From positions 372,001-436,000 of the forward strand of contig JAEPQE010000001.1 in the NCBI GenBank assembly GCA_017640665.1: a stretch of DNA of 64,000 nt, given 5' to 3'. Below, piece by piece: positions 1-64,000 of this stretch. The position numbers were made by a program, and so were the translations under genes. The notes under the pieces were generated by a model. The model had not been told where the DNA came from. It searched no databases and was given only the letters and a program-made list of their open reading frames with translations. Numbering within the stretch: the first letter of the stretch is position 1; each line of letters begins with the position of its first letter. Origin of the DNA: Balneolaceae bacterium. GTDB taxonomy: Bacteria > Bacteroidota > Rhodothermia > Balneolales > Balneolaceae.

Positions 1-574
1 TCAATTCCATCTGTTTTAAAGAAACTCTGATCATTTTTTTTTCACCTGATTCATCAAAAAAATTGCTGTGGTATCCATCAGCATTTATATATACCAGTGA
101 CTTAAAGTCTATAAGATGTGTAGTTTTTCCTTCTTTTACTTCGATAAATGACGATCTCGAATTTGTGGCAGAAAGTATATCATATAATTCCTGAACCAGT
201 GGAATCTCATTTTTCTTAAAATGCTTTCTTATCCGCTCTAAAGCAGTATCGAAACGTTCTTCTTTATATGGTTTAAGAAGATAATCAATGGCTTCTTTTT
301 CAAACGCCCTGATAGCAAATTCATCATAAGCAGTTATGAACACTATCTTCATTCGAAATGCTTTGATGCTTTTTAGCACATCGAAGCCTGTCATATCTTT
401 AAGCTGAACATCCAAAATCAAAAAGTCTGGACTCAAACTACTTATTAGTTCAATCGCTTCTCTACCATTTTCTGCTTCTCCTATCAGCTCAAAATCAATA
501 TGTTTCGAAAGGAATTTTTTAATTCTCCGAAGAGCAGGAGCTTCATCATCTACTATAACCGTTCTTATCTTCAT
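1..574 (-). CDS. LytTR-family response regulator (3' end off window)
   Basis: Two-component response regulator of the LytTR (AgrA/AlgR-like) family, which binds DNA after phosphorylation by a LytS-type kinase. The N-terminal receiver domain is complete: acidic pair in VIVDDE (residues 9-10), phospho-acceptor Asp55 in LILDVQ, switch residue in FITAYDE, and Lys in LLKPYKEE. After a linker, the start of a LytTR DNA-binding domain is visible (FIEVKEGKTTHLIDF, then YINADGYHSNFF). The reading frame stays open to base 2, so about 50 C-terminal residues are missing from the window. The ATG overlaps the stop of the upstream kinase gene in an ATGA arrangement, so the two are translationally coupled and presumably cognate. 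Family is clear; target genes are not shown by sequence. Confidence 0.93.
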   Translation of the reverse strand, partial: MKIRTVIVDDEAPALRRIKKFLSKHIDFELIGEAENGREAIELISSLSPDFLILDVQLKDMTGFDVLKSIKAFRMKIVFITAYDEFAIRAFEKEAIDYLLKPYKEERFDTALERIRKHFKKNEIPLVQELYDILSATNSRSSFIEVKEGKTTHLIDFKSLVYINADGYHSNFFDESGEKKMIRVSLKQMEL

Positions 575-1629
575 ATTGATGGAAATTCTATTCTGTTAAT
601 TACTTTACCATTTTTCTGAATAAGACTGAAACTGTAATCTTCCCCATAAGTAGTTCTAAGCCTTTCTTCCGTATTTCTTCTTCCGATCCCAACTCTTTCT
701 ACACTTAGTGGAGCTCCGTTGTTACTTATTTCAATCTTTATTCTTCTCTCTTCTCTAACTGCCTCAACCTGTACTTTTAAAGCCTTTGTTCCTCCTTTAT
801 ATCCATGCTTAATTGCATTTTCAGCCAACGGCTGAAGTAAAAAGGGAAGCACCCTCTCTTCTGATAACTCTTTGGGAACATTAATTTCAAACTCTAGCTG
901 ATGTTCAAACCTTTTCTTTTCGATATTTAAATACGTCTTCAAGAGTTCGATTTCTCTTTCAAGAGAAATCAGGTTTCCGAAATCAATTTCAAGTGAGTTT
1001 CTCAATAACTCGCTTAAATCAACAAGCATGTTCTGGGCAGACTCTTTTTTGTCTTCCATAATGCTAATTGCTCCATTTAACGTATTGAAAAGAAAATGGG
1101 GCTGTAATTGCCTTTGGAGTACTCTATATCTCGTTTCCGTTAATTCTTTCTCTAACAGTTCACGTTTAGTAACCGCCTTGGTTTTATCGTTGTAGTAGTC
1201 CTTGCTTGCACAAATGAACACTAAAAAAAAGTAATATGCTGCTATATGATGTAGATTTGTCATCATCGTTTCAAATATACCCGACAGAAATAAATCAAAC
1301 TCAAAACTCAGAAATAAGAGCTGAAACTGACCAACTGAGAATATTAAATAGACTAAAACAAATAACACTAATAGCAATAAATGACCAAAAATATGGATTG
1401 ATATACTTCTACCTCGTATCCAGATGTAGCCCGGATAAAGAACCAAAGAAATTGCCGCAAATCCATTTAGCAACCTCATAACAGGAAGCCAAAAAGCTTT
1501 TGAATTTTGGATAGTCTCTGGTTTAAAAAGAAACACCATAAGGGTTTCAAGTCCTCCCAAAAGACAAATAAATAACCAAGCTATTATTAATAGACTATAT
1601 GTAGATCTGTTTTTTGAATTCTTAAGCAC
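571..1629 (-). CDS. LytS/YehU-type sensor histidine kinase
   Basis: Membrane sensor kinase of the His_kinase (LytS) family. About four hydrophobic segments fill residues 12-140, with no recognisable extracytoplasmic sensor domain. The H-box follows: QRQLQPHFLFNTLNG with phospho-acceptor His178. A C-terminal HATPase has the N-box LAENAIKHGYKG and glycine-rich IGRRNTEERL. The start is GTG at 1629; an in-frame TAG lies two codons upstream, so no earlier start is possible. Its stop overlaps the ATG of the LytTR regulator. It is divergent from the five-gene secreted-protein cassette starting at 1791, with a 160-bp shared upstream region. The signal sensed is unknown. Confidence 0.93.
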   Translation of the reverse strand: MLKNSKNRSTYSLLIIAWLFICLLGGLETLMVFLFKPETIQNSKAFWLPVMRLLNGFAAISLVLYPGYIWIRGRSISIHIFGHLLLLVLFVLVYLIFSVGQFQLLFLSFEFDLFLSGIFETMMTNLHHIAAYYFFLVFICASKDYYNDKTKAVTKRELLEKELTETRYRVLQRQLQPHFLFNTLNGAISIMEDKKESAQNMLVDLSELLRNSLEIDFGNLISLEREIELLKTYLNIEKKRFEHQLEFEINVPKELSEERVLPFLLQPLAENAIKHGYKGGTKALKVQVEAVREERRIKIEISNNGAPLSVERVGIGRRNTEERLRTTYGEDYSFSLIQKNGKVINRIEFPSI

Positions 1630-1766
1630 GTTAAACTATAGTGAATATATTTTGCAGATACGTAAGATAGCTTGACCTTTTTTATTTGGCACTTCAAAAT
1701 CTTCAACATTGGTTTCAATTAACGGTTAATCCACAGCATTAGTGAACTTTAAATAAAAACCGGTTT

Positions 1767-1774
1767 TAGCTTTG
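1767..1774 (+). promoter_or_regulatory. candidate TAnnTTTG -7 box for the 1791 cassette
   Basis: TAGCTTTG matches the Bacteroidota primary sigma factor -7 consensus TAnnTTTG, 16 bases before the ATG at 1791. No clear TTG -33 element lies at the expected distance, so the box could be fortuitous or activator dependent (for example on the divergent LytTR regulator). A leader of about 10 nt is implied. Confidence 0.35.
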
Positions 1775-1790
1775 TAAAAAGATAAAACCA

Positions 1791-3479
1791 ATGTTCACAA
1801 ACTTTTACTCTACTTCCTTTTTTGCACTTGTACTTCTTGTGCTTTCACAAAATGGATATACACAAAACTTTCAGGAAATTTCTTTTCCTTCAAAGGATAG
1901 TTTAGAAATTACTGCTGATCTGTACCACGCCAGTAAAACAGCTCCCAATATTATTCTTTTTCATCAATCAGTATCAAGTAGAGGCGAGTTTAGAACCATA
2001 GCTACTGAATTACAAGAGCTGGGCTTTAATTGCCTTGCTGTTGACCTTAGATGGGGGAAACAAGACTTTTGGAATAAAGTATCTAACGAAACAGCACGGA
2101 AATATGGTACATATGAAATTGTCGATAATTACGAAAGAACAGAGGAATACCAAATAGAGAAGGTATGGCCTGTTATTTGGAAAGCATATGATGACATGAA
2201 AGCATCATTAGAATATATAAATGCTGCAGGATATAAAGGTAAAACGATAGTACTTGGCTCTTCTTTTTCGGCAATGCTTGTTTTTAAACTTGCGGCTGAT
2301 GGCTTTCCTGTTGACGGAATTGCTGCATTTTCCCCTGGAGAGTACCATCCAACTGATGCAACTCTGCTCTCACTATGGGCTGATAAAACGACTGTACCTG
2401 TTTATCTTTCTACAGGAGTTTCTGAAACAGAAATGGTTGAGGGTGTTAAGAATTCTTTACCTAACGATCTGGATATTCGAATACACTATTCTGAAGGAAG
2501 ACATGGAGCTTCTGTACTTATCCAGGAAGAACAAGACTGGCCTCCGTTTCTTCAGTTTCTTAATTCTTTTAAAAGCGAAGAAGTTGAGATCGGTTTTAAA
2601 TTATTTGAACTTACAAGACCTTCAGAAAAATGGGATTCTACTGGGCTTCATAAACCAATAAGAGCTTGGTATTGGCACCCTTCCGATAGCTCTTTAACTA
2701 ACTCACCGATAACATATCAAGAGTATATTCGGCAGATAAATCCTGAAAAAAATACTCCTGAAAATCTAGATATCTTTAAGAGAATACTATCGAGTTTAGG
2801 TTCAGAAGATATTCCGGAAGAATCTCTTAATAGTTTTTTAACTAAGAAAACAAACATTCACCATAATGCACCTTCTACAAAGGATGCCAATAGACTTGTT
2901 ATTTTATCAGGGGCGCATCCCATTTATTTTTCCTCGTTAGCAGAACAAATTGCAAAGGCTGGTTTCTCAGTTTTATCGGTACCCAGAACCGGAATTAGAA
3001 AAGGTGAACGCCTACCTTTTCAGCCAGAAGGAGTTCAGGAGTATAAATTGGATTTACTTGCCGCTTTAGAGCACCTGAAACCAGAAAAACTTATTGATAC
3101 ACTAGATATTTCTTTTATCTCGTGGAGTTTTGAGGGAGTTCCTACTTTGGAGTTAGCTGTTGAATTGAATACTAAATCTTACTTAAGCCTTGACTCGTCA
3201 ATTGGTTATGAATACGGAGAAGCTCTTTTATCCGACTCTGTATTAAATGACATAGCCTTTCCGGTAATTCACTATACAGGACGAGAATCAGGATTTGGAA
3301 AAAGTCTTGAGCTCATCGGTAGGTTTGGTCATCATATTAATATAGTTACCGATTATAACTTAACTCATGGCGAGTTTACTTCACTTAGGTCAGCTACTGC
3401 CCCTGAATTAAAAAACGAAGAGAGTTCCTCTATTTACATGAACCTGATTAACAACATACTTAACAAAATTAAAAAATAA
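1791..3479 (+). CDS. secreted tandem alpha/beta hydrolase (two hydrolase domains)
   Basis: Exported protein with a signal peptide (residues 1-25, ending NGYTQ) and two alpha/beta-hydrolase-like halves. The first (about 30-265) resembles dienelactone hydrolases: IILFHQSVSS after the first strands, nucleophile elbow VLGSSFSA (Ser158, GxSxS rather than GxSxG), and a late His in SEGRHGAS. The second (about 350-560) has RLVILSGAHP, an elbow-like SFISWSFEG and a late His in LTHGEF, but its elbow lacks the first Gly, so it may be degenerate. It is the first gene of a tightly packed group ending at 6985, with 2 bases to the next gene. Substrate unknown; esterase or carbohydrate-ester hydrolase are possibilities. 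Confidence 0.75.
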   Translation: MFTNFYSTSFFALVLLVLSQNGYTQNFQEISFPSKDSLEITADLYHASKTAPNIILFHQSVSSRGEFRTIATELQELGFNCLAVDLRWGKQDFWNKVSNETARKYGTYEIVDNYERTEEYQIEKVWPVIWKAYDDMKASLEYINAAGYKGKTIVLGSSFSAMLVFKLAADGFPVDGIAAFSPGEYHPTDATLLSLWADKTTVPVYLSTGVSETEMVEGVKNSLPNDLDIRIHYSEGRHGASVLIQEEQDWPPFLQFLNSFKSEEVEIGFKLFELTRPSEKWDSTGLHKPIRAWYWHPSDSSLTNSPITYQEYIRQINPEKNTPENLDIFKRILSSLGSEDIPEESLNSFLTKKTNIHHNAPSTKDANRLVILSGAHPIYFSSLAEQIAKAGFSVLSVPRTGIRKGERLPFQPEGVQEYKLDLLAALEHLKPEKLIDTLDISFISWSFEGVPTLELAVELNTKSYLSLDSSIGYEYGEALLSDSVLNDIAFPVIHYTGRESGFGKSLELIGRFGHHINIVTDYNLTHGEFTSLRSATAPELKNEESSSIYMNLINNILNKIKK

Positions 3480-3481
3480 AG

Positions 3482-4204
3482 ATGGTAAGAAGCCTACTCA
3501 CAGTGTTATTAGTAAGTATTACTCTGCATTCAGAAACTAATGATGTTTTAAATCCCAATTCAGATGCCTATACATTTAGTCTGGAATCCTTCCGTGCTGA
3601 GTATGTACAAATGGGAAACAGGTTTGATATAACTACAAGCTTTTCTCCTGATGAAAGTGTGTACAACATTATGATGAGTATGCCCGACATATCGAATCCT
3701 AATCGAATGATTACAGATGTAATAGGCCTTTCTTCCCTAAATGGAGCCTTTATCTATAGAAATTTTCATTCACCAATGCCGAACTGGACTTATAATAAGT
3801 CAACATACTTGAATGACAGCGTAGTTCTCAAAGAATATTCAAAATTAGAAATGAAGGAACAGGTTGTCGAAAGTAAGAATCCTGTGTTTGATGGAACATT
3901 TGCGTACTGGCAGCTGGCAGGTATCGATAATTCTGAAAAATCGTTCAGCTTAAATCGATGGAGAAAAACAGCAAATGGCGTTGAGGTTGGGGCTTCGGCT
4001 GTTTTTGAAAATGATCGCAATGAACTTGTCACCATAAATGGTCGATCGTTTAACTGCCGGGTATTTGTTGTTGAACTTGGGAATGGTGATACACTTACAA
4101 GTTACACCGCTGATGAACCTCCTTATCTCATCAAACAAGATTATCAAACTAATGGACAGGAAATAAATTTAATATTCCTGGTAAAGCTTTTAATAGACGA
4201 ATGA
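3482..4204 (+). CDS. exported protein of unknown function
   Basis: I do not recognise this family. The first 18 or so residues (MVRSLLTVLLVSITLHSE) form a short signal-peptide-like segment; the rest is soluble and beta-rich by eye, with aromatic stretches such as FAYWQLAGID and no catalytic motif. It starts two bases after the tandem hydrolase gene and its TGA overlaps the ATG of the deacetylase gene (ATGA), so it belongs to the same transcription unit. The pattern of alternating charged and aromatic strands could suit a lipocalin-like or beta-barrel ligand binder, but this is a guess. Confidence 0.7.
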   Translation: MVRSLLTVLLVSITLHSETNDVLNPNSDAYTFSLESFRAEYVQMGNRFDITTSFSPDESVYNIMMSMPDISNPNRMITDVIGLSSLNGAFIYRNFHSPMPNWTYNKSTYLNDSVVLKEYSKLEMKEQVVESKNPVFDGTFAYWQLAGIDNSEKSFSLNRWRKTANGVEVGASAVFENDRNELVTINGRSFNCRVFVVELGNGDTLTSYTADEPPYLIKQDYQTNGQEINLIFLVKLLIDE

Positions 4205-5106
4205 TCAAGCTTTATTTAATTATTTCAATACTATTAATTAATACTTCCGTTCGAAGTCAGGAAAGAAGAGTAAGTATAACGATAGATGATCTTCCAGGAA
4301 CTGATGATTCCTATGAATACATAATGAACGGGCTGATTTCATTCCTTTCAGATAATAAAATTCCAACTATTGGATTTGTGAACGAAGGTAAGCTTTATGA
4401 AGACGGCAAAATAAAAAAGGAACGAGTACACCTTTTGCAAGACTGGGTAGCAAAAGATCTTGATTTGGGCAACCATACGTTCTCGCATGTCTTTATTAAC
4501 GAAACGGATGTATCTGCTTATAAAACAGACATAATAAAAGGAGAAAAAGTTATCCGTTCATTAATGGAGGCAGAACAAAAAGAACTCAAATACTTTCGTC
4601 ATCCTCAGCTAAGAACCGGACCAACTGATACCTATCGTTTAGCATTAGAAAGTTTTTTAGAAGAGCAATCTTATATAACCGCTCCTGTAACTATTGATAA
4701 TGAAGAATACATCTATGCTTTTTGTTATAAAAATGCTGATGAAGATCTAAGAGTACCTATAGCTCAAGATTACCTGCGTTACATGGAAGAGGTGATTATA
4801 TATTACGAAAATTTATCTCTTGATTACCTTGGGTATGAGCTTCCTCAGATTTTATTGATTCACGCTAATGAGCTAAATGCTGATCATATTGATAAATTGG
4901 CTAACATCTTAAAAAACAGAAATTATGAGTTTATCAGTCTTGAAGAAGCTCTCTCTGATATAACTTACCAACTACCAACAGGTACCCACCAAAGAGGATT
5001 ATCATGGATTCATAGATGGATGATTGAAAATGGTTTAATTCCTCCGATACCTCCAAAAATATCTGATTTTATTTTAAATATATATCAAGATTACTCCTCC
5101 AGGTAG
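4201..5106 (+). CDS. secreted polysaccharide deacetylase (NodB domain)
   Basis: Metal-dependent carbohydrate esterase of the NodB homology family (CE4-like), which removes acyl groups from amino-sugar polymers or peptidoglycan. A signal peptide (MIKLYLIISILLINTSVRSQ) precedes the NodB motifs: SITIDDLPG (motif 1, catalytic and metal Asp), GNHTFSH (motif 2, the HxxxH metal pair) and a motif 3 variant FRHPQLRTG. LLIHANELNADH near residue 225 is the late His-containing motif. The ATG overlaps the preceding stop, giving coupled translation. Acts in periplasm or outside the cell; exact substrate not determinable. Confidence 0.87.
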   Translation: MIKLYLIISILLINTSVRSQERRVSITIDDLPGTDDSYEYIMNGLISFLSDNKIPTIGFVNEGKLYEDGKIKKERVHLLQDWVAKDLDLGNHTFSHVFINETDVSAYKTDIIKGEKVIRSLMEAEQKELKYFRHPQLRTGPTDTYRLALESFLEEQSYITAPVTIDNEEYIYAFCYKNADEDLRVPIAQDYLRYMEEVIIYYENLSLDYLGYELPQILLIHANELNADHIDKLANILKNRNYEFISLEEALSDITYQLPTGTHQRGLSWIHRWMIENGLIPPIPPKISDFILNIYQDYSSR

Positions 5107-5135
5107 CTATACCGTAATTACTGCAAAGTCTAAAT

Positions 5136-6092
5136 ATGAAAATACTAAAGCTTCTATTTTGTATAAATATTCTGCTGACAGGAGGTCTGAACGCTCAAAC
5201 TATTATGAATAATGATTTCGATTTTTGGATAGGAGAATGGGACATTAATTTGAGAGTTCATCAAGAAAAAAATATTTGGGAAGAGAAGAATAAGTCAACT
5301 GCGCGAATTTATTCTATGCTAGATGGGAACGTTATTTTAGAACTTTGGCAAGAAAAAAATAAACCTGATGGAATTATAGGGTATAGTTTGAGACACTTTG
5401 ATGAAGATTCTAATGAGTGGGTAATTTGGCTAAACTGGCCTGGGAAAAACAGGTCCGGCACTACTTCTTTAAAAGGAAATTTCCGCCATGGAAGAGGAGA
5501 ATTCTTTAGTGATAAAGCTATTAATGACTCAACTACATTACTAAGCCGCTATACGTTCTCGGATATAACACATAATAACTTAAGATGGGATGATGCTTAT
5601 TCCAGAGATTCTGGTAAAACCTGGACAAATAACTGGATTATGGAATTTTCTAGAAGCAAAACCGTACCAACTGAACTTTTACCAGGCACAAATAACCTCA
5701 CTAATTTTTCTCTTAGAAGGTGTGATCCTAGTCAATTTGATGTGATTAAGAAATTGAGTAGAAATGAACCCGTTTATACTTCGGAGGGCTCGATACATTA
5801 TTATGGCATTCTCGATGGTTGCTCAGTAGTTATTCTACTTAAATCTGATGATTATCAACAACTTTCTGTGCTCACTTTTAATACCTATGCACAAGTTTAC
5901 GAAGAGTTAGTCTATGATAAGACTACAAAAAAAACAGAGATTTATTATGGCAGAATAACTGATAATACTCTTCAATTATCTACTCTGAGTAAATTGAAGA
6001 AAAGGAACATCACTATCAAAAATAGGAGTTTTCAACTTGAAGAATATTCTCATGATGAAAAGATTCGCAACATCTTTATTAAAGGAAGATAG
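5136..6092 (+). CDS. exported DUF1579-like protein with extra C-terminal domain
   Basis: Signal peptide MKILKLLFCINILLTGGLNAQ is followed by NDFDFWIGEWDINLR, the N-terminal signature of the DUF1579/FABP-like beta-barrel group, and MLDGNVILELW further on; this domain covers about residues 25-175. A second, unrecognised domain (about 190-318, from LRRCDPSQFD onward) contains paired strand-like segments. Function unknown; DUF1579 proteins are thought to be small-molecule binders. It lies 29 bases after the deacetylase and 2 bases before the next gene in the same cassette. Confidence 0.72.
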   Translation: MKILKLLFCINILLTGGLNAQTIMNNDFDFWIGEWDINLRVHQEKNIWEEKNKSTARIYSMLDGNVILELWQEKNKPDGIIGYSLRHFDEDSNEWVIWLNWPGKNRSGTTSLKGNFRHGRGEFFSDKAINDSTTLLSRYTFSDITHNNLRWDDAYSRDSGKTWTNNWIMEFSRSKTVPTELLPGTNNLTNFSLRRCDPSQFDVIKKLSRNEPVYTSEGSIHYYGILDGCSVVILLKSDDYQQLSVLTFNTYAQVYEELVYDKTTKKTEIYYGRITDNTLQLSTLSKLKKRNITIKNRSFQLEEYSHDEKIRNIFIKGR

Positions 6093-6094
6093 TT

Positions 6095-6985
6095 TTGAAA
6101 TCAAGAACGAAAAGAATCTTTAAAGGAATAGGATTAACACTAGTAGCGTATGTATTATCCGTTCTGCTTTTATTCCATTTCAATATACTATGGAGTTCAC
6201 CTCCCTACTATTATCCGGAAAACTATACGGATCTTGAGATACCAATCATGTCTATGCAAGATTATGATGAAATAATAAACTCCCATAGAAGACCATACTA
6301 TTTCTCTGTTAACAGCTCGTCTGGAGCTGCTCATATAATTGGAGTGAACCATACTAATAACCCCTCTCATCCTCATTTAGATTCTATCATTACAAAATGG
6401 GGATTTGCACAACCTTCTGTTGCATTAGTTGAAAGTAGATTGGGTTTTTTATTCACCTGGACTCAGGATCCTATCAAAAAATATGGTGAACGGGGATTAA
6501 CGGCTAAGCTTGCCAAATCAGATGGAATACCATTATATACATGGGAGCCAGATAGAGAGAACGAAATAAATTTTCTCCTCGAAAAGTATTCGGGGAAAGA
6601 TCTGGCACTTTTTTATGTACTCAGACCTTATTTCTCTTATTCTATAACATATAGGGAGAATAATGGCGATGCTTTATTTAATAGACTTATTGCTGAGAGA
6701 ACAGATTACTCTGGCCTTCGAAATCAACTTCGATCATCACAGGAAGTCATTAATACTCTCGAAAAAGATTACCCAACATTCGATTGGGCTACACATATAA
6801 GTTCCAAAGGATGGCCAGAGGGTTATCTGATGGATATTTGGAATGATTCTAACCTCTTCCGTGATAGGCACATGATCCAATTAATAATTGAGCTTGTTGA
6901 ACAGGGAGAAACAGTGTTTGTTACCATGGGTGCTAGCCATGCACCAAGAATCGAAAAAACTTTAATCTATGAATTGCTTAATTAA
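6095..6985 (+). CDS. membrane-anchored TraB/GumN (Tiki)-like protein
   Basis: An N-terminal membrane anchor (about residues 9-32) precedes a soluble domain that fits the TraB/GumN/Tiki superfamily in outline: an early GxxH (HIIGVNHTN), a conserved Glu in VALVESR, and a terminal GxxH in FVTMGASHAP. Tiki members are metal-dependent proteases, but many bacterial relatives are uncharacterised. The start is TTG at 6095; it is supported by AAAGGAAG seven bases upstream and the absence of a nearby ATG that would keep the anchor. Last gene of the cassette; it ends five bases before the convergent desaturase gene. Family assignment is moderate. Confidence 0.68.
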   Translation: MKSRTKRIFKGIGLTLVAYVLSVLLLFHFNILWSSPPYYYPENYTDLEIPIMSMQDYDEIINSHRRPYYFSVNSSSGAAHIIGVNHTNNPSHPHLDSIITKWGFAQPSVALVESRLGFLFTWTQDPIKKYGERGLTAKLAKSDGIPLYTWEPDRENEINFLLEKYSGKDLALFYVLRPYFSYSITYRENNGDALFNRLIAERTDYSGLRNQLRSSQEVINTLEKDYPTFDWATHISSKGWPEGYLMDIWNDSNLFRDRHMIQLIIELVEQGETVFVTMGASHAPRIEKTLIYELLN

Positions 6986-6990
6986 TCAAT

Positions 6991-7851
6991 TCAATTCATT
7001 TTGTCTTTATCTTCTCCTCCAAACTTCGATCCAACCGGAGGTCTGTATTTCTGGAAAGGTATTTTCAGCAGGTTTACTACATCATCATTTTCTTTAGGAT
7101 CCATGTGTGTATCAATCCCATAAATCAGCTCTTTTGTGTCATCTACTTCAGCAAAAGTCCCAAAAGCTCTGTCCCATAAAGAGAAGATATTGCCGTAGTT
7201 TGTATCAGTAAGAGGTTGGGTATAGTGATGGTGCACTTTATGCATATACGGAGTCACAAAGAGAAGTGAGAGTGCTCTGTCAAGTTTCTTAGGCATCTGG
7301 ATATTGGCATGATTGAAATGCGTGAATGCCGCAGAACAGGTTTGATATAGAAATACAATCCAGATAGGCGCCCCAACTATGATAACTCCCATAATAGTAA
7401 AAACCATCCTGAATACAGCTTCACCGGGATGATGGCGAAGTCCAGTAGTCACATCTACGGTAGTATCGCTGTGATGAACGAGATGGAATTTCCACATGAA
7501 CCTTACCTTATGTTCTACCCAGTGTACTAAAAAAGCTCCAAAGAAATCGAGCAGCATCACACCCACTATCATTTGCAACCAAACTGGCATTACAATCCAG
7601 TTCAAAAGCCCAAAATTATTAGCCGTTACATAATTGGAAGCTGCAAGAAGAGTGCCTGCAAAGGCTAGCCCTATCACTACAAAGAAACCGGTTAATACTG
7701 CGTTTATCCCTGCGTGACGAATTTTTTTATATCCAAATTCAAAAAGTGGAAAAACCCCTTCGATAACCCAGAATAGAAAAATCCCTCCTACTAAAATTCC
7801 AGCTCTGAAAGCGGACGGGATATTTTCAAAAAACTCAATAAATGACTCCAT
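6991..7851 (-). CDS. sterol desaturase / fatty acid hydroxylase family membrane enzyme
   Basis: Integral-membrane di-iron oxygenase of the ERG3/fatty acid hydroxylase superfamily. Hydrophobic segments run through residues 15-110 and 145-185. The histidine clusters that bind the two irons are present: HWVEHKVRFMWKFHLVHH (HxxxH and HxxHH), RHHPGE, FTHFNHAN and HKVHHHY. Likely acts on a lipid or carotenoid chain. Its gene is alone: convergent with the cassette at 1791-6985 and separated from the next gene by about 240 bases including a terminator. Specific substrate unknown. Confidence 0.88.
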   Translation of the reverse strand: MESFIEFFENIPSAFRAGILVGGIFLFWVIEGVFPLFEFGYKKIRHAGINAVLTGFFVVIGLAFAGTLLAASNYVTANNFGLLNWIVMPVWLQMIVGVMLLDFFGAFLVHWVEHKVRFMWKFHLVHHSDTTVDVTTGLRHHPGEAVFRMVFTIMGVIIVGAPIWIVFLYQTCSAAFTHFNHANIQMPKKLDRALSLLFVTPYMHKVHHHYTQPLTDTNYGNIFSLWDRAFGTFAEVDDTKELIYGIDTHMDPKENDDVVNLLKIPFQKYRPPVGSKFGGEDKDKMN

Positions 7852-8036
7852 ATCGTGACATTTTTGTTGATAGAAATTAAGTCACAAAAATACTAAAACA
7901 CAAAGTGGGGAAAAGGGCAATGCGAATTTATTTCCGAATCTTATCGTAACCTCTTGATATGATAAAATAGCTACGAGAATAATTAAAGCCCGAAACAAGT
8001 TTAGGATGAACATTTCTGTGAATCTATTTCGTAGAT

Positions 8037-8071
8037 AAAAAAAAGCCCGTTTCAGAATTGAAACGGGCTTT
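8037..8071 (-). terminator. rho-independent terminator after the BNR-repeat gene
   Basis: A perfect 10-bp stem AGCCCGTTTC / GAAACGGGCT (8044-8053 and 8060-8069) with a 6-base loop is followed on the minus strand by eight Ts (8044-8037). It lies 22 bases past the stop of the gene ending at 8093. Confidence 0.9.
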
Positions 8072-8092
8072 CATATACCTTAAGCAATTACT

Positions 8093-11000
8093 CTAATTAT
8101 CCTCACCGAGTATCTTGAAAGGGCTTAAATCTGCAGCTTCAATAGCAGTTTGATATGTTGCCCAATCTGTACTTACGAAGTGTTCGATTTCAGAAACAGC
8201 TTCATCAACTGCTTCTTTAGCTAATCGAAGCAGATTTTCCTCTGTTGCTCCCGGACCATCAAAATCACCGCCCAGATAACGAAGGGGACCAAATAATCGA
8301 TTCATTACGGTAACAGTTGGATTACTGGTAATGCCCTGGCGCTCGTCAGGTTCTCCAAATACGTGATTCATTAATCCGTCTACCTTTTCTTTGGTAGCTT
8401 TGGTGATTTCATTCACTTCTTCAAGCTCTTCTTTTGAGCGGGAATCAGATTTAATAAGTCGTTCATTCAATTCAATGATTTCTTTAGCTTCGCGAAGTTT
8501 AGCAACCGCATCGCTCAGATCCTGCCGAACCTCATTAACCCGATCAATAAAGTTTGATGTTGCCTGAAGTGCATTCATTGGCATCTCAATTCTTGGGTCA
8601 GTATGAACCGTTACCATTGTTGAATCTGATGATTCCATATAGGTAAACTTTACCTTGTACGTGCCGGGAAGTACATCTGCGCCACCTGGTTCAGAGGCTT
8701 CAGGGCGAGTCGCATTCCTGCTTGGGTTACGCACACCTTTACGATCTAATCCCCATCTTGTACGGTTGATTCCATTGTGATCTGGTGTTTCTTCAAGAGT
8801 CCGGATTTTTTCGCCGGAAGCATCAAATACTTCAATCTTAACTTTTTCCTCTTTTTTCTCCTCGCCTTCTTCCGGTTCTGGAACGTTAACAGAATAAGTG
8901 AGCATTGCTCCATTTGGTCGGTTATCACCCATAAAGAAGCCATCTGCAGTAAACCTGCTACCCATAGCCTGCCTCCATTCTGCAAGATAGGCATCTGGTG
9001 AAGGAAACGCTTTGATGGCTTTCTCGAGCTCATCAGCCCCGTTAGCGGCCAATTCTCTTAGCGGGCGGATATCGTCCATCACCCAGAAAGAACGCCCGAA
9101 GGTTCCGATCACTAAATCGTGCTCCCTTGGGTGGATTACCATATCATAGGTAGAAACTGTAGGATACTCGTTCGTCCACTTCGTCCAGCTTGATCCTCCA
9201 TCGATTGTTACATACAATCCGAGTTCAGTCCCTACAAACATCAAATTGGGTTCTTCTAAGTCCTGTACAAAGGAAAGTGCATAGCCATTTAACCCTTTGT
9301 CTTGAACGATGTTTCTCCATCGTCGGCCATAATCTGTGGTATGCATTACATACGGAGTCCAGTTTCCCCTGCGGTAATCGTTGATTACTGCTATTGCTTC
9401 TCCAGCATTGAATTTTGACGCTTTTACCTGCGCTACGTAACTACCTTCAGGAACACCTCTCAGGTTTCCAGAAACATCATTCCAGGTTTCGCCACCATCT
9501 CTGGTAATTTGAACTTTACCGTCATCTGTGCCTGCCCAAATCACTCCTTCTTCCACCGGACTTGGTTCGATTGCCAGAATAGTTGTGTAATTTTCTGCGC
9601 CTGTGGCATCCATGGTTAATCCACCGCTTTCATACTGCTTTTGCTTGGTGGTATCGTTTGTAGTTAAATCCGGTGAAATAATCGCCCAGGTCTCGCCACG
9701 GTCTGTACTTTTGTGTACATATTGGCTTCCGAAGTAAATGGTTTCTTCATCAAAGGGATCGAAGTTAAGAGCTGCGTTCCAGTTGAAACGAAGGTTCTCA
9801 CCATCGGGATGTGTTGGTCTTACAAATCGAGCACTCCCTGTCTCCCGGTCTACGCGACCTATATTTCCCTGTTGAGACATTGCATATGCATATCGGGAAT
9901 CACTTGGGTCGATCAGCACATCGAATCCATCACCAAAAAAGAGTTCATCCCAATAGGCATTTCGGATTCCTCCGGCTCTCCAAACGTAAGCCGGGCCTTC
10001 CCATGAACCATTATCCTGCATTCCGCCATATACGTTGTAAGGAATTTCCATGTCTACATTCACGTGATAGAACTGCCCGACAGGAATATTCTCGATAAAA
10101 CGCCAGGTATCTCCTCCATCAAAAGTGATGTTGAGCCCACCATCATTTCCATCAATCATGAAACCAGGGCTCGTTTTGCTTAACCAAAACGCGTGATGAT
10201 CGGGGTGAACCCAATTGTAGTAAGGATAGAGACTCTCGAATGAACGGGCTCCATCTTCACTTTTGGAAATAAATGTATAGATACTATAGACTCGGTTTTC
10301 GTTGAATGGATCTACATAAATTTCATGGTAGTAGAAAGGGCGGTTACCAACCTGAGGATCATCTTCTACGGTTTGGCGAAGTTCCCAGGTGTACCCACCG
10401 TCATCACTTCTGTAAATAGCGTTCTTTTTTGATTCTACTAAAGCATACACCACATTTGGTTTATTTGGTGCAATAGCTACCCCAATCTTTCCTAATTCTC
10501 CTTCAGGTAAACCATCCTCTGAAGTAAGTTCCTTCCAGTTTTCTCCTCCATCAACGGTCATATATAAACCTGAACCTTCTCCACCGGACTCAAAGAACCA
10601 GGGCCATCTTCGGTATTCCCACATCGCCGCAAACATTTTATTTGGGTTGATGGGATCCATCACCAAATCAGCGATACCAGTTCGTGTATTTGTATATAGA
10701 ATCTTTTCCCAAGTCTTACCGCCATCAATGGTTTTATATACTCCCCGATCTTCAGTATCGGCCCAGGCATTTCCTTGTGCTCCTACATATACCGTGTTTG
10801 GGTCATCAGGATGGATGATTACACGATGAATATTGCGGGTTCCTTCCAGCCCCATAAGCTCCCAGGAACGGCCGCCATCTAAACTTTTATATACACCGGC
10901 TCCAGCTGATGCACTATTTCGCGGGTTTCCTTCACCGGTACCTACCCAAATTATACTCGGGCTTTTTTGATAGATATCAATTGCTCCTATCGAAGCTGCT

Positions 11001-11251
11001 TCATAATCATCAAAGATTGGTTCCCAGGCTATTCCGCCGCTTTCAGATTTCCAAATACCCCCTGATGCTGAGCCTACATACATGATATCGGGATTCATCT
11101 CTACGACATCAATAGCCGTGATTCGGCCACTCATTCCAGCCGGGCCAATATTACGTGGTTCAATTCCCTTCATTAAGTCCATATCCAGTTGCTGGGCACT
11201 TAATGGCATCGCAATGACGACCCCCAGTAACACCAAACATATTTTTTTCAT
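8093..11251 (-). CDS. exported BNR/VPS10-type beta-propeller repeat protein
   Basis: Large exported protein of the sialidase-fold/VPS10 'glycosyl hydrolase' class seen in Bacteroidota. Signal peptide MKKICLVLLGVVIAMPLSAQ; then many Asp-box-like repeats across about residues 40-740, for example SESGGIAWEP, SLDGGRSWEL, TIDGGKTWEK, TVDGGENWKE, RSDDGGYTWE, TRDGGETWND and TIDGGSSWTK. The last 300 residues hold a charged, partly coiled-coil region (AVAKLREAKEIIELNERL). The start was placed at 11251 rather than 11272 because GGAGG sits 5-6 bases before that ATG and the signal peptide begins there. The neighbouring metalloprotease suggests a role in extracellular protein or peptide handling; no catalytic residues are recognised. 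Confidence 0.88.
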   Translation of the reverse strand: MKKICLVLLGVVIAMPLSAQQLDMDLMKGIEPRNIGPAGMSGRITAIDVVEMNPDIMYVGSASGGIWKSESGGIAWEPIFDDYEAASIGAIDIYQKSPSIIWVGTGEGNPRNSASAGAGVYKSLDGGRSWELMGLEGTRNIHRVIIHPDDPNTVYVGAQGNAWADTEDRGVYKTIDGGKTWEKILYTNTRTGIADLVMDPINPNKMFAAMWEYRRWPWFFESGGEGSGLYMTVDGGENWKELTSEDGLPEGELGKIGVAIAPNKPNVVYALVESKKNAIYRSDDGGYTWELRQTVEDDPQVGNRPFYYHEIYVDPFNENRVYSIYTFISKSEDGARSFESLYPYYNWVHPDHHAFWLSKTSPGFMIDGNDGGLNITFDGGDTWRFIENIPVGQFYHVNVDMEIPYNVYGGMQDNGSWEGPAYVWRAGGIRNAYWDELFFGDGFDVLIDPSDSRYAYAMSQQGNIGRVDRETGSARFVRPTHPDGENLRFNWNAALNFDPFDEETIYFGSQYVHKSTDRGETWAIISPDLTTNDTTKQKQYESGGLTMDATGAENYTTILAIEPSPVEEGVIWAGTDDGKVQITRDGGETWNDVSGNLRGVPEGSYVAQVKASKFNAGEAIAVINDYRRGNWTPYVMHTTDYGRRWRNIVQDKGLNGYALSFVQDLEEPNLMFVGTELGLYVTIDGGSSWTKWTNEYPTVSTYDMVIHPREHDLVIGTFGRSFWVMDDIRPLRELAANGADELEKAIKAFPSPDAYLAEWRQAMGSRFTADGFFMGDNRPNGAMLTYSVNVPEPEEGEEKKEEKVKIEVFDASGEKIRTLEETPDHNGINRTRWGLDRKGVRNPSRNATRPEASEPGGADVLPGTYKVKFTYMESSDSTMVTVHTDPRIEMPMNALQATSNFIDRVNEVRQDLSDAVAKLREAKEIIELNERLIKSDSRSKEELEEVNEITKATKEKVDGLMNHVFGEPDERQGITSNPTVTVMNRLFGPLRYLGGDFDGPGATEENLLRLAKEAVDEAVSEIEHFVSTDWATYQTAIEAADLSPFKILGEDN

Positions 11252-11270
11252 ATTTCCTCCATTAGTTGTC

Positions 11271-11306
11271 AAAAAAAGAAAGGGCGATACGTATATATCA
11301 CCCTTT
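11271..11306 (-). terminator. rho-independent terminator between metalloprotease and BNR genes
   Basis: On the minus strand AAAGGGTGAT pairs with ATCGCCCTTT (10 bp with one G-U pair, 8-base loop; plus coordinates 11279-11288 and 11297-11306), followed by C and seven Ts. It lies 15 bases past the metalloprotease stop, so the BNR gene may need its own promoter or read-through. Confidence 0.75.
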
Positions 11307-11320
11307 AGAAATTACATTAT

Positions 11321-13816
11321 TTAGTCGTTATCTCTGTCGAATATATCATCAATTCGTGCTCTTGCATCTTCAAGATGTACTCTTGTTGCGCGATCGATAT
11401 TTCCTGCATTAATTCTGTTATTGATGTCTCTTCGCAGAATGTTCAGCTCGTTCCGTACTACAGGACGTATATCTGATTGGCTTACATCATAACGCGACCC
11501 GAAGAACCCTCCCCGAGGTGGTTCGGTCGTCATCAGGTATTCTGCCCGCTCTAAGTACGCTCTTTGAAGATGTCTTCGGTGAACGTTGATGTTTCTGTTT
11601 GCCCGAAGCTCGCTCCAAACACCACCACGAAGTTCGTCCATCATCTCAAACACGGTATAGGTTTCCCCATCAGTCCTTGTTTCGTTATCTACTAGTCGTG
11701 CGATTCTATCCGGGCTCATTAGGTTGTTAAGCACACCTGCCTGGGCAGATCGGAATGTTTCTACAGCAGTTGATTGATTAACCCGGTCCAGTATTTCCTT
11801 GTTAAAGGCCCAGGATGGAGCTGTAAAAGCATGCCGGTTAAGAAATGCGAGTGCCCTTCGTTGATCAGCTTTTGGAACAACTTCGTAGACCTCACCATCC
11901 TGATCATAGGTTTTAAAGGTCTGGTAAACACCCCCTACATACATGCTAACGTGTCCCATATATCTTCTCCATTGCCCCAGAACATTCGCATAAAGCTCTG
12001 AAAGATCACTGAAGTCTTCTCCAGGAGCTTCTATCCAGTCAATTAAGTTATCGGTAATTACCTGTAAATTTGCTAAACCGAGTTCACTTGCCCGCATCGC
12101 ATCATCACCAATAGCTTCTGTTTGCGAACGAGGGTCGATTCCATTTCGGTATCCAAACCAGTATAGCGGATCATCGCCATTTGCCACGATCCAGTCGTTT
12201 AATATTTCGTTTTCATCATCCGCTTCTTCAATATCTGGGAACCATGTATACCCCCATTTTATCGACCACTTGTCATACTCGCCAATCTGTGGGTAGAAGT
12301 TCGTTACACCATCACCTGGTTGAGCAACGTAGTTGAATCTGGCGTAATCCATAATTGATGGTGCCGTTCCGTGCGTAGAAGTGAACTCAGGATCTCGCAG
12401 CTGATCTACGGTATATCCCACACTTGAACCCATATTATGAGGAAGCCCAAGTGTATGGCCAACCTCATGCGCCATTACGAAACGAAGCATTTCGCCCATA
12501 ATCTCATCAGACATTTTTGCATTTCTTGCTTCAGGATTAGCCGCTGCTGTTTGGATAAAAAACCAGTTCCTTAACAAATTCTGAATGTTATGGTACCAAA
12601 GTATATCACTTTCTAATATCTGCCCTGTTCTTGGATCATGTACATGCGGTCCTTGTGCATTTTGAATTGGATTAGTTATGTACCGCATTACAGAGTAGCG
12701 CGCATCTTCTGGCGAAAACTCCGGGTCTTCCTCTGGTGTAGGAGCAGCCTTGCCAATTATGGCGTTTTTGAAGCCCGCCTCTTCAAAAGCAACTTGCCAG
12801 TCTTCAATTCCTTGCAGCAAATAAGGAATCCATTTTTCGGGGGTGGCAGGATCCAGGTAATAAACAATCGGATCAACAGGCTCAACTAATTCACCTCTCA
12901 GATATGCTTCTTCATCTTTAGGAACAAGCTTATATCTTGTTATAAATCGGTTTGTGGCAGCTCTATGCTCATCCGAGCTATAATCATATTGTCCGATAGA
13001 AAAGAATCCTACTCTCTGGTCCCAGTTTCTTGGAGTAGCGGGCTCCTCAGGTAGTAACACCATAGACTGGTTTACTTCCAGAGAAATAGTTCCTGTTACT
13101 CCGTCATCAGGAGGAGAACCGGCATCATAAGTAAGAACATGGCGGGTCTCAATGTTTTTTGGATAGCTCGTAATACGCTCTACAAAGCTTCTGCTTCCAT
13201 CTAATCTCCGAACTTGGAATCTACTTCGCTGCGAACTGCTTAACCCACTTAGAAGAGGAACGTCTGAGGTATAGAGCTTAGTAGCTTCAAATACAATACC
13301 AGTACTGTCTGTTTTGTCTGCTTCAATAGAAAACGTATATATAACCGGCTCAAAATTGTTATTTCGAACAGATTTATACACCGGATCTTCTTCATCAGCT
13401 ACGCTTGAGTATGAAACATGTCTAAGCAGGATGTTATTATCCTTGCGTTGCCATCTAACGACCTGCTGACCTCTTGCTTTCTGGCCTGCACCACCAAAGC
13501 TTAGGTTTTGCGTGGAACCGGCTACACGAGTTACCAGCAGCATTTCACGCTCCAATAAATCTTCCGGTACTTCATAATAAAATTTATCGTCCACTTTATG
13601 CACATTAAACAAACCTTCATCAGATTCCGCATCTTTAGTGATTACCTCACTATACTTTTTCATATCTCCACTACCCGGACCAGATCTACCTGATCGAGAG
13701 GGTTCAGAAGAAGATGTTGAAGATGTAGGTTGAGTAGTTTTACAACCGGAAAGAATTAGAAATCCGCTTAAAAGAAAAGTTAAGAGCCATTCCTTTCGTA
13801 ATAGACCATTTTTCAT
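11321..13816 (-). CDS. zinc-dependent metalloprotease lipoprotein (DUF5117/DUF5118 family)
   Basis: Surface or periplasmic lipoprotein: signal peptide with lipobox LILSGC, then a Ser/Gly-rich linker (residues 30-50). Zincin motif HEVGHTLGLPH near residue 450 has the HExxHxxGxxH metal-binding pattern of metzincin-like proteases, followed by SIMDYARFNY, a plausible Met-turn. Length (831 aa) and the flanking segments (KLYTSDVPLL, GFYSIGQYDY-like strand, LPHNMGSS) fit the Bacteroidota zinc-dependent metalloprotease family with DUF5117 and DUF5118 regions. A terminator follows at 11271-11306; the SusCD importer lies upstream. Likely degrades proteins whose peptides are imported, which is inferred from neighbours. 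Confidence 0.9.
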   Translation of the reverse strand: MKNGLLRKEWLLTFLLSGFLILSGCKTTQPTSSTSSSEPSRSGRSGPGSGDMKKYSEVITKDAESDEGLFNVHKVDDKFYYEVPEDLLEREMLLVTRVAGSTQNLSFGGAGQKARGQQVVRWQRKDNNILLRHVSYSSVADEEDPVYKSVRNNNFEPVIYTFSIEADKTDSTGIVFEATKLYTSDVPLLSGLSSSQRSRFQVRRLDGSRSFVERITSYPKNIETRHVLTYDAGSPPDDGVTGTISLEVNQSMVLLPEEPATPRNWDQRVGFFSIGQYDYSSDEHRAATNRFITRYKLVPKDEEAYLRGELVEPVDPIVYYLDPATPEKWIPYLLQGIEDWQVAFEEAGFKNAIIGKAAPTPEEDPEFSPEDARYSVMRYITNPIQNAQGPHVHDPRTGQILESDILWYHNIQNLLRNWFFIQTAAANPEARNAKMSDEIMGEMLRFVMAHEVGHTLGLPHNMGSSVGYTVDQLRDPEFTSTHGTAPSIMDYARFNYVAQPGDGVTNFYPQIGEYDKWSIKWGYTWFPDIEEADDENEILNDWIVANGDDPLYWFGYRNGIDPRSQTEAIGDDAMRASELGLANLQVITDNLIDWIEAPGEDFSDLSELYANVLGQWRRYMGHVSMYVGGVYQTFKTYDQDGEVYEVVPKADQRRALAFLNRHAFTAPSWAFNKEILDRVNQSTAVETFRSAQAGVLNNLMSPDRIARLVDNETRTDGETYTVFEMMDELRGGVWSELRANRNINVHRRHLQRAYLERAEYLMTTEPPRGGFFGSRYDVSQSDIRPVVRNELNILRRDINNRINAGNIDRATRVHLEDARARIDDIFDRDND

Positions 13817-13924
13817 ACTGATAGGTTAAGTTAGTTTTAAAAATATATTCAGGTTTGTAAAGTCTAACAACCTGATCAGTCAATCAAGAAAAAAGTGCTT
13901 TTAGCCTGTAAAAAATAATAAAAC

Positions 13925-13955
13925 AAAAAAACCCCAACTCTGAAGAGCTGGGGTT
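13925..13955 (-). terminator. rho-independent terminator after susD-like gene
   Basis: On the minus strand AACCCCAGCTC pairs with GAGTTGGGGTT (11 bp including one G-U, loop TTCA) followed by a run of Ts (13929-13925). It lies 30 bases beyond the SusD-like stop and separates that unit from the metalloprotease gene. Confidence 0.85.
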
Positions 13956-13984
13956 CTATTTTAATCCTTTGACTAAACTAACTC

Positions 13985-15388
13985 CTAATTACCAGTATAT
14001 CCTGGGTTTTGAGTGAGATTTGAATTTACATCCATTTCTCTTTGCGGAATCGGCCATACAGTTTCATTAGCATCGTATGCGAAAGAACCTATATTCTGCT
14101 GAGTTCTTCGAAGGTCATGTAAAATCTGTCCTTCAAATGCCAGTTCAAGCTTGCGCTCTGCTAAGATTGCATCAACATCAACTGTAAGAAGTGCTGGCAA
14201 TCCTACTCTTGCACGAATAGTATTTATATCGGCTAGTGGAGTTGCACCCACAACGGTAGTAAGTCTTTGATTCGCTTCTGCTCTGGTAAGATACATTTCC
14301 GCGAGTCTGATTACAGGAATATTAGCTGTGAAATCATCCCACTTTTCTGTAGCGGTACTATCACTTCTCATCGCATCAATTCTTTCATCACCTGCTTCAT
14401 ATAGTGCTAAGTGAGTTGGTGAAATAGTAATATCACCTCGTCCTCCGGCATCTGGGTGAGCAAAGAACGTGTTTAAAGAATGAGCACCATCCTGAGCATC
14501 GACCTGAATTGCGAATACATCTTCTGTAGAATTTTCAGCATTATTGAATGCACCTACATAAGTAGCAGTAAGAGAGAATGCACCTGAGCTTATGACTCGG
14601 TTAGCAGCATCTCTTGCCCCTGCATAATTACCTTGTTGCAAATATACTCGGGATAGGAAAGCTGCTGCTGCATGAGAAGTTGCATAACCGCCGTTTGAGG
14701 CTGGAAGTCCCGCTTCGGCATCTGTAAGATCAGACAGAACCTGAGCATATACTTCAGCTACTGTATTTCGAGAAACATTTGATGTTTCATCAATACCAGT
14801 TGTTGGCGTTAATACTAATGGAACACCTGGATTTGATGCAGCATTGCCATCGCTGAATGGCTTGCCAAAAAACTGAACTAAATAGAAGTATGATACTCCT
14901 CTGATAAATTTAGCTTCCGCTTCAACCTGAGTTCTGGTAGCCGCGTCTTCAATAACATCTAAAGCAGAAAGTACATTATTTGCACGGTTGATTGCATCAT
15001 AAGACTCAGTCCAAGTTTGAGAAACCTGAGTATTCTCTAGGAGGATCTGCTTTCTCCAGATTTGTTCCGGCTCTTCAAATGTACCAACCCATCGTAATTC
15101 AGGATCGCTATTATCATTAGCCATTAGATCAGCTTCCATTTGTATTTGTCCACCGAACATATCGTCGTCACTAAAGCCATCGTAAGCTCCGTTTAATACG
15201 GTAAGCACATTGGCTTCCGTCTCCAGCGCGATAGATCCATCAATGGATTGTGCAGGCTCCGTATCCAGCAGGCTATCGCAGTTCACCGCGAGAAGTCCTA
15301 TTGCCAGAACAGTTAACATTGTTTTATTAAGAAATCTCATATTTAATTTATTTAAATCGTTTTGAGTGTTTTTCATCGTTGGCCTCAT
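13985..15388 (-). CDS. SusD/RagB-family nutrient-binding outer membrane lipoprotein
   Basis: Surface lid protein that captures substrate for its SusC partner. A lipobox (LLAVNC, Cys38 of the long form) is followed by a TPR-rich body: VEAEAKFIRGVSYFYLVQFFG and LSRVYLQQGNYAGARDAANRVI are typical SusD helices, and the C-terminal IRLAEMYLTRAEANQRL plus LAERKLELAFEGQILHDLRRT are hallmark RagB/SusD segments. Three ATGs are possible (15388, 15376, 15340); the last gives the most usual signal length, but the first lies two bases after the SusC stop and would be coupled, so the long form is listed. Followed by a terminator. Substrate cannot be read from sequence; the adjacent metalloprotease hints at peptides. 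Confidence 0.93.
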   Translation of the reverse strand: MRPTMKNTQNDLNKLNMRFLNKTMLTVLAIGLLAVNCDSLLDTEPAQSIDGSIALETEANVLTVLNGAYDGFSDDDMFGGQIQMEADLMANDNSDPELRWVGTFEEPEQIWRKQILLENTQVSQTWTESYDAINRANNVLSALDVIEDAATRTQVEAEAKFIRGVSYFYLVQFFGKPFSDGNAASNPGVPLVLTPTTGIDETSNVSRNTVAEVYAQVLSDLTDAEAGLPASNGGYATSHAAAAFLSRVYLQQGNYAGARDAANRVISSGAFSLTATYVGAFNNAENSTEDVFAIQVDAQDGAHSLNTFFAHPDAGGRGDITISPTHLALYEAGDERIDAMRSDSTATEKWDDFTANIPVIRLAEMYLTRAEANQRLTTVVGATPLADINTIRARVGLPALLTVDVDAILAERKLELAFEGQILHDLRRTQQNIGSFAYDANETVWPIPQREMDVNSNLTQNPGYTGN

Positions 15389-15390
15389 GA

Positions 15391-18300
15391 TTAAAATCCA
15401 ATATTAATACCAACGGTGTATGTCTTAGCCTGTGGAGCTGCATAAAAATCAGTTCCCAAAGTAATATTACTTGCAGCGAAATCAGTATTTACCTCAGGAT
15501 CCCAGCCACCATAATTTGTAAAGGTTAAAAGGTTAAGACCTGTAAAGTAAAGTCTCGCACTTCTCAAACCAATATTACTTAGAGCACTAGCAGGTAGATT
15601 ATACCCGAGTGTAAGAGTTTTAAGTCTTAGGTAACTTCCGTCATCAATATATCTTGAAGATTCACTAGTACCGTTTCCAGCAAGTAATCTGGCTTCTGGT
15701 ACATTTGTAATGTCACCAGGATTTTGCCATCTGTTTAACTGATCTCTTGATTGGTTATCAAAGAAGTCAGCATTAGCAGACTGAAATGTTCCACCACCAT
15801 TGTAGATTTCATTACCGTAAACATACTGGAAGAATATACTTAAGTCGAACCCTTTGTAACTGAAATTGTTCGTAATTCCACCCTGGAAATCAGGATTTGG
15901 ATTACCTACAGCAACACGATTAGCAGCATTCGGATTATTGGTAGTTCCAGTACTGTGATCGATACCATCCGCGCTATTAACCCAATATAAAGCATCACCA
16001 TTATCAGGATCTACACCCGCATATTCTCTTGTGAAGAATACACCTATTGGCTGGCCTTCACGAGCAAAACTTACAAAATTACCTTCGATTACCTGACCGT
16101 CAAGGTTGGTAATCTCATTGTCATTTTTACCAAAGTTTAATGTGGTAGTCCAGTTAAGATCACCTGTGGTATTTACCGTAGTTACTAAGAACTCAAACCC
16201 TTTGTTTTCCAGATTACCAACATTCTGAAGCTGAGTTAAGAATCCGGTTGTACCAGGAATATTTACATTAAGTAACAGGTCTTCTGTTTCTTTAGTGTAG
16301 TAATCAATTTCAGCAGTAACCCGATCTGAGAACAGACCAACTTCGATACCAAAGTTCATCTGAGTGGTTGATTCCCACTTTAAATCCGGGTTTGGAACCT
16401 GAGTAGGAGTAAGTGCAGAACCTCCCGCATAAGAACCAGCACCAAAAAGAAATCTTGATCCAAAGTTATTAGCAGGTGTATTTCCTGTAAGACCAAAACT
16501 TGCTTTCGCTTTCAGGAAACTGATCTGATCAATGTCTTCCATAAATGATTCGTTAGATAAAATCCAGCCAACAGAAGCTGCAGGGAAGAATCCATATTGG
16601 CTATCGGCGCCAAAACGAGAAGAACCATCAACCCGACCACTTAAAGAAAGCAGATATTTTCCATCGAACACATAGTTTGCTCGAGCAAAGTATCCAACTA
16701 ATGACCAAACAGTAGTTGTTGCAGTACCAGCATCGATAGTGGCTGTACTTGCTACTTGTCGAAACAAGTCATTTGGGAAATCTACGCCAGACACATTAAG
16801 TATATCTGTAGTCTGTTCCTGAGCAGAAAGACCAACAGTAAGGTCTAACTCATGATCTTCTCCTAGCACCGGTTGGTACTGAGCAAAGGCTTGGGATGTC
16901 CAGTTTACAGATCGAACGAAACGGTTATCTGCTGTACCATTATTAAATCCTGTAAACTGAGCTACAGTAGAACCAAACCATCTTTCCTCATTTTGATCCA
17001 ATACATCTACACCAAACTCTGCTCGAACAGTAAGTTCTGGTAAGATATCGTATGAAGCATACGCTCTTGCTAGAGATCTAAAAACAATCGTTTCAAAAGT
17101 TGCACCGTCTCTGTAAAGAAGTCCGTTATCATAAACAGTTACGTTAGATGGAGTACCATCATCGTTAAATGCACGTTGAACCGGAGGTAATGCTACCAAT
17201 TGAATTGGAGTTGAGAACGCATTATCAGTAGATAAACGGTCATTAACTGTTCTTGCTAAACTAAGATTAAGTCCTAGATCTAGTTTATCACTAGCACTAT
17301 GATCTAGATTAAGACGTCCACTTATTCTTTCGAAAGCGTTATCAATAATGATTCCTTCCTGATCATCTACCTGACCACTGATAAAAAATCTTGTTTTAGC
17401 ATCACCACCACTTGCAGAAATATCAAGTTTCTGAGAAGTGTTATCCTGAAATGCTAATTCCTGCCAATCAGTATCATATCCCTGATCCCAGCCCGGAATA
17501 AATGTATCATATAAACCCTCTCTGGTAAATCCAAATACGGTACCAGTAAGATCACCAGTTGAATTGAATGGAGAACGCTCGAAACTTTCGTCAAATAGCT
17601 CAAGATATTCTGGCCCATTCAACCAATCTCTTTTGTTAGTAGGTTCACTGGTAGCAACTGCATAGTTCACATTAATTTGTGTATCTCCAGCACCACCACT
17701 TTTAGTAGTAATAAGCACAACACCGTTAGATCCTCGGGATCCATATATAGCAGCTGCAGAAGCATCCTTAAGAATATCGATAGACTCAATATCAGCTGGG
17801 TTTAAATCTGCTAACGGGTTAGTTTCGGCAGCATTTCTGGAAAAATCATCTGTAGTTACAGGAATTCCGTCAACTACATAAAGAGGCTGATTACTACCAT
17901 TAATAGAGGAAGACCCACGAACACGAACCTGGATACCCTGCCCAAGTTTACCGTTGTTTGTCTGAATAAATACACCAGAAGCACGTCCTTGCACGGCTTG
18001 CTCAAAGCTATTAACTGGTACAGTTTCAAAGTCACTGGCTTTAATAGTAGAAATATTCCCTGTGACTTTTTCCTTAATCTGAGAGCCATATCCTACTACA
18101 ACCACATCATCAAGAAGGGCTACATCAAGACTAAGTTCTACGTTAATGGTTGTATTTCCGTTTATTGCTACTTCTTTGGCTATATAACCAACAGAAGAAA
18201 ATAACAGGATTCCGTTATTGAGCTCTTCTTGTGTTAATGTCAGCTCATATCTGCCATCAACATCAGAAGCTACCCCTTTAACAGTTCCTTGTAAAAGCAC

Positions 18301-18444
18301 TGTTACACTAGGTATAGGTTCCTGGGTGTCGGCGTCTATAATGACCCCGCTTACGACCCGGTTTTGTGCAAATGCAGAAGCAGTTATGACCAAAGTCATA
18401 ATGAATGCAAACACACTATTCCTTATTAATATTAGTTTTCTCAT
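15391..18444 (-). CDS. SusC/RagA-family TonB-linked outer membrane transporter
   Basis: TonB-dependent beta-barrel importer. Signal peptide MRKLILIRNSVFAFIMTLVI through SAFAQ, then a carboxypeptidase-D-like beta-sandwich (VVSGVIIDADTQEPIPSVTV, about 25-100), a TonB-box-like VVVVGYG, the plug domain with the SusC signature VRVRGSSSINGSNQPLYVVD, and SAAAIYGSRGSNGVVLITTK; the remainder is the barrel, ending in an aromatic residue (INIGF). The start at 18444 was preferred to an upstream ATG at 18492 because the signal peptide begins there. The SusD partner follows after two bases. Probably nutrient import (glycan or peptide); no hydrolase operon of the glycan type is visible. Confidence 0.94.
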   Translation of the reverse strand: MRKLILIRNSVFAFIMTLVITASAFAQNRVVSGVIIDADTQEPIPSVTVLLQGTVKGVASDVDGRYELTLTQEELNNGILLFSSVGYIAKEVAINGNTTINVELSLDVALLDDVVVVGYGSQIKEKVTGNISTIKASDFETVPVNSFEQAVQGRASGVFIQTNNGKLGQGIQVRVRGSSSINGSNQPLYVVDGIPVTTDDFSRNAAETNPLADLNPADIESIDILKDASAAAIYGSRGSNGVVLITTKSGGAGDTQINVNYAVATSEPTNKRDWLNGPEYLELFDESFERSPFNSTGDLTGTVFGFTREGLYDTFIPGWDQGYDTDWQELAFQDNTSQKLDISASGGDAKTRFFISGQVDDQEGIIIDNAFERISGRLNLDHSASDKLDLGLNLSLARTVNDRLSTDNAFSTPIQLVALPPVQRAFNDDGTPSNVTVYDNGLLYRDGATFETIVFRSLARAYASYDILPELTVRAEFGVDVLDQNEERWFGSTVAQFTGFNNGTADNRFVRSVNWTSQAFAQYQPVLGEDHELDLTVGLSAQEQTTDILNVSGVDFPNDLFRQVASTATIDAGTATTTVWSLVGYFARANYVFDGKYLLSLSGRVDGSSRFGADSQYGFFPAASVGWILSNESFMEDIDQISFLKAKASFGLTGNTPANNFGSRFLFGAGSYAGGSALTPTQVPNPDLKWESTTQMNFGIEVGLFSDRVTAEIDYYTKETEDLLLNVNIPGTTGFLTQLQNVGNLENKGFEFLVTTVNTTGDLNWTTTLNFGKNDNEITNLDGQVIEGNFVSFAREGQPIGVFFTREYAGVDPDNGDALYWVNSADGIDHSTGTTNNPNAANRVAVGNPNPDFQGGITNNFSYKGFDLSIFFQYVYGNEIYNGGGTFQSANADFFDNQSRDQLNRWQNPGDITNVPEARLLAGNGTSESSRYIDDGSYLRLKTLTLGYNLPASALSNIGLRSARLYFTGLNLLTFTNYGGWDPEVNTDFAASNITLGTDFYAAPQAKTYTVGINIGF

Positions 18445-18621
18445 AGAAACGTCGTTAATTAGTTTGAAAGTTATTGTCTTTAAAAAACCCACCAGTTAAT
18501 AAAGCATTGACCTAGAACTTACAGATTTCATTAACAAAAGTTAACTATTTTTCATTTTTTCTACTTAAAGAAGTATGAAAGGGATTTTTTTTAACTTAGA
18601 TGGGCATTACTACTTAATTAT

Positions 18622-19497
18622 TTACCTCAAATATTCCCTAAACCAGCCGATAGTCCATCCTAAAACTTCCAAAAAAGGTACCGGGAAGTCCATTTCTTCG
18701 AATGGATGGGCTGCTCCGAAGGTATGACCTGTATTGGCAACCAAGCGTAATTCTTTATCTTTTGAGGCACATTCTATGTGTAATTCTTCTGAATCGGTAT
18801 AGGGTACGGTCTCATCTTCTCTTGCGTGTATAAATAAGGATGGTATTCGAACATCGGCAACTCGCTTCATAGCCATTAAATGGTCGGCATTAGAAACGGC
18901 ATCTTCATAAACAACCTTGCCCACTTTCATAATTTGACCCGTACGACCATTATCTACTTCGATAAATCCCTGAGATTTCCATTTTTCAATTTTCTCCTCT
19001 GCCCAACGCCCCATATAGTTACCAACAGCTGACCACGTAACCAGGCATTGGATCGATTCATATTCTGCAGCAGCCACTATTGCAGTATGCCCTCCTCTCG
19101 AGTGCCCTATAATTCCTATAGTATCTGTATTAAGATGAGAATGACTATCTTTGATTTCTCCTTTTTGAAGGGCATGTATAATCGTCCCTATGTCATCTAA
19201 ATCCTGCGAGAGTGTTTCCCGCTCAAAAAGATCTAAACGGTCAAGTTCTGTTTTATTTTCTCCAATCCCATTTAAGGAAAAATTCATTGCTAGAACACCA
19301 AACCCACTTCGGGCCATATCTTCACAGGCATCAGGGAAAGGGCCCCAATCTTTAAATCCTTTAAAGCCGTGAAGGAATATGATCACAGGAAATTCTCTTG
19401 AGGTACCGCTTATAGGAGTATATAAATCCCATCGAATAGGTAATCCTTCTGATGAAGGGGTTTGTCCTGACGAAATTGAAATATTGTCGAATTCCAT
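18622..19497 (-). CDS. alpha/beta hydrolase (dienelactone hydrolase-like)
   Basis: Cytoplasmic serine hydrolase of about 291 aa. Oxyanion-region motif FLHGFKGFKDWG, nucleophile elbow GIIGHSRGGHT (GxSxG), acid in HAREDETVPY and late His in ANTGHTFGAAHPF complete a catalytic triad. The start at 19497 begins one base after the RluB stop and is preceded by AGAAAGGG; the longer frame starting at 19560 would overlap rluB and lacks conserved sequence. Last gene of a five-gene minus-strand operon. Substrate unknown; the family hydrolyses small esters or acts on acyl compounds. Confidence 0.88.
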   Translation of the reverse strand: MEFDNISISSGQTPSSEGLPIRWDLYTPISGTSREFPVIIFLHGFKGFKDWGPFPDACEDMARSGFGVLAMNFSLNGIGENKTELDRLDLFERETLSQDLDDIGTIIHALQKGEIKDSHSHLNTDTIGIIGHSRGGHTAIVAAAEYESIQCLVTWSAVGNYMGRWAEEKIEKWKSQGFIEVDNGRTGQIMKVGKVVYEDAVSNADHLMAMKRVADVRIPSLFIHAREDETVPYTDSEELHIECASKDKELRLVANTGHTFGAAHPFEEMDFPVPFLEVLGWTIGWFREYLR

Positions 19498-19498
19498 G

Positions 19499-20335
19499 TT
19501 ACCCTTTCTTAAAGTCAAGTGTGTCCAACTTAACCAGTTTTCGAAGGTCATTAATTTCATTTTGTTTTAAATATCTCCAACGTCCCATCGATACATCTTT
19601 CAAATTCAGCCCTGCATATTCCGTTCTTTTTAGTTTTGTTACTTCTGTCCCATGAAACTCTACCATCCTTCTAATCAGTCGGTTTCTTCCTTCAAATACT
19701 GAAATCAAAAATGTATTTTTAACATCAGCAAATGGTCGGATATTGTAACCAGTGGCTATTCCGTCTTCCAGCTCAACTCCCTTTGCATAAGCATCCAGTT
19801 CATCCTGAGTAAGTGTTCGCTTTGTCTGAACTTCGTATGTTTTTTTAACTTTATAGCTAGGATGCATTAACCGGTGTGCTAAATCTCCATCATTAGTCAA
19901 GATCAAAAGCCCTGTAGTATTTCGATCTAATCTACCTACCGGATACACGCGATAACCTGTTGCGTTTTCGACCTCATCCAGCACCGTATTCCTGCCGCGA
20001 TCGTCATCTGTTGTAGTGATGGTATTCTTAGGTTTATTCAGCAACAGATACACAAACGGTTCCAAAGTAATTTTCTGTCCATCTACCTCTACATCATCCT
20101 TTCGACGGACTTTATAACCCATTTCTGTAATTACTTTACCATTTACTTTAACTTTTCCGTCAGCAATATAGGTATCTGCCTCTCTTCTTGAACACAATCC
20201 TGCATGTGCAATGAATTTGTTTAAGCGGATCTCCTCCGTTTTGGAATAGTTCTGATCTACTTCGTTCGTTTTCTTTTTTTTTGGGTATGATTTCTTTTTT
20301 TGATCGTTGCTAGATTTACTTTTTCTCTTTTTCAT
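19499..20335 (-). CDS. rluB: ribosomal large-subunit pseudouridine synthase (RluB/RsuA family)
   Basis: Converts a uridine of 23S (or 16S) rRNA to pseudouridine. A Lys-rich N-terminal tail (residues 1-30) precedes an S4 RNA-binding domain (IRLNKFIAHAGLCSRREA to VKVNGKVI). The catalytic domain has the RsuA-family signature VGRLDRNTTGLLILTNDGDL with catalytic Asp, followed by HPSYKVKKTYEV. Its ATG overlaps the scpB stop (ATGA-type overlap of four bases), the frequent scpB-rluB linkage. RluB versus RsuA or RluF specificity cannot be settled from sequence alone, but the scpB linkage favours RluB. Confidence 0.9.
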   Translation of the reverse strand: MKKRKSKSSNDQKKKSYPKKKKTNEVDQNYSKTEEIRLNKFIAHAGLCSRREADTYIADGKVKVNGKVITEMGYKVRRKDDVEVDGQKITLEPFVYLLLNKPKNTITTTDDDRGRNTVLDEVENATGYRVYPVGRLDRNTTGLLILTNDGDLAHRLMHPSYKVKKTYEVQTKRTLTQDELDAYAKGVELEDGIATGYNIRPFADVKNTFLISVFEGRNRLIRRMVEFHGTEVTKLKRTEYAGLNLKDVSMGRWRYLKQNEINDLRKLVKLDTLDFKKG

Positions 20336-21072
20336 TCTTCTTCGTCTCCTGAGTTCGTTTCTTCAGGATGCTCTTCTTCTTCACCATCCTGAGCTTCTTG
20401 TTCTTCTCCCTCCGTTGGCTCTTCATCCAATTCTTCCATCATAAGCTGGCGCTCGAGTAAAAGCTGCCGATGTTCTGCCATGTCATCATCTTTAAGGATT
20501 TCTTCTATTTCTCTTGGTTTCGGAAGATCCTGAACAGAGTTCAAACCAAAGTGGCGCAGAAAGTGTTTGGTTGTCCTATACAATAAGGGCTTCCCCGGGC
20601 TATCTGCCCTTCCACTTACTTCAATCAATGCTTTTTCCATTAGCTGTCTTATGATATAACCAGAATCAACTCCACGGATTTGATCTACTTCCGGTTTAGT
20701 GATCGGCTGCCTGTATGCTACTATCGCCAAGCTTTCTATGGCCGATTGAGATAGCTTTCGAAATGCATTTTCGTGTTGAAACACACTCAGCCAGTAATGA
20801 TACTTCGATTGCGTTACAAAAGTATATCCCCCGGCAAGAAGTTCAATTCTAAAGCTCAGCCCATTTTCATCATAACGTTGATTCAGTTTCTCAACAAAAT
20901 TAGCGACTGTACCCTCATCAATTTCGATTTGTTCTTCATTCTCAACAATGATAGAACGGATTTTTTCTCCTGAAATAGGTTCGTCGCTGGCAAAAATCAA
21001 AGCTTCAATTACAGATGAAAGCCTGCTTCCATCAATAAACTGATAATCATTTAATGTCTGTTTCTTACTCAC
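20332..21072 (-). CDS. scpB: segregation and condensation protein B
   Basis: ScpB subunit of the SMC-ScpAB chromosome condensation complex. The tandem winged-helix body is recognisable: LSSVIEALIFASDEPISGEKIR at the start, FRIELLAGGYTFVTQSKYHY, and the characteristic LSQSAIESLAIVAYRQPITKPE and IRGVDSGYIIRQLMEK. The last 50 residues are an acidic tail (many Glu and Asp), common in this phylum. It overlaps the AstE-like gene by eight bases and rluB by four, so all are cotranscribed. scpA is not in the window. Confidence 0.95.
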   Translation of the reverse strand: MSKKQTLNDYQFIDGSRLSSVIEALIFASDEPISGEKIRSIIVENEEQIEIDEGTVANFVEKLNQRYDENGLSFRIELLAGGYTFVTQSKYHYWLSVFQHENAFRKLSQSAIESLAIVAYRQPITKPEVDQIRGVDSGYIIRQLMEKALIEVSGRADSPGKPLLYRTTKHFLRHFGLNSVQDLPKPREIEEILKDDDMAEHRQLLLERQLMMEELDEEPTEGEEQEAQDGEEEEHPEETNSGDEEE

Positions 21073-22021
21073 AATCCCTCACAATAAAAAACCCGTCGTT
21101 TCCTTGCTTCTGGTAAAGAGGCATAAGAAGATATCCGCCTGCCTGTGCTCTGATTTTGCCATTCCGGTCATTTGCCAACCAGTCTCCTTTTACAACTTGA
21201 TCGAAATTCTGAAAGCCCGGTCTCATTTCAAATTCATCACCGTCTTCAATAATATGTTTATATAAAAAGTCTACTTCAGAAGGGTACCCACTTACTCTGC
21301 TCATTAAATAATCGTGCTGTATGTCAAAATCCGGAATATCATTCTTGTTTATCATTCCAACACTTTCAAGAAGAACAAGTAATCCAGCATAGGCATTGTC
21401 CTCTGCTTCTCTGGATCCATGGGTTCCCGTTTCAAAAGCAAAACCAATATGCCCTGCATCTTCAACATATTCCATGGAGGTTCCCGGCAGGGAGTAGTGA
21501 ATTCCTAAAATTCTTGGAACTCCCAGTTTTGAAATTATCTCGATATGCCGCTCGTCATCAGGTGTTATAGTGAAAAGCCCCCCTGAGCCTGAGAACGTAT
21601 GCAAATCAACATAAATAACTTCTTCATCATTAGAATCCAGAACTATCGGATCCAGGATTTGTAACATCTTCTTCACTTCTACCCGGTCTATAGAACTCAG
21701 CTCTCTGGACTTTGTTCTCCTGATCTTATCTAAAATCGAAGTTGTCCATAGCCGGTTCATGTCTTCGTTTACAAAGCGGACACCGGCAGCCAACGCTGGA
21801 ATATTTCCTTTCAATCCCAGAAAACGACCTTTAAGTTTCGACTTAATTGGTTCAATTTCTTCAATAACTCTTTTAATAGCACCTATCCCGGTAGCTTCGT
21901 TGCCATGAATTCCTGCAACCGCAATAATTGTTGGACCTTCTAGCTCTCCAATAACATCTGCGATATAATGCTGTGCTTTTGAGCCGGGTTTTAATCTGTG
22001 TTCTACTTTCGCAAGCTGCAT
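21065..22021 (-). CDS. AstE/aspartoacylase-family zinc carboxypeptidase-like protein
   Basis: Member of the succinylglutamate desuccinylase/aspartoacylase family (M14-like zinc enzymes that cleave N-acyl amino acids). Zinc ligands appear as AGIHGNEATG (HxxE) and later VDLHTFSG (His); FAFETGTHGS carries the likely catalytic Glu. It abuts the GCS2-CBS gene upstream (stop and ATG adjacent) and overlaps scpB downstream. The pairing with a carboxylate-amine ligase suggests that one enzyme makes and the other cleaves an amide of a small carboxylate, which is inference. True arginine-catabolic AstE is unlikely since no ast genes are nearby. Confidence 0.87.
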   Translation of the reverse strand: MQLAKVEHRLKPGSKAQHYIADVIGELEGPTIIAVAGIHGNEATGIGAIKRVIEEIEPIKSKLKGRFLGLKGNIPALAAGVRFVNEDMNRLWTTSILDKIRRTKSRELSSIDRVEVKKMLQILDPIVLDSNDEEVIYVDLHTFSGSGGLFTITPDDERHIEIISKLGVPRILGIHYSLPGTSMEYVEDAGHIGFAFETGTHGSREAEDNAYAGLLVLLESVGMINKNDIPDFDIQHDYLMSRVSGYPSEVDFLYKHIIEDGDEFEMRPGFQNFDQVVKGDWLANDRNGKIRAQAGGYLLMPLYQKQGNDGFFIVRDCE

Positions 22022-23962
22022 TTACTCCTTGTCGTCATTTTCCTCGGCAAGTGCTCTCAATAATCGCCGGGTTATATTCATATAATTTCCTTCCGTAATA
22101 ATACCAACTAATCGACTATTCTTCACTACAGGAAGGCACCCGATTTGCATTTCCTGCATAATGTTCATCGCTTCAATAATTGAGGCTTCAGGGTGAATTG
22201 TAATGGGATTTTGAATCATGAAATCACTAACAGGTAAATTCACAATATCCTTTCCTTCGTTCATCATTTGAGAGTATTCACGAAGCACCATTCTCATTGA
22301 GATCAATCCAACCAAATGTTTCTGATCATCTTCTATAGGTATGTATCTAATTTTCCTCCAATCCATCAGATTTGAAGTAAATTCAATCAAATCTTCTTTA
22401 CGTGCAGTAAAAAGATCTGTAGTCATGAACTCTTCAACTAGTAAACTAGAGGGTTTCCAGTTCTCCATATCATGGACATTTGCAAGACCCCATTTGTGAA
22501 CCGGCTCTCCTTTCTTTTGATTTTTGAGCATGGAAGCAGTAATTGCGGAAACAACCTGTTCTCTATTATTATCTTTTATAAGATTGGAGTATGATCTCAC
22601 TACCCAGTATGACCCCGTTTGCGCGGATTCAACTCTGTCTTGAATAACCCCCAAATAAGTATCAATATCTGATTTATCAATATTAGCTTTATTAAGTCCG
22701 GCATTTGCGATTGGCAGAAGTTCATCAATGATCAGATCCTTAGCAGTTACCTTCTTTCCTTTAGTCCATTCGAATTTGGTATCCAGGCCCATTTTTGATG
22801 CCGCAAAAAAGTTCATTCTCGCATCATCAAACTCCAACTCTTTAGTGATATCGGAATATTCATCTTCGAATCCATTTAAAAGACCCAGCCAAAATGCAGT
22901 ATTTGCCATCTCATCAATAACAGTAGGTCCTGAAGGAAGCACTCGGTTTTCAATTCTCAAATGTGGTTTTCCACTTCCGACTCCATAACAAGGTCTGTTC
23001 CATCTATAAACTGTCCCATTATGTACATTTAGTGCCATTAGTTTAGGAGCTGTTCCATTTTTCAACATCTCCTCAACATCTTCTTCAACATTTGAACTTA
23101 GCAGAACCCTGAAACGGGAAATGTCCTCTTTATAAATATCCAGAATTGAATCCTTCAGCCAGTTTGTTCCAAACATGACACGAGGACTACTTTCCCTTAT
23201 ATGATCGCCCACCCCTCTTGTATCAACAGATTGATGAAAAAGGGCTATCCGGGTTTCTGCCCAAAGTCGCTTTCCCAAAAACAAAGGTGAGTTTACTGCC
23301 CCGGCAAGAACCGGAGCTGTTATTGCCTGTGCAATATTATATTTAGATACAAACTCATCCGGCTTTATTTGTAGATGTACCTGAAATCCGGTATTACATC
23401 CTTCGAGTAAAGGCGTATCAAACTTCATGAGTAGCTCATCCATTCCCTGAATACGAAGCTCGAACTCTTTTCCCCTCATGTTATCAATTGCATCACAAAG
23501 TGCCTTATAGCGGGGAATAGGTGTTAAGCTATCTATCGTTACATCCGCTTTCCTGATGGTTGGAAGTATCCCGGTGAGCAAAACCTCTGAGTCAATTTCT
23601 TCTGCTGCGGCTCTTACCTGCTGAACTCTTTTTTGGAGATTGTGCTCCATTTGAGAAAGCGCATTCCCTTTAAATTCTAATGGTGGGTTGATATTCACTT
23701 CCAGATTAAATTTCGCAAACTCAGTAGTGAAGTGTTCACTTTCTCCTCCCAACCTTTCTAAAACTTCTCCCGCATTCAGAAATGGTTTCCCGTTTCTATC
23801 GATCAAACAAAGCTCTTGTTCAGCTCCGATTCGAATGATATCCGTTTCAAACCATTCTTCATCCAGCATCTTCTTTAATGCACGCAGATCTTTAAGCACG
23901 TTCGTCATAAAGTTCTGAACCTGCTCGTTTGTTTTCGCCAGTTTTACTCTTTGTTCGCCCAT
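22022..23962 (-). CDS. GCS2-family carboxylate-amine ligase fused to CBS-domain pair
   Basis: Two-part enzyme. Residues about 30-430 match the glutamate-cysteine ligase 2 (YbdK-like) fold: IGAEQELCLIDRNGKP near the N-terminus, LLEGCNTGFQVHLQIKP, SSPRVMFGTNWLKDSI and LRIENRVLPSGPT. Residues about 510-640 form two CBS motifs (VEEFMTTDLFTARKEDL through GLISMRMVLREY, and DFMIQNPITIHPEAS through GIITEGNYM), an adenosine-nucleotide-sensing module that probably adjusts activity to energy charge. It heads the operon with the AstE-like gene. The amine and acid substrates are unknown; formation of gamma-glutamyl compounds is only one option. Confidence 0.88.
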   Translation of the reverse strand: MGEQRVKLAKTNEQVQNFMTNVLKDLRALKKMLDEEWFETDIIRIGAEQELCLIDRNGKPFLNAGEVLERLGGESEHFTTEFAKFNLEVNINPPLEFKGNALSQMEHNLQKRVQQVRAAAEEIDSEVLLTGILPTIRKADVTIDSLTPIPRYKALCDAIDNMRGKEFELRIQGMDELLMKFDTPLLEGCNTGFQVHLQIKPDEFVSKYNIAQAITAPVLAGAVNSPLFLGKRLWAETRIALFHQSVDTRGVGDHIRESSPRVMFGTNWLKDSILDIYKEDISRFRVLLSSNVEEDVEEMLKNGTAPKLMALNVHNGTVYRWNRPCYGVGSGKPHLRIENRVLPSGPTVIDEMANTAFWLGLLNGFEDEYSDITKELEFDDARMNFFAASKMGLDTKFEWTKGKKVTAKDLIIDELLPIANAGLNKANIDKSDIDTYLGVIQDRVESAQTGSYWVVRSYSNLIKDNNREQVVSAITASMLKNQKKGEPVHKWGLANVHDMENWKPSSLLVEEFMTTDLFTARKEDLIEFTSNLMDWRKIRYIPIEDDQKHLVGLISMRMVLREYSQMMNEGKDIVNLPVSDFMIQNPITIHPEASIIEAMNIMQEMQIGCLPVVKNSRLVGIITEGNYMNITRRLLRALAEENDDKE

Positions 23963-24022
23963 ATTTTTGTTATGATCTTAACAGATAGGAAATACTTACT
24001 TTCTGATGCTTATTGCAAGTTT

Positions 24023-26461
24023 TTAGCGAATTGCATCTACATTAATATTAATGCGCACTACCGATGTGCTGATTTCTGAATGTTGCTCATAAACTTCCAT
24101 AACCTTTGTAAGCATCGCATCTATGTATTTTGCACCTTTTTCGGGATTTATTTTTATGATTAATTCCCAGTAAAAATTTCTGTTCATCCAACTAATAGCA
24201 GCTACGGATGGTCCCAGAATTTCCAATCCCGGAATAACGTTCTCCACTACGCGTCTTAACACCAGCGCTGCTTTGTTTACTTTCTGCTCTTCTTTTCCTT
24301 TAAGTACAAATTTTATCAATCTGGAATAGGGTGGATAATTCAATGGTTTTCTGAACCCCATTTCTTCTTTTGCAAATCCTTCGTGGTTGTGCATTTTGGC
24401 AAACTGGATCGCTGTGTTTTCAGGTTGACGAGTTTGGATGAATACTTTTCCCGGCTTTGATCCCCGGCCCGATCTACCCGAAACCTGGCTTAATAATTGA
24501 TACGTCCTTTCATTTGATTGGAAAGACGGAAATGCTTGCTCCGTATCTGCATCAATCACTCCTACAACTGTTACATTGGGGAAATCGAGACCCTTAGCAA
24601 CCAGCTGTGTACCAACCAAAATGTCAGCATCACCTTTCCCAAAGGAATTCAGGATTCGTTCATGCGCTCCCTTTTTTGAAGTGGAGTCTTTATCAAATCG
24701 AAGAATATTTGCATCCGGGAATAACTCTTCCAGGCTCTCCTCAATTTTTTGTGTACCTGAACCCTTAATAACCAATTTGTCTGATCCACAAACTTCGCAT
24801 AGTGTATCTGCTTTTCTGGAATATCCGGAATAGTGACACATCAACATATTTTTGTGTTTGTGATAGGTGAGGCTTACCGAACATTCCGGACTTTGAGGTA
24901 TGTGCCCACAGGTTTCGCATTGCATATAACTTGCAAAACCCCGGCGATTGAATAACAGAATGACCTGGTTCTTTTGAGCAAGGGCTTCTTCAACGGCACT
25001 ATACAATGGAATCGAAAGTTCGCCTTTCATAGCCCCAGTATATTGCTTTAGGTCAACGATTTTGACTTCCGGAAGAACTGCTTCGGCGTGCCGCTCTTTT
25101 AGCTCCAACAATGTGGCCTTCCCTTTGCCAGCCATATTAAGTGCCTGCATACTTGGTGTTGCCGAACCCATTATGACTACTGCCTTATTGAGACTCGCTC
25201 TCATGATAGCCGTTTCACGGGCGTGATATCTGGGCGAAGGATCTATTTGTTTATAGGAAGCATCATGCTCTTCGTCAAGAATTATGAGTCCCAGATTTTG
25301 AACGGGAGCAAATAGTGCCGACCGTGGACCTATAGCAATATTTTTTGTCCCTTTCTTGAGCTCTTTCCAGGCTTGTAACCTCTCTCTATTAGTCATCCGA
25401 CTATGCAGAACTGCTATTTCATCACCAAAAATCTGGTAAAAACGGGCAACAGTTTGTGGCGTAAGAGCAATTTCTGGTACCAGTACAATTCCACCTTTCC
25501 TTTGCTCTCTTACCTCTTTTAGCACATGGATGTAAACTTCAGTTTTTCCACTTCCGGTTATCCCATACAATAAGAAGTTCGCGAAAGAGTCTTTTTGTAA
25601 TGACTCTAAAATCTTTTCATAGATCTTCCCTTGAGATTTATTCAGTGATTTTATCGTGTCGGGGTCATAACTAAGGTCCGGTTCTACACTTCCGGATTCA
25701 ACTTCTCTATAAGTGATCCACCCGGAATCCTGAAGCTTTCTTTTTGAATAACCATTGAATTCATCCAGATACTTTAGTGAAGATTGTCTTTTAGGCAAAC
25801 CGACTTCAACTAGTCCTTTTAAAGCAGCTTGCCATTTATTTAATTTTCCATCAATCTCAGAAAGAAAATCATTGGCTTTTTGGGCTGATTTATCTCCTCT
25901 CCAATGCCACTCTCTTTCTGTTTTAACAGATACTTTTGAATCCGGTTCTTCCCATATTTGTAGTACCCCTTTTTTTATCAGTTGATTGAAGACTTTATTC
26001 AAGCCGGTCCCTTTCCACCTCTTTTTGGCTTCATCGAAAAGTAGTTTCTTCTGCTCCCGAATTTCTGAGTACACCTCTTGTTCTTTTTTGGATAATTCAA
26101 CTCCTGAGTGTTCCTCGTTTGTTCGAATATACTTTTTGGAAATGAAATTGAGTCCGGCTGGAAGTGCCGCCTGTATTACTTCTCCCCAACTGCTAAAATA
26201 AAATTGGTGTATCCACTTGGTAAGCTGAAGCAATTCCCCTTCAATCACTGGCTGTTGATCGAGTAGTTTTCTAATTGGCCTGGTTTCAAACTGAGGGGTC
26301 TTAGTATGGATATTTACTACTACTCCAATTGCAAAATAATTTCGGAGAGGTGCCCATGCTCTCACTCCAATCCATACATCTTGTTCTAGGTGATCAGGAA
26401 CTTGATAGGTAAATTCCTGTCGAACTGCTGTTGGAAATACTATGTCGGCGTATTTGGGCAA
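24023..26461 (-). CDS. priA: primosomal protein N' (replication restart helicase PriA)
   Basis: 3'-5' superfamily 2 helicase that reloads the replisome at stalled forks. An N-terminal DNA-binding region (residues 1-100) is followed by helicase motifs: Walker A GITGSGKTEVY, DEEH box LIILDEEHDAS, GSATPS and QVSGRSGRG. The start is TTG at 26461 (an upstream in-frame TGA excludes extension). In the zinc region, the pairs CETC and CEVC of site 1 are intact, but site 2 keeps only one Cys in each half: ECSVS instead of CxxC and CHYSG instead of CHYCG. Both changes fall in the same zinc site, see findings. Single gene, not obviously in an operon. Confidence 0.94.
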   Translation of the reverse strand: MPKYADIVFPTAVRQEFTYQVPDHLEQDVWIGVRAWAPLRNYFAIGVVVNIHTKTPQFETRPIRKLLDQQPVIEGELLQLTKWIHQFYFSSWGEVIQAALPAGLNFISKKYIRTNEEHSGVELSKKEQEVYSEIREQKKLLFDEAKKRWKGTGLNKVFNQLIKKGVLQIWEEPDSKVSVKTEREWHWRGDKSAQKANDFLSEIDGKLNKWQAALKGLVEVGLPKRQSSLKYLDEFNGYSKRKLQDSGWITYREVESGSVEPDLSYDPDTIKSLNKSQGKIYEKILESLQKDSFANFLLYGITGSGKTEVYIHVLKEVREQRKGGIVLVPEIALTPQTVARFYQIFGDEIAVLHSRMTNRERLQAWKELKKGTKNIAIGPRSALFAPVQNLGLIILDEEHDASYKQIDPSPRYHARETAIMRASLNKAVVIMGSATPSMQALNMAGKGKATLLELKERHAEAVLPEVKIVDLKQYTGAMKGELSIPLYSAVEEALAQKNQVILLFNRRGFASYMQCETCGHIPQSPECSVSLTYHKHKNMLMCHYSGYSRKADTLCEVCGSDKLVIKGSGTQKIEESLEELFPDANILRFDKDSTSKKGAHERILNSFGKGDADILVGTQLVAKGLDFPNVTVVGVIDADTEQAFPSFQSNERTYQLLSQVSGRSGRGSKPGKVFIQTRQPENTAIQFAKMHNHEGFAKEEMGFRKPLNYPPYSRLIKFVLKGKEEQKVNKAALVLRRVVENVIPGLEILGPSVAAISWMNRNFYWELIIKINPEKGAKYIDAMLTKVMEVYEQHSEISTSVVRININVDAIR

Positions 26462-26520
26462 TATTCATTCTCTGGATTAAAGCTAAAAAGCTTATCCATT
26501 TAATACGCTGAAATCAACTC

Positions 26521-26610
26521 TTATAATGTCAATATCAGATATATAATTAGAATGATGATTGGTAAAGTAAATACCAAACTCCCTTGCCAATATGTTGTTT
26601 CTTTTTTCAT
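26521..26610 (-). CDS. possible 29-residue single-pass membrane peptide
   Basis: A short reading frame of 29 codons: a basic head (MKKETTYWQG) and a single strongly hydrophobic helix ending in LIIYLILTL. GGAG lies six bases before this ATG; an alternative ATG two codons earlier lies immediately after the GGAG. It occupies the otherwise empty 280 bases between priA and the S23 element and is read in the same direction as priA. Size and shape fit small membrane peptides, but there is no homology evidence, so it may be chance. Confidence 0.4.
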   Translation of the reverse strand: MKKETTYWQGSLVFTLPIIILIIYLILTL

Positions 26611-26721
26611 AGCCATCTCCAAACTTTATAAATTAAAACTTCTTTCAAGAAGACTAGTTCCCGCTCTTAAATAACTTTTCAAAAACCATAAATTTCACCG
26701 CATGAAAATGCTAAGATTTGA

Positions 26722-27193
26722 ATGACTAATATTGAATGGGGAATTACGAAGTACGAGTATTCTTTGACGCATTATTTCTCGCCGTCTTAATACTGGTGGT
26801 TAAAATTGAAATTAATTCATCGCACTCTTTGATAACCGGAATAACAGCTTTGGACTCAATTAATGGTTTTCTATCAATGATCTTTAAACAGACTAAGGTT
26901 TCTCTTAGCTCTTTCACCCCGATTTTTAATTTATGAATGAAATCATTTCTTGATTCTGCATCACAAGCCTCTGCATATTGAAAGGCAGGAGATGTCCCAC
27001 TTCGTACTATTTGTTTAGCAAAGTGTGTTCCTAAATAAGTTTTAGGTAAACGCTCACTGATATAAACGATCGTTAAAGCAAACCCGATTAAGCGCTCTTC
27101 TAAATCATATTTTCTTTTTGTATCCATTTTTATGTTTTGTTGTCTAGTTTCTTTTCGCTCGTTATTTGTAATTCCTTATTCAATATTCGTCAA
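26722..27193. repeat. inverted-repeat-bounded S23 element 1
   Basis: A 36-base left arm (26722-26757) and right arm (27158-27193) are inverted copies with 29 of 36 positions matching; the shared core includes AATATTGAAT and GGAATTAC. The arms enclose the S23 gene, the left arm covering its stop codon. The right arm ends three bases before the yifB stop codon. See the two similar units at 43284 and 56447. Confidence 0.75.
26744..27127 (-). CDS. four helix bundle protein (23S rRNA-IVP / S23 family)
   Basis: Small helical protein (127 aa) of the family first found as ORFs in 23S rRNA intervening sequences; structures are four-helix bundles that form pentamers, and the related Avd protein acts in diversity-generating retroelements. 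Family signatures: ERLIGFALTIVYISERLP, GTHFAKQIVRSGTSPAFQYAEACDAESRNDF in outline, and HKLKIGVKELRETLVCLKII. Compared with its two paralogues here it has a divergent first helix and a basic C-terminal tail (ARNNASKNTRTS). It lies inside an inverted-repeat unit and is not part of any rRNA gene. Function unknown. Confidence 0.88.
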   Translation of the reverse strand: MDTKRKYDLEERLIGFALTIVYISERLPKTYLGTHFAKQIVRSGTSPAFQYAEACDAESRNDFIHKLKIGVKELRETLVCLKIIDRKPLIESKAVIPVIKECDELISILTTSIKTARNNASKNTRTS

Positions 27194-27196
27194 TCC

Positions 27197-28738
27197 TCAC
27201 CCAAGCCACCCTTCTCTATCCAGGCTTCGATATTGAATAGCTTCGGCAATATGATGCGATTGAATATTTTCTGATTTATCAAGATCGGCGATTGTTCTTC
27301 CAACTTTCAGAATGCGATCATAGGCTCTGGCTGAGAGTCCCAATGAAGTAATTGCTTTCTTCAGGATCTCGGAACTCGTCTCATCCAACTCACATACTTT
27401 CCGAACCTGGCGGGTATTCATCTGGGCGTTAGAGTATACTCCTTTCAACCCAATAAATCGTCTGGATTGGATAGTTCGGGCTTCAATCACACGTTCTCGT
27501 ATTTCTTTTGAAGATTCACCTTTTGCTTTCCCGGAGAGCTCATCATAACTGACTTTATTCACTTCTATATGCAAGTCAATTCGATCCAACAATGGCCCAC
27601 TTATTTTACTCAAATAGCGCTGCATCTGAAGAGAAGACGTCCCGTTCATCTCTTGTGGGTTGTACCAGTCACCGGATGGAGATGGATTCATAGAAGCAAC
27701 CAACATCACTCTGCTTGGATAGGTAACACTCATCCTTGCTCTCGAAATGGAAACAAAACCGTCTTCAAGTGGCTGACGCATCACCTCTAGAGCACTTCGT
27801 TTGAATTCAGGCAACTCATCAAGAAATAGAACGCCATTGTGTGCCATTGATATTTCACCCGGCATCGGTATTCCTCCACCCCCAACCAGAGCAACATCTG
27901 AAACCGTATGATGCGGAGCTCTGAATGGCCGTGAAGTGATGAGTGCCTTTCCGGATTTCATCAAACCCGAAACAGAATGAACTTTCGTTGTTTCCAGCGC
28001 CTCATCTAATGAAAGTGGAGGAAGAATAGTAGGGATACGACGAGCCATCATCGTTTTTCCTGATCCCGGAGGACCGACCATCACTACATTATGACCTCCT
28101 GCTGCGGCTATTTCGAGTGCTCGTTTCACATTTTCCTGTCCTCTTACGTCACTGAAATCCAGTAAATCAGCCTGTCCGTTTTGGCTGAATACGTTTCCAA
28201 CATCAATATGGAAAGGATCCATACTTCCACGATTCTCTAACCAGTCTTTCACCTGATTTAAGTGCTCAAAAGGAAAAATCTCAATTCCCTCCACAACCGC
28301 GGCTTCCGCTCCATTCTCTTTTGGAACAATCAAATATTTAAAGCCACGCTTTTTGGCTTCTACTGCAACCGGAAGAACTCCTTTAATCGGACGAATTTTC
28401 CCATCTAATGCTAATTCACCTAGCATCACGGTTTCTTCGAGTTTTTCAGTGTGAATTTGCCCTGACATACGAAGCAACCCGATCGCAATGGGGAGATCGA
28501 AGGCATTACCTTCTTTGGGAAGATCGGCAGGAGCAAGGTTTACAGTAATTCTACCCAGAGGATAATAAGAACCTGTATTTCTGATAGCCGCTTCTACCCT
28601 ATCCCGCGATTCTGAAACGGCTCGGTCTGGTAATCCTACAAGAAAAAATTTTACCATTCCGTTGGTGTGATGGGTTTCTACATCTATGATCTTTGCATCA
28701 ACACCTACCGTTGATGCACAATAAACTCTGGCTAACAT
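27197..28738 (-). CDS. YifB/ComM-family Mg-chelatase-like AAA+ ATPase
   Basis: Member of the YifB family; ComM in naturally competent bacteria is a hexameric helicase that aids branch migration of incoming DNA. N-terminal LonC-like domain (ARVYCASTVGVDAKIIDVE, about 1-170), then Walker A VGPPGSGKTMMARR, Walker B GVLFLDELPEF, sensor MLVASMNPSPSGDW, and a C-terminal Mg-chelatase domain (GLSARAYDRILKVGRTIADL). The start at 28738 gives 513 aa, the usual length, and has GGAG six bases upstream; the longer frame to 28822 adds unconserved sequence. Its stop lies three bases from the S23 element arm. Confidence 0.92.
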   Translation of the reverse strand: MLARVYCASTVGVDAKIIDVETHHTNGMVKFFLVGLPDRAVSESRDRVEAAIRNTGSYYPLGRITVNLAPADLPKEGNAFDLPIAIGLLRMSGQIHTEKLEETVMLGELALDGKIRPIKGVLPVAVEAKKRGFKYLIVPKENGAEAAVVEGIEIFPFEHLNQVKDWLENRGSMDPFHIDVGNVFSQNGQADLLDFSDVRGQENVKRALEIAAAGGHNVVMVGPPGSGKTMMARRIPTILPPLSLDEALETTKVHSVSGLMKSGKALITSRPFRAPHHTVSDVALVGGGGIPMPGEISMAHNGVLFLDELPEFKRSALEVMRQPLEDGFVSISRARMSVTYPSRVMLVASMNPSPSGDWYNPQEMNGTSSLQMQRYLSKISGPLLDRIDLHIEVNKVSYDELSGKAKGESSKEIRERVIEARTIQSRRFIGLKGVYSNAQMNTRQVRKVCELDETSSEILKKAITSLGLSARAYDRILKVGRTIADLDKSENIQSHHIAEAIQYRSLDREGWLG

Positions 28739-28827
28739 TGGAACTCCGAATCTTTTTATATTGCTTTGCGTAGTTAGACCCCGCCGGAGGAAACTCCTTA
28801 CAAAAAATTTCATAAATTGCACATATC

Positions 28828-29265
28828 ATGAATAAAGACGAGGCAAAATCAAAAGCAAAACGCATCTATGAAGAAGTTCAGGGTGGCGTTAATGAGGTGA
28901 TCGCTAAGATCAGAGAATTTATAAAGGAAGGCAGTGCCAGACGACTAATTATCAAGAACAAAGAGGGAGAAGTAGTTTTTCAAACGCAGTTGGCATTTGG
29001 AGTTGGTGGCGCAGCTTTAGTTGGGGCAATGGCGCCGGTTATTTCTGCAATCGGAATGTTCGCAATGTTTATTAACGATTACCAGATTCTGGTTGAGAGA
29101 GAAGTTGATGAAGAAGATGAATTCTCAGTTGACGCTGAAGTGATCGAAATCACTGAAGATGATGAAGAGGAAGCTTCCGAAGAAACAAAGGATGAAGATA
29201 AAACTGAAGAAAAAGAAGCCGAAGAGAAAGAGGAAAAAACGGTAGGTAAGAAAAAGAAAAAATAA
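28828..29265 (+). CDS. DUF4342 domain protein with acidic tail
   Basis: The first 90 residues match the DUF4342 pattern: an amphipathic helix (YEEVQGGVNEVIAKIREFIKEG), RRLIIKNKEGEVVFQ, and a Gly/Ala-rich hydrophobic stretch (GGAALVGAMAPVISAIGMFA) followed by YQILVER. The last 50 residues are a low-complexity Glu/Lys tail ending in five Lys. Role unknown; the hydrophobic middle suggests peripheral membrane contact. Divergent from yifB with about 90 bases between them. Confidence 0.82.
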   Translation: MNKDEAKSKAKRIYEEVQGGVNEVIAKIREFIKEGSARRLIIKNKEGEVVFQTQLAFGVGGAALVGAMAPVISAIGMFAMFINDYQILVEREVDEEDEFSVDAEVIEITEDDEEEASEETKDEDKTEEKEAEEKEEKTVGKKKKK

Positions 29266-29340
29266 GCTTCCTTGACCAAAATCCGATCAAGCATCTGATT
29301 TATCGTAATTATTAAAACTAATGCTAGGGAATTTAATCTT

Positions 29341-29374
29341 AACAGGAGTCTCTTGGCTCCTGTTTTATTTTGTT
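29341..29374 (+). terminator. terminator-like hairpin after DUF4342 gene
   Basis: AACAGGAG pairs with CTCCTGTT (8 bp, 8-base loop, 29341-29348 and 29357-29364), followed by TTATTTTGTT. It would end the DUF4342 transcript but overlaps the proposed N-terminal codons of the CPBP gene, so it may also lower CPBP expression. Confidence 0.6.
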
Positions 29375-29994
29375 CTTAAAAACCACTTTTAAAAAACTGG
29401 TTTTTACCTTTTAATAAACTTCTCAAAGAAATTGGAGTTGGTTTAATCCTTGCTTTATTAGCATTTGCAATACCCCTGATTACCAAAACTCTTATCTATA
29501 ATATTGAATGGAGTTTTAGCGACTCAGCCAATTTCACTGATACGATAAAAGCCTTTTATTTTTATTTTAACTCAGTACTTTTCGAAGAATTATTGTTCAG
29601 AGGGGCTTTGCTATCGCTGATCATATATTTCACATCAAGTAGAACTGCTATTCTCATCTCAGCAACTGCTTTCGGTATCTATCATTGGTTTTCGTATGGG
29701 ATGTTTGGAAATGGCTTGGTACCAATGGCCTATATCTTTTTACTCACTGGTGGGATGGGATTGATTTGGGCCTATATGTATTCAAAAACGAACTCTATTG
29801 TACTGCCTGTTGTTGCACATTTAGGCTGGAATTTTCAATCTGCTTTATTTCTAGACTACCAACCTTTCGGGCAACTACTTTTTAAATCAACAATTAATCG
29901 TGAACTGCCGGAATTGGCCGACTTTGGGATACAAGCTGGTGGGGATATTTTATCTATCCTTTTGATGTTAGGTGGATTTAAATATTATCAACAC

Positions 29995-30026
29995 AAAAAA
30001 AGAAAGCCGGTAATTAACCAGCTTTC
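29995..30026 (-). terminator. rho-independent terminator of trxB
   Basis: On the minus strand GAAAGCTGGT pairs with ACCGGCTTTC (10 bp with one G-U, loop TAATT; plus coordinates 30017-30026 and 30002-30011) followed by seven Ts. It lies 25 bases past the trxB stop, inside the last codons of the convergent CPBP gene. Confidence 0.8.
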
Positions 30027-30050
30027 CTAAACTCTTTAATACAGTAGAGG

Positions 30051-31028
30051 CTATTTCCAGTGCTCCTCAGCAATTGCTTCCAGACTGAGTTCATTGCTCA
30101 AATAATGCTCGGCATCTAACGCTGCTTTACAACCTGTTCCGGCAGCAGTAACCGCCTGACGATAGAATGAATCCATCGCATCCCCGCAGGCAAAAATTCC
30201 GGGAAGATCGGTTTTAGTAGATTGTCCTTTCGTCTCGATATAGCCCACATCATCCATGGTAAGAACACCTTTAAACAGATCGGTATTTGGCTTATGTCCG
30301 ATCGCGACAAAGACTCCCGTAACATCATCTAATATAGTTGAGTCTCCTGTTTTTCGGTTTTTGATTTTAACTCCTTCAACAACCTGTTCGCCCAAAACCT
30401 CTTCTACTTCGCTGTCCCAGATAAATTCGATCTTTTCGTTTTCGAAGGCTCGGGTTTGCATAGCTTTTGAAGCACGGAGTTCATCACGTCGGTGTACAAC
30501 CGTTACTTTGCTGGCAAACTTAGTGAGAAAAGTAGCTTCTTCCATCGCTGTATCACCACCCCCAACAATAATCACATGTTGATTTCGGAAAAAAGCTCCA
30601 TCACAAGTGGCACAGGCAGAAACCCCTTTACCACGAAGGCGTGTTTCACTTTCCAAACCTAACCACATGGCTGAAGCACCAGTAGAAATAATAATAGTAT
30701 GTGCTTTGATCTCGGTTTTTTCGTCTACGGTAAGTTTATAGGGACGCTCATCAAAATCGATATCGGTTACGTATCCATATCGTGCATCGGCTCCGAACTT
30801 GGTCGCCTGCTCACGGAAATCCTGCATCATTTGTGGTCCCATCACTCCATCGGGATAGCCTGGGAAATTTTCAACATCGGTAGTAGTCATAAGCTGACCA
30901 CCCGGCTCGGGCCCTTCGAAAACAATAGGGTTTAAATCGGCTCGTGCTGCATAAAGTGCTGCAGTTAATCCGGCAGGTCCACTTCCAATAATTACCACTT
31001 TAAATGTTTTGCCTGCAATATCTTCCAT
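30051..31028 (-). CDS. trxB: thioredoxin-disulfide reductase
   Basis: NADPH-dependent flavoenzyme that keeps thioredoxin reduced in the cytoplasm. FAD-binding motif VIIGSGPAGLTAALYAARA near the N-terminus, redox-active CATCDG (CxxC), NADPH-binding VGGGDTAMEEATFLTKFA, and the second FAD motif GIFACGDAMDS. Length 325 aa is normal for bacterial low-molecular-weight TrxR. Single gene with a terminator of its own. Confidence 0.96.
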   Translation of the reverse strand: MEDIAGKTFKVVIIGSGPAGLTAALYAARADLNPIVFEGPEPGGQLMTTTDVENFPGYPDGVMGPQMMQDFREQATKFGADARYGYVTDIDFDERPYKLTVDEKTEIKAHTIIISTGASAMWLGLESETRLRGKGVSACATCDGAFFRNQHVIIVGGGDTAMEEATFLTKFASKVTVVHRRDELRASKAMQTRAFENEKIEFIWDSEVEEVLGEQVVEGVKIKNRKTGDSTILDDVTGVFVAIGHKPNTDLFKGVLTMDDVGYIETKGQSTKTDLPGIFACGDAMDSFYRQAVTAAGTGCKAALDAEHYLSNELSLEAIAEEHWK

Positions 31029-31115
31029 AATAATAGCTTTTAATTAATTAGACAGGCAATGATAAGAAAAACCATTATCAATTTGGTTTGAATATCTCTA
31101 TAACAATGATAGCTA

Positions 31116-32243
31116 TTAAAAGATTTTTGTAGCTGGAATAACGGAAAATGAACATTGATTATTGATATAGCCGGAATCAATATTTGTAGGAAAAAAAGTA
31201 AGGATATCCAATGTATCATCAACATATAACAAGCCTTCTTCTTCGCGGAATTCGATGAGAAATTCTATTTCGCCGAAAGGTTCTACTGGTTCTCTTACTG
31301 TGAGTGTTCCATCGCCCCTTGAAATTATCTCCAGTTTTTGAATATCAAAACAGACATCATCTGGGGCATTAATTGGGTCCCCAATTCTGAAATGAAATGT
31401 GAAGTATTCCTGATCTATCGTTAAGTAAAACTCGATATCTCCTTCCTCCACTTTAGCATTGTATTGCCAGGTGTTTTCCTCTAAAAATTGAAAATCAAAT
31501 GAGCAAATTGGGCCAAACGTAGAAAAATCGGCATCGCTTTGAACAAATAGCTCGTTAACAACTTGCTCATCTTCCCTTCTTTCAATTTCCAGCCCTTGAT
31601 TCGTTCTGGTTAACGTAACTTCCTGAGTTCCGGTTGTTGAAGCAGGGTCATTATCTGTTATTGTAAATACGTTTCCATTAATTTCTATTACTTCTAAACC
31701 TGAGAAGAAAAAACAGTTCTCCTGCTGAACCTGATCATAAATCTTAATCGAATCTTCCCGTACCGAAATATAAATATGATCTCCATCCTCAAGCTCTAAC
31801 TCCCAATTGCCAAACACATCAGTCGGATCAACACATATCGGAGCAAGTGTATTGATATCGACTTCACTTGGTGAATATTTATCTAATTCGCTTTGCGTTT
31901 TTTCGATATCCCGAACATGAATTCTGTCACCATTCTTTGAAATCGCGAGAACTCTGTTTTCTTCCAGACCTTCCTGATCCAGAATATAGAATCCAGTACC
32001 ATCTATTCTTAAAACTTGATAGGCATCAACTTTAATACAATTTTCAACAGCATCATAAAAATAAAAGATAACCTCAGTATCAGATATTTGTAGATAGGTA
32101 ATACTATTTACTGATTGCCGAAGCTCCCAAAATCCCTGAACACTTCCTGCTTCATCGTTGTCTAAATCCAGATCTTCACATGCAGTTGTAGCAATGAAAG
32201 CACTAGTAATCAGAATCAAACTGTATTTAAAGAGAGACTTCAT
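31116..32243 (-). CDS. lipoprotein with three tandem lipocalin-like repeats
   Basis: Unrecognised family. A signal peptide ends in ATTAC, a loose lipobox, followed by an acidic linker. Three repeats of about 110 residues begin with a G/N-x-W motif: GSVQGFWELRQS, DVFGNWELELEDG and LEENTWQYNAKVEEG; each continues with alternating strands, a Cys (ENCIKVD, ENCFFFSG, DDVCFDIQ) and a closing strand (GTGFYI, GNVFTI, DGTLTV). This resembles lipocalin-like units in Bacteroidota surface lipoproteins. Strongly acidic overall. Divergent from the FG-GAP gene. A ligand-binding role is only inferred. Confidence 0.72.
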   Translation of the reverse strand: MKSLFKYSLILITSAFIATTACEDLDLDNDEAGSVQGFWELRQSVNSITYLQISDTEVIFYFYDAVENCIKVDAYQVLRIDGTGFYILDQEGLEENRVLAISKNGDRIHVRDIEKTQSELDKYSPSEVDINTLAPICVDPTDVFGNWELELEDGDHIYISVREDSIKIYDQVQQENCFFFSGLEVIEINGNVFTITDNDPASTTGTQEVTLTRTNQGLEIERREDEQVVNELFVQSDADFSTFGPICSFDFQFLEENTWQYNAKVEEGDIEFYLTIDQEYFTFHFRIGDPINAPDDVCFDIQKLEIISRGDGTLTVREPVEPFGEIEFLIEFREEEGLLYVDDTLDILTFFPTNIDSGYINNQCSFSVIPATKIF

Positions 32244-32355
32244 GGTGTTACCCCCAACTTCTTAATGGAGTTAATTATACATGATCCAGAGGAAAAATGT
32301 GTTAGAATTATTATCATGGATTTGTAATTATAAAAAACATTCATTTACCCCTTCT

Positions 32356-34113
32356 ATGAAACAAATACTTACATTAACCATAGTAATTTTTCTTTCTCCA
32401 AAATTATTTTCTCAAACTGAAATCGAATTTTCTAAGGAATGGGCTTTTGATGGGCAAATTATTAGTTCGGTTTCCCTTGGCGATATTAACCAAGATGGTA
32501 TATCTGACTTTGCAATAATTCATAATGAATCAACTCCAACCGAATTAACTTTTTCCATAAAAATATTTTATGGTGGCGAAAATATATCAGAGAATCACAA
32601 TATCAGGTTACTACCCACGAACCAAAGTTTAGGAGGAAAAGCTTTATTTATACATGATATAGTTACTGGAAATTTTAATGACGATCAATACATAGATATA
32701 GCAATTAGTTTTAAAGAAGGTATTTTTGAAAACAGTACTGAATTCAATTCATATAATGTTGAAATACTTTGGGGCGATGATGAGAATTCTTTTACAAACC
32801 GAAGTATAATTAATACCAACTCATTTAGTTCTCCTATTCCTGATCGCGAATTCCATTCTAAAATTGATAATTTAGGCGACCTAAATAATGATAGTATAGA
32901 CGACATTGGTATTCTACCTATAGGAGCGGCTTCAGGTACTGAAAACGAAAACGCTCCCCTTAATGAAGCTTGGATTTTTTTTGGAGGGAATACTTTAAAT
33001 GATGAACCTGATATAATTCTCCCAATTAATAGCAGTTTTAATATTGAATCAGATACTGAGCTACGACCAAAGGATATTATAAACCTTTGTGATATCAATG
33101 GAGATGGCAATAATGATTTCGCAATTCCACTATTTAATACTGTAAATCCCAACAACTTTGTCAGTCCACAACGTGGTTCCGTCTTGATATACTTTGGGGG
33201 CGAAGATAAAATTTACTCAAGTTATGATTTATATGTAGTTCCCGAACAAACCATTGCTCCTTATCAGGCTGTATTTGGAAAAATTACGATTGGTTATACC
33301 GATATAGATAATGACACATACAATGACGTAATTTTTTCTAATGATATAAACTCTTCGTTTTATGAAGATCCAGAAAATTATTACGTCTTATATGGTGGAA
33401 CTGAAGTTGATAGTGTCCTTGATCAGGAATTTTCTCTTGATTTGAACTTATTCGGAAGCAATCCAAGAAGCCTTTGGTTTGAGGGAGAAAAAATAGACAG
33501 CTTCCTAGGATCTGTGAGCGCTTACAATTCTCAAAATGGTAGCCAGAGCGGGTTAGTTTTTTCTACGTTCAGTAATTTTCCCAGTAATACTAATGCAGTA
33601 ATCGTAAACACTAATAATCTTTTAGAAGAGGATAAGGGTGCTGTAAAGCTTGTAGCACCAGACACACTTTTATCATTGGGTTTCAACCATGAGTATTCCA
33701 TTGCCATCGATGATTTCACAGGGGATAATAATCCAGAAGTTATTCTAACTCAGATAAAGGAAATTGACTTTTCTACAAGAGAATCAAATGTGTACATGTA
33801 TTCTCTTGGCACATTGTTAACTAGTTCTGAATTTCAAAATGACCTTGTTTCAGAATTCAATTTATTTCAAAACTATCCGAATCCTTTTAATCCTAATACT
33901 CAAATCAGTTTTGAACTATCGAATCCGGAATTTGTAACCCTTAACGTTTATGATATTCTAGGCAGAGAAATAAAAACTATCGTAAACGGAAAGCTTACTA
34001 ATGGCACTCACAGTTATAGTTTCGATGGATCAGATTTGACATCAGGAGTTTATATATACTCATTAAAAACAAATTCCATGATCGAGTATAGAATGATGAC
34101 TTTAATAAAATAG
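32356..34113 (+). CDS. FG-GAP repeat protein secreted by the type IX system
   Basis: Extracellular integrin-like beta-propeller protein. Signal peptide MKQILTLTIVIFLSPKLFSQ; then FG-GAP/calcium-binding loops such as LGDINQDGISDFAI, GNFNDDQYIDIAI, LGDLNNDSIDDIGI, CDINGDGNNDFAI and YTDIDNDTYNDVI at spacings of 50-80 residues. The last 80 residues are a type A sorting domain with NYPNPFNPNTQISFEL and GVYIYSLKT, which directs export through the T9SS and is then cleaved. The start at 32356 was chosen because the longer frame from 32281 adds 25 residues before the signal peptide. Binding partner unknown. Confidence 0.87.
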   Translation: MKQILTLTIVIFLSPKLFSQTEIEFSKEWAFDGQIISSVSLGDINQDGISDFAIIHNESTPTELTFSIKIFYGGENISENHNIRLLPTNQSLGGKALFIHDIVTGNFNDDQYIDIAISFKEGIFENSTEFNSYNVEILWGDDENSFTNRSIINTNSFSSPIPDREFHSKIDNLGDLNNDSIDDIGILPIGAASGTENENAPLNEAWIFFGGNTLNDEPDIILPINSSFNIESDTELRPKDIINLCDINGDGNNDFAIPLFNTVNPNNFVSPQRGSVLIYFGGEDKIYSSYDLYVVPEQTIAPYQAVFGKITIGYTDIDNDTYNDVIFSNDINSSFYEDPENYYVLYGGTEVDSVLDQEFSLDLNLFGSNPRSLWFEGEKIDSFLGSVSAYNSQNGSQSGLVFSTFSNFPSNTNAVIVNTNNLLEEDKGAVKLVAPDTLLSLGFNHEYSIAIDDFTGDNNPEVILTQIKEIDFSTRESNVYMYSLGTLLTSSEFQNDLVSEFNLFQNYPNPFNPNTQISFELSNPEFVTLNVYDILGREIKTIVNGKLTNGTHSYSFDGSDLTSGVYIYSLKTNSMIEYRMMTLIK

Positions 34114-34245
34114 ATTCTTGTACTCACAAAAATCTAGTTCGAATTCTACTAGTCTTACTTTACAAAACAAAAAAGCGCTCCCACTTTTATTTGTCTAAAA
34201 CTTCTATTTCATTAAGTTGACCTAAACTAAAGTTGGAGGATACCA

Positions 34246-35370
34246 TTGATTATTGCTGTTCCAAAAGAAACAGCTGAACACGAACGGCGGGTTGCACTTA
34301 CTCCCGATGTCGCTGCTCAGCTTATCAAAAAAGAACTGGAAGTTTGGATTGAGTCAGGAGCTGGCTTAGAGGCTAATTTTCTGGATTCTGCTTATACAGA
34401 TGCAGGAGCCAAAATCATTTCCGATCGATCAGAGCTATTCCAGAAAACGGATATACTTCTTGCCGTTCAAACTCCGCCTCAAGAAGACTTAAAAAACCTT
34501 AAAAAAGACACCGTTTTAATCTGCTTCTTGTGGGCTCTGCAACATCCTGACCTTGTTGAGTCTCTGAAATCTTTCGGGATTTCGGCTATGGGAATGGATG
34601 CTGTTCCAAGAATTTCACGCGCTCAGAATATGGACGCTTTGTCTTCTATGAGTTCCATTGCAGGGTATAAAGCATCACTTATTGCCGCGGATACTCTGGA
34701 TAAATATTTCCCGATGATGATGACAGCTGCAGGCACCATCCCTCCTTCCAAAGCTCTGATTTTAGGTGCGGGTGTAGCCGGACTTCAAGCCATTGCCACT
34801 TGTAGAAAACTTGGCGCAGTGGTTGAGGCTTACGATGTTCGCCCGGTGGTAAAAGAACAAGTTGAAAGTTTAGGAGCCAAATTTGTGGAGGTCCCTTTAG
34901 ACGATGAAGACACAGAAACGAAAGGAGGATACGCTAAAGAGCTTTCCAAGGACAGCCAGGAACGCCAGAAACAAGTAATTGCTGAGCATGTAAAGAAATC
35001 GGATATCGTAATTACAACAGCATTAATTCCCGGGCGACCTGCTCCTCTTTTGGTAACAAAAGAAACCGTTGCGGGTATGAAACCAGGTTCCGTAATTGTT
35101 GATCTGGCAGCTGAAAACGGTGGGAACTGTGAGCTAACCGAAGCTGGAAAAACCGTAGTTAAGCACGGTGTAAATATTGTTGGACCAATTAATCTTCCAA
35201 GCCAGCTCTCTAACCATGCGAGCCTTTTATATGCAAAGAACATGCTCAATTTGTTGAACCTCCTGATCAAAGAAGGAGAAGCTAATTTCGATTTCGAAGA
35301 TGAAATTTTGTTGAACACCACCATCACACACAACGGAGAGATTATTTCTCCAATGGTTAAGAATAAATGA
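34246..35370 (+). CDS. pntAA: NAD(P) transhydrogenase subunit alpha, part 1 (NAD-binding)
   Basis: NAD(H)-binding domain I of the proton-translocating transhydrogenase, which uses the proton gradient to reduce NADP+ with NADH. N-terminal VPKETAEHERRVALTPD is diagnostic; the Rossmann loop is ALILGAGVAGLQAIATCRKLGA, with the adenine-ribose-binding acid in VEAYDVRP. RQKQVIAEHVKKSDIVI and PGSVIVDLAAENGGN follow. The start is TTG at 34246, supported by GGAGG six bases upstream. A split alpha subunit (as in Rhodospirillum) is shown by the next gene, with a hairpin in between. Confidence 0.95.
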   Translation: MIIAVPKETAEHERRVALTPDVAAQLIKKELEVWIESGAGLEANFLDSAYTDAGAKIISDRSELFQKTDILLAVQTPPQEDLKNLKKDTVLICFLWALQHPDLVESLKSFGISAMGMDAVPRISRAQNMDALSSMSSIAGYKASLIAADTLDKYFPMMMTAAGTIPPSKALILGAGVAGLQAIATCRKLGAVVEAYDVRPVVKEQVESLGAKFVEVPLDDEDTETKGGYAKELSKDSQERQKQVIAEHVKKSDIVITTALIPGRPAPLLVTKETVAGMKPGSVIVDLAAENGGNCELTEAGKTVVKHGVNIVGPINLPSQLSNHASLLYAKNMLNLLNLLIKEGEANFDFEDEILLNTTITHNGEIISPMVKNK

Positions 35371-35406
35371 ATTAGGAATTAGGAATAGGCATCCTATTCC
35401 TAATTC
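35369..35406. repeat. GAATTAG-repeat hairpin between pntAA and pntAB
   Basis: GAATTAG occurs twice in tandem, then GAATAGG, directly after the pntAA stop. The last two copies form one arm of a perfect 14-bp hairpin (35376-35389 with 35393-35406, loop CAT). No T-run follows, so it is not a standard terminator; it could set subunit ratios by mRNA processing. It resembles the word-like arms of the S23 elements. Confidence 0.8.
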
Positions 35407-35429
35407 TTGTATTCCAAATTAAATACACT

Positions 35430-35720
35430 ATGTCAGTTTTAATATTTTCGTTATTCATATTTGTGCTCGCCTGTTTTATCGGGTTTGAGCTCATCTCAAA
35501 AGTTCCTCCTACGCTTCATACTCCTTTGATGAGTGGGGCTAATGCCATTTCCGGGATTACGATAGTAGGCGCTTTAATTGTAGCCGGTTCTTTAGGAGAA
35601 GAGATGGGAAAATGGATTGGATTCGCAGCCATCATCCTTGCAACCATTAATGTGGTTGGCGGATTTATGGTTACCGACCGCATGCTGGAGATGTTCAAGA
35701 AAAAGGAGGATGACAAATGA
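35430..35720 (+). CDS. pntAB: NAD(P) transhydrogenase subunit alpha, part 2 (membrane)
   Basis: Short membrane subunit (96 aa) with three hydrophobic helices: residues 1-20, about 36-56 (SGANAISGITIVGALIVAG) and about 62-84. PPTLHTPLMSGANAISG is the conserved domain II signature. Together with PntB it forms the proton channel. Its stop overlaps the pntB ATG by four bases. Confidence 0.95.
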   Translation: MSVLIFSLFIFVLACFIGFELISKVPPTLHTPLMSGANAISGITIVGALIVAGSLGEEMGKWIGFAAIILATINVVGGFMVTDRMLEMFKKKEDDK

Positions 35721-37141
35721 TCAGTGAACTTCTACCAGAATCAATAGCTGCTTTTTTACCTGATACGATCCAGCTTATTTATCTTATCGCAACAGCGTTT
35801 TTTATCCGTGGACTAAAGCTCCTCAATTCTCCCGCTACGGCACGAAAAGGAAATCAGCTTGCCGCTATCGGTATGTTAATTGGTGTAGTAGTTACCCTTT
35901 TCGATCAGCAAATAGTTTCTTTTGAATTGATTGTAGCCGGAGTAGTTATTGGTGGTCTGATTGGTCTTGTGCTTGCTAAAAAAGTAGAAATGACAGCCAT
36001 GCCAGAGCTCGTTGCGGTATTCAATGGGTTTGGAGGCGCTGCGTCTGCATTAGTTGCCTGGGGTGAATTTGCCAGAACTACAGATGTATTAGGCTTTGAG
36101 GCAACCGTTCTTGTGACAACCGGGCTAAGTATTTTCATCGGAGCTATCACCTTTACCGGGAGTTTTGTAGCCTTTGGTAAACTTAAAGGCTTCATTTCCG
36201 GAAACGCTATCACCTTCCCCGGACTCAATTTCATCAATATTGGCTCAATGATCGGAGTGCTGGTATTGATTGGAATCTTCACATACGACCCGACTAACAT
36301 GACAATTTTCTGGGTAATTATGGGAGTTTCTCTTCTAATCGGAATCACCTCCGTTATTCCTATTGGTGGAGCGGATATGCCGGTGGTTATCTCACTTTTA
36401 AATTCATATTCGGGTATTGCTGCTTCCATGGCAGGATTTGTACTAGGAAATAATCTGCTTATCGTTTCCGGAGCGTTAGTTGGTGCGGCCGGTCTTATCC
36501 TAACACAAATTATGTGTAAAGCCATGAACCGATCCCTCTTTAACGTAATCTTCGGTTCCTTTGGTGGTGATGGAGGAAGTTCCGGTGGAGGCGGTGCTAC
36601 AGGCGATAAATCTGTAAATGAAACCTCTGCTGAGGACCTTGCTATACAAATTGCCTATGCTTCAAAAGTAGTTATCGTTCCTGGATATGGACTCGCAGTG
36701 GCTCAGGCACAACACGTAGTTAAAGAAGTGGCTACCAAACTTGAGCAGAAAGGCGTTCAGGTTAAATATGGAATTCACCCTGTTGCAGGCCGAATGCCCG
36801 GTCACATGAATGTATTACTTGCTGAGGCGGATGTGCCTTACGATTTACTCTACGACATGGATCAGATTAATCCGGAATTTGCTTCAACCGATGTGGTAAT
36901 GATCATAGGAGCTAATGATGTAGTAAACCCAATGGCCAAAACTTCTCCGGGAAGTCCGATTTACGGCATGCCAATTCTGGATGTAGATGAAGCCAAACGT
37001 ACAGTAGTATTCAAACGAAGTTTAAGTGTTGGTTACGCCGGTATTGATAACCCCTTATTTTATGAACAGAAAAACCAGATGTTCTTCGGTGATGCCAAGA
37101 AAAGTCTGCAGGCATTAAATGAAGCTTTGAATGAGGTTTAG
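35717..37141 (+). CDS. pntB: NAD(P) transhydrogenase subunit beta
   Basis: Membrane plus NADP(H)-binding subunit of the proton-translocating transhydrogenase. About nine hydrophobic helices fill residues 15-270 (for example ITFTGSFVAFGKLKGFISG with the ITFPGLNFIN loop). A Gly/Ser-rich linker (GSFGGDGGSSGGGG) leads to the dIII domain with VVIVPGYGLAVAQAQH, VKYGIHPVAGRMPGHMNVLL and IIGANDVVNPMA, all NADP-binding features. Coupled to pntAB by an ATGA overlap. A heptamer tandem array follows the stop. Confidence 0.96.
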   Translation: MISELLPESIAAFLPDTIQLIYLIATAFFIRGLKLLNSPATARKGNQLAAIGMLIGVVVTLFDQQIVSFELIVAGVVIGGLIGLVLAKKVEMTAMPELVAVFNGFGGAASALVAWGEFARTTDVLGFEATVLVTTGLSIFIGAITFTGSFVAFGKLKGFISGNAITFPGLNFINIGSMIGVLVLIGIFTYDPTNMTIFWVIMGVSLLIGITSVIPIGGADMPVVISLLNSYSGIAASMAGFVLGNNLLIVSGALVGAAGLILTQIMCKAMNRSLFNVIFGSFGGDGGSSGGGGATGDKSVNETSAEDLAIQIAYASKVVIVPGYGLAVAQAQHVVKEVATKLEQKGVQVKYGIHPVAGRMPGHMNVLLAEADVPYDLLYDMDQINPEFASTDVVMIIGANDVVNPMAKTSPGSPIYGMPILDVDEAKRTVVFKRSLSVGYAGIDNPLFYEQKNQMFFGDAKKSLQALNEALNEV

Positions 37142-37143
37142 TG

Positions 37144-37189
37144 AACATCCAACATCCAACATCCAACATCCAACATCCAACATCCAACA
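37144..37189. repeat. AACATCC heptamer tandem array
   Basis: Six exact head-to-tail copies of AACATCC (37144-37185) plus AACA, starting two bases after the pntB stop and ending 16 bases before the FKBP ATG. A 7-bp unit would slip easily in replication, so copy number may vary between strains. No hairpin potential. Confidence 0.95.
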
Positions 37190-37205
37190 AGCTGAATTAA
37201 ACTAG

Positions 37206-37703
37206 ATGATGAGCAAAACACTTTGGATCTTCTTCTCGGTAATTATAATTGGAACGCTAACATCCTGCGATAATGAATGCAAGTTTGAGCCCAATCTTGA
37301 TGTAAATCAGAGCCAACTCGCTGAAGACATCGAAAAAATAGACGCTTATTTAGCTGAGAATGAAATTGAGGCTGAAATCCATCCTTCAGGAATACGCTAT
37401 GTGCTCAAGAGAGCAGGAGATGGAAACAAACCAGGAAATTGTAGCCAGGTAAGGGTTTCTTATGAAGGTAAGCTAATAAGCGATGGCTCTGTATTTGATG
37501 ACGCAACGGATACCATCAGAGTTTTTGATCTGCAAGCTCTGATAACCGGTTGGCAGATTGGAATCCCAATAATGAAAGACGGAGGTCGTATTACTCTTTT
37601 TATTCCTTCGGTATATGCCTATGGTGCTAATGGCAGACCTAATAATGGTATTCCGGCAAACGCCAATCTTCAGTTTGAGATCATTCTTTACGAATCTTTC
37701 TAG
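37206..37703 (+). CDS. FKBP-type peptidyl-prolyl isomerase lipoprotein
   Basis: Envelope folding factor that isomerises proline bonds. Signal peptide with lipobox GTLTSC (Cys21), a short linker, then an FKBP domain (about 65-165): QVRVSYEGKLISDGSVFDDA, LQALITGWQIGIPIMKDGG (active-site region) and FIPSVYAYGANG with the closing LQFEIILYES. Two adjacent ATGs (37206, 37209) are possible. Likely outer membrane or periplasmic, helping outer-membrane protein folding. Confidence 0.9.
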   Translation: MMSKTLWIFFSVIIIGTLTSCDNECKFEPNLDVNQSQLAEDIEKIDAYLAENEIEAEIHPSGIRYVLKRAGDGNKPGNCSQVRVSYEGKLISDGSVFDDATDTIRVFDLQALITGWQIGIPIMKDGGRITLFIPSVYAYGANGRPNNGIPANANLQFEIILYESF

Positions 37704-37755
37704 CTCATCAACAATACCTATTACCAGTTAAAGCTTTATTGATTGGAGAACGATT

Positions 37756-37813
37756 CATCTAATCTTTTTCTTTAGATGTTATATATAGCGAATATTCCAG
37801 TTGGGCGCTGGAA
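37756..37813 (+). promoter_or_regulatory. paired inverted repeats upstream of katG
   Basis: Two dyads lie in the 143-base katG leader: CATCTAA n9 TTAGATG (37756-37778) and TTCCAG n7 CTGGAA (37795-37813). Their position 34-90 bases before the ATG suits operators for a peroxide-type regulator, but neither matches a consensus I can name. No TAnnTTTG box is evident. Confidence 0.35.
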
Positions 37814-37828
37814 CGGTATTAAATCTAA

Positions 37829-40063
<2,235 letters not shown>

Positions 40064-40098
40064 TCATATTTCCCTTATCTAAATTTGAATAATCTATT

Positions 40099-40126
40099 GT
40101 ACGGGCAATTCATGGATTGCCCGTAC
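40099..40126 (+). terminator. hairpin after katG
   Basis: GTACGGGCAAT and ATTGCCCGTAC form a perfect 11-bp stem with a six-base loop, 36 bases past the katG stop. The tail (TCATTTATAAAC) is not a clean T-run, so it may stabilise the katG transcript and attenuate read-through into the ankyrin gene. Confidence 0.65.
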
Positions 40127-40150
40127 TCATTTATAAACTATTCCTTTACT

Positions 40151-40609
40151 ATGGATTTTTTTGATTTAATACGTTCCGGAAACCTGGAAGAAATAAAAAA
40201 GAAAGTAGAAGGCGATTCTTCTCTGCTTTCAAAAACAGATTCCAAAGGATTCCCTCCACTAATCATGGCAAGCTATGTTGACCAAAGTGAAATAGCCGCT
40301 TACTTATTAGAAGCCGGAGCTGATATAAATGCAAAAGATGCAGCCGGAAATACGGCATTAATGGGAGTTTCTTTTAAGGGTAATAAGGAGATCGCTAATT
40401 TACTGATCAAACAAAGAGCGGATATCAATGCTCAAAATTCTCAGGGCGCTACCGCTTTGATTTATACTGCGATGTTTAATCAATCTGAGATCGCTATTTT
40501 GCTAATCGAAAATGGAGCTGATACAACGGTTAAGGATTCACACGGAAAAACTGCAGCTGAACATGCAGAATTTAAGGGGTTTAGTGAGTTAGTTAGTTTA
40601 CTGGCTTAG
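40151..40609 (+). CDS. ankyrin-repeat protein
   Basis: Cytoplasmic protein (152 aa) of four ankyrin units: DFFDLIRSGNLEEIKKKVEG, KGFPPLIMASYVDQSEIAAY, AGNTALMGVSFKGNKEIANL, QGATALIYTAMFNQSEIAIL and a closing HGKTAAEHAEFKGFSELV. Start set at 40151 because the longer frame from 40085 runs through the katG hairpin and adds non-repeat sequence. Ankyrin genes next to catalase genes are known (katB-ankB in Pseudomonas aeruginosa, where AnkB supports catalase activity), so a helper role for KatG is plausible but inferred. Confidence 0.9.
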   Translation: MDFFDLIRSGNLEEIKKKVEGDSSLLSKTDSKGFPPLIMASYVDQSEIAAYLLEAGADINAKDAAGNTALMGVSFKGNKEIANLLIKQRADINAQNSQGATALIYTAMFNQSEIAILLIENGADTTVKDSHGKTAAEHAEFKGFSELVSLLA

Positions 40610-40620
40610 ACTTGAGTTTT

Positions 40621-42540
40621 CTACTCTTTAAACCACTTCTTCAAAACTTCATGCATGGCTTCAAGCTTAACAGGTTTTGGAAGAAAGTCATGCATCCCTG
40701 CTTCCAGGCACTTCTTTTTGTCTTCTTCCATAGCATTGGCCGTCATAGCAATTATCACTGGTAGCTTGCCTAAATCATCCTGAATTTTGTTAAGCATTTT
40801 AGTTGCTTCTATCCCATCCATTTCGGGCATTTCCATATCCATTAATACCAAATCGTAATTTATCAGACGGCACATTTGAACCGCTTCGATTCCATTTCCG
40901 GCAACATCGCAGCTTTGGTCAAGACGTTCCAGCATCTTACTTGCCACTTTTTGATTGATCGCATTATCCTCAGCCAATAAGATTTTCAGTTTTTTGCCAA
41001 GATCTAACTTCTTCAAATCTTCTTTGTCTCTTGATCTAAGGATTCCTTCAACATCACCAAACACCCTTTCAAGATTGTGATGTAAATGCGTTTGTTTAAT
41101 TGGCTTGGTTAGATAGAGATTGAACTTCTTACGCTCCTCGACACTTCCTAAGTCCATAATTGAGCTTAATAAAACCAGAGGAAGTTCCATCTTCGAAAAC
41201 TTCTCTCGAATTGCCTCAGCAACTTGTACTCCGTTTCTATCAGGCATGTGCATATCCAGAATTCCGATGTCGAACTTTTTTAGCTCTTCCACAGAGTTAA
41301 GTACTTCCATTGGGCTCTGATATGTTTTCACATTCATTCCAGCTTTTTCGCATTGTGCTTTAAGAATGAACAGATTGGTATCGTTATCGTCTAGAATAAA
41401 AATACTTCTCCCTTTAAGATGTTCTGGGTTTCTTAGGCCAAGCTTCCTGGTGCTACCTTTCGCTTTTAAATTGAATATGAAAGAGCTCCCTACTCCCTCT
41501 TCACTTTTTACAGAAATTTCCCCATTCATTAATTCAACAAGTCGTTTACAGATTGCCAGACCTAATCCTGTACCTCCAAACTTGCGGGTGGTACTTGCAT
41601 CAACTTGTGAGAATGACTGAAATAATTTCTTTTGTTTTTCTTTTGGGATCCCGATACCCGTATCCTTCACCTCAAACATTAATTCAATGTTGCCGCCTTC
41701 CATTTTTTTAGACTGAACAAATATGACAACCTCACCTTCTTCCGTAAATTTGATCGCATTTCGGACAAGGTTTACAAGTATTTGTTGTACTCTGGTCGAA
41801 TCACCTTTAACATAGTCCGGCACATTTTCATCAATCCTGTACAGCAGTTCAATATTTTTATCCGCTTCTGTTGCAGATACGAGATCCAATACATCTTCAA
41901 TTAAAAAAGCGACAGAAAATTCTACTTCTTCCAGGTCCAGTTTACCGGATTCAATTTTTGCATAATCGAGGATATTATTGATAATCCCCAGCAGGTTCTC
42001 TCCACTTTTATTGATGGTGTTTACGAAATCATGTTGTTCATTATTTAGCTCGGTGTCAGTGAGTAATCCGGACATCCCTATAACCGCATTAAGTGGAGTT
42101 CTGATTTCATGACTCATTGTAGAAAGGAACTGTGTTTTAGCTCTCGCTCCTGCTTCAGCTTGCTCTTTTGCTTCAACGAGAGCTTTCTCCGTTTTCTTTC
42201 GGTTCTCTATTTCTGATTTTAACAACTCATTCTTTTTCTCGAGCCTATCGGTTCTCTCGGCTACCATTCTTTCGAGACCTCGATTTAAATGATCGGTTTG
42301 ATCTTTTCGGTATCCTGCCAAAGCCGAAAGTGACCCCAGGAAAAAGGGAGCTGTATCAATAATCCAGTGAAGCGGGTTACCACTTTGCACTATTACAACA
42401 GAATCTAAAGAAAGCGAAAGTCCCTGAATATTTATATCGAACAGCGTGGCAATAACCGGAAAAGCTAGACCAAAAGTAAGACCATACAAAGTATAACTTG
42501 TTGTATTTTGGAATGATTTTTCTTCTTTTGCAGATGACAT
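40621..42540 (-). CDS. hybrid sensor histidine kinase with two receiver domains
   Basis: Membrane kinase of BarA-like layout without an HPt domain. Two hydrophobic helices (about 15-35 and 55-80) carry no separate sensor domain; a coiled coil (RMVAERTDRLEKKNELLKSE) leads to HisKA with FLSTMSHEIRTPLNAVIG, then HATPase (NLVRNAIKFTEEG, DTGIGIPKEKQKKLF, GGTGLGLAICKRLV). Receiver 1 has LDDND, ILDMHMPD and LTKPI; receiver 2 has LAEDNAINQ, LMDMEMPEMDG and LPKPV, so both keep Asp and Lys. A separate phosphotransfer protein must exist elsewhere. Divergent from nth. Confidence 0.93.
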   Translation of the reverse strand: MSSAKEEKSFQNTTSYTLYGLTFGLAFPVIATLFDINIQGLSLSLDSVVIVQSGNPLHWIIDTAPFFLGSLSALAGYRKDQTDHLNRGLERMVAERTDRLEKKNELLKSEIENRKKTEKALVEAKEQAEAGARAKTQFLSTMSHEIRTPLNAVIGMSGLLTDTELNNEQHDFVNTINKSGENLLGIINNILDYAKIESGKLDLEEVEFSVAFLIEDVLDLVSATEADKNIELLYRIDENVPDYVKGDSTRVQQILVNLVRNAIKFTEEGEVVIFVQSKKMEGGNIELMFEVKDTGIGIPKEKQKKLFQSFSQVDASTTRKFGGTGLGLAICKRLVELMNGEISVKSEEGVGSSFIFNLKAKGSTRKLGLRNPEHLKGRSIFILDDNDTNLFILKAQCEKAGMNVKTYQSPMEVLNSVEELKKFDIGILDMHMPDRNGVQVAEAIREKFSKMELPLVLLSSIMDLGSVEERKKFNLYLTKPIKQTHLHHNLERVFGDVEGILRSRDKEDLKKLDLGKKLKILLAEDNAINQKVASKMLERLDQSCDVAGNGIEAVQMCRLINYDLVLMDMEMPEMDGIEATKMLNKIQDDLGKLPVIIAMTANAMEEDKKKCLEAGMHDFLPKPVKLEAMHEVLKKWFKE

Positions 42541-42599
42541 ATATGATTATATAATTGAAGTCCTAACCTTAAAATATTTTCCTGAATTCCATAGAAGGC

Positions 42600-43283
42600 A
42601 TGAAGTTACCCAGAAAAACAAAACAACAGAAAGAACGCGCACAGGAAATTTTAAATGAATTATATCAACATTATCCCAATCCACATTGTGAGTTGGACCA
42701 TCGGAATCCTTTTGAACTCTTAATAGCTACAATTTTAAGCGCCCAATGTACGGATGTTCGGGTAAATAAAGTGACTCCGAAATTATTTGAGACTTACCCT
42801 ACTCCAGAATTAATGTCGGAGGCTCCATTAGAAGAATTAGAAGAACTCATTAGAACTACTGGTTTTTTCCGAAATAAAGCCAAGTCGTTAAAAGAGACCT
42901 CTAAAACTTTAGTCGAGAATTTTGATGGCAAAGTACCGAAGAACATGGATGATCTACTCACATTACGCGGGGCGGCACGCAAGACAGCTAATGTTGTACT
43001 CGGTAATGCTTTTGGTATCAATCATGGAGTAGTGGTAGATACCCATGTTAAACGATTCTCGAACCGCTTTGGGCTCACTAAACATAAATCTAACACAGAT
43101 AAGATCGAGAGAGATTTAATGGCCCTATTTCCTCAGGAAAGTTGGACTGATTTATCTCATTTGATGATTCATCACGGTCGTGGTCCATGTAAGGCAAGGA
43201 TTTCGAAAGCACCGGATCACCCGTTATGTGTGAAGTACGGGAAGAATTGTGAGTGCCGGAAAATGCGGGAAAGAAATTCATAG
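42600..43283 (+). CDS. nth: endonuclease III (atypical HhH and Fe-S loop)
   Basis: Base-excision DNA glycosylase/AP lyase for oxidised pyrimidines. Clear Nth body: PFELLIATILSAQCTDVRVNK, and the catalytic Lys in RKTANVVLGNAFG and catalytic Asp in VVDTHVKR. Two features are unusual. The helix-hairpin-helix turn reads LRGAARKTA where LPGVGRKTA is usual. The C-terminal cluster cysteines are spaced C-x12-C-x6-C-x1-C (GPCKARISKAPDHPLC, then KNCEC) instead of C-x6-C-x2-C-x5-C, so the 4Fe-4S cluster may be bound differently or absent. The next element starts right after the stop. Confidence 0.9.
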   Translation: MKLPRKTKQQKERAQEILNELYQHYPNPHCELDHRNPFELLIATILSAQCTDVRVNKVTPKLFETYPTPELMSEAPLEELEELIRTTGFFRNKAKSLKETSKTLVENFDGKVPKNMDDLLTLRGAARKTANVVLGNAFGINHGVVVDTHVKRFSNRFGLTKHKSNTDKIERDLMALFPQESWTDLSHLMIHHGRGPCKARISKAPDHPLCVKYGKNCECRKMRERNS

Positions 43284-43697
43284 TGTTAAATGATAAATTT
43301 TAAATGGTGGTTATGAATTCTTTTGTGCTGTTTTTACAATTGAGGTCAAAATTCGAATTATCTCAGTTATATCGTTCAAATAGCTTGTATAGTCTCCTTT
43401 AACTAACTGGCTTTTTTCTAGTAGCCAGAGCCAATAACGAGTTTCTCTCGCCTCTTTTGATGAAATACTTATTTTGTGAGCAAAGTCCTTTTTGGTTTGG
43501 GCGGCCGTTGCTTCTTCGATATTTGCTCCTATACTCGTAGCAGAACGGAGTAATTGTTTTGAAATAACAAATTCTCTTTCCTGTTGAAGTATTTTGTACA
43601 ATTCAATAATACTTAGAGCAAAGCTAAAACTTTTGTTCTGTATAACATTTTTTGAACGCATAACCACCATTTAAAACTTATCATTGAGCATTTAACA
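43284..43697. repeat. inverted-repeat-bounded S23 element 2
   Basis: Inner arms of 26 bases (43290-43315 and 43659-43684) are inverted copies with one mismatch and share TTTTAAATGGTGGTTATG. Outer arms TGTTAAATG (43284-43292) and CATTTAACA (43689-43697) extend the stem, with extra bases on the right side only. The arms cover both the stop and the start codon of the enclosed S23 gene. The left end touches the nth stop codon directly. Confidence 0.85.
43311..43661 (-). CDS. four helix bundle protein (23S rRNA-IVP / S23 family)
   Basis: Second S23 paralogue, 116 aa. Shares with the copy at 56479 the blocks EREFVISKQ, TSIGANIEEA, KDF-HK, SISSKEARET and ILTSI-KT, and the two align without gaps from MRSKNVIQNKSF against MPKDNLIQQKSF. 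That alignment places the start at 43661; an ATG three codons upstream at 43670 is also in frame. The gene lies antisense to nth and the MEMO-family gene, inside an inverted-repeat unit. Probable RNA- or DNA-binding oligomeric helical bundle; role unknown. Confidence 0.9.
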   Translation of the reverse strand: MRSKNVIQNKSFSFALSIIELYKILQQEREFVISKQLLRSATSIGANIEEATAAQTKKDFAHKISISSKEARETRYWLWLLEKSQLVKGDYTSYLNDITEIIRILTSIVKTAQKNS

Positions 43698-43749
43698 TTA
43701 AGTAAGACCAAATAGAAGCAAAGTCCTTACAAATTTTCTACTTTTTTGG

Positions 43750-44985
43750 ATGCGCCACTTATTTAATTCATACACCAAGCCCATCCCGCCTGTTCGTTAT
43801 GACATCCAACGAATCCCAATTAATGAAAACGGGAATTCGTTGCTTTATTTCCATGATAGCATGGGATACGCCACTCCTGATTTAGCTCTGCCAATAGAAT
43901 CCGAAACTATGCTTTCCTTAATTGATGGCGCTCGCAGTGTTGAAGATATTCTGAAATTTGGAACTGGTGACGTGAATAAAGAACAGATTCTAAGCTACGT
44001 TCGTTTTTTGGACGAACATAGACTGCTGCAATCTGAATATTTTACTAACCGTGCAGAGTTAACAGAAACGAAGTATGAAGAATCAACCTCTCATCATACA
44101 ACAACAGCCGGGGCTTCGTACCCATCAGATCCGGATGAATTGAAAGAATTTCTGGATCATGCATTTGAGGAATATGAACAATCCAATCCGGTTAGCTCAG
44201 CCAACGGAATGTACGCTCCACATATCGACCCTAGAGTAGGAATAAGCAGCTATGTGAAAGCTTTCTCGTCTATCAAAAAATTAAAACCAAAAAAGGTTGT
44301 GGTTTTAGCTACCTCACATTATTCGGGGGTATACGGAAAGATGTATGAAGATTCTCCTTTCATCATTTCCAATAAAACTTTTGTAATGCCAAATGGAGAA
44401 ATAGCATCTCATAAACCTACTCTCGATGTTATCCTGAACTCGTTTCAGGATCTTTCTTTGGCTGGCATTTCAAATCAAGCAAGGGCCCACAGAATTGAAC
44501 ACAGTATAGAACTTCATTTGCTCTTCCTGAACTATATCTGGGATCACGAGTTTGAAATTGCCCCCATTCTTGTTGGGAACCTGGATGAGCTGATGTATTC
44601 CGATAATAGTTTCAGGGAACAACAACTTGATTCGTTTTCAACCATTCTCAGGGCACTGAAGGATGAAGAAACATTTTTTCTGATCAGTGGCGATCTTTCT
44701 CATTTCGGCCACAAGTTCGGTGATCAAAAAGAAGCTTCAATGATGTTTGAAGATGTGAAATCGAATGATAAACGATTCCTGGAAACCGGAGCTTCGGGAA
44801 ATCCAGATAAACTTATCTCATTAATGAAAGAAGAGTACGATCTCTACCGGATTTGTGGCTTTTCCCCTTTACTAACTTTTCTGAAAGCATTTCCGGAGAG
44901 CCGGGGAAGTATTCTTTCTTATGATTTATGGGATGAGAAAGACCAAAAAAGTGCCGTAAGTTTTGGCTCAATATTATATACCTGA
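43750..44985 (+). CDS. AmmeMemoRadiSam system protein B (MEMO1 family) with PqqD-like N-terminus
   Basis: C-terminal two thirds (about 115-411) match the MEMO1 family: AGASYPSDPDELKEFLDHAF, GMYAPHIDPRVGI, KKVVVLATSHYSG, IEHSIELHLLFLNYI and FFLISGDLSHFGHKFGD, with the family's His residues retained. In bacteria MEMO proteins usually travel with an AMMECR1 protein and a radical SAM enzyme; neither is in this window. The first 110 residues look PqqD-like (LLYFHDSMGYATPDLALP, then LIDGARSVEDIL), a fold that binds peptide substrates of radical SAM enzymes. Start ATG at 43750. Confidence 0.87.
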   Translation: MRHLFNSYTKPIPPVRYDIQRIPINENGNSLLYFHDSMGYATPDLALPIESETMLSLIDGARSVEDILKFGTGDVNKEQILSYVRFLDEHRLLQSEYFTNRAELTETKYEESTSHHTTTAGASYPSDPDELKEFLDHAFEEYEQSNPVSSANGMYAPHIDPRVGISSYVKAFSSIKKLKPKKVVVLATSHYSGVYGKMYEDSPFIISNKTFVMPNGEIASHKPTLDVILNSFQDLSLAGISNQARAHRIEHSIELHLLFLNYIWDHEFEIAPILVGNLDELMYSDNSFREQQLDSFSTILRALKDEETFFLISGDLSHFGHKFGDQKEASMMFEDVKSNDKRFLETGASGNPDKLISLMKEEYDLYRICGFSPLLTFLKAFPESRGSILSYDLWDEKDQKSAVSFGSILYT

Positions 44986-44986
44986 T

Positions 44987-45709
44987 ATGAAAATACTTTT
45001 TCTTTTTTTAGGCATTGTCATTTCAACAGTTTGTATTGCTCAGGAGCACACCATCAAACTTTCTGAGGAGGTAGAGCTAATCAAAATCAACGACAAGCTT
45101 TATATTCATAAAACCTTAACTGATTCTGAGACTTATGGCAGGTTTTATTCTAACGGTCTCATTTATATTCAGAATGAAGAAGCGTTGATTGCAGATACCC
45201 CTATTGATACTTCACATGCGAATCTCATCATTAACTGGCTGAACGAGCAAAACATTGTGATTAAAGCCGTGGTTGTGAATCACCATCATCAGGACGCTCT
45301 TGGAAGCCTCACTGCTTTTCATAGATCCGGAATACCTTCCTATGGTTATACAAAAACCTACGACTTATCTATCAAAGATGGCCTCATACCCCCAAGCCAT
45401 ACTTTTAATGATTCTCTGAATATTTCCATCGGTAATACTTCTGCAACTGCTTATTATTTTGGTGAAGGACATACGGCCGATAATATTGCACTCTGGATTC
45501 CTTCTGAGCAAACTTTATTTGGAGGATGTATGATTAAATCCTTAAGCTCAGGAAAAGGAAACCTGGAAGATGCTAATACCAAAGAATGGTCGAGTACTGT
45601 TTCCCAAATCAAAAAAAAATTCCCCGAAATTCGGTTTGTTATTCCGGGGCATGGAAATTATGGTAGTACCGAGCTTCTGGATTACACCATCCAAATGTTT
45701 AAAGAATAG
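44987..45709 (+). CDS. subclass B1-like metallo-beta-lactamase
   Basis: Exported zinc hydrolase (signal peptide MKILFLFLGIVISTVCIAQ, 240 aa). All B1 zinc ligands are present in order: His99-x-His101-x-Asp103 in NHHHQDALG, His162 in GEGHTADN, Cys181 in LFGGCMIK and His222 in IPGHGNYG. Lys184 three residues after the Cys and Asn192 in GKGNLEDA correspond to the substrate-binding Lys and Asn of B1 enzymes, and the C-terminal FVIPGHGNYGSTELLDYT strongly recalls CcrA/BlaB-type proteins. ATG 44987 lies one base after the MEMO gene stop; the longer frame from 44963 overlaps it. Likely hydrolyses beta-lactams in the periplasm; activity untested. Confidence 0.88.
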   Translation: MKILFLFLGIVISTVCIAQEHTIKLSEEVELIKINDKLYIHKTLTDSETYGRFYSNGLIYIQNEEALIADTPIDTSHANLIINWLNEQNIVIKAVVVNHHHQDALGSLTAFHRSGIPSYGYTKTYDLSIKDGLIPPSHTFNDSLNISIGNTSATAYYFGEGHTADNIALWIPSEQTLFGGCMIKSLSSGKGNLEDANTKEWSSTVSQIKKKFPEIRFVIPGHGNYGSTELLDYTIQMFKE

Positions 45710-45717
45710 TTTTTTCA

Positions 45718-46050
45718 TTATCCCGCTTTAATCTCCATCTTTTCTGCAAAATAGTCGCAGAAGTCCATCATATCTCCTGAAATACGCTCATCATTAGTTG
45801 CCGTTTGCAAGGTATTCGCCATAGTGACCAATGTTTGATGGAAAAAGATTTTCATTTCATCCACAGTCATGTCTTTAGTCCAAAGATCGAGTTTAAGCGT
45901 ATCCTTTTGTCGGGCATCCCAAAGTGACAGAAGCATAGCCCTGCACTGTGCTTCGCTCTTCCCCTGCATATCATCTGCTTTCCAGATAATATTGGTTGGG
46001 ATATTTTGATTGTCGAGTTCTACCGTAATATTGATTTCTTTCTTTTGCAT
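45718..46050 (-). CDS. gldC: gliding motility protein GldC
   Basis: Small cytoplasmic protein (110 aa) of the GldC family, associated with gliding motility and T9SS-linked functions in Bacteroidota. EINITVELDNQNIPTNIIWKA at the N-terminus, then LLSLWDARQKDTLKLDLWTK, MTVDEMKIFFHQTLVTMA and DFCDYFAEKMEI are the family blocks. Start ATG at 46050; a longer frame to 46284 would run through the divergent kinase gene and is not conserved. No other gld genes are in the window, as usual for GldC. Convergent with the beta-lactamase gene. Confidence 0.92.
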   Translation of the reverse strand: MQKKEINITVELDNQNIPTNIIWKADDMQGKSEAQCRAMLLSLWDARQKDTLKLDLWTKDMTVDEMKIFFHQTLVTMANTLQTATNDERISGDMMDFCDYFAEKMEIKAG

Positions 46051-46150
46051 GAATAGTCGTTCTTTGTTTTCTTTGAAGAAAGATAAAGGTTTTCGGGCTA
46101 TAACGTTACTCGGCTTCTCTATCGAACATAAAAATACTACGGGCAACGGA

Positions 46151-47395
46151 ATGGATAATTCGCAAATGGAAGACAACTCTGAATTAAAGCAGGATTTAGT
46201 AGATAAAGTACTTCTTGTGGGAACCTCAATAGGTGTTGGAGTCTTTCTGGTTTCGTTGTTTCCTCTTAATGAATTCGTCCTCAATTCCGATTTCTTTTAC
46301 GATATACTTGGTCTCAACATCTTATTTATAACCTATGCTTTCCGAAATAAGATTAGTCTGGAATTCAAGATTAATACCATTAATGTGATTCTGGTTGTGC
46401 TCCTTGCATCAGACCTCCTGGAAAATGGAATTAATACCCCTGATTTTATTCTAATGGTGCTCATTCCGTTTTTTGCCATTCTTATTTATAACATTAGAAC
46501 AATGCTCGTTATTTTCACATTCTGTTCTGCCTTATTTCTGGCAATAGGGCACCTCTACCATCTCGGAGTTATTACTTCACCGGATTATAACATAGCTGAG
46601 GCCTCCATATTCCGTTGGTACGAAACGTTGCTGATGATTTCTGTAGTCACCTTTGTAATCACCTTATTTGTAAGCAAATTTAACGATCGGGTATACAGCC
46701 TTATTCAAAATCTCGAAAATCAGAATAAAGAACTCGTAAAGTCTCAAGGTCTGATTGAAGAAAACCTGAATGAAAAAAATGTGTTGTTACAGGAAATTCA
46801 TCACAGAGTTAAAAATAATCTGGCAGTAGTATCCGGTTTGCTTTCGTTGCAATCCTATCATGTAGATAATGAGAAACTAAAAACCATCCTCAATAAAAGT
46901 ACAAACAGGATTCTCAGCATCGCTAAAGTTCATGAAATGCTATATGAATCAAAAAAATTTACCAATATCCCCTTTGATACCTACATCAAAGAGCTTTCTG
47001 AGATCATCCTTGCCAGTATGAACGGAGAGAATAAAGAGATCGAGTTCAACACCGATATTTCCGTAGAAAAACTGAGTATTAATCACGGAGTCCCACTCGG
47101 GATTATCTTTAACGAGTTGATTACAAATTCCGTGAAGTACGGGTTTACCCAACAGACAGGAAATAAAATTGAAATTATAGTAAAGCCCAATGGAGCTAAT
47201 ATTGAAGTTGTTTATTTTGATAACGGAGTCGGCATCAAGGACTTCGACTCAGCTTCTGAAAAAAGTCTTGGTTTCACTCTTATTAAATCATTAATGGAAC
47301 AAATTGAAGCCGAATTCAACTATGAAACCAATCAACATTTTAAACTTACTTTTTCTTTCTCAATGGAGCTTTCAGAAGAGAATTTTCCGGTTTAA
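46151..47395 (+). CDS. membrane sensor histidine kinase (HisKA_2 type)
   Basis: Five to six hydrophobic helices span about residues 15-185 without a folded sensor domain. A coiled coil (IQNLENQNKELVKSQGLIEE) precedes the HisKA_2 phospho-acceptor motif LLQEIHHRVKNNLAVVSGLL; the HATPase follows with GIIFNELITNSVKYGF and VYFDNGVGI. This subfamily often works without a DNA-binding regulator encoded nearby, and none is seen here. ATG 46151 was preferred to 46010 because the longer frame overlaps gldC and lacks a membrane or domain feature. Confidence 0.9.
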   Translation: MDNSQMEDNSELKQDLVDKVLLVGTSIGVGVFLVSLFPLNEFVLNSDFFYDILGLNILFITYAFRNKISLEFKINTINVILVVLLASDLLENGINTPDFILMVLIPFFAILIYNIRTMLVIFTFCSALFLAIGHLYHLGVITSPDYNIAEASIFRWYETLLMISVVTFVITLFVSKFNDRVYSLIQNLENQNKELVKSQGLIEENLNEKNVLLQEIHHRVKNNLAVVSGLLSLQSYHVDNEKLKTILNKSTNRILSIAKVHEMLYESKKFTNIPFDTYIKELSEIILASMNGENKEIEFNTDISVEKLSINHGVPLGIIFNELITNSVKYGFTQQTGNKIEIIVKPNGANIEVVYFDNGVGIKDFDSASEKSLGFTLIKSLMEQIEAEFNYETNQHFKLTFSFSMELSEENFPV

Positions 47396-47433
47396 CTCCA
47401 AATATTAAAATCAGATTTGATCTACCCAACTCA

Positions 47434-47955
47434 ATGAAATCTCCTCTTGAGCAAATACTTACGGGACGCATTAAAAAAGAGAAAATGTCTGCTTTCCTTT
47501 CAGCGCACCCAGAAATGTTTGATGAAGCCGTAAGATTGTCCCTATCCGACCAAAAACCTATTTCATGGAGAGCGTCATGGGCAATTGGAGGAATAATATC
47601 GGAGAACTCAGAAAAACTAATTCCGTTTATACCAGATATCCTTACAAAACTTCCTGAACTTGAAGACGGTCACCAACGCGAGTTCATCAAAATATTAATG
47701 CAAAGTGAACTCAGCGAAGATCAGCAAGGACTCCTTTTCGATATTTGTGTTTCCATTTGGGAGCAGGTTCGAAAAAAACCTTCTGTACGTTATTTCGCCT
47801 TTCAGGTAATGGTTGATATGACAGAGATCTATCCCGAACTTATTCACGAAGTAATTTCGCTAACCCAATCGCAATATATAAATTCATTGTCACCGGGTAT
47901 CAAAAAGGGTGTTTATAAAATAGTTGAAAGGCTAAGATTAAGAAACGAGGAATGA
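47434..47955 (+). CDS. HEAT-like helical repeat protein of unknown function
   Basis: 173 aa, all-helical by eye, with HEAT-like pairs such as WRASWAIGGIISENSEKLIP, LPELEDGHQREFIKILMQ and YFAFQVMVDMTEIYPELIHE. No signal peptide or catalytic motif. Such small HEAT proteins are scaffolds; partner unknown. Its stop overlaps the ATG of the kinase-fold gene (four-base overlap), so the two are expressed together. Confidence 0.75.
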   Translation: MKSPLEQILTGRIKKEKMSAFLSAHPEMFDEAVRLSLSDQKPISWRASWAIGGIISENSEKLIPFIPDILTKLPELEDGHQREFIKILMQSELSEDQQGLLFDICVSIWEQVRKKPSVRYFAFQVMVDMTEIYPELIHEVISLTQSQYINSLSPGIKKGVYKIVERLRLRNEE

Positions 47956-48821
47956 GTTTCCCAAAAGCTGACATAGAAATTACCGAAGAATTTGTGAGAG
48001 CTTTGGTTGCTACCCAGTTTCCGGAATTTTCTGATCATTCCGTCACATTTCTTTCTGAAGGATTTGACAATGCCAATTTCCGGTTGGGAGACTCCCTTAT
48101 GGTTCGCTTACCCAGAAGAACGCTAAGAGCTGTGCTTCTAACACAAGAAATTGAATGGCTTCCGAAATTGGAACATCAACTACCAATTCCGGTACCCGCT
48201 CCAATTAAGATCGGAAAACCAACGGATGCTTATCCCTGGTCGTGGACGATTGTTCCTTTTTTTGAAGGTAATTCAGCTCTGCATGAATCCATTTCGGAAT
48301 CGGAGATAGAAAAGCTAGTACGTTTTCTTAAGGTGCTACATCGTATAAATCCTTTGGGAACACCTGGCAATCCCTACCGGGGAGTTCCGCTTTCTTCAAG
48401 AGATCATGATGTTAAAAACAGGATGAAAGAACTTGAACAAAATGACATTGCAGTTCCATTATATATTAAAAACTTATGGGAAATGGCGGTTGCCGAACAC
48501 ATAGATTCAGAGCCCTGCCTCATCCATGGAGATCTTCATCCGAATAACATCATTGTAAAGAATGGTGAGATACAAGCCATCATCGACTGGGGAGACGTTA
48601 CGAAGGGAGATCCTGCCACAGACCTGGTCTCTTTCTGGATGCTAATCGAAGATTCTGAATTAAGACTGCAAGCTTTTGAAGCGTACGGGGCCTCTGAATC
48701 ACTTATAAAACGCTCTATAGGATGGGCTGTATTTTATATTGCCGTTTTTTTAAATCCTGATTCGGGGTATAAAAAATTGGGAGAGAAGATGTTATCTATT
48801 CTGGGGAGAAAAGTAATTTAA
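47952..48821 (+). CDS. aminoglycoside phosphotransferase-family kinase
   Basis: Kinase-fold enzyme of the APH/choline kinase family that phosphorylates a small molecule. N-lobe: GFDNANFRLGDSLMVRLPRR with the ATP-binding Lys or Arg region; catalytic loop CLIHGDLHPNNIIV (Brenner motif HGDxxxxN) and metal-binding Asp in AIIDWGDVTKGDPATDL. Similar proteins include macrolide and aminoglycoside kinases, but many housekeeping paralogues exist, so resistance is not implied. Coupled to the HEAT-like gene. Confidence 0.87.
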   Translation: MSFPKADIEITEEFVRALVATQFPEFSDHSVTFLSEGFDNANFRLGDSLMVRLPRRTLRAVLLTQEIEWLPKLEHQLPIPVPAPIKIGKPTDAYPWSWTIVPFFEGNSALHESISESEIEKLVRFLKVLHRINPLGTPGNPYRGVPLSSRDHDVKNRMKELEQNDIAVPLYIKNLWEMAVAEHIDSEPCLIHGDLHPNNIIVKNGEIQAIIDWGDVTKGDPATDLVSFWMLIEDSELRLQAFEAYGASESLIKRSIGWAVFYIAVFLNPDSGYKKLGEKMLSILGRKVI

Positions 48822-48828
48822 TAGCCTA

Positions 48829-48859
48829 TTGTTTTGGTTTAAAGAAGGGTTTACCTTTG
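48829..48859 (+). promoter_or_regulatory. Bacteroidota-type promoter for the 48897 gene
   Basis: TTG (48829-48831), 20-base spacer and TACCTTTG (48852-48859) match the -33 TTG and -7 TAnnTTTG elements of the phylum's primary sigma factor. The start codon follows 37 bases downstream. Confidence 0.5.
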
Positions 48860-48896
48860 TCGCCTTCTTTTATCACTATTCATCACCTTCATCTTA

Positions 48897-49502
48897 ATGT
48901 TCATTCGAAAATTATTTATCGCTTCTGCGATATTCTTTCTTCTTCCATCAAACCTGATTGCACAGTCTTCCGGGATTGAAAAGGAGATAATCTCAAAACC
49001 ATCGTCCGTACGTTTTCTAATTGGAGCCGCTCTTGAGTTCGGAGGAGAAAGTGTGGCGAAAATTCAGTTCGAAGACGGAGATGATCAGGACGTTAATGCG
49101 GGTCAGGGCGGTTCTATTGGGATTGGAGTCGAAGCCCAATTCCCATCAATCGACTTTCTAATGTTTCAGGGTACTCTCGGGATAAAATATGTTACCACGC
49201 AAGCCGATAATGCTCATATTCGCCTCACCCGGTTCCCCATCGAATTAACAGCTAACTGGTTAATTACCGATGAAATCAAAATCGGGGCTGGGATTTCAGC
49301 ACATACAAACATCAACTTTAAGGGAGATGGTGTAGGCCCGGATGTATCATTTGATAATGCGATAGGACCTCTTATCGAAGCATCCTATGCTGGGCTTGGA
49401 CTTAGATTTACCTCGATGACTTACACCGATGAGTTTGGCTTCGATTATGATGCAAATGCCATTGGGGTATTTTACAAAGGAGCAATTATCCTAAATAAAT
49501 AA
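48897..49502 (+). CDS. outer membrane beta-barrel protein
   Basis: Exported protein of 201 aa with signal peptide (through LPSNLIAQ) and a body of amphipathic strands with glycine-rich turns: VRFLIGAALEFGGES, GSIGIGVEAQFPSIDF, MFQGTLGIKYVT, IELTANWLITDEIKIGAG and ASYAGLGLRFTSMTY, ending in a strand (AIGVFYKGAIIL). About eight to ten strands fit a small barrel. No family name can be assigned. It is preceded by a recognisable promoter and ends in an inverted repeat shared with the convergent permease gene. Confidence 0.78.
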   Translation: MFIRKLFIASAIFFLLPSNLIAQSSGIEKEIISKPSSVRFLIGAALEFGGESVAKIQFEDGDDQDVNAGQGGSIGIGVEAQFPSIDFLMFQGTLGIKYVTTQADNAHIRLTRFPIELTANWLITDEIKIGAGISAHTNINFKGDGVGPDVSFDNAIGPLIEASYAGLGLRFTSMTYTDEFGFDYDANAIGVFYKGAIILNK

Positions 49503-49523
49503 GTTCCTCAGAACTTATTTATT
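49494..49523. terminator. AT-rich bidirectional hairpin between convergent genes
   Basis: AATAAATAAGTTC and GAACTTATTTATT (49494-49506 and 49511-49523) form a perfect 13-bp stem with loop CTCA. It contains the stop codons of both the outer membrane protein gene and the permease gene. The stem is AT-rich and no long T-run follows, so termination strength is uncertain. Confidence 0.6.
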
Positions 49524-52134
49524 CCGTTTTTAAAGATTTAACCGGGTTTAGCAAAGATGCTTTAATGGAGTGGTAGCTTACCGTGAGCATGGTCACTAGA
49601 AAACAGGAAATTACCCCAATTGCATAAATCCACCAATAGATATGAATTCGATATTCATAATCCTGCAGCCAGATATTCATAACAAAGGATGCAATCGGGA
49701 TCGAAATTATACAGGCTATGATTACCAGTATGCCAAAATCTCTGGAAAGTAAAGCCCATAAGTTTGTCACTGAAGCGCCCAATGTTTTACGAATACCAAT
49801 TTCCTTTACTCGCTGTGTAACCATAAAAGCAGATAAACCAAACAATCCAAGACAACTAATTAAAATGGCTAAGGCACTAAAAAGTGTTGCTAACGTGCCG
49901 GTTTGTTCTTCTGCTCTGAATTTGGTGAGATATTGATTATCGGCAAATGCGTATTCAAATGGATGCTCCGGAGCTACTTTATCAAATACCTCTTCTATTT
50001 CGGATAACACTATTTCGAGTGGAATACCAGACTTTGCTCTCAGAAACATGTGCCGCATAGGGTTGCTGGATGGAAATAACATCAATGGCATAGGCTCTTC
50101 AAATGGGGAGCCTTTAACCATATCTTTTATCACACCCACAATAGTAAAAACAAGGGAACTGTTATCATTAAAATCATATTTGGAAATCAGTTGTTGACCA
50201 ACTGGATTATCCAACCCCATAGCACTGGCAGCTGATTCACTTATTATGATGCTGGCTGATTCATTACCTAGTTCTCGTGAAAAATCTCTTCCTGCAACTA
50301 ATTCAAATTTTGTTGTCTGCCCATATTCCGGACTCACGTAAATTGTGTTGAACGAAATTGGAATAGGATTTGATGAACCCGGAAATCTGAATCCGCCATT
50401 ATTACCAAGCGTGTTTGTAAGGGGATAATTAGAGAATGCCACCTCTTCCACAGCTCCTGTATTCTTTAATTCAGTCCTTAAAAGATCCATGTTTTGATAG
50501 ACAGTCCGGCTACCGGTCATGGTAATCAACCCTTCTGTTTGATACCCCATTGATCGGTTTTTTGCATATTGGATTTGTTCGTGAATGGTAATCGTACCAA
50601 TAATCAACACAATAGAAATAACGAATTGAAAGACTACCAATCCTTGGCGTAAGCGCTCGTTTTTCTTGCCCTGTCTTAGCCTGCCTTTAAGCGCTTGCAC
50701 CGGATTAAATGATGATAAAAATACCGCCGGATAGCTCCCTGCTACTAACGCAACCAAAAGGCCGAATCCGATACTTATTACCCAAAATATCGGGTTTATC
50801 CATGGCAAGGATATTTCTTTAGCCGCAAATACATTAAATGAGGGAAGCAACATATACACCAGCAAAAGGGATATGATGAATGCTCCGAATGTATACAGCA
50901 ACGATTCCGTCAAATACTGAACTACCACTTCAGACCGCACTGAACCAATCGCTTTTCGAACGCCTACTTCTTTACCCCGGGTTTGGAACCGGGAAGTATT
51001 CAGGTTCATAAAATTGATGCAGGCAATGAGTAGGATGAAAATTCCAATTGCTCCATATAATCTAATAAACTGAATAAGCTTGCCTGCAACCTGTTCACCA
51101 TATTGATTCGTAGCATAAAAATGCCAGTCCTTCATTGGAAGAAGAAATAATTCCCTTGGATCATCGTCCACACCCCGATAGGGTTTCATAACATCTTTTA
51201 TGGATCTGGAAGCGGCTTCGATGTCTGCATTTTCCCTGAGCAGAGCAAATATCTTCATGTTGTAATTATTCCAAACAAAGGGTCGGTCTTCATTGTAAAT
51301 CAAACCCATAGAGCCAAAAAAAGCCGCGTCTCCAAATGTAGAGTTACCGGGTAGGTCCTCAAAGATGCCCTGTACAATCAAATCGGTACCGGAAATCAAA
51401 GAAATGGTCTTGCCCATCGGATTTTCCTCGTTAAATATTTTACTTGCCAGACTTTCCGAGATAATTATATTGCTGGGATTTTCAAGTGCATTTCGGGAGC
51501 CCTGAATCATATTTAGACTAAGGATATGCGGAATATCTTCCTGGAAATAATACCCCATTTCCCGAAAGTGTTCTCCATCCTGTAAAAGCAATATTGGCTC
51601 AGGCCGGAAGAACGTCATAGCTACGTATTCGAAATAATTACTATATGTTTCTTCCAGTTCTACCCCTGCCCCTCCCGTTTGGGAACTGTTGATCTGTATT
51701 CCTTCCGAAGAAATATCCTTTCTCATTACCTGAACAATACGATCATAATGCTCATGATTGGCGTTATAGGAATACTCATCGTAAATCCAAAGGGCTATGA
51801 ATATAGTCACCGTCATACCTAGCGCGAGCCCACCTATATTAATAAGTGAGAAGGTTTTATTTTTAAGTAGTGTCCGATAACTTATTTTCAGATTATGACG
51901 AAACATGACAGGATATAAATTTGGAGTTGAGAAATTACGGATGGCAAACGGCCTCAGATAATTCAATACCTGATACCAATAAAGAAACTTCGCCTTATTC
52001 TTTGAGTACTTCCGGATGTTGAAATAGTATGCCTCCTCTAAGTCGCCAAGCACTTCTTCCTGTAATTCATCTTTCAGGAAAAAGATCAGAAAACGAACGG
52101 CGTATTTAGGAGGCTTTAAACTCATCTTAGCCAA
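49519..52134 (-). CDS. FtsX/MacB-type ABC transporter permease with N-terminal prefix domain
   Basis: 871-residue membrane protein with two MacB-periplasmic plus FtsX units. An N-terminal permease-prefix region (LKPPKYAVRFLIFFLKDELQEE, GDLEEAYYFNIRKYSK) precedes TM1 (LALGMTVTIFIALWIYDEY), a periplasmic domain, three TM helices with the FtsX loop RFQTRGKEVGVRKAIGSVR, then a second half with a similar arrangement ending RVKEIGIRKTLGAS. The ATPase is not in this gene or next to it and must come from elsewhere. An ATG at 52125 is an alternative start. It overlaps the PadR gene by eight bases and is likely under its control. Substrate unknown. Confidence 0.9.
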   Translation of the reverse strand: MAKMSLKPPKYAVRFLIFFLKDELQEEVLGDLEEAYYFNIRKYSKNKAKFLYWYQVLNYLRPFAIRNFSTPNLYPVMFRHNLKISYRTLLKNKTFSLINIGGLALGMTVTIFIALWIYDEYSYNANHEHYDRIVQVMRKDISSEGIQINSSQTGGAGVELEETYSNYFEYVAMTFFRPEPILLLQDGEHFREMGYYFQEDIPHILSLNMIQGSRNALENPSNIIISESLASKIFNEENPMGKTISLISGTDLIVQGIFEDLPGNSTFGDAAFFGSMGLIYNEDRPFVWNNYNMKIFALLRENADIEAASRSIKDVMKPYRGVDDDPRELFLLPMKDWHFYATNQYGEQVAGKLIQFIRLYGAIGIFILLIACINFMNLNTSRFQTRGKEVGVRKAIGSVRSEVVVQYLTESLLYTFGAFIISLLLVYMLLPSFNVFAAKEISLPWINPIFWVISIGFGLLVALVAGSYPAVFLSSFNPVQALKGRLRQGKKNERLRQGLVVFQFVISIVLIIGTITIHEQIQYAKNRSMGYQTEGLITMTGSRTVYQNMDLLRTELKNTGAVEEVAFSNYPLTNTLGNNGGFRFPGSSNPIPISFNTIYVSPEYGQTTKFELVAGRDFSRELGNESASIIISESAASAMGLDNPVGQQLISKYDFNDNSSLVFTIVGVIKDMVKGSPFEEPMPLMLFPSSNPMRHMFLRAKSGIPLEIVLSEIEEVFDKVAPEHPFEYAFADNQYLTKFRAEEQTGTLATLFSALAILISCLGLFGLSAFMVTQRVKEIGIRKTLGASVTNLWALLSRDFGILVIIACIISIPIASFVMNIWLQDYEYRIHIYWWIYAIGVISCFLVTMLTVSYHSIKASLLNPVKSLKTE

Positions 52135-52468
52135 GGTTGAATTTTAAATCAGCAAATGCAGGGAACTGACTCCATAGTGAGAGTTTAATATCCCGTGAGT
52201 TCTTCAATGCTCGTTGACCCGCGCCCGTAATCTCATAAATACGTTTCCTCCGACCGCCACGCTGTGCGGTAGGCTTTCCCATTTCGGAGGTAAGAAATCC
52301 CTTATCCCCCAATCGTTTTAGGGTGGAATGAACCGCCCCAATAGAAACAGAGCGTTCAAGTTGAGCTTCAAATTCTTCAGCAATTTTAAAAGCATAAGCT
52401 TCCTTGTCGAGTATCCCTACTATCAACAATAACGTCTCTTCAAAATCACCAAGGTTAGTTTCTTTCAT
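52127..52468 (-). CDS. PadR-family transcriptional regulator
   Basis: Winged-helix repressor of 113 aa. LGDFEETLLLIVGIL and SIGAVHSTLKRLGDKGFLTSE are the PadR recognition segments, then GRRKRIYEITGAGQRAL, the wing and dimer helix. Small PadR proteins of this type are commonly paired with FtsX-type permeases in Bacteroidota relatives. It is cotranscribed with the permease (eight-base overlap) and probably controls that operon from the dyad just upstream. Confidence 0.9.
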   Translation of the reverse strand: MKETNLGDFEETLLLIVGILDKEAYAFKIAEEFEAQLERSVSIGAVHSTLKRLGDKGFLTSEMGKPTAQRGGRRKRIYEITGAGQRALKNSRDIKLSLWSQFPAFADLKFNLG

Positions 52469-52475
52469 AATTTTG

Positions 52476-52503
52476 TTACTAAATTGTAGAACTAATGTAG
52501 TAA
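52476..52503 (-). promoter_or_regulatory. candidate PadR operator
   Basis: A dyad TTACTA n16 TAGTAA starts eight bases before the padR ATG, with a second TGTAG word inside (TGTAG at 52486 and 52496). Position and palindromic form suit autoregulation by PadR; no consensus check was possible. Confidence 0.35.
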
Positions 52504-52667
52504 AAAAATTTATAACCTCTACTTTTTAGTAAGAAATTAGTTTCGAATTAATTTATTTGAGATATGGGCTATCTAATCCAGAGTATAGGACAGAAAAAAG
52601 GTCAGCATTTTGATTTCCATCTGTAACATAGTACGTTCAGGAAATACTACCTTTTAATGCATAATCA

Positions 52668-53219
52668 ATGGATTACTCATCCAAAATAACGATCCACATG
52701 GTGGCGAGCCTTGATGGGTTTATCGCTAAAAAGAACGGCGACGTTTCATGGATGCAATCTACAAATCATTTCGATGATGGAGTCACCTTAACGGAAGAGC
52801 AAATTGCAGATTTCCTTAATTCTATAGATTGCTATGTAATGGGATCAAAAACCTATGAGCATGCACTTGAACTGGGATGGCCTTATGGAGACAAGCCTGT
52901 AATCGTATTAACACACCGAAATCTTTCTTCAGAAAAAGAAAGTGTAGAATTCCACTCGGGTGACCTTACCAAGCTGGTAAATCATCAATTAAAACCAACA
53001 TATAATAATATCTGGATGGTTGGTGGAGCTGAAATCACAAAAGACTTCTTGCAATTACAGCTAGTCGATGAAATAGTCATATCAATTATGCCTGTCCTTC
53101 TTGGTGATGGTTTATTATTCTTCGATTATATTGGTATAGAACAGAAACTTCATTTGAAAAATGTGACCGCCTATAAAGATGGTATGGTAGAAATGAGTTA
53201 TGAAATAGTTTATGATTAA
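52668..53219 (+). CDS. dihydrofolate reductase-family protein (RibD C-terminal type)
   Basis: Reductase-fold protein of 183 aa in the group of RibD_C/YyaP-like proteins. ITIHMVASLDGFIAKKNGDVSWM at the N-terminus, CYVMGSKTYEHALELGWPYG, IWMVGGAEITKDFLQLQLVDE and PVLLGDGLLFF are the family blocks. It probably reduces a pterin- or ribityl-like compound with NADPH; true folate reduction is unlikely. Single gene in a region with long spacers. Confidence 0.9.
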   Translation: MDYSSKITIHMVASLDGFIAKKNGDVSWMQSTNHFDDGVTLTEEQIADFLNSIDCYVMGSKTYEHALELGWPYGDKPVIVLTHRNLSSEKESVEFHSGDLTKLVNHQLKPTYNNIWMVGGAEITKDFLQLQLVDEIVISIMPVLLGDGLLFFDYIGIEQKLHLKNVTAYKDGMVEMSYEIVYD

Positions 53220-53425
53220 TCTTCCCCTCGTTCCGTATTCTAAGAGACAAATTTGATTCATTGAGGCCTTATCCTTTGTCCAGATGCTCCCTGTCGGTAC
53301 TAAAAGCTCACTCGTAAAAAAGAATTCACAAGTTCTTATTTTCCGCTTTGGGAGTTAGAAAACATTGCAACAACCCTTATAATTTCCGGTATCAGTTTTC
53401 TGTTTGATTTCCGACATTCTTATCT

Positions 53426-54478
53426 ATGACCTTAGAAGACCAACTAATTTTTTTATTTAGTGCCCTGGGTGGAGTAAACGGACTTTTCCTGAGTGTCTAT
53501 TTCGCTTTTTTCACTAAACAAAAAAATGAAACGACTTACTTCCTTTCAGCGCTTTTATTGGTGATAAGTATTCGGGTTACTAAGTCTGCTTTTTTTGCCT
53601 TTTACGATAATATCTCGGAAGATTTTATACAGATTGGATTACTTGCTTGTTTACTTATAGGCCCCTTTTTGTACTTGCATGTCCGTTCCACTACTGAAAA
53701 GATTTACTCAAAATGGAATTGGCTCATCCACATCCTGCCAATTATTGTAGCGATGGGTTTTATCGTATTTTTTTATCCTTACAACCAAAATCGGGGGATG
53801 TGGCGATGGGGCTGGAGATTATCGTTTGCAAATGGGCTATATATCATCTGGTATTCTTATACTCTTTATTCGGCTTATTTAGCTCGCACTTCATTCAAAA
53901 ATGTTTTCTCCCGGAATCGAAAAGCAAGTAACAGAGATATTTGGCTGGTAAATATAATTTTGGGAGTGCTTTTGGTTGCCATCGCCTACTTTACTACAAG
54001 CTATACCTCTTACATTGTCGGAGCTCTCTCTTTTTCCTTCATATTTTATATATCCATTTTGCTATGGGTATTTAGAAAAGGAGCTGTGTCTGTTTTCTTT
54101 GAGCAACAGGAAAAATATGCCTCAAAATTAATCGCGCCGGAAGAATCTGATGTGATAGCGTCAAAACTGGAGGAGTTTTTCAGGAAACAGGAGCCTTATA
54201 AAAATCCTGATCTAAAGCTTGCTGATGTTGCAGAGCAAATCGACATCGTACCAAACTACCTTTCACAATTTCTTAATGACAATCTGGACAAGAGCTTCTC
54301 TAGCTATGTGAACGAGTACAGAGTACGGGCTGCAGAGGAAATGCTAAGAAATAACAAACTACTTACACTTGAAGCCATTGGCAATGAATGCGGCTTCAAA
54401 TCTAACTCTACCTTCTATTCTGCTTTCAAAAAAGTAAAAGGAGTGACCCCGGGCGAATTCAAGAAGAAACTTACCTGA
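53426..54478 (+). CDS. AraC-family regulator with membrane N-terminal domain
   Basis: Seven hydrophobic helices in residues 8-210 (for example FLFSALGGVNGLFLSVYFAFF and WLIHILPIIVAMGFIVFFY) are followed by a cytoplasmic AraC-type HTH_18 domain: DLKLADVAEQIDIVPNYLSQ, SFSSYVNEYRVRAAEEML and EAIGNECGFKSNSTFYSAFKKV with the closing PGEFKKKL. This arrangement, frequent in Bacteroidota, implies direct signalling from the membrane to DNA. Probable targets are not evident; the small secreted protein gene downstream is a candidate. Confidence 0.92.
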   Translation: MTLEDQLIFLFSALGGVNGLFLSVYFAFFTKQKNETTYFLSALLLVISIRVTKSAFFAFYDNISEDFIQIGLLACLLIGPFLYLHVRSTTEKIYSKWNWLIHILPIIVAMGFIVFFYPYNQNRGMWRWGWRLSFANGLYIIWYSYTLYSAYLARTSFKNVFSRNRKASNRDIWLVNIILGVLLVAIAYFTTSYTSYIVGALSFSFIFYISILLWVFRKGAVSVFFEQQEKYASKLIAPEESDVIASKLEEFFRKQEPYKNPDLKLADVAEQIDIVPNYLSQFLNDNLDKSFSSYVNEYRVRAAEEMLRNNKLLTLEAIGNECGFKSNSTFYSAFKKVKGVTPGEFKKKLT

Positions 54479-54484
54479 TTTCTT

Positions 54485-54516
54485 CTTCAGATTTGTAAAT
54501 CCGAAGTCCCTTTTTT
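54485..54516 (+). terminator. weak terminator after the AraC gene
   Basis: CTTC A GATT with AATC C GAAG (54485-54493 and 54498-54506) forms an 8-bp stem with one mismatch and a four-base loop, followed by TCCC and six Ts (54511-54516). Confidence 0.5.
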
Positions 54517-54573
54517 GGTTCTTTATACATCCTTTTAATAGGTTTTTGGAAATTTAAATTTAATCCGTGTTAC

Positions 54574-54993
54574 ATGAAGAAATCTATACTACTTTTGTTA
54601 ACCGTATGCATCTCAACAGCTGCACTCGCACAATCCGAAACTGAACTCATTACCGAGACCATCAACGATTATATTGAAGGGACTTCATATGGAAACCAAG
54701 ATCAGGTACGTAAAGCTTTCCACCCTGATCTAAATCTTTATTCCATTAGAAATGGGAAACTCCATGTTTGGTTTGGTCAGGATTATATTAATGGCATAAC
54801 AGAAGGAAGGAATACAGGCAGAACGGGAAAAATCCTATCCATTGATTATGAGAACAATGTAGCCACGGCAAAAGCTGAAATTATCATCCCAGGTAGACCA
54901 GCTCCTTTTATTGACTACTTCATTCTTGCTAAGGCTGAGGGTAAATGGACGATTATTCATAAAGCGTATACCGTTAAGACCTCGTCGGACTAA
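54574..54993 (+). CDS. exported NTF2-like (lumazine-binding type) protein
   Basis: 139 aa with a signal peptide MKKSILLLLTVCISTAALAQ, followed by an NTF2-like fold: ITETINDYIEGTSYGNQDQV, KAFHPDLNLYSIRNGKLHVW, then ATAKAEIIIPGRPAPFIDYF and LAKAEGKWTIIHKAYTVK. This matches the putative lumazine-binding group of exported NTF2-like proteins. Likely a small-molecule binder in the periplasm; no catalytic residues assigned. The leader has a near-consensus promoter (TAGGTTTTTG). Confidence 0.83.
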   Translation: MKKSILLLLTVCISTAALAQSETELITETINDYIEGTSYGNQDQVRKAFHPDLNLYSIRNGKLHVWFGQDYINGITEGRNTGRTGKILSIDYENNVATAKAEIIIPGRPAPFIDYFILAKAEGKWTIIHKAYTVKTSSD

Positions 54994-55055
54994 GACTTTT
55001 TTATTGTGAATAATGGATATCTAAATTATGTTTAGATAATTAATTTAGACGACAC

Positions 55056-55397
55056 GTGAACAATGTACCTATCAATTATGTCGAGTTAAAAGCTCGGGAT
55101 CTTGAGGCCACCAAAATTTTTTATAACCAGGCTTTTGGCTGGACATTTACTGACTATGTTCCAAATTATACCGCATTTTCGAATAGTGGCGTAGAAGGTG
55201 GCTTCGAAAAAACTCAAGAGGACATTGTAAATGGAGTTTTGGTAGTTCTTCATCATCAAGAACTTGAGCTTATTCAAAAAAAAATAGAGGCCGCTGGAGG
55301 GAAAATTATAGTTCCCATTTTTTCATTTCCTGGCGGACGAAGATTTCAATTTTTAGATCCATCTGGGAATGAATTGGCTGTATGGTGTGAGGGGTAA
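55056..55397 (+). CDS. VOC family protein (glyoxalase/bleomycin-resistance fold)
   Basis: 113 aa single VOC module pair: INYVELKARDLEATKIFYNQ, FGWTFTDYVPNYTAF, IEAAGGKIIVPIFSFPGG and FQFLDPSGNELAVWC. The metal-binding Glu in VELK and near the C-terminus are plausible. Start is GTG at 55056 (no in-frame ATG nearby). Substrate unknown; the gene ends six bases from the rluD stop on the opposite strand. Confidence 0.88.
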   Translation: MNNVPINYVELKARDLEATKIFYNQAFGWTFTDYVPNYTAFSNSGVEGGFEKTQEDIVNGVLVVLHHQELELIQKKIEAAGGKIIVPIFSFPGGRRFQFLDPSGNELAVWCEG

Positions 55398-55402
55398 ATT
55401 CC

Positions 55403-56404
55403 TTAATACTCCGCCCTACACTTCTCTCTCAGCGTATCTAATACATACTGGAAATCTCCCGGGAGTTCAGAACTAAACTGAACGGTTTCTCCTGTTTTGG
55501 GATGTTCAAACCCAAGTGTTTTAGCGTGAAGTGCTTGGCGTCCTAATCCCGTAATGAGTTTGTGGAACATTACTTTCCTCTGACCGGTGTTTGGTCCATA
55601 TCGAACGGACGTTCCGCCATAGGTTGGATCGCCAAACACATTGTGACCAATATGTGCCATGTGTACTCTGATTTGATGTGTACGCCCGGTTTCAAGCTTC
55701 ACTTCGACCAAACTCAGGTAATCAAAATATTCCAGTACTTTGTAGTGTGTTACCGCATGTTTTCCTCTTCCACCCTGAAGTACTGTCATTAACTTTCGGT
55801 CGTGTTTAGAGCGACCAATATCGCCTTCGATGGTGCCTTCTTCTTTTGGAGTCCCCCAAACGATTGCCCAATAGGTTCGTTCTACATCTTTCTCAGCAAA
55901 CTTAGCGGAAAGAGCGGCGAGTGTTTCATCATTCTTAGCCACTACTAATATCCCGCTGGTGTCTTTGTCGAGCCGGTGTACAATCCCGGGACGTATATTT
56001 TCGTCTTCATCTTCTCCGGCTAATTCATCTACGTGATGCATCAACCCATTAACCAACGTTCCTGTCCAGTTTCCATACGCAGGATGCACTACCATTCCAG
56101 CTTCTTTGTTCACTACGATCAGGTCGTCATCTTCATGGATTATATTGATGTCCAGTTCTTCCGGTTTTGCCTCAGGCGGAGGTGCGATAGGAAGCTCGAT
56201 GTAAATTTCATCTCCCGGAAGCATTTTATAGGATGATTTTTCATGCTTTCCATTCACCCAAACATAGCCATCTTTAATCGCTTTCTGAACTTTATTTCGC
56301 GTAGCATTCTCCACAAATCCGGTGATGTATGCATCAAGTCTGATTGACTCCTGCTGTCCTTGCGGTACTTTAAATTCGTAGATTGTTTTTTCTTTTTCGC
56401 TCAA
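55403..56404 (-). CDS. rluD: 23S rRNA pseudouridine synthase RluD
   Basis: Forms pseudouridines in helix 69 of 23S rRNA. S4 RNA-binding domain at residues about 18-85 (IRLDAYITGFVENATRNKVQ, YVWVNGK), then the RluA-family catalytic signature IRPGIVHRLDKDTSGILVVAK with the catalytic Asp, followed by GTPKEEGTIEG, VKLETGRTHQIRVHMAHIGH and GRQALHAKTLGFEHP. Length 333 aa and the S4 domain favour RluD over RluA or RluC. Confidence 0.92.
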   Translation of the reverse strand: MSEKEKTIYEFKVPQGQQESIRLDAYITGFVENATRNKVQKAIKDGYVWVNGKHEKSSYKMLPGDEIYIELPIAPPPEAKPEELDINIIHEDDDLIVVNKEAGMVVHPAYGNWTGTLVNGLMHHVDELAGEDEDENIRPGIVHRLDKDTSGILVVAKNDETLAALSAKFAEKDVERTYWAIVWGTPKEEGTIEGDIGRSKHDRKLMTVLQGGRGKHAVTHYKVLEYFDYLSLVEVKLETGRTHQIRVHMAHIGHNVFGDPTYGGTSVRYGPNTGQRKVMFHKLITGLGRQALHAKTLGFEHPKTGETVQFSSELPGDFQYVLDTLREKCRAEY

Positions 56405-56446
56405 ATCTTTTTGTAAGGAATTCTCAGAATCTCGGTCTTACTTAGA

Positions 56447-56859
56447 AATTATAAATTTTGGATTCTGAATTTTGAATTATGCCTAAAGATAACCTTATAC
56501 AACAGAAAAGTTTCGATTTCTCTTTATTGATTATTCAACTTTATATACAGCTTATTGAAGAGCGTGAATTTGTAATATCAAAACAAGTTCTTAGAAGTGG
56601 TACGAGTATTGGAGCTAACATAGAAGAGGCTTTGGCAGGACAATCAAGAAAAGACTTCATTCACAAACTCTCCATATCCTCAAAAGAAGCAAGGGAAACG
56701 AAGTATTGGTTAAGATTACTCCAAAAAAGTGATCTTACTAAAATTGATGTCTCTACTCACTTACATGAGATTCAACAAATCGTTAATATCCTTACCTCAA
56801 TAATCAAGACGACTCAAGAGAATTCGAATTGAATAATTCAGAATCCAAAATTTATAATT
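56447..56859. repeat. inverted-repeat-bounded S23 element 3
   Basis: Perfect 25-bp inverted arms at 56447-56471 and 56835-56859 (core TTTTGGATTCTGAATT) enclose an S23 gene: the left arm ends seven bases before its ATG, the right arm starts two bases after its stop. The right arm ends two bases before the recN ATG, so it forms the recN leader. Total length 413 bases against 414 for the unit at 43284, but the arm sequences are unrelated. Confidence 0.9.
56479..56832 (+). CDS. four helix bundle protein (23S rRNA-IVP / S23 family)
   Basis: Third S23 paralogue, 117 aa. Blocks EREFVISKQ, TSIGANIEEALAGQ, KDFIHKLSISSKEARET and ILTSIIKTTQENS are shared with the copy at 43311, and more loosely with the one at 26744. 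It lies in the divergent space between rluD and recN and has the same direction as recN, with only 29 bases from its stop to the recN ATG, so the two could be cotranscribed. Helical RNA/DNA-binding-type bundle; function unknown. No reverse transcriptase or variable-repeat target is present, so it is not a retroelement accessory gene here. Confidence 0.92.
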   Translation: MPKDNLIQQKSFDFSLLIIQLYIQLIEEREFVISKQVLRSGTSIGANIEEALAGQSRKDFIHKLSISSKEARETKYWLRLLQKSDLTKIDVSTHLHEIQQIVNILTSIIKTTQENSN

Positions 56860-56861
56860 AA

Positions 56862-58568
56862 ATGATTCAAAGTCTATACATAAAAGATTTCGCATTAATC
56901 GATGAACTTGAAGTTCAGTTTGGAGAAGGACTTAATATCCTGACAGGACAAACCGGAGCTGGTAAATCGATTATCATCGGGGCGTTGAATATGATTCTGG
57001 GCGTACGTGCTGATACTGAGGTCATCCGTCGTGGTACCGACAAAGCTATTTCTGAGGCAACGATTAAAGTGGGAGCCAATCCTGAACTAAAGACATTGCT
57101 TTCAGAGAATGAAGTAGAGTTTGGGGAATACCTGATTTTGAGACGGGAAATCCGTCAAACCGGTAGCCGGGCATTTATTAATGATACTCCTGTAAATATT
57201 AGCGTACTAAAAGCTGCCGGAGATTTACTGGTTGATTTACATGGCCAGCACGATCATCAGCTATTATTGAAAGAAGAAAATCACCGGGGAGTGATTGACA
57301 GTTTTGGAGAAATTGATCCCGTGCTTGAGGCGTACCAGATTGATTATGTAAAAATGAAAATGCTGCAAAAAGAGCTTTCATCACTAAAGAAAAGAGAATC
57401 AGAACTTCAGGAAAAAACAGAGCTATATCGATTTCAGGTTAATGAGTTGGAGCAGGCTCGACTTTCAACAGATGAAGAAGAAGAGTTGAACACAGAAATG
57501 AACTTACTGGACAACGCCGAAGTATTGGATCAAAAAGCGGCGGCCATTTCGGAGCTGGCTGAACATGACGAAGCTAATATCCTACAATTACTCAATCAGC
57601 TAAAACTTAATCTCGAAGATCTTGCCCGCATTGAGCCAGAATTTGAAACCTATCTGGAAGAGGTTAACGCTGCCCGGGTAAGTATAAATGAAGCCGTTCA
57701 GTTTGCCGAGCGCTACCGAAGCAATATTGAGTTCAATCCAAGTAGACTAGAAGAGCTTCGCCAGCGACAATCAGAGCTAAACAGGCTTCAAAAAAAATAT
57801 CAACGGGATATTCCTGATTTGATTTCGTATCTGAATGAAATCCAGAGAGAACTTTCGATTGCCGATAATTTTGACCTGGAGATTGAGAAACTTGAGAAAT
57901 CCGTTGCTGATCAAAGTAGAAAACTAGGCGAAGCAGCTTCGAAGCTCCATAACGAGCGAATCCGGATTGGAAAAAGATTATCAGAAAATATCGAAGATGA
58001 ACTTTATAAACTTGGCATTCCTAATTCGAAACTGGCCGTTCGGGTTGACTGGCTGCAAAGTTCTAGCGGATGGATTGAAATAGATGGGATGCTTATTGAT
58101 TGTACCGATTATGGCTGTGATGAAGTCCGGCTATTCATATCCACCAATAAAGGAGAAGAGCCAAAGCCCCTTGCTAAAATTGCTTCAGGCGGTGAAATAA
58201 GCCGTGTAATGCTCGCTCTGAAATCCATTTTGGCTAAAGAGCAAAGTCTACCCGTGATGATTTTTGATGAAATTGATACCGGAATAAGTGGCGAAGTTTC
58301 AGAAAAAGTGGGGCGTTCAATGAGAATGCTCTCAAACCGCTGCCAGATTGTAGCCATCACACATCAGCCACAAATAGCCAGTCAAGCTCATCATCACTTT
58401 AAGGTAGCGAAAGCGGAAGAAGAGGAACGAACCATCACTAAGATCATCCCCCTTTCACAGGAAGATCATATACACGAAGTTGCAAGCCTGATGAGCGGAG
58501 CCGAAATTTCTGACGCCGCTCTCCATAGTGCCAGAGAGTTAATTGAGAGAAATACCTTTAGCAATTAA
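56862..58568 (+). CDS. recN: DNA repair protein RecN
   Basis: SMC-like ATPase that holds DNA ends together in double-strand-break repair. N-terminal LYIKDFALIDELEVQFGEGL and Walker A LTGQTGAGKSIIIGA; long coiled coil (about 150-370) with REIRQTGSRAFINDTPVN before it; C-terminal signature KIASGGEISRVMLALK and Walker B MIFDEIDTGISGEVSEK, then AITHQPQIASQAHHHF. 568 aa is normal. The S23 element supplies its leader. A two-tier inverted repeat begins within its last codons. Confidence 0.96.
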   Translation: MIQSLYIKDFALIDELEVQFGEGLNILTGQTGAGKSIIIGALNMILGVRADTEVIRRGTDKAISEATIKVGANPELKTLLSENEVEFGEYLILRREIRQTGSRAFINDTPVNISVLKAAGDLLVDLHGQHDHQLLLKEENHRGVIDSFGEIDPVLEAYQIDYVKMKMLQKELSSLKKRESELQEKTELYRFQVNELEQARLSTDEEEELNTEMNLLDNAEVLDQKAAAISELAEHDEANILQLLNQLKLNLEDLARIEPEFETYLEEVNAARVSINEAVQFAERYRSNIEFNPSRLEELRQRQSELNRLQKKYQRDIPDLISYLNEIQRELSIADNFDLEIEKLEKSVADQSRKLGEAASKLHNERIRIGKRLSENIEDELYKLGIPNSKLAVRVDWLQSSSGWIEIDGMLIDCTDYGCDEVRLFISTNKGEEPKPLAKIASGGEISRVMLALKSILAKEQSLPVMIFDEIDTGISGEVSEKVGRSMRMLSNRCQIVAITHQPQIASQAHHHFKVAKAEEEERTITKIIPLSQEDHIHEVASLMSGAEISDAALHSARELIERNTFSN

Positions 58569-58640
58569 AAATCTTCAATGATCAATTAAGAATGAATAAC
58601 AGAAAAGTGTCTCCATTCTTAATTGACCCATTTTTAATTG
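58562..58640. repeat. two-tier inverted repeat between recN and a T9SS gene
   Basis: Outer arms CAATTAAAAAT / ATTTTTAATTG (58562-58572, 58630-58640, 11 bp) and inner arms TCAATTAAGAATG / CATTCTTAATTGA (58582-58594, 58614-58626, 13 bp), both perfect, with a nine-versus-three-base internal bulge and a 19-base loop. It spans the recN stop and ends four bases from the convergent gene's stop. It may serve as a bidirectional terminator; layout echoes element 2 without the S23 gene. Confidence 0.8.
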
Positions 58641-58644
58641 AAAA

Positions 58645-59301
58645 TTATTTAATAAGCGTCATTTGTCCGGTACCAATTAAGCGGGTAGCGCCATTCATTT
58701 GGGCACTTACTCTATAAAAGTACATCCCTGATGGGTTCGCTCCAAGATTTACAGAAACCTGAACTCTTCCCGCCGAAGCGTTTCCAACTTGTTCAGTAAT
58801 CAACTGACCATTAATAGAATAAATTGAAACGGTATATTGTGTTGCTACAGGTACATCGAACAAGATTTGAGTGCCTGGGTTGAAAGGGTTTGGATAGTTC
58901 CCCAACAGTTTAAATTCTTCAGGATTTAGGGATTCCCCCTCATTTGAAGCCGGCACTGCACTAGCACCTTCACTTATCCACTGGCGGATTAAATCAATAT
59001 CGGATTGGTCAAGCATTCCTCCCTGTGGCATACGCGATCCGAACATTGGGCTCGGTTCAATTTTATCGACCAGTCCACTGGAATCGGGTTCAAAAGCAAC
59101 TACTACCCGGTCTCCATACGCATTCCCAACACTGCTCATAAGACTGTTGAAAGAAGAAAGATCGACTCCTCCGTTTGCACCATGACAGTTGGTACATCGA
59201 GCATTAAAAATAGTTTGTATCTGTGTTTCATAATCTACCTGAGCAAAAAGCGGTGAGCTTGCAAAAAGGAGCACAATAATAACATGGTAACTTTTTTTCA
59301 T
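58645..59301 (-). CDS. secreted single-heme cytochrome-like protein with T9SS sorting domain
   Basis: Exported protein of 218 aa. Signal peptide (MKKSYHVIIVLLFASSPLFAQ truncated here to its core ends at FAQ); heme-binding CTNCH (CxxCH) in FNARCTNCHGANGG, followed by LSSFNSLMSSVGNAYGD, DKIEPSPMFGSRMPQGG (possible Met axial ligand) and DIDLIRQWISEGA, the usual end of small cytochrome domains of the planctomycete type. Residues about 135-218 are a type A sorting domain: LLGNYPNPFNPGTQILFDV and GMYFYRVSAQ. So a heme protein appears to be sent outside through the T9SS. Confidence 0.87.
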   Translation of the reverse strand: MKKSYHVIIVLLFASSPLFAQVDYETQIQTIFNARCTNCHGANGGVDLSSFNSLMSSVGNAYGDRVVVAFEPDSSGLVDKIEPSPMFGSRMPQGGMLDQSDIDLIRQWISEGASAVPASNEGESLNPEEFKLLGNYPNPFNPGTQILFDVPVATQYTVSIYSINGQLITEQVGNASAGRVQVSVNLGANPSGMYFYRVSAQMNGATRLIGTGQMTLIK

Positions 59302-59531
59302 AATAATAGCATTGGTTTAAAGGGTAATGCGACTAATCTAGGTTAACAGAAGATATGAGTCAACTTTTATCAGGATAGACAATAGGCGAGCATGTTACAT
59401 TTCCTTGTCTGCATCTAAAAAAATTAGAACATCTTATGGTGTTTAACTCTTGATATAGCCTTAACTTTCTTTTCTTGATTGTTTCAGATTCTCGTATAAA
59501 TTCAAGTATCAATATTTATTAAGAGTACCCC

Positions 59532-60452
59532 ATGTATTCAATAGAACGCCTTTTAGTAGTTTTGGATCTTAACGAACACGATGAAGTGGTTTACGAGTAT
59601 GTAAACCGAATGTCTCGTGTGGTAACCTTCGACTCCATCCTGTTTCTTCATGTGGCCGATAATTTAGACATCCCTAAACAACTGGTCGAAAAATACCCGG
59701 GCTTAATCCCTCCTATAGATCAATCAATCAAAGGTGCTATCAAGACTAATATTGACAAATACGAGGGCATCAGAAATATCAAGAATATCGAAATTGAAAT
59801 TCTTGATGGAGTTAAACTTCAGACTATTTCAAAAGTCGTGCGGGATAATGATATCGACTTATTGGTAATCAACCGAAGTGATACCCATGATTCAGAGATT
59901 ACATTTCTGCAAAAACTGGCGCGTACGATTACGTGTTCAATTGCTTTAATTCCACCTACTATTCCAGAAGAGATCAACAATTTACTGGTGCCAATTGACT
60001 TCTCTAAAAACAGTTATATGGCACTTGAGTATGCACTTAGAATTAGTGCCGATCGACCTGAAATGAATATTCTTGGTTTACATATTCTTAAGATGCCAAG
60101 CGGGTATTTTAAGACCGGACTCAGCTATGACGAATTTGCCGAAGAGTTAAAGAAAAACGCAGAGCAGGAGTTGGCACTCTTTTTAAAAGAAAATAAAACC
60201 GATGCTTCTGCTTTTAAAATGCACTACCGGCTAAAGAAAAGCGACAGTATCCCCTATATGATTAATCGATTTTCGTTCTCTAATCAGATTGATGCGGTTG
60301 TGATGGGTTCACGTGGCAGAAATACGCTTTCATCTTTTGTATTGGGAAGCATCACTGAAGCGTTAATCGACCGCGATCAGTATCTCCCACTTATCGTGAT
60401 CAAAAACAAAGACAAAAACATGAAATTGTGGGATGCCCTTTTAGAGCTTTAA
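59532..60452 (+). CDS. universal stress protein, tandem UspA domains
   Basis: 306 aa with two Usp folds. Domain 1 (1-142): ERLLVVLDLNEHDEVVYEYV and LLVINRSDTHDSEI, where the nucleotide loop is degenerate. Domain 2 (about 148-295): INNLLVPIDFSKNSYMALEY and VVMGSRGRNTLSSFVLGSIT, with the G-x2-G-x9-G-S/T ATP-binding loop intact. Likely a cytoplasmic stress-response ATP binder. It overlaps the stop of the convergent TonB receptor gene by four bases. Confidence 0.9.
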   Translation: MYSIERLLVVLDLNEHDEVVYEYVNRMSRVVTFDSILFLHVADNLDIPKQLVEKYPGLIPPIDQSIKGAIKTNIDKYEGIRNIKNIEIEILDGVKLQTISKVVRDNDIDLLVINRSDTHDSEITFLQKLARTITCSIALIPPTIPEEINNLLVPIDFSKNSYMALEYALRISADRPEMNILGLHILKMPSGYFKTGLSYDEFAEELKKNAEQELALFLKENKTDASAFKMHYRLKKSDSIPYMINRFSFSNQIDAVVMGSRGRNTLSSFVLGSITEALIDRDQYLPLIVIKNKDKNMKLWDALLEL

Positions 60453-63034
60453 AACTCAACTCTATAGCTTAGCACCGGAATAATTATTTTTTGTTCTGGA
60501 ATAATCGGTTGAGCCAAATTCCCATCGTAGAAAATATCCAGCACATTATTGTGACCGGTTACATTTTGGACATCGAGTCTCCATTCAATGGTTCTTCCGG
60601 TTAGATTTTTTCTGTAATTAATTTGTATATCTGTTCTGAAATAGTCGGAAAACCGCTCAGTAAATATATCTTCTGCTAGAGTAACTCCTCGTCCTTCCTG
60701 CCTCGATAATTCGATATTAATGGGTGTGTACCTTTTATTCCCCGCATGACTAAGTTTGAGATTAAATCCTAAAATATTGTCTTTTCGACTGCCCACATAA
60801 AACTCTTTTCCTGCAAGGAAGTTATACCCGAAGTTCCCATTATACCTTGTATTTCGGGTGATTCCATCCCTTCCCTGATACTTTGATTCATAAAGCATTC
60901 CATTGATAAGGAAATAATAGTTATCAGAAAATTTACGCTCTAAACTAACTTCTACCCCATAGTTCCAGCCTTTACCGCCATTTACCAGTGCATTTTCAAC
61001 ATATCCATCGCTGATGTTTATTGTTGAAAAAGCCCCTGCGTGCTCATTTCCCGGTAATTCTGAATCTGCTAGAATCGGGACATTAAAAATATGTTGGTAG
61101 TAGAATTCAGTCTTAAAGTAGGTTTTACTGGTAATATTCGCATCAAAACCAGTAACCCAATGACTTGAACGGGTAACTCCCAGATCTGAGTTTTTATCCA
61201 CCATGGAACCGTCTTCATTAATATAGTTTGCGAAATAGTAATCCAACGATTCAATACGACTATGCAATCCAAAGCCAGCAAAAACTGCTACATCTGGATG
61301 AAACTGCCATCGAATATTAGATCTTGGCTCAATCACTGTTTCCTGGCTAAGAAAAAAGTGAAGCAAGTGAAGTCCATTTACCATGGTTACTTTTTCGGTT
61401 GGGCGAAACTTCCAGGATGTAAATGTCTGGAAAGACCCGGAATTACCGGTGTCGTTAAACGGCTTGAAATCGTTAAAGGGAGGCTGGTTCTGAGTAGCTT
61501 TCAGGCTTGATTGAAAATCATACTTCAAAAAACTCGTTGTTAATCCAGAAGTTATAAAATGACGGGAATTCACTTTTTTATTCAACTCAAAACTCGCTCT
61601 TATATACTCTTTTGAAAATGTGCTTTCATCCCGGAAAGTGACTGAATCTCCAATAAACACGTAATCATCCACAACCTTGGTACCCGACCAGGAGAGTGTA
61701 CTCCTAAGAACCGTACTACTATTAATTATATACCGGTTAGAAATCCCCAAAACTCCCATATTATATACTTCATCATCTTCTATATTTGGATAAATACCAC
61801 GATAGTTACTTAACCCGCCAAGCCCGAATATTGAAAAAGTACCTGCCTTCTTTGTTGGGAAATTAAATTTAAAAGATAGATCCTGAAAAATATTCCTTTC
61901 CCCTTCATCTTCAATCGGGAGCCCAACCGCGCTTAACATTGACAGTGTGGAATACCTATAATTAAACAAATATGAAGCACCACCTCTGGAAGCCAGAGGA
62001 CCTTCTGAGGCTATATCTAAACCAAGGAGACCAAATTGTATAGTCGATTCCCGCCGTTCGTTGTTTCCGCTTCTCAATTGAATATCAAACACCCCTGCTG
62101 TTGCATTTCCGTATTGAGAGGGGAATGCACTGGTTAAAAAATCGGACCTGGAGATAACTTGTGTACTGAACATGCTTATTCCACCACTGGATGTTCCTTC
62201 ACTCGAAAAATGATTCGGACTCGGGATTTCGACGCCTTCCAGCATCCATAATAACCCTTTGGGTGAATTACCCCGAACTACGATATCATTTGCACCATCA
62301 TCAGTTGAAACAACCCCGGCAAAAGATGACGCCAACCTTAAAGGATCTCCCACACCAACAGGGAATCTTTTGGTTTCTTCAACAGTAAATGATCGCCCAC
62401 TCACCTGAGCCATTTCGTTTAACGGTGCAGTAGAAATTGAACTTACACCAACCTGTATTTCATCCAATTCCAGTAAAGATTCCTCTAACTTAATCTCCAG
62501 AATAACTTCTTTTCCTGAACCAACCAGAATAGCGGGGATAAGTTCGTCTTTATACCCTAGAAAGCTTGCTTTGATCGTGTATCTACCGGGCTGAACATTT
62601 TCTATTCTGAAATACCCGTCATTATTTGTTGCATTTCCTTTTAATGGATCAGAGTCCACAATAACAACAGCAGCACCCGGAATAGGAATTTGAGTCTGGC
62701 TGTCGATGACCTTACCCCTTACCGTTTGCCCCTCTATTTTTTTCTTCAGGATTATCCGATTCCGAATAACCTCATACTTTACACTTGTTCTCTCAAACAA
62801 TTTATCGAGAACGTCCTCGATGGTAGTATCGTTAAAAGAAACAGTCACTCTCATATCTGTTTGGATGGATGTACTGCTATAAGAAAACCGATATCCGGTA
62901 TTTTCCTCAATAGTTTTTAAAATCTGTTCCAGAGGCTCATTTTCAAAACTATCACTGATTTCGAATTTCTGTGAATAGACAGTTGAGATAGACAGAACGA
63001 CGATTACTGATCCTAATACAATTCTTTTTATCAT
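60449..63034 (-). CDS. TonB-dependent receptor with STN domain (FecA-like)
   Basis: Outer membrane receptor of 861 aa. Signal peptide (through STVYSQ), a secretin/TonB N-terminal (STN) domain (LEQILKTIEENTGYRFSYSS to RIILKKK, about 28-100), a carboxypeptidase-like beta-sandwich (VRGKVIDSQTQIPIPGAAVV, about 105-190), a plug (DPLRLASSFAGVVSTDDGAN, IVVRGNSPKGLLWMLEGVEI) and a barrel ending in YRVEF. The STN domain interacts with a FecR anti-sigma factor, and the fecR gene is directly upstream, so it is probably part of a cell-surface signalling system. Ligand unknown. Confidence 0.92.
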   Translation of the reverse strand: MIKRIVLGSVIVVLSISTVYSQKFEISDSFENEPLEQILKTIEENTGYRFSYSSTSIQTDMRVTVSFNDTTIEDVLDKLFERTSVKYEVIRNRIILKKKIEGQTVRGKVIDSQTQIPIPGAAVVIVDSDPLKGNATNNDGYFRIENVQPGRYTIKASFLGYKDELIPAILVGSGKEVILEIKLEESLLELDEIQVGVSSISTAPLNEMAQVSGRSFTVEETKRFPVGVGDPLRLASSFAGVVSTDDGANDIVVRGNSPKGLLWMLEGVEIPSPNHFSSEGTSSGGISMFSTQVISRSDFLTSAFPSQYGNATAGVFDIQLRSGNNERRESTIQFGLLGLDIASEGPLASRGGASYLFNYRYSTLSMLSAVGLPIEDEGERNIFQDLSFKFNFPTKKAGTFSIFGLGGLSNYRGIYPNIEDDEVYNMGVLGISNRYIINSSTVLRSTLSWSGTKVVDDYVFIGDSVTFRDESTFSKEYIRASFELNKKVNSRHFITSGLTTSFLKYDFQSSLKATQNQPPFNDFKPFNDTGNSGSFQTFTSWKFRPTEKVTMVNGLHLLHFFLSQETVIEPRSNIRWQFHPDVAVFAGFGLHSRIESLDYYFANYINEDGSMVDKNSDLGVTRSSHWVTGFDANITSKTYFKTEFYYQHIFNVPILADSELPGNEHAGAFSTINISDGYVENALVNGGKGWNYGVEVSLERKFSDNYYFLINGMLYESKYQGRDGITRNTRYNGNFGYNFLAGKEFYVGSRKDNILGFNLKLSHAGNKRYTPINIELSRQEGRGVTLAEDIFTERFSDYFRTDIQINYRKNLTGRTIEWRLDVQNVTGHNNVLDIFYDGNLAQPIIPEQKIIIPVLSYRVEF

Positions 63035-63051
63035 TTTCTTTTTTCTCTTAA

Positions 63052-64000
63052 TTATTCCTGTACCTCTTTACACCCTTCTCCTGTTAAGGTGTATTGGTCT
63101 CCGACTTGTTGGTATTCTAGATCCAGAGTTAATGAAAGTATTTCTACTACCTCTCTCACAGTTGGCTTCGAAAATGTGCTCGTGAACGTGCAATTCAGGA
63201 TGTCTTCATTTGAGGCAGAAATATCTATTTCAAAATACTCTTCGATATCGCTGAGTACTCTCGGCATTTTCAGGTCATCGAAAACAAGTACTTCTGTTCT
63301 CCAGGCCTGAAAATTCTCATTCTCTGATTCGAGGCTCACCAGTTCCTTACTTTCTGAGTTGAATATTCCTTTCATCCCACTCGAAAGTACTACCTGATTC
63401 GATGAATTATCGATCTCGGTTAAAGACACGAGGCCGGTGGTAACATCTACCTCCACAGACTTCTTTTCACTTCTTGCATCCACATTAAAAGAGGTACCCA
63501 GAACACGTATTTCTGTTGAGTTAGTCTCGATTATGAATGGCTTCTCCGGGTTTTCTGTGATATCAAAATATGCTTCCCCCTCAAACACAACCATTCTAAA
63601 CTCTTTATTAAACACCCTGCTTATTGTCAGCGAGCTGTTTTCGTTCAGGGTTATTAACGATTGATCCGCTAAACTTACTTCAAGCTTTTCGCCTTCATTT
63701 GTTACATATCGTTCTGTATCCCATAAATTAAAAGCAGATACCCCTAAGCCAATGGATATGGCGATTGCAGCAGCAATCTTGTAGAACTGAGAAAGTGAGA
63801 AAACGTTAGCCTGAGGTTTTTCTTTCAACCTTCTTTGAAGCGAATTCCATGAAGTTTCTGCATCTATTGATACTTTTGGTACATATTTGTTCGATTTTTC
63901 CCAAATAGTCACCGCTTCTTCATGCACTTTAAGTAGCTCGTCATTTTCTGAAATGAACGCTTCCAGTTCACTTAACTCTTCTCCGGTAATGGTGCCAGAT
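63052..64000 (-). CDS. fecR: FecR-family anti-sigma/sigma regulator (5' end off window)
   Basis: Inner-membrane signal transducer that relays TonB receptor state to an ECF sigma factor. The frame is open to the right edge: codons upstream of the GTG at 63927 read SGTITGEELSELEAFISEND, a typical FecR cytoplasmic N-terminus, so the true start lies beyond 64000. A transmembrane helix (FYKIAAAIAISIGLGVSAFN) is followed by the FecR domain (VTNEGEKLEVSLADQSLITL, VFEGEAYFDITENPEKPFII, IRVLGTSFNVDA) and a C-terminal DUF4974 domain (LKMPRVLSDIEEYFEIDISA, REVVEILSLTLDLEYQ). Operon with the receptor (17-base gap); the sigma factor gene is expected just outside the window. Confidence 0.92.
   Translation of the reverse strand, partial: SGTITGEELSELEAFISENDELLKVHEEAVTIWEKSNKYVPKVSIDAETSWNSLQRRLKEKPQANVFSLSQFYKIAAAIAISIGLGVSAFNLWDTERYVTNEGEKLEVSLADQSLITLNENSSLTISRVFNKEFRMVVFEGEAYFDITENPEKPFIIETNSTEIRVLGTSFNVDARSEKKSVEVDVTTGLVSLTEIDNSSNQVVLSSGMKGIFNSESKELVSLESENENFQAWRTEVLVFDDLKMPRVLSDIEEYFEIDISASNEDILNCTFTSTFSKPTVREVVEILSLTLDLEYQQVGDQYTLTGEGCKEVQE

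Follow-up and report, generated by a model that had tools for sequence, protein, structure and literature searches.

What is a gene of the S23 family doing in the spacer between nth and a MEMO-family gene, framed by a long inverted repeat? For decades, the only known setting of S23 proteins has been the intervening sequences (IVS) of 23S rRNA, of which they are odd passengers, and they are not known to possess nuclease or transposase activity. The window considered here, meaning the whole 64,000-nt stretch of Balneolaceae DNA that was analysed, gave no matches in Rfam and hence no match to an rRNA gene. A preliminary description, made from sequence alone, claimed that inverted arms enclose the S23 gene of this spacer, that the arms overlap both its start and stop codons, and that the unit starts immediately after the nth stop codon. 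All of this held, and the anatomy of the unit (Table 1) may be considered well supported; any mechanism remains inferred.

Table 1. Positions within the window of S23 units, promoter-like motifs and solo 7-mer features.
Feature	Position	Strand	Remarks
Whole S23 unit in spacer between nth and MEMO-family gene	43284..43697	-	414 bases
S23 / 23S_rRNA_IVP gene	43311..43670	-	119 aa; alternative start at 43661; PF05635, E 2.6e-26; fold matches PDB 2rld
Arm at S23 3' end	43284..43320		TGTTAAA TGATAAA TTTTAAA TGGTGGT; holds S23 stop codon
Arm at S23 5' end	43654..43697		7-mers of the 3'-end arm plus one extra; holds S23 start codon(s)
Extra 7-mer of 5'-end arm	43682..43688		CATTGAG; bulge splitting off outer 9-bp arms
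Promoter-like motif reading into nth-MEMO S23	43702..43731	-	TGTAAGG-N16-GTCTTAC
Sister S23 unit	56447..56859	+	413 bases; S23 gene 56479-56832; 25-bp perfect 7-mer arms
Promoter-like motif upstream of sister S23 and recN	56412..56441	+	
Third, weaker S23 unit	26720..27195	-	S23 gene 26744-27127, directly behind comM (27197-28822)
Promoter-like motif upstream of comM and third S23 gene	28773..28802	-	
Solo 7-mer hairpin	35369..35406		GAATTAG array folding back on itself; no S23 gene
Solo 7-mer array	37144..37189		AACATCC x 6.6; no S23 gene

The first base of the unit directly follows the stop codon of nth (42600-43283). Its arms (43284-43320 and 43654-43690) pair in inverted orientation at 86% over 37 nt without gaps, and the outer 9-mer at 43284-43292 pairs with 43689-43697 if a 7-nt bulge is allowed, the two arms differing by exactly one 7-mer. 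The arms contain the stop codon as well as both possible start codons (43668-43670 and 43659-43661). The local pairing score of 52 may be compared to a mean of 20.8 (sd 3.8) for dinucleotide shuffles, none of which, out of 5000, scored as high. No target-site duplication or direct repeat was seen at the borders of the unit, and its gene carries no transposase or catalytic domain, PF05635, whose match exceeds the cut-off, being the only Pfam domain found. The structure model of the protein (pLDDT 91.8) resembles 2rld, a structure from the S23 family (E 9e-8), and to a lesser degree the Avd protein of diversity-generating retroelements (Foldseek TM ~0.7; 4dwl and 8ub7). The protein is a predicted four-helix bundle with the Avd fold. 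Both solved homologues, 2rld and 2gsc, contain five chains in each entry.

The window contains two further units. The sister unit ends 2 nt short of the start codon of recN, and its arm, read in sevens, is AATTATA AATTTTG GATTCTG AATTTTG AATTATG. Its pairing score is 64, and that of the third unit (arms at 26720-26757 and 27158-27195) is 41, neither value being reached in 5000 shuffles. Tandem Repeats Finder, unprompted, reported period 7 at 43284-43306 and at 56454-56478. The third unit was missed by the preliminary description, as were the 7-mer make-up of the arms and the promoter-like motif that the units share. What it did claim of the first two units fared as follows. Their proteins are indeed paralogous (66% identical, both of PF05635), and their arms indeed share no sequence, resembling each other no better than chance (scores of 20.5 to 22). 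The lengths of 414 and 413 bases are confirmed, but their near equality is not evidence by itself, since it mostly reflects an S23 open reading frame of about 118 aa. The possibility that the nth-MEMO unit was recently copied from the S23 gene at the recN locus was also considered and rejected, its protein being 65-66% identical to all three of the recN-locus orthologues.

The remaining claim, that a repetition of this architecture exceeds chance, is strongly supported, not only by the shuffles but also by two larger samples. The first comprises 136 S23 genes from related genomes, mostly best matches to the family, so that the exact percentages should not be regarded as unbiased. The median flank pairing score of these units is 35, as compared to 19.5 for mismatched S23 flanks and 18 for other open reading frames of the same stretches, and a score of at least 32 is reached by 62.5% of the units, 3.5% of the mismatched flank pairs and 2.8% of the other reading frames. 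The second sample, 75 S23 genes found by scanning a single genome of each species, takes in Bacteroidota, Cyanobacteria, Verrucomicrobia, Planctomycetes, Clostridia, Chloroflexi, Acidobacteria and Proteobacteria, as well as candidate phyla (CPR) and archaea. Here the median is 37, against 17 for mismatched flanks, with 58.7% and 2.8%, respectively, at the score threshold. In both samples, the frequency with which the same base recurs at a lag of 7 is 0.37 to 0.41 (about 0.27 at most other lags), and the excess appears again at a lag of 14. In the genus, three species of which were compared, complementary runs of 7-mers flank most S23 genes, the letters differing each time. Enclosure of S23 genes by complementary arms of degenerate 7-mers is thus recurrent across phyla and not peculiar to two loci, although about 40% of S23 genes have no clear arms. 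The preference for a particular gap between the arms is only modest, the commonest length being 7 nt (125 units). I note separately that the arms in L216 have a period of 8 (AGTAGCTG), not 7, so the length of the block is not absolutely fixed.

How do the arms change over time? Close S23 orthologues have the same arm letters, mismatches included, while distant ones have other letters and keep the pairing. In 88 orthologous pairs, 323 columns had changed in both arms, as against 113 in which an old mismatch between the arms was shared. The count of two-sided changes leans upward, because the arms were chosen for pairing, but the trend with distance is independent of that choice. The clearest case is the recN locus, where the arms are kept in all three members of the genus that were compared, each with its own letters, and where nine two-sided changes separate L042 from L005. 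Between them, the recN species and the 88 pairs show complementarity maintained as the letters change. The architecture thereby passes, at recN, the condition set by the preliminary description, that arms should remain inverted repeats in relatives which keep the S23 gene; at nth-MEMO itself no relative with the two genes adjacent offers an S23 gene for this comparison. Arm similarity also tracks the similarity of S23 proteins across non-syntenic loci (Mantel r 0.16-0.17; 0 of 1000 permutations as high). The arms thus belong to the S23 gene, since their similarity follows that of the protein between unrelated loci. Inside single genomes, the link between arm and protein similarity held by one of two measures, and the cross-arm link to protein similarity was not significant. 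An arm sequence unrelated to S23 lineage was among the possibilities considered; it is rejected by the Mantel test.

Units can be present or absent at a given site. The spacer between nth and MEMO was compared across the 18 relatives in which these genes were found adjacent, and none of the 18 has S23 there. The S23-free spacers hold nothing, a palindrome (L010), 7-mer arrays (L021) or a RAYT gene (L015), and they are too different to have yielded a clean empty-site alignment at this locus. Two of them deserve description in their own right. That of the nearest relative (L010, genome G002) contains an unrelated palindrome, perfect over about 40 bases (AAATCCAGTAGGTGAGTTGCATGCAACTCACCTACTGGATTT), and no S23. 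In genome G005 (L015), the spacer is occupied by a RAYT-like gene that has inverted GTAGGGGCGAATCGCATTCGC repeats and shares the promoter-like motif of the S23 genes.

At another site, between fixC and fixX, genome G018 has S23, G058 has none (the two genes overlap as ATGA) and G064 retains an 11-codon remnant of S23. At two further sites (L097 and L069), S23 is present in G018 and the site is empty in G064. Filled and empty alleles of S23 sites therefore exist among relatives, with the direction of change unsettled for each site; loss occurs as well as gain, because G064 retains eleven codons of the gene. At the radC locus, two members of the genus have S23 proteins that share just 26% identity, a sign of either replacement or repeated insertion. 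A related observation concerns L105 (genome G073), which shares its locus and left flank with L098, L100 and L101: its S23 protein is 59% identical to theirs, which are 98-99% identical to each other, and one S23 seems to have been replaced by another. What has been seen in every case is presence or absence. No movement of an S23 unit was observed, and at least one decayed site is accounted for by deletion.

All three S23 units of the window lie behind a promoter-like motif, in the variants TGTAAGG-N16-GTC(T/A)(T/A)AC: alone in the case of the nth-MEMO unit, together with recN in the sister unit and behind comM in the third. Of the 136 S23 genes, 51 have TGTAAGG in the 150 nt upstream, which is about 90 times background (an expectation of 0.004 per 150 nt), whereas downstream the sequence is very rarely found. 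With at most two mismatches allowed, the complete motif, TTGTAAGG-N16-GTCTTAC, has 26-28 sites per genome, as compared to 9-12 for the reversed control pattern. The genes behind it encode ComEC (Pfam Competence), ComM, SSB, RadC, a non-specific endonuclease, RAYT transposases, GIY-YIG proteins and S23. This gene content, and nothing else, leads me to infer that the motif probably marks the competence regulon of Balneolaceae; induction during competence has not been shown. In six genomes, the motif precedes 16 of 27 small GIY-YIG genes and 13 of 24 Y1 genes, and inverted repeats bracket 17 of the former and 13 of the latter (7-8% in controls). Solitary GIY-YIG genes under the motif were seen in L178, L179, L181, L190, L194, L377, L389, L391, L395 and L401, bracketed by inverted dispersed repeats such as GTCATCCTGAACTTGTTTCAGGATCT or CACCCTGAGCG...TCGCGAAGGGTATCAA.

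The 7-mer arrays are also found by themselves. Away from S23 genes, 13 period-7 arrays were found in 800 kb of two S23-bearing genomes and none in 703 kb of four S23-free relatives, while other repeat periods showed no such contrast. The S23-free genomes represent three genera, so that few independent events lie behind the difference. Some solo arrays are complete hairpins, including one in the window (Table 1). A long solo array, TGCTAAT x 15, occupies positions 95-200 of L293.

The reading I prefer is that of a free-standing, IVS-like mobile unit of one gene, whose S23 protein would act on its own hairpin arms, likely in the single-stranded DNA (ssDNA) of competence. I would put it at as likely right as wrong, and its mechanism is inferred. 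The unit would consist of the S23 gene and the gene's own arms, which are self-complementary and built of degenerate 7-mers, and it would be an insertion in the spacer between nth and MEMO. Such units would spread rarely among intergenic sites; after settling, they would maintain the pairing of their arms as the letters turn over. The protein would most likely bind the 7-mer hairpin of the arms in ssDNA and, so bound, help the strand bearing the hairpin to be copied, excised or inserted. If one arm served as template for the other across the hairpin, then the matching of the arms, the gain and loss of whole 7-mers and the solo hairpins would all be explained. The ssDNA may be taken up from outside or formed in recombination, a possibility raised because S23 genes in Balneolaceae are driven by an apparent competence regulon. 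Binding by S23, the ssDNA substrate, hairpin-templated copying and movement by the S23 protein itself are all inferred, not shown.

The strongest rival, because the known IVS elements of 23S rRNA share the anatomy, is a free-standing relative of these elements that works at the level of RNA. Read-through transcripts, or the unit's own, would fold and be excised by RNase III, rendering the insertion harmless, and selection would act on RNA pairing. This is possible but the less likely reading. The IVS of Coxiella has the same anatomy (PMC4990558), the nth-MEMO unit folds as RNA with its ends paired (-105 kcal/mol), and the 5' arm lies between motif and gene, within the inferred transcript, in 15 of the 39 units that could be scored, as it does in the nth-MEMO unit. 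In the other 24, however, the 5' arm is situated further upstream than the motif driving the gene, and for this reason the arms are better explained at the level of DNA than of mRNA. Furthermore, the nth-MEMO S23 gene is antisense to both of its neighbours, and RNA selection alone leaves unexplained both the 7-mer periodicity and the restriction of solo arrays to genomes with S23. The transcript-level reading in the preliminary description therefore held only in part: the RNA folds, yet in many sister units the inferred transcript leaves out one of the arms. A role for the arms as an mRNA stem alone is unlikely, being set back by these same arm positions.

Two other explanations were weighed. 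The arms might be binding sites for S23, or terminators, that limit expression of the gene, with mobility playing no part. They do overlap the start and stop codons of the nth-MEMO unit, and the Avd-like fold of S23 is associated with nucleic acids, but the arms often lie outside the motif, their letters turn over between orthologues, and there are empty sites as well as recurrence at many unrelated loci; I consider autoregulation unlikely. Less likely still is that slippage-prone 7-mer hairpins are common between genes, and S23 genes are merely among those that happen to be flanked by them. In favor of such passive hitchhiking, 7-mer arrays and complementary stems are known without S23 (PMC4679880, PMC4476775), and there are solo arrays in the window itself. 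Against it, the rate of matched arms around S23 far exceeds that around other reading frames of the same stretches (62.5% versus 2.8%), S23-free genomes lack solo arrays, and the arms of a unit match each other but not those of other units.

To return to the mobile, ssDNA-based reading, a bolder form of it would have S23 units be widespread, undescribed one-gene mobile elements, whose protein recognises and maintains the 7-mer arms and seeds arrays in trans, and which in Balneolaceae form, together with RAYT and GIY-YIG cassettes, a guild of single genes within inverted repeats that rides natural transformation by means of a shared competence promoter. I lean slightly against it. More modestly, the recurrence of one design around S23 genes across much of the bacterial tree, in other letters each time, points to very small elements of one gene that form a class not described before; they are probably mobile and, in Balneolaceae, tied to what looks like the competence program. 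The 7-mer repeats of cyanobacteria and other organisms are not known to have an accepted origin, and the connection made here offers both them and the S23 proteins a single, testable cause. No report of a link between S23 genes and 7-mer repeats was encountered in the literature searched (most subscription journals were outside the search). The motif common to competence genes, RAYT and GIY-YIG suggests that unrelated minimal elements may exploit the same moment of ssDNA, in uptake or recombination, to spread or persist.

How, then, do S23 units compare with known systems? The IVS of 23S rRNA in Coxiella and Leptospira likewise has an S23 (PF05635) reading frame of about 120 aa, arms of about 28 bp and a total length of about 430 nt, and in Coxiella the loop that holds the reading frame is closed by a terminal stem of 28 bp, which RNase III cuts (PMC4990558). 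The S23 unit differs in lying outside rRNA genes, in having 7-mer arms and its own promoter-like motif, and in occurring many times per genome at unrelated intergenic sites. It is best called a free-standing variant of the rRNA IVS, not an IVS proper, because the defining location is missing. Compared with insertion sequences and MITEs, the unit has no transposase, no target-site duplication and no terminal repeats common among copies. With Avd the S23 protein has its fold in common but only about 15% sequence identity, and no reverse transcriptase is found beside the nth-MEMO unit, whose neighbours are nth and MEMO.

RAYT (TnpA-REP), with its REP and REPIN sequences, is likewise a single gene within inverted palindromic repeats, with solo repeats elsewhere (PMC3116915), and in relatives it has the same promoter-like motif as the S23 units. 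Unlike RAYT, the S23 unit has no Y1/HUH transposase, and its arm letters are its own, not those of one repeat family. By analogy, the relation of S23 to solo arrays resembles that of RAYT to REP, though the resemblance rests on few genera. Finally, the degenerate 7-mer arrays of the S23 arms are like those of the heptanucleotide repeats: the STRR sequences of cyanobacteria, the TAACTGA repeats known without S23 in Beggiatoaceae (PMC4679880), and the P6b element of the Nostoc tRNA-Leu intron, in which complementary classes of 7-mers, of origin stated to be unknown, pair into a stem (PMC4476775).
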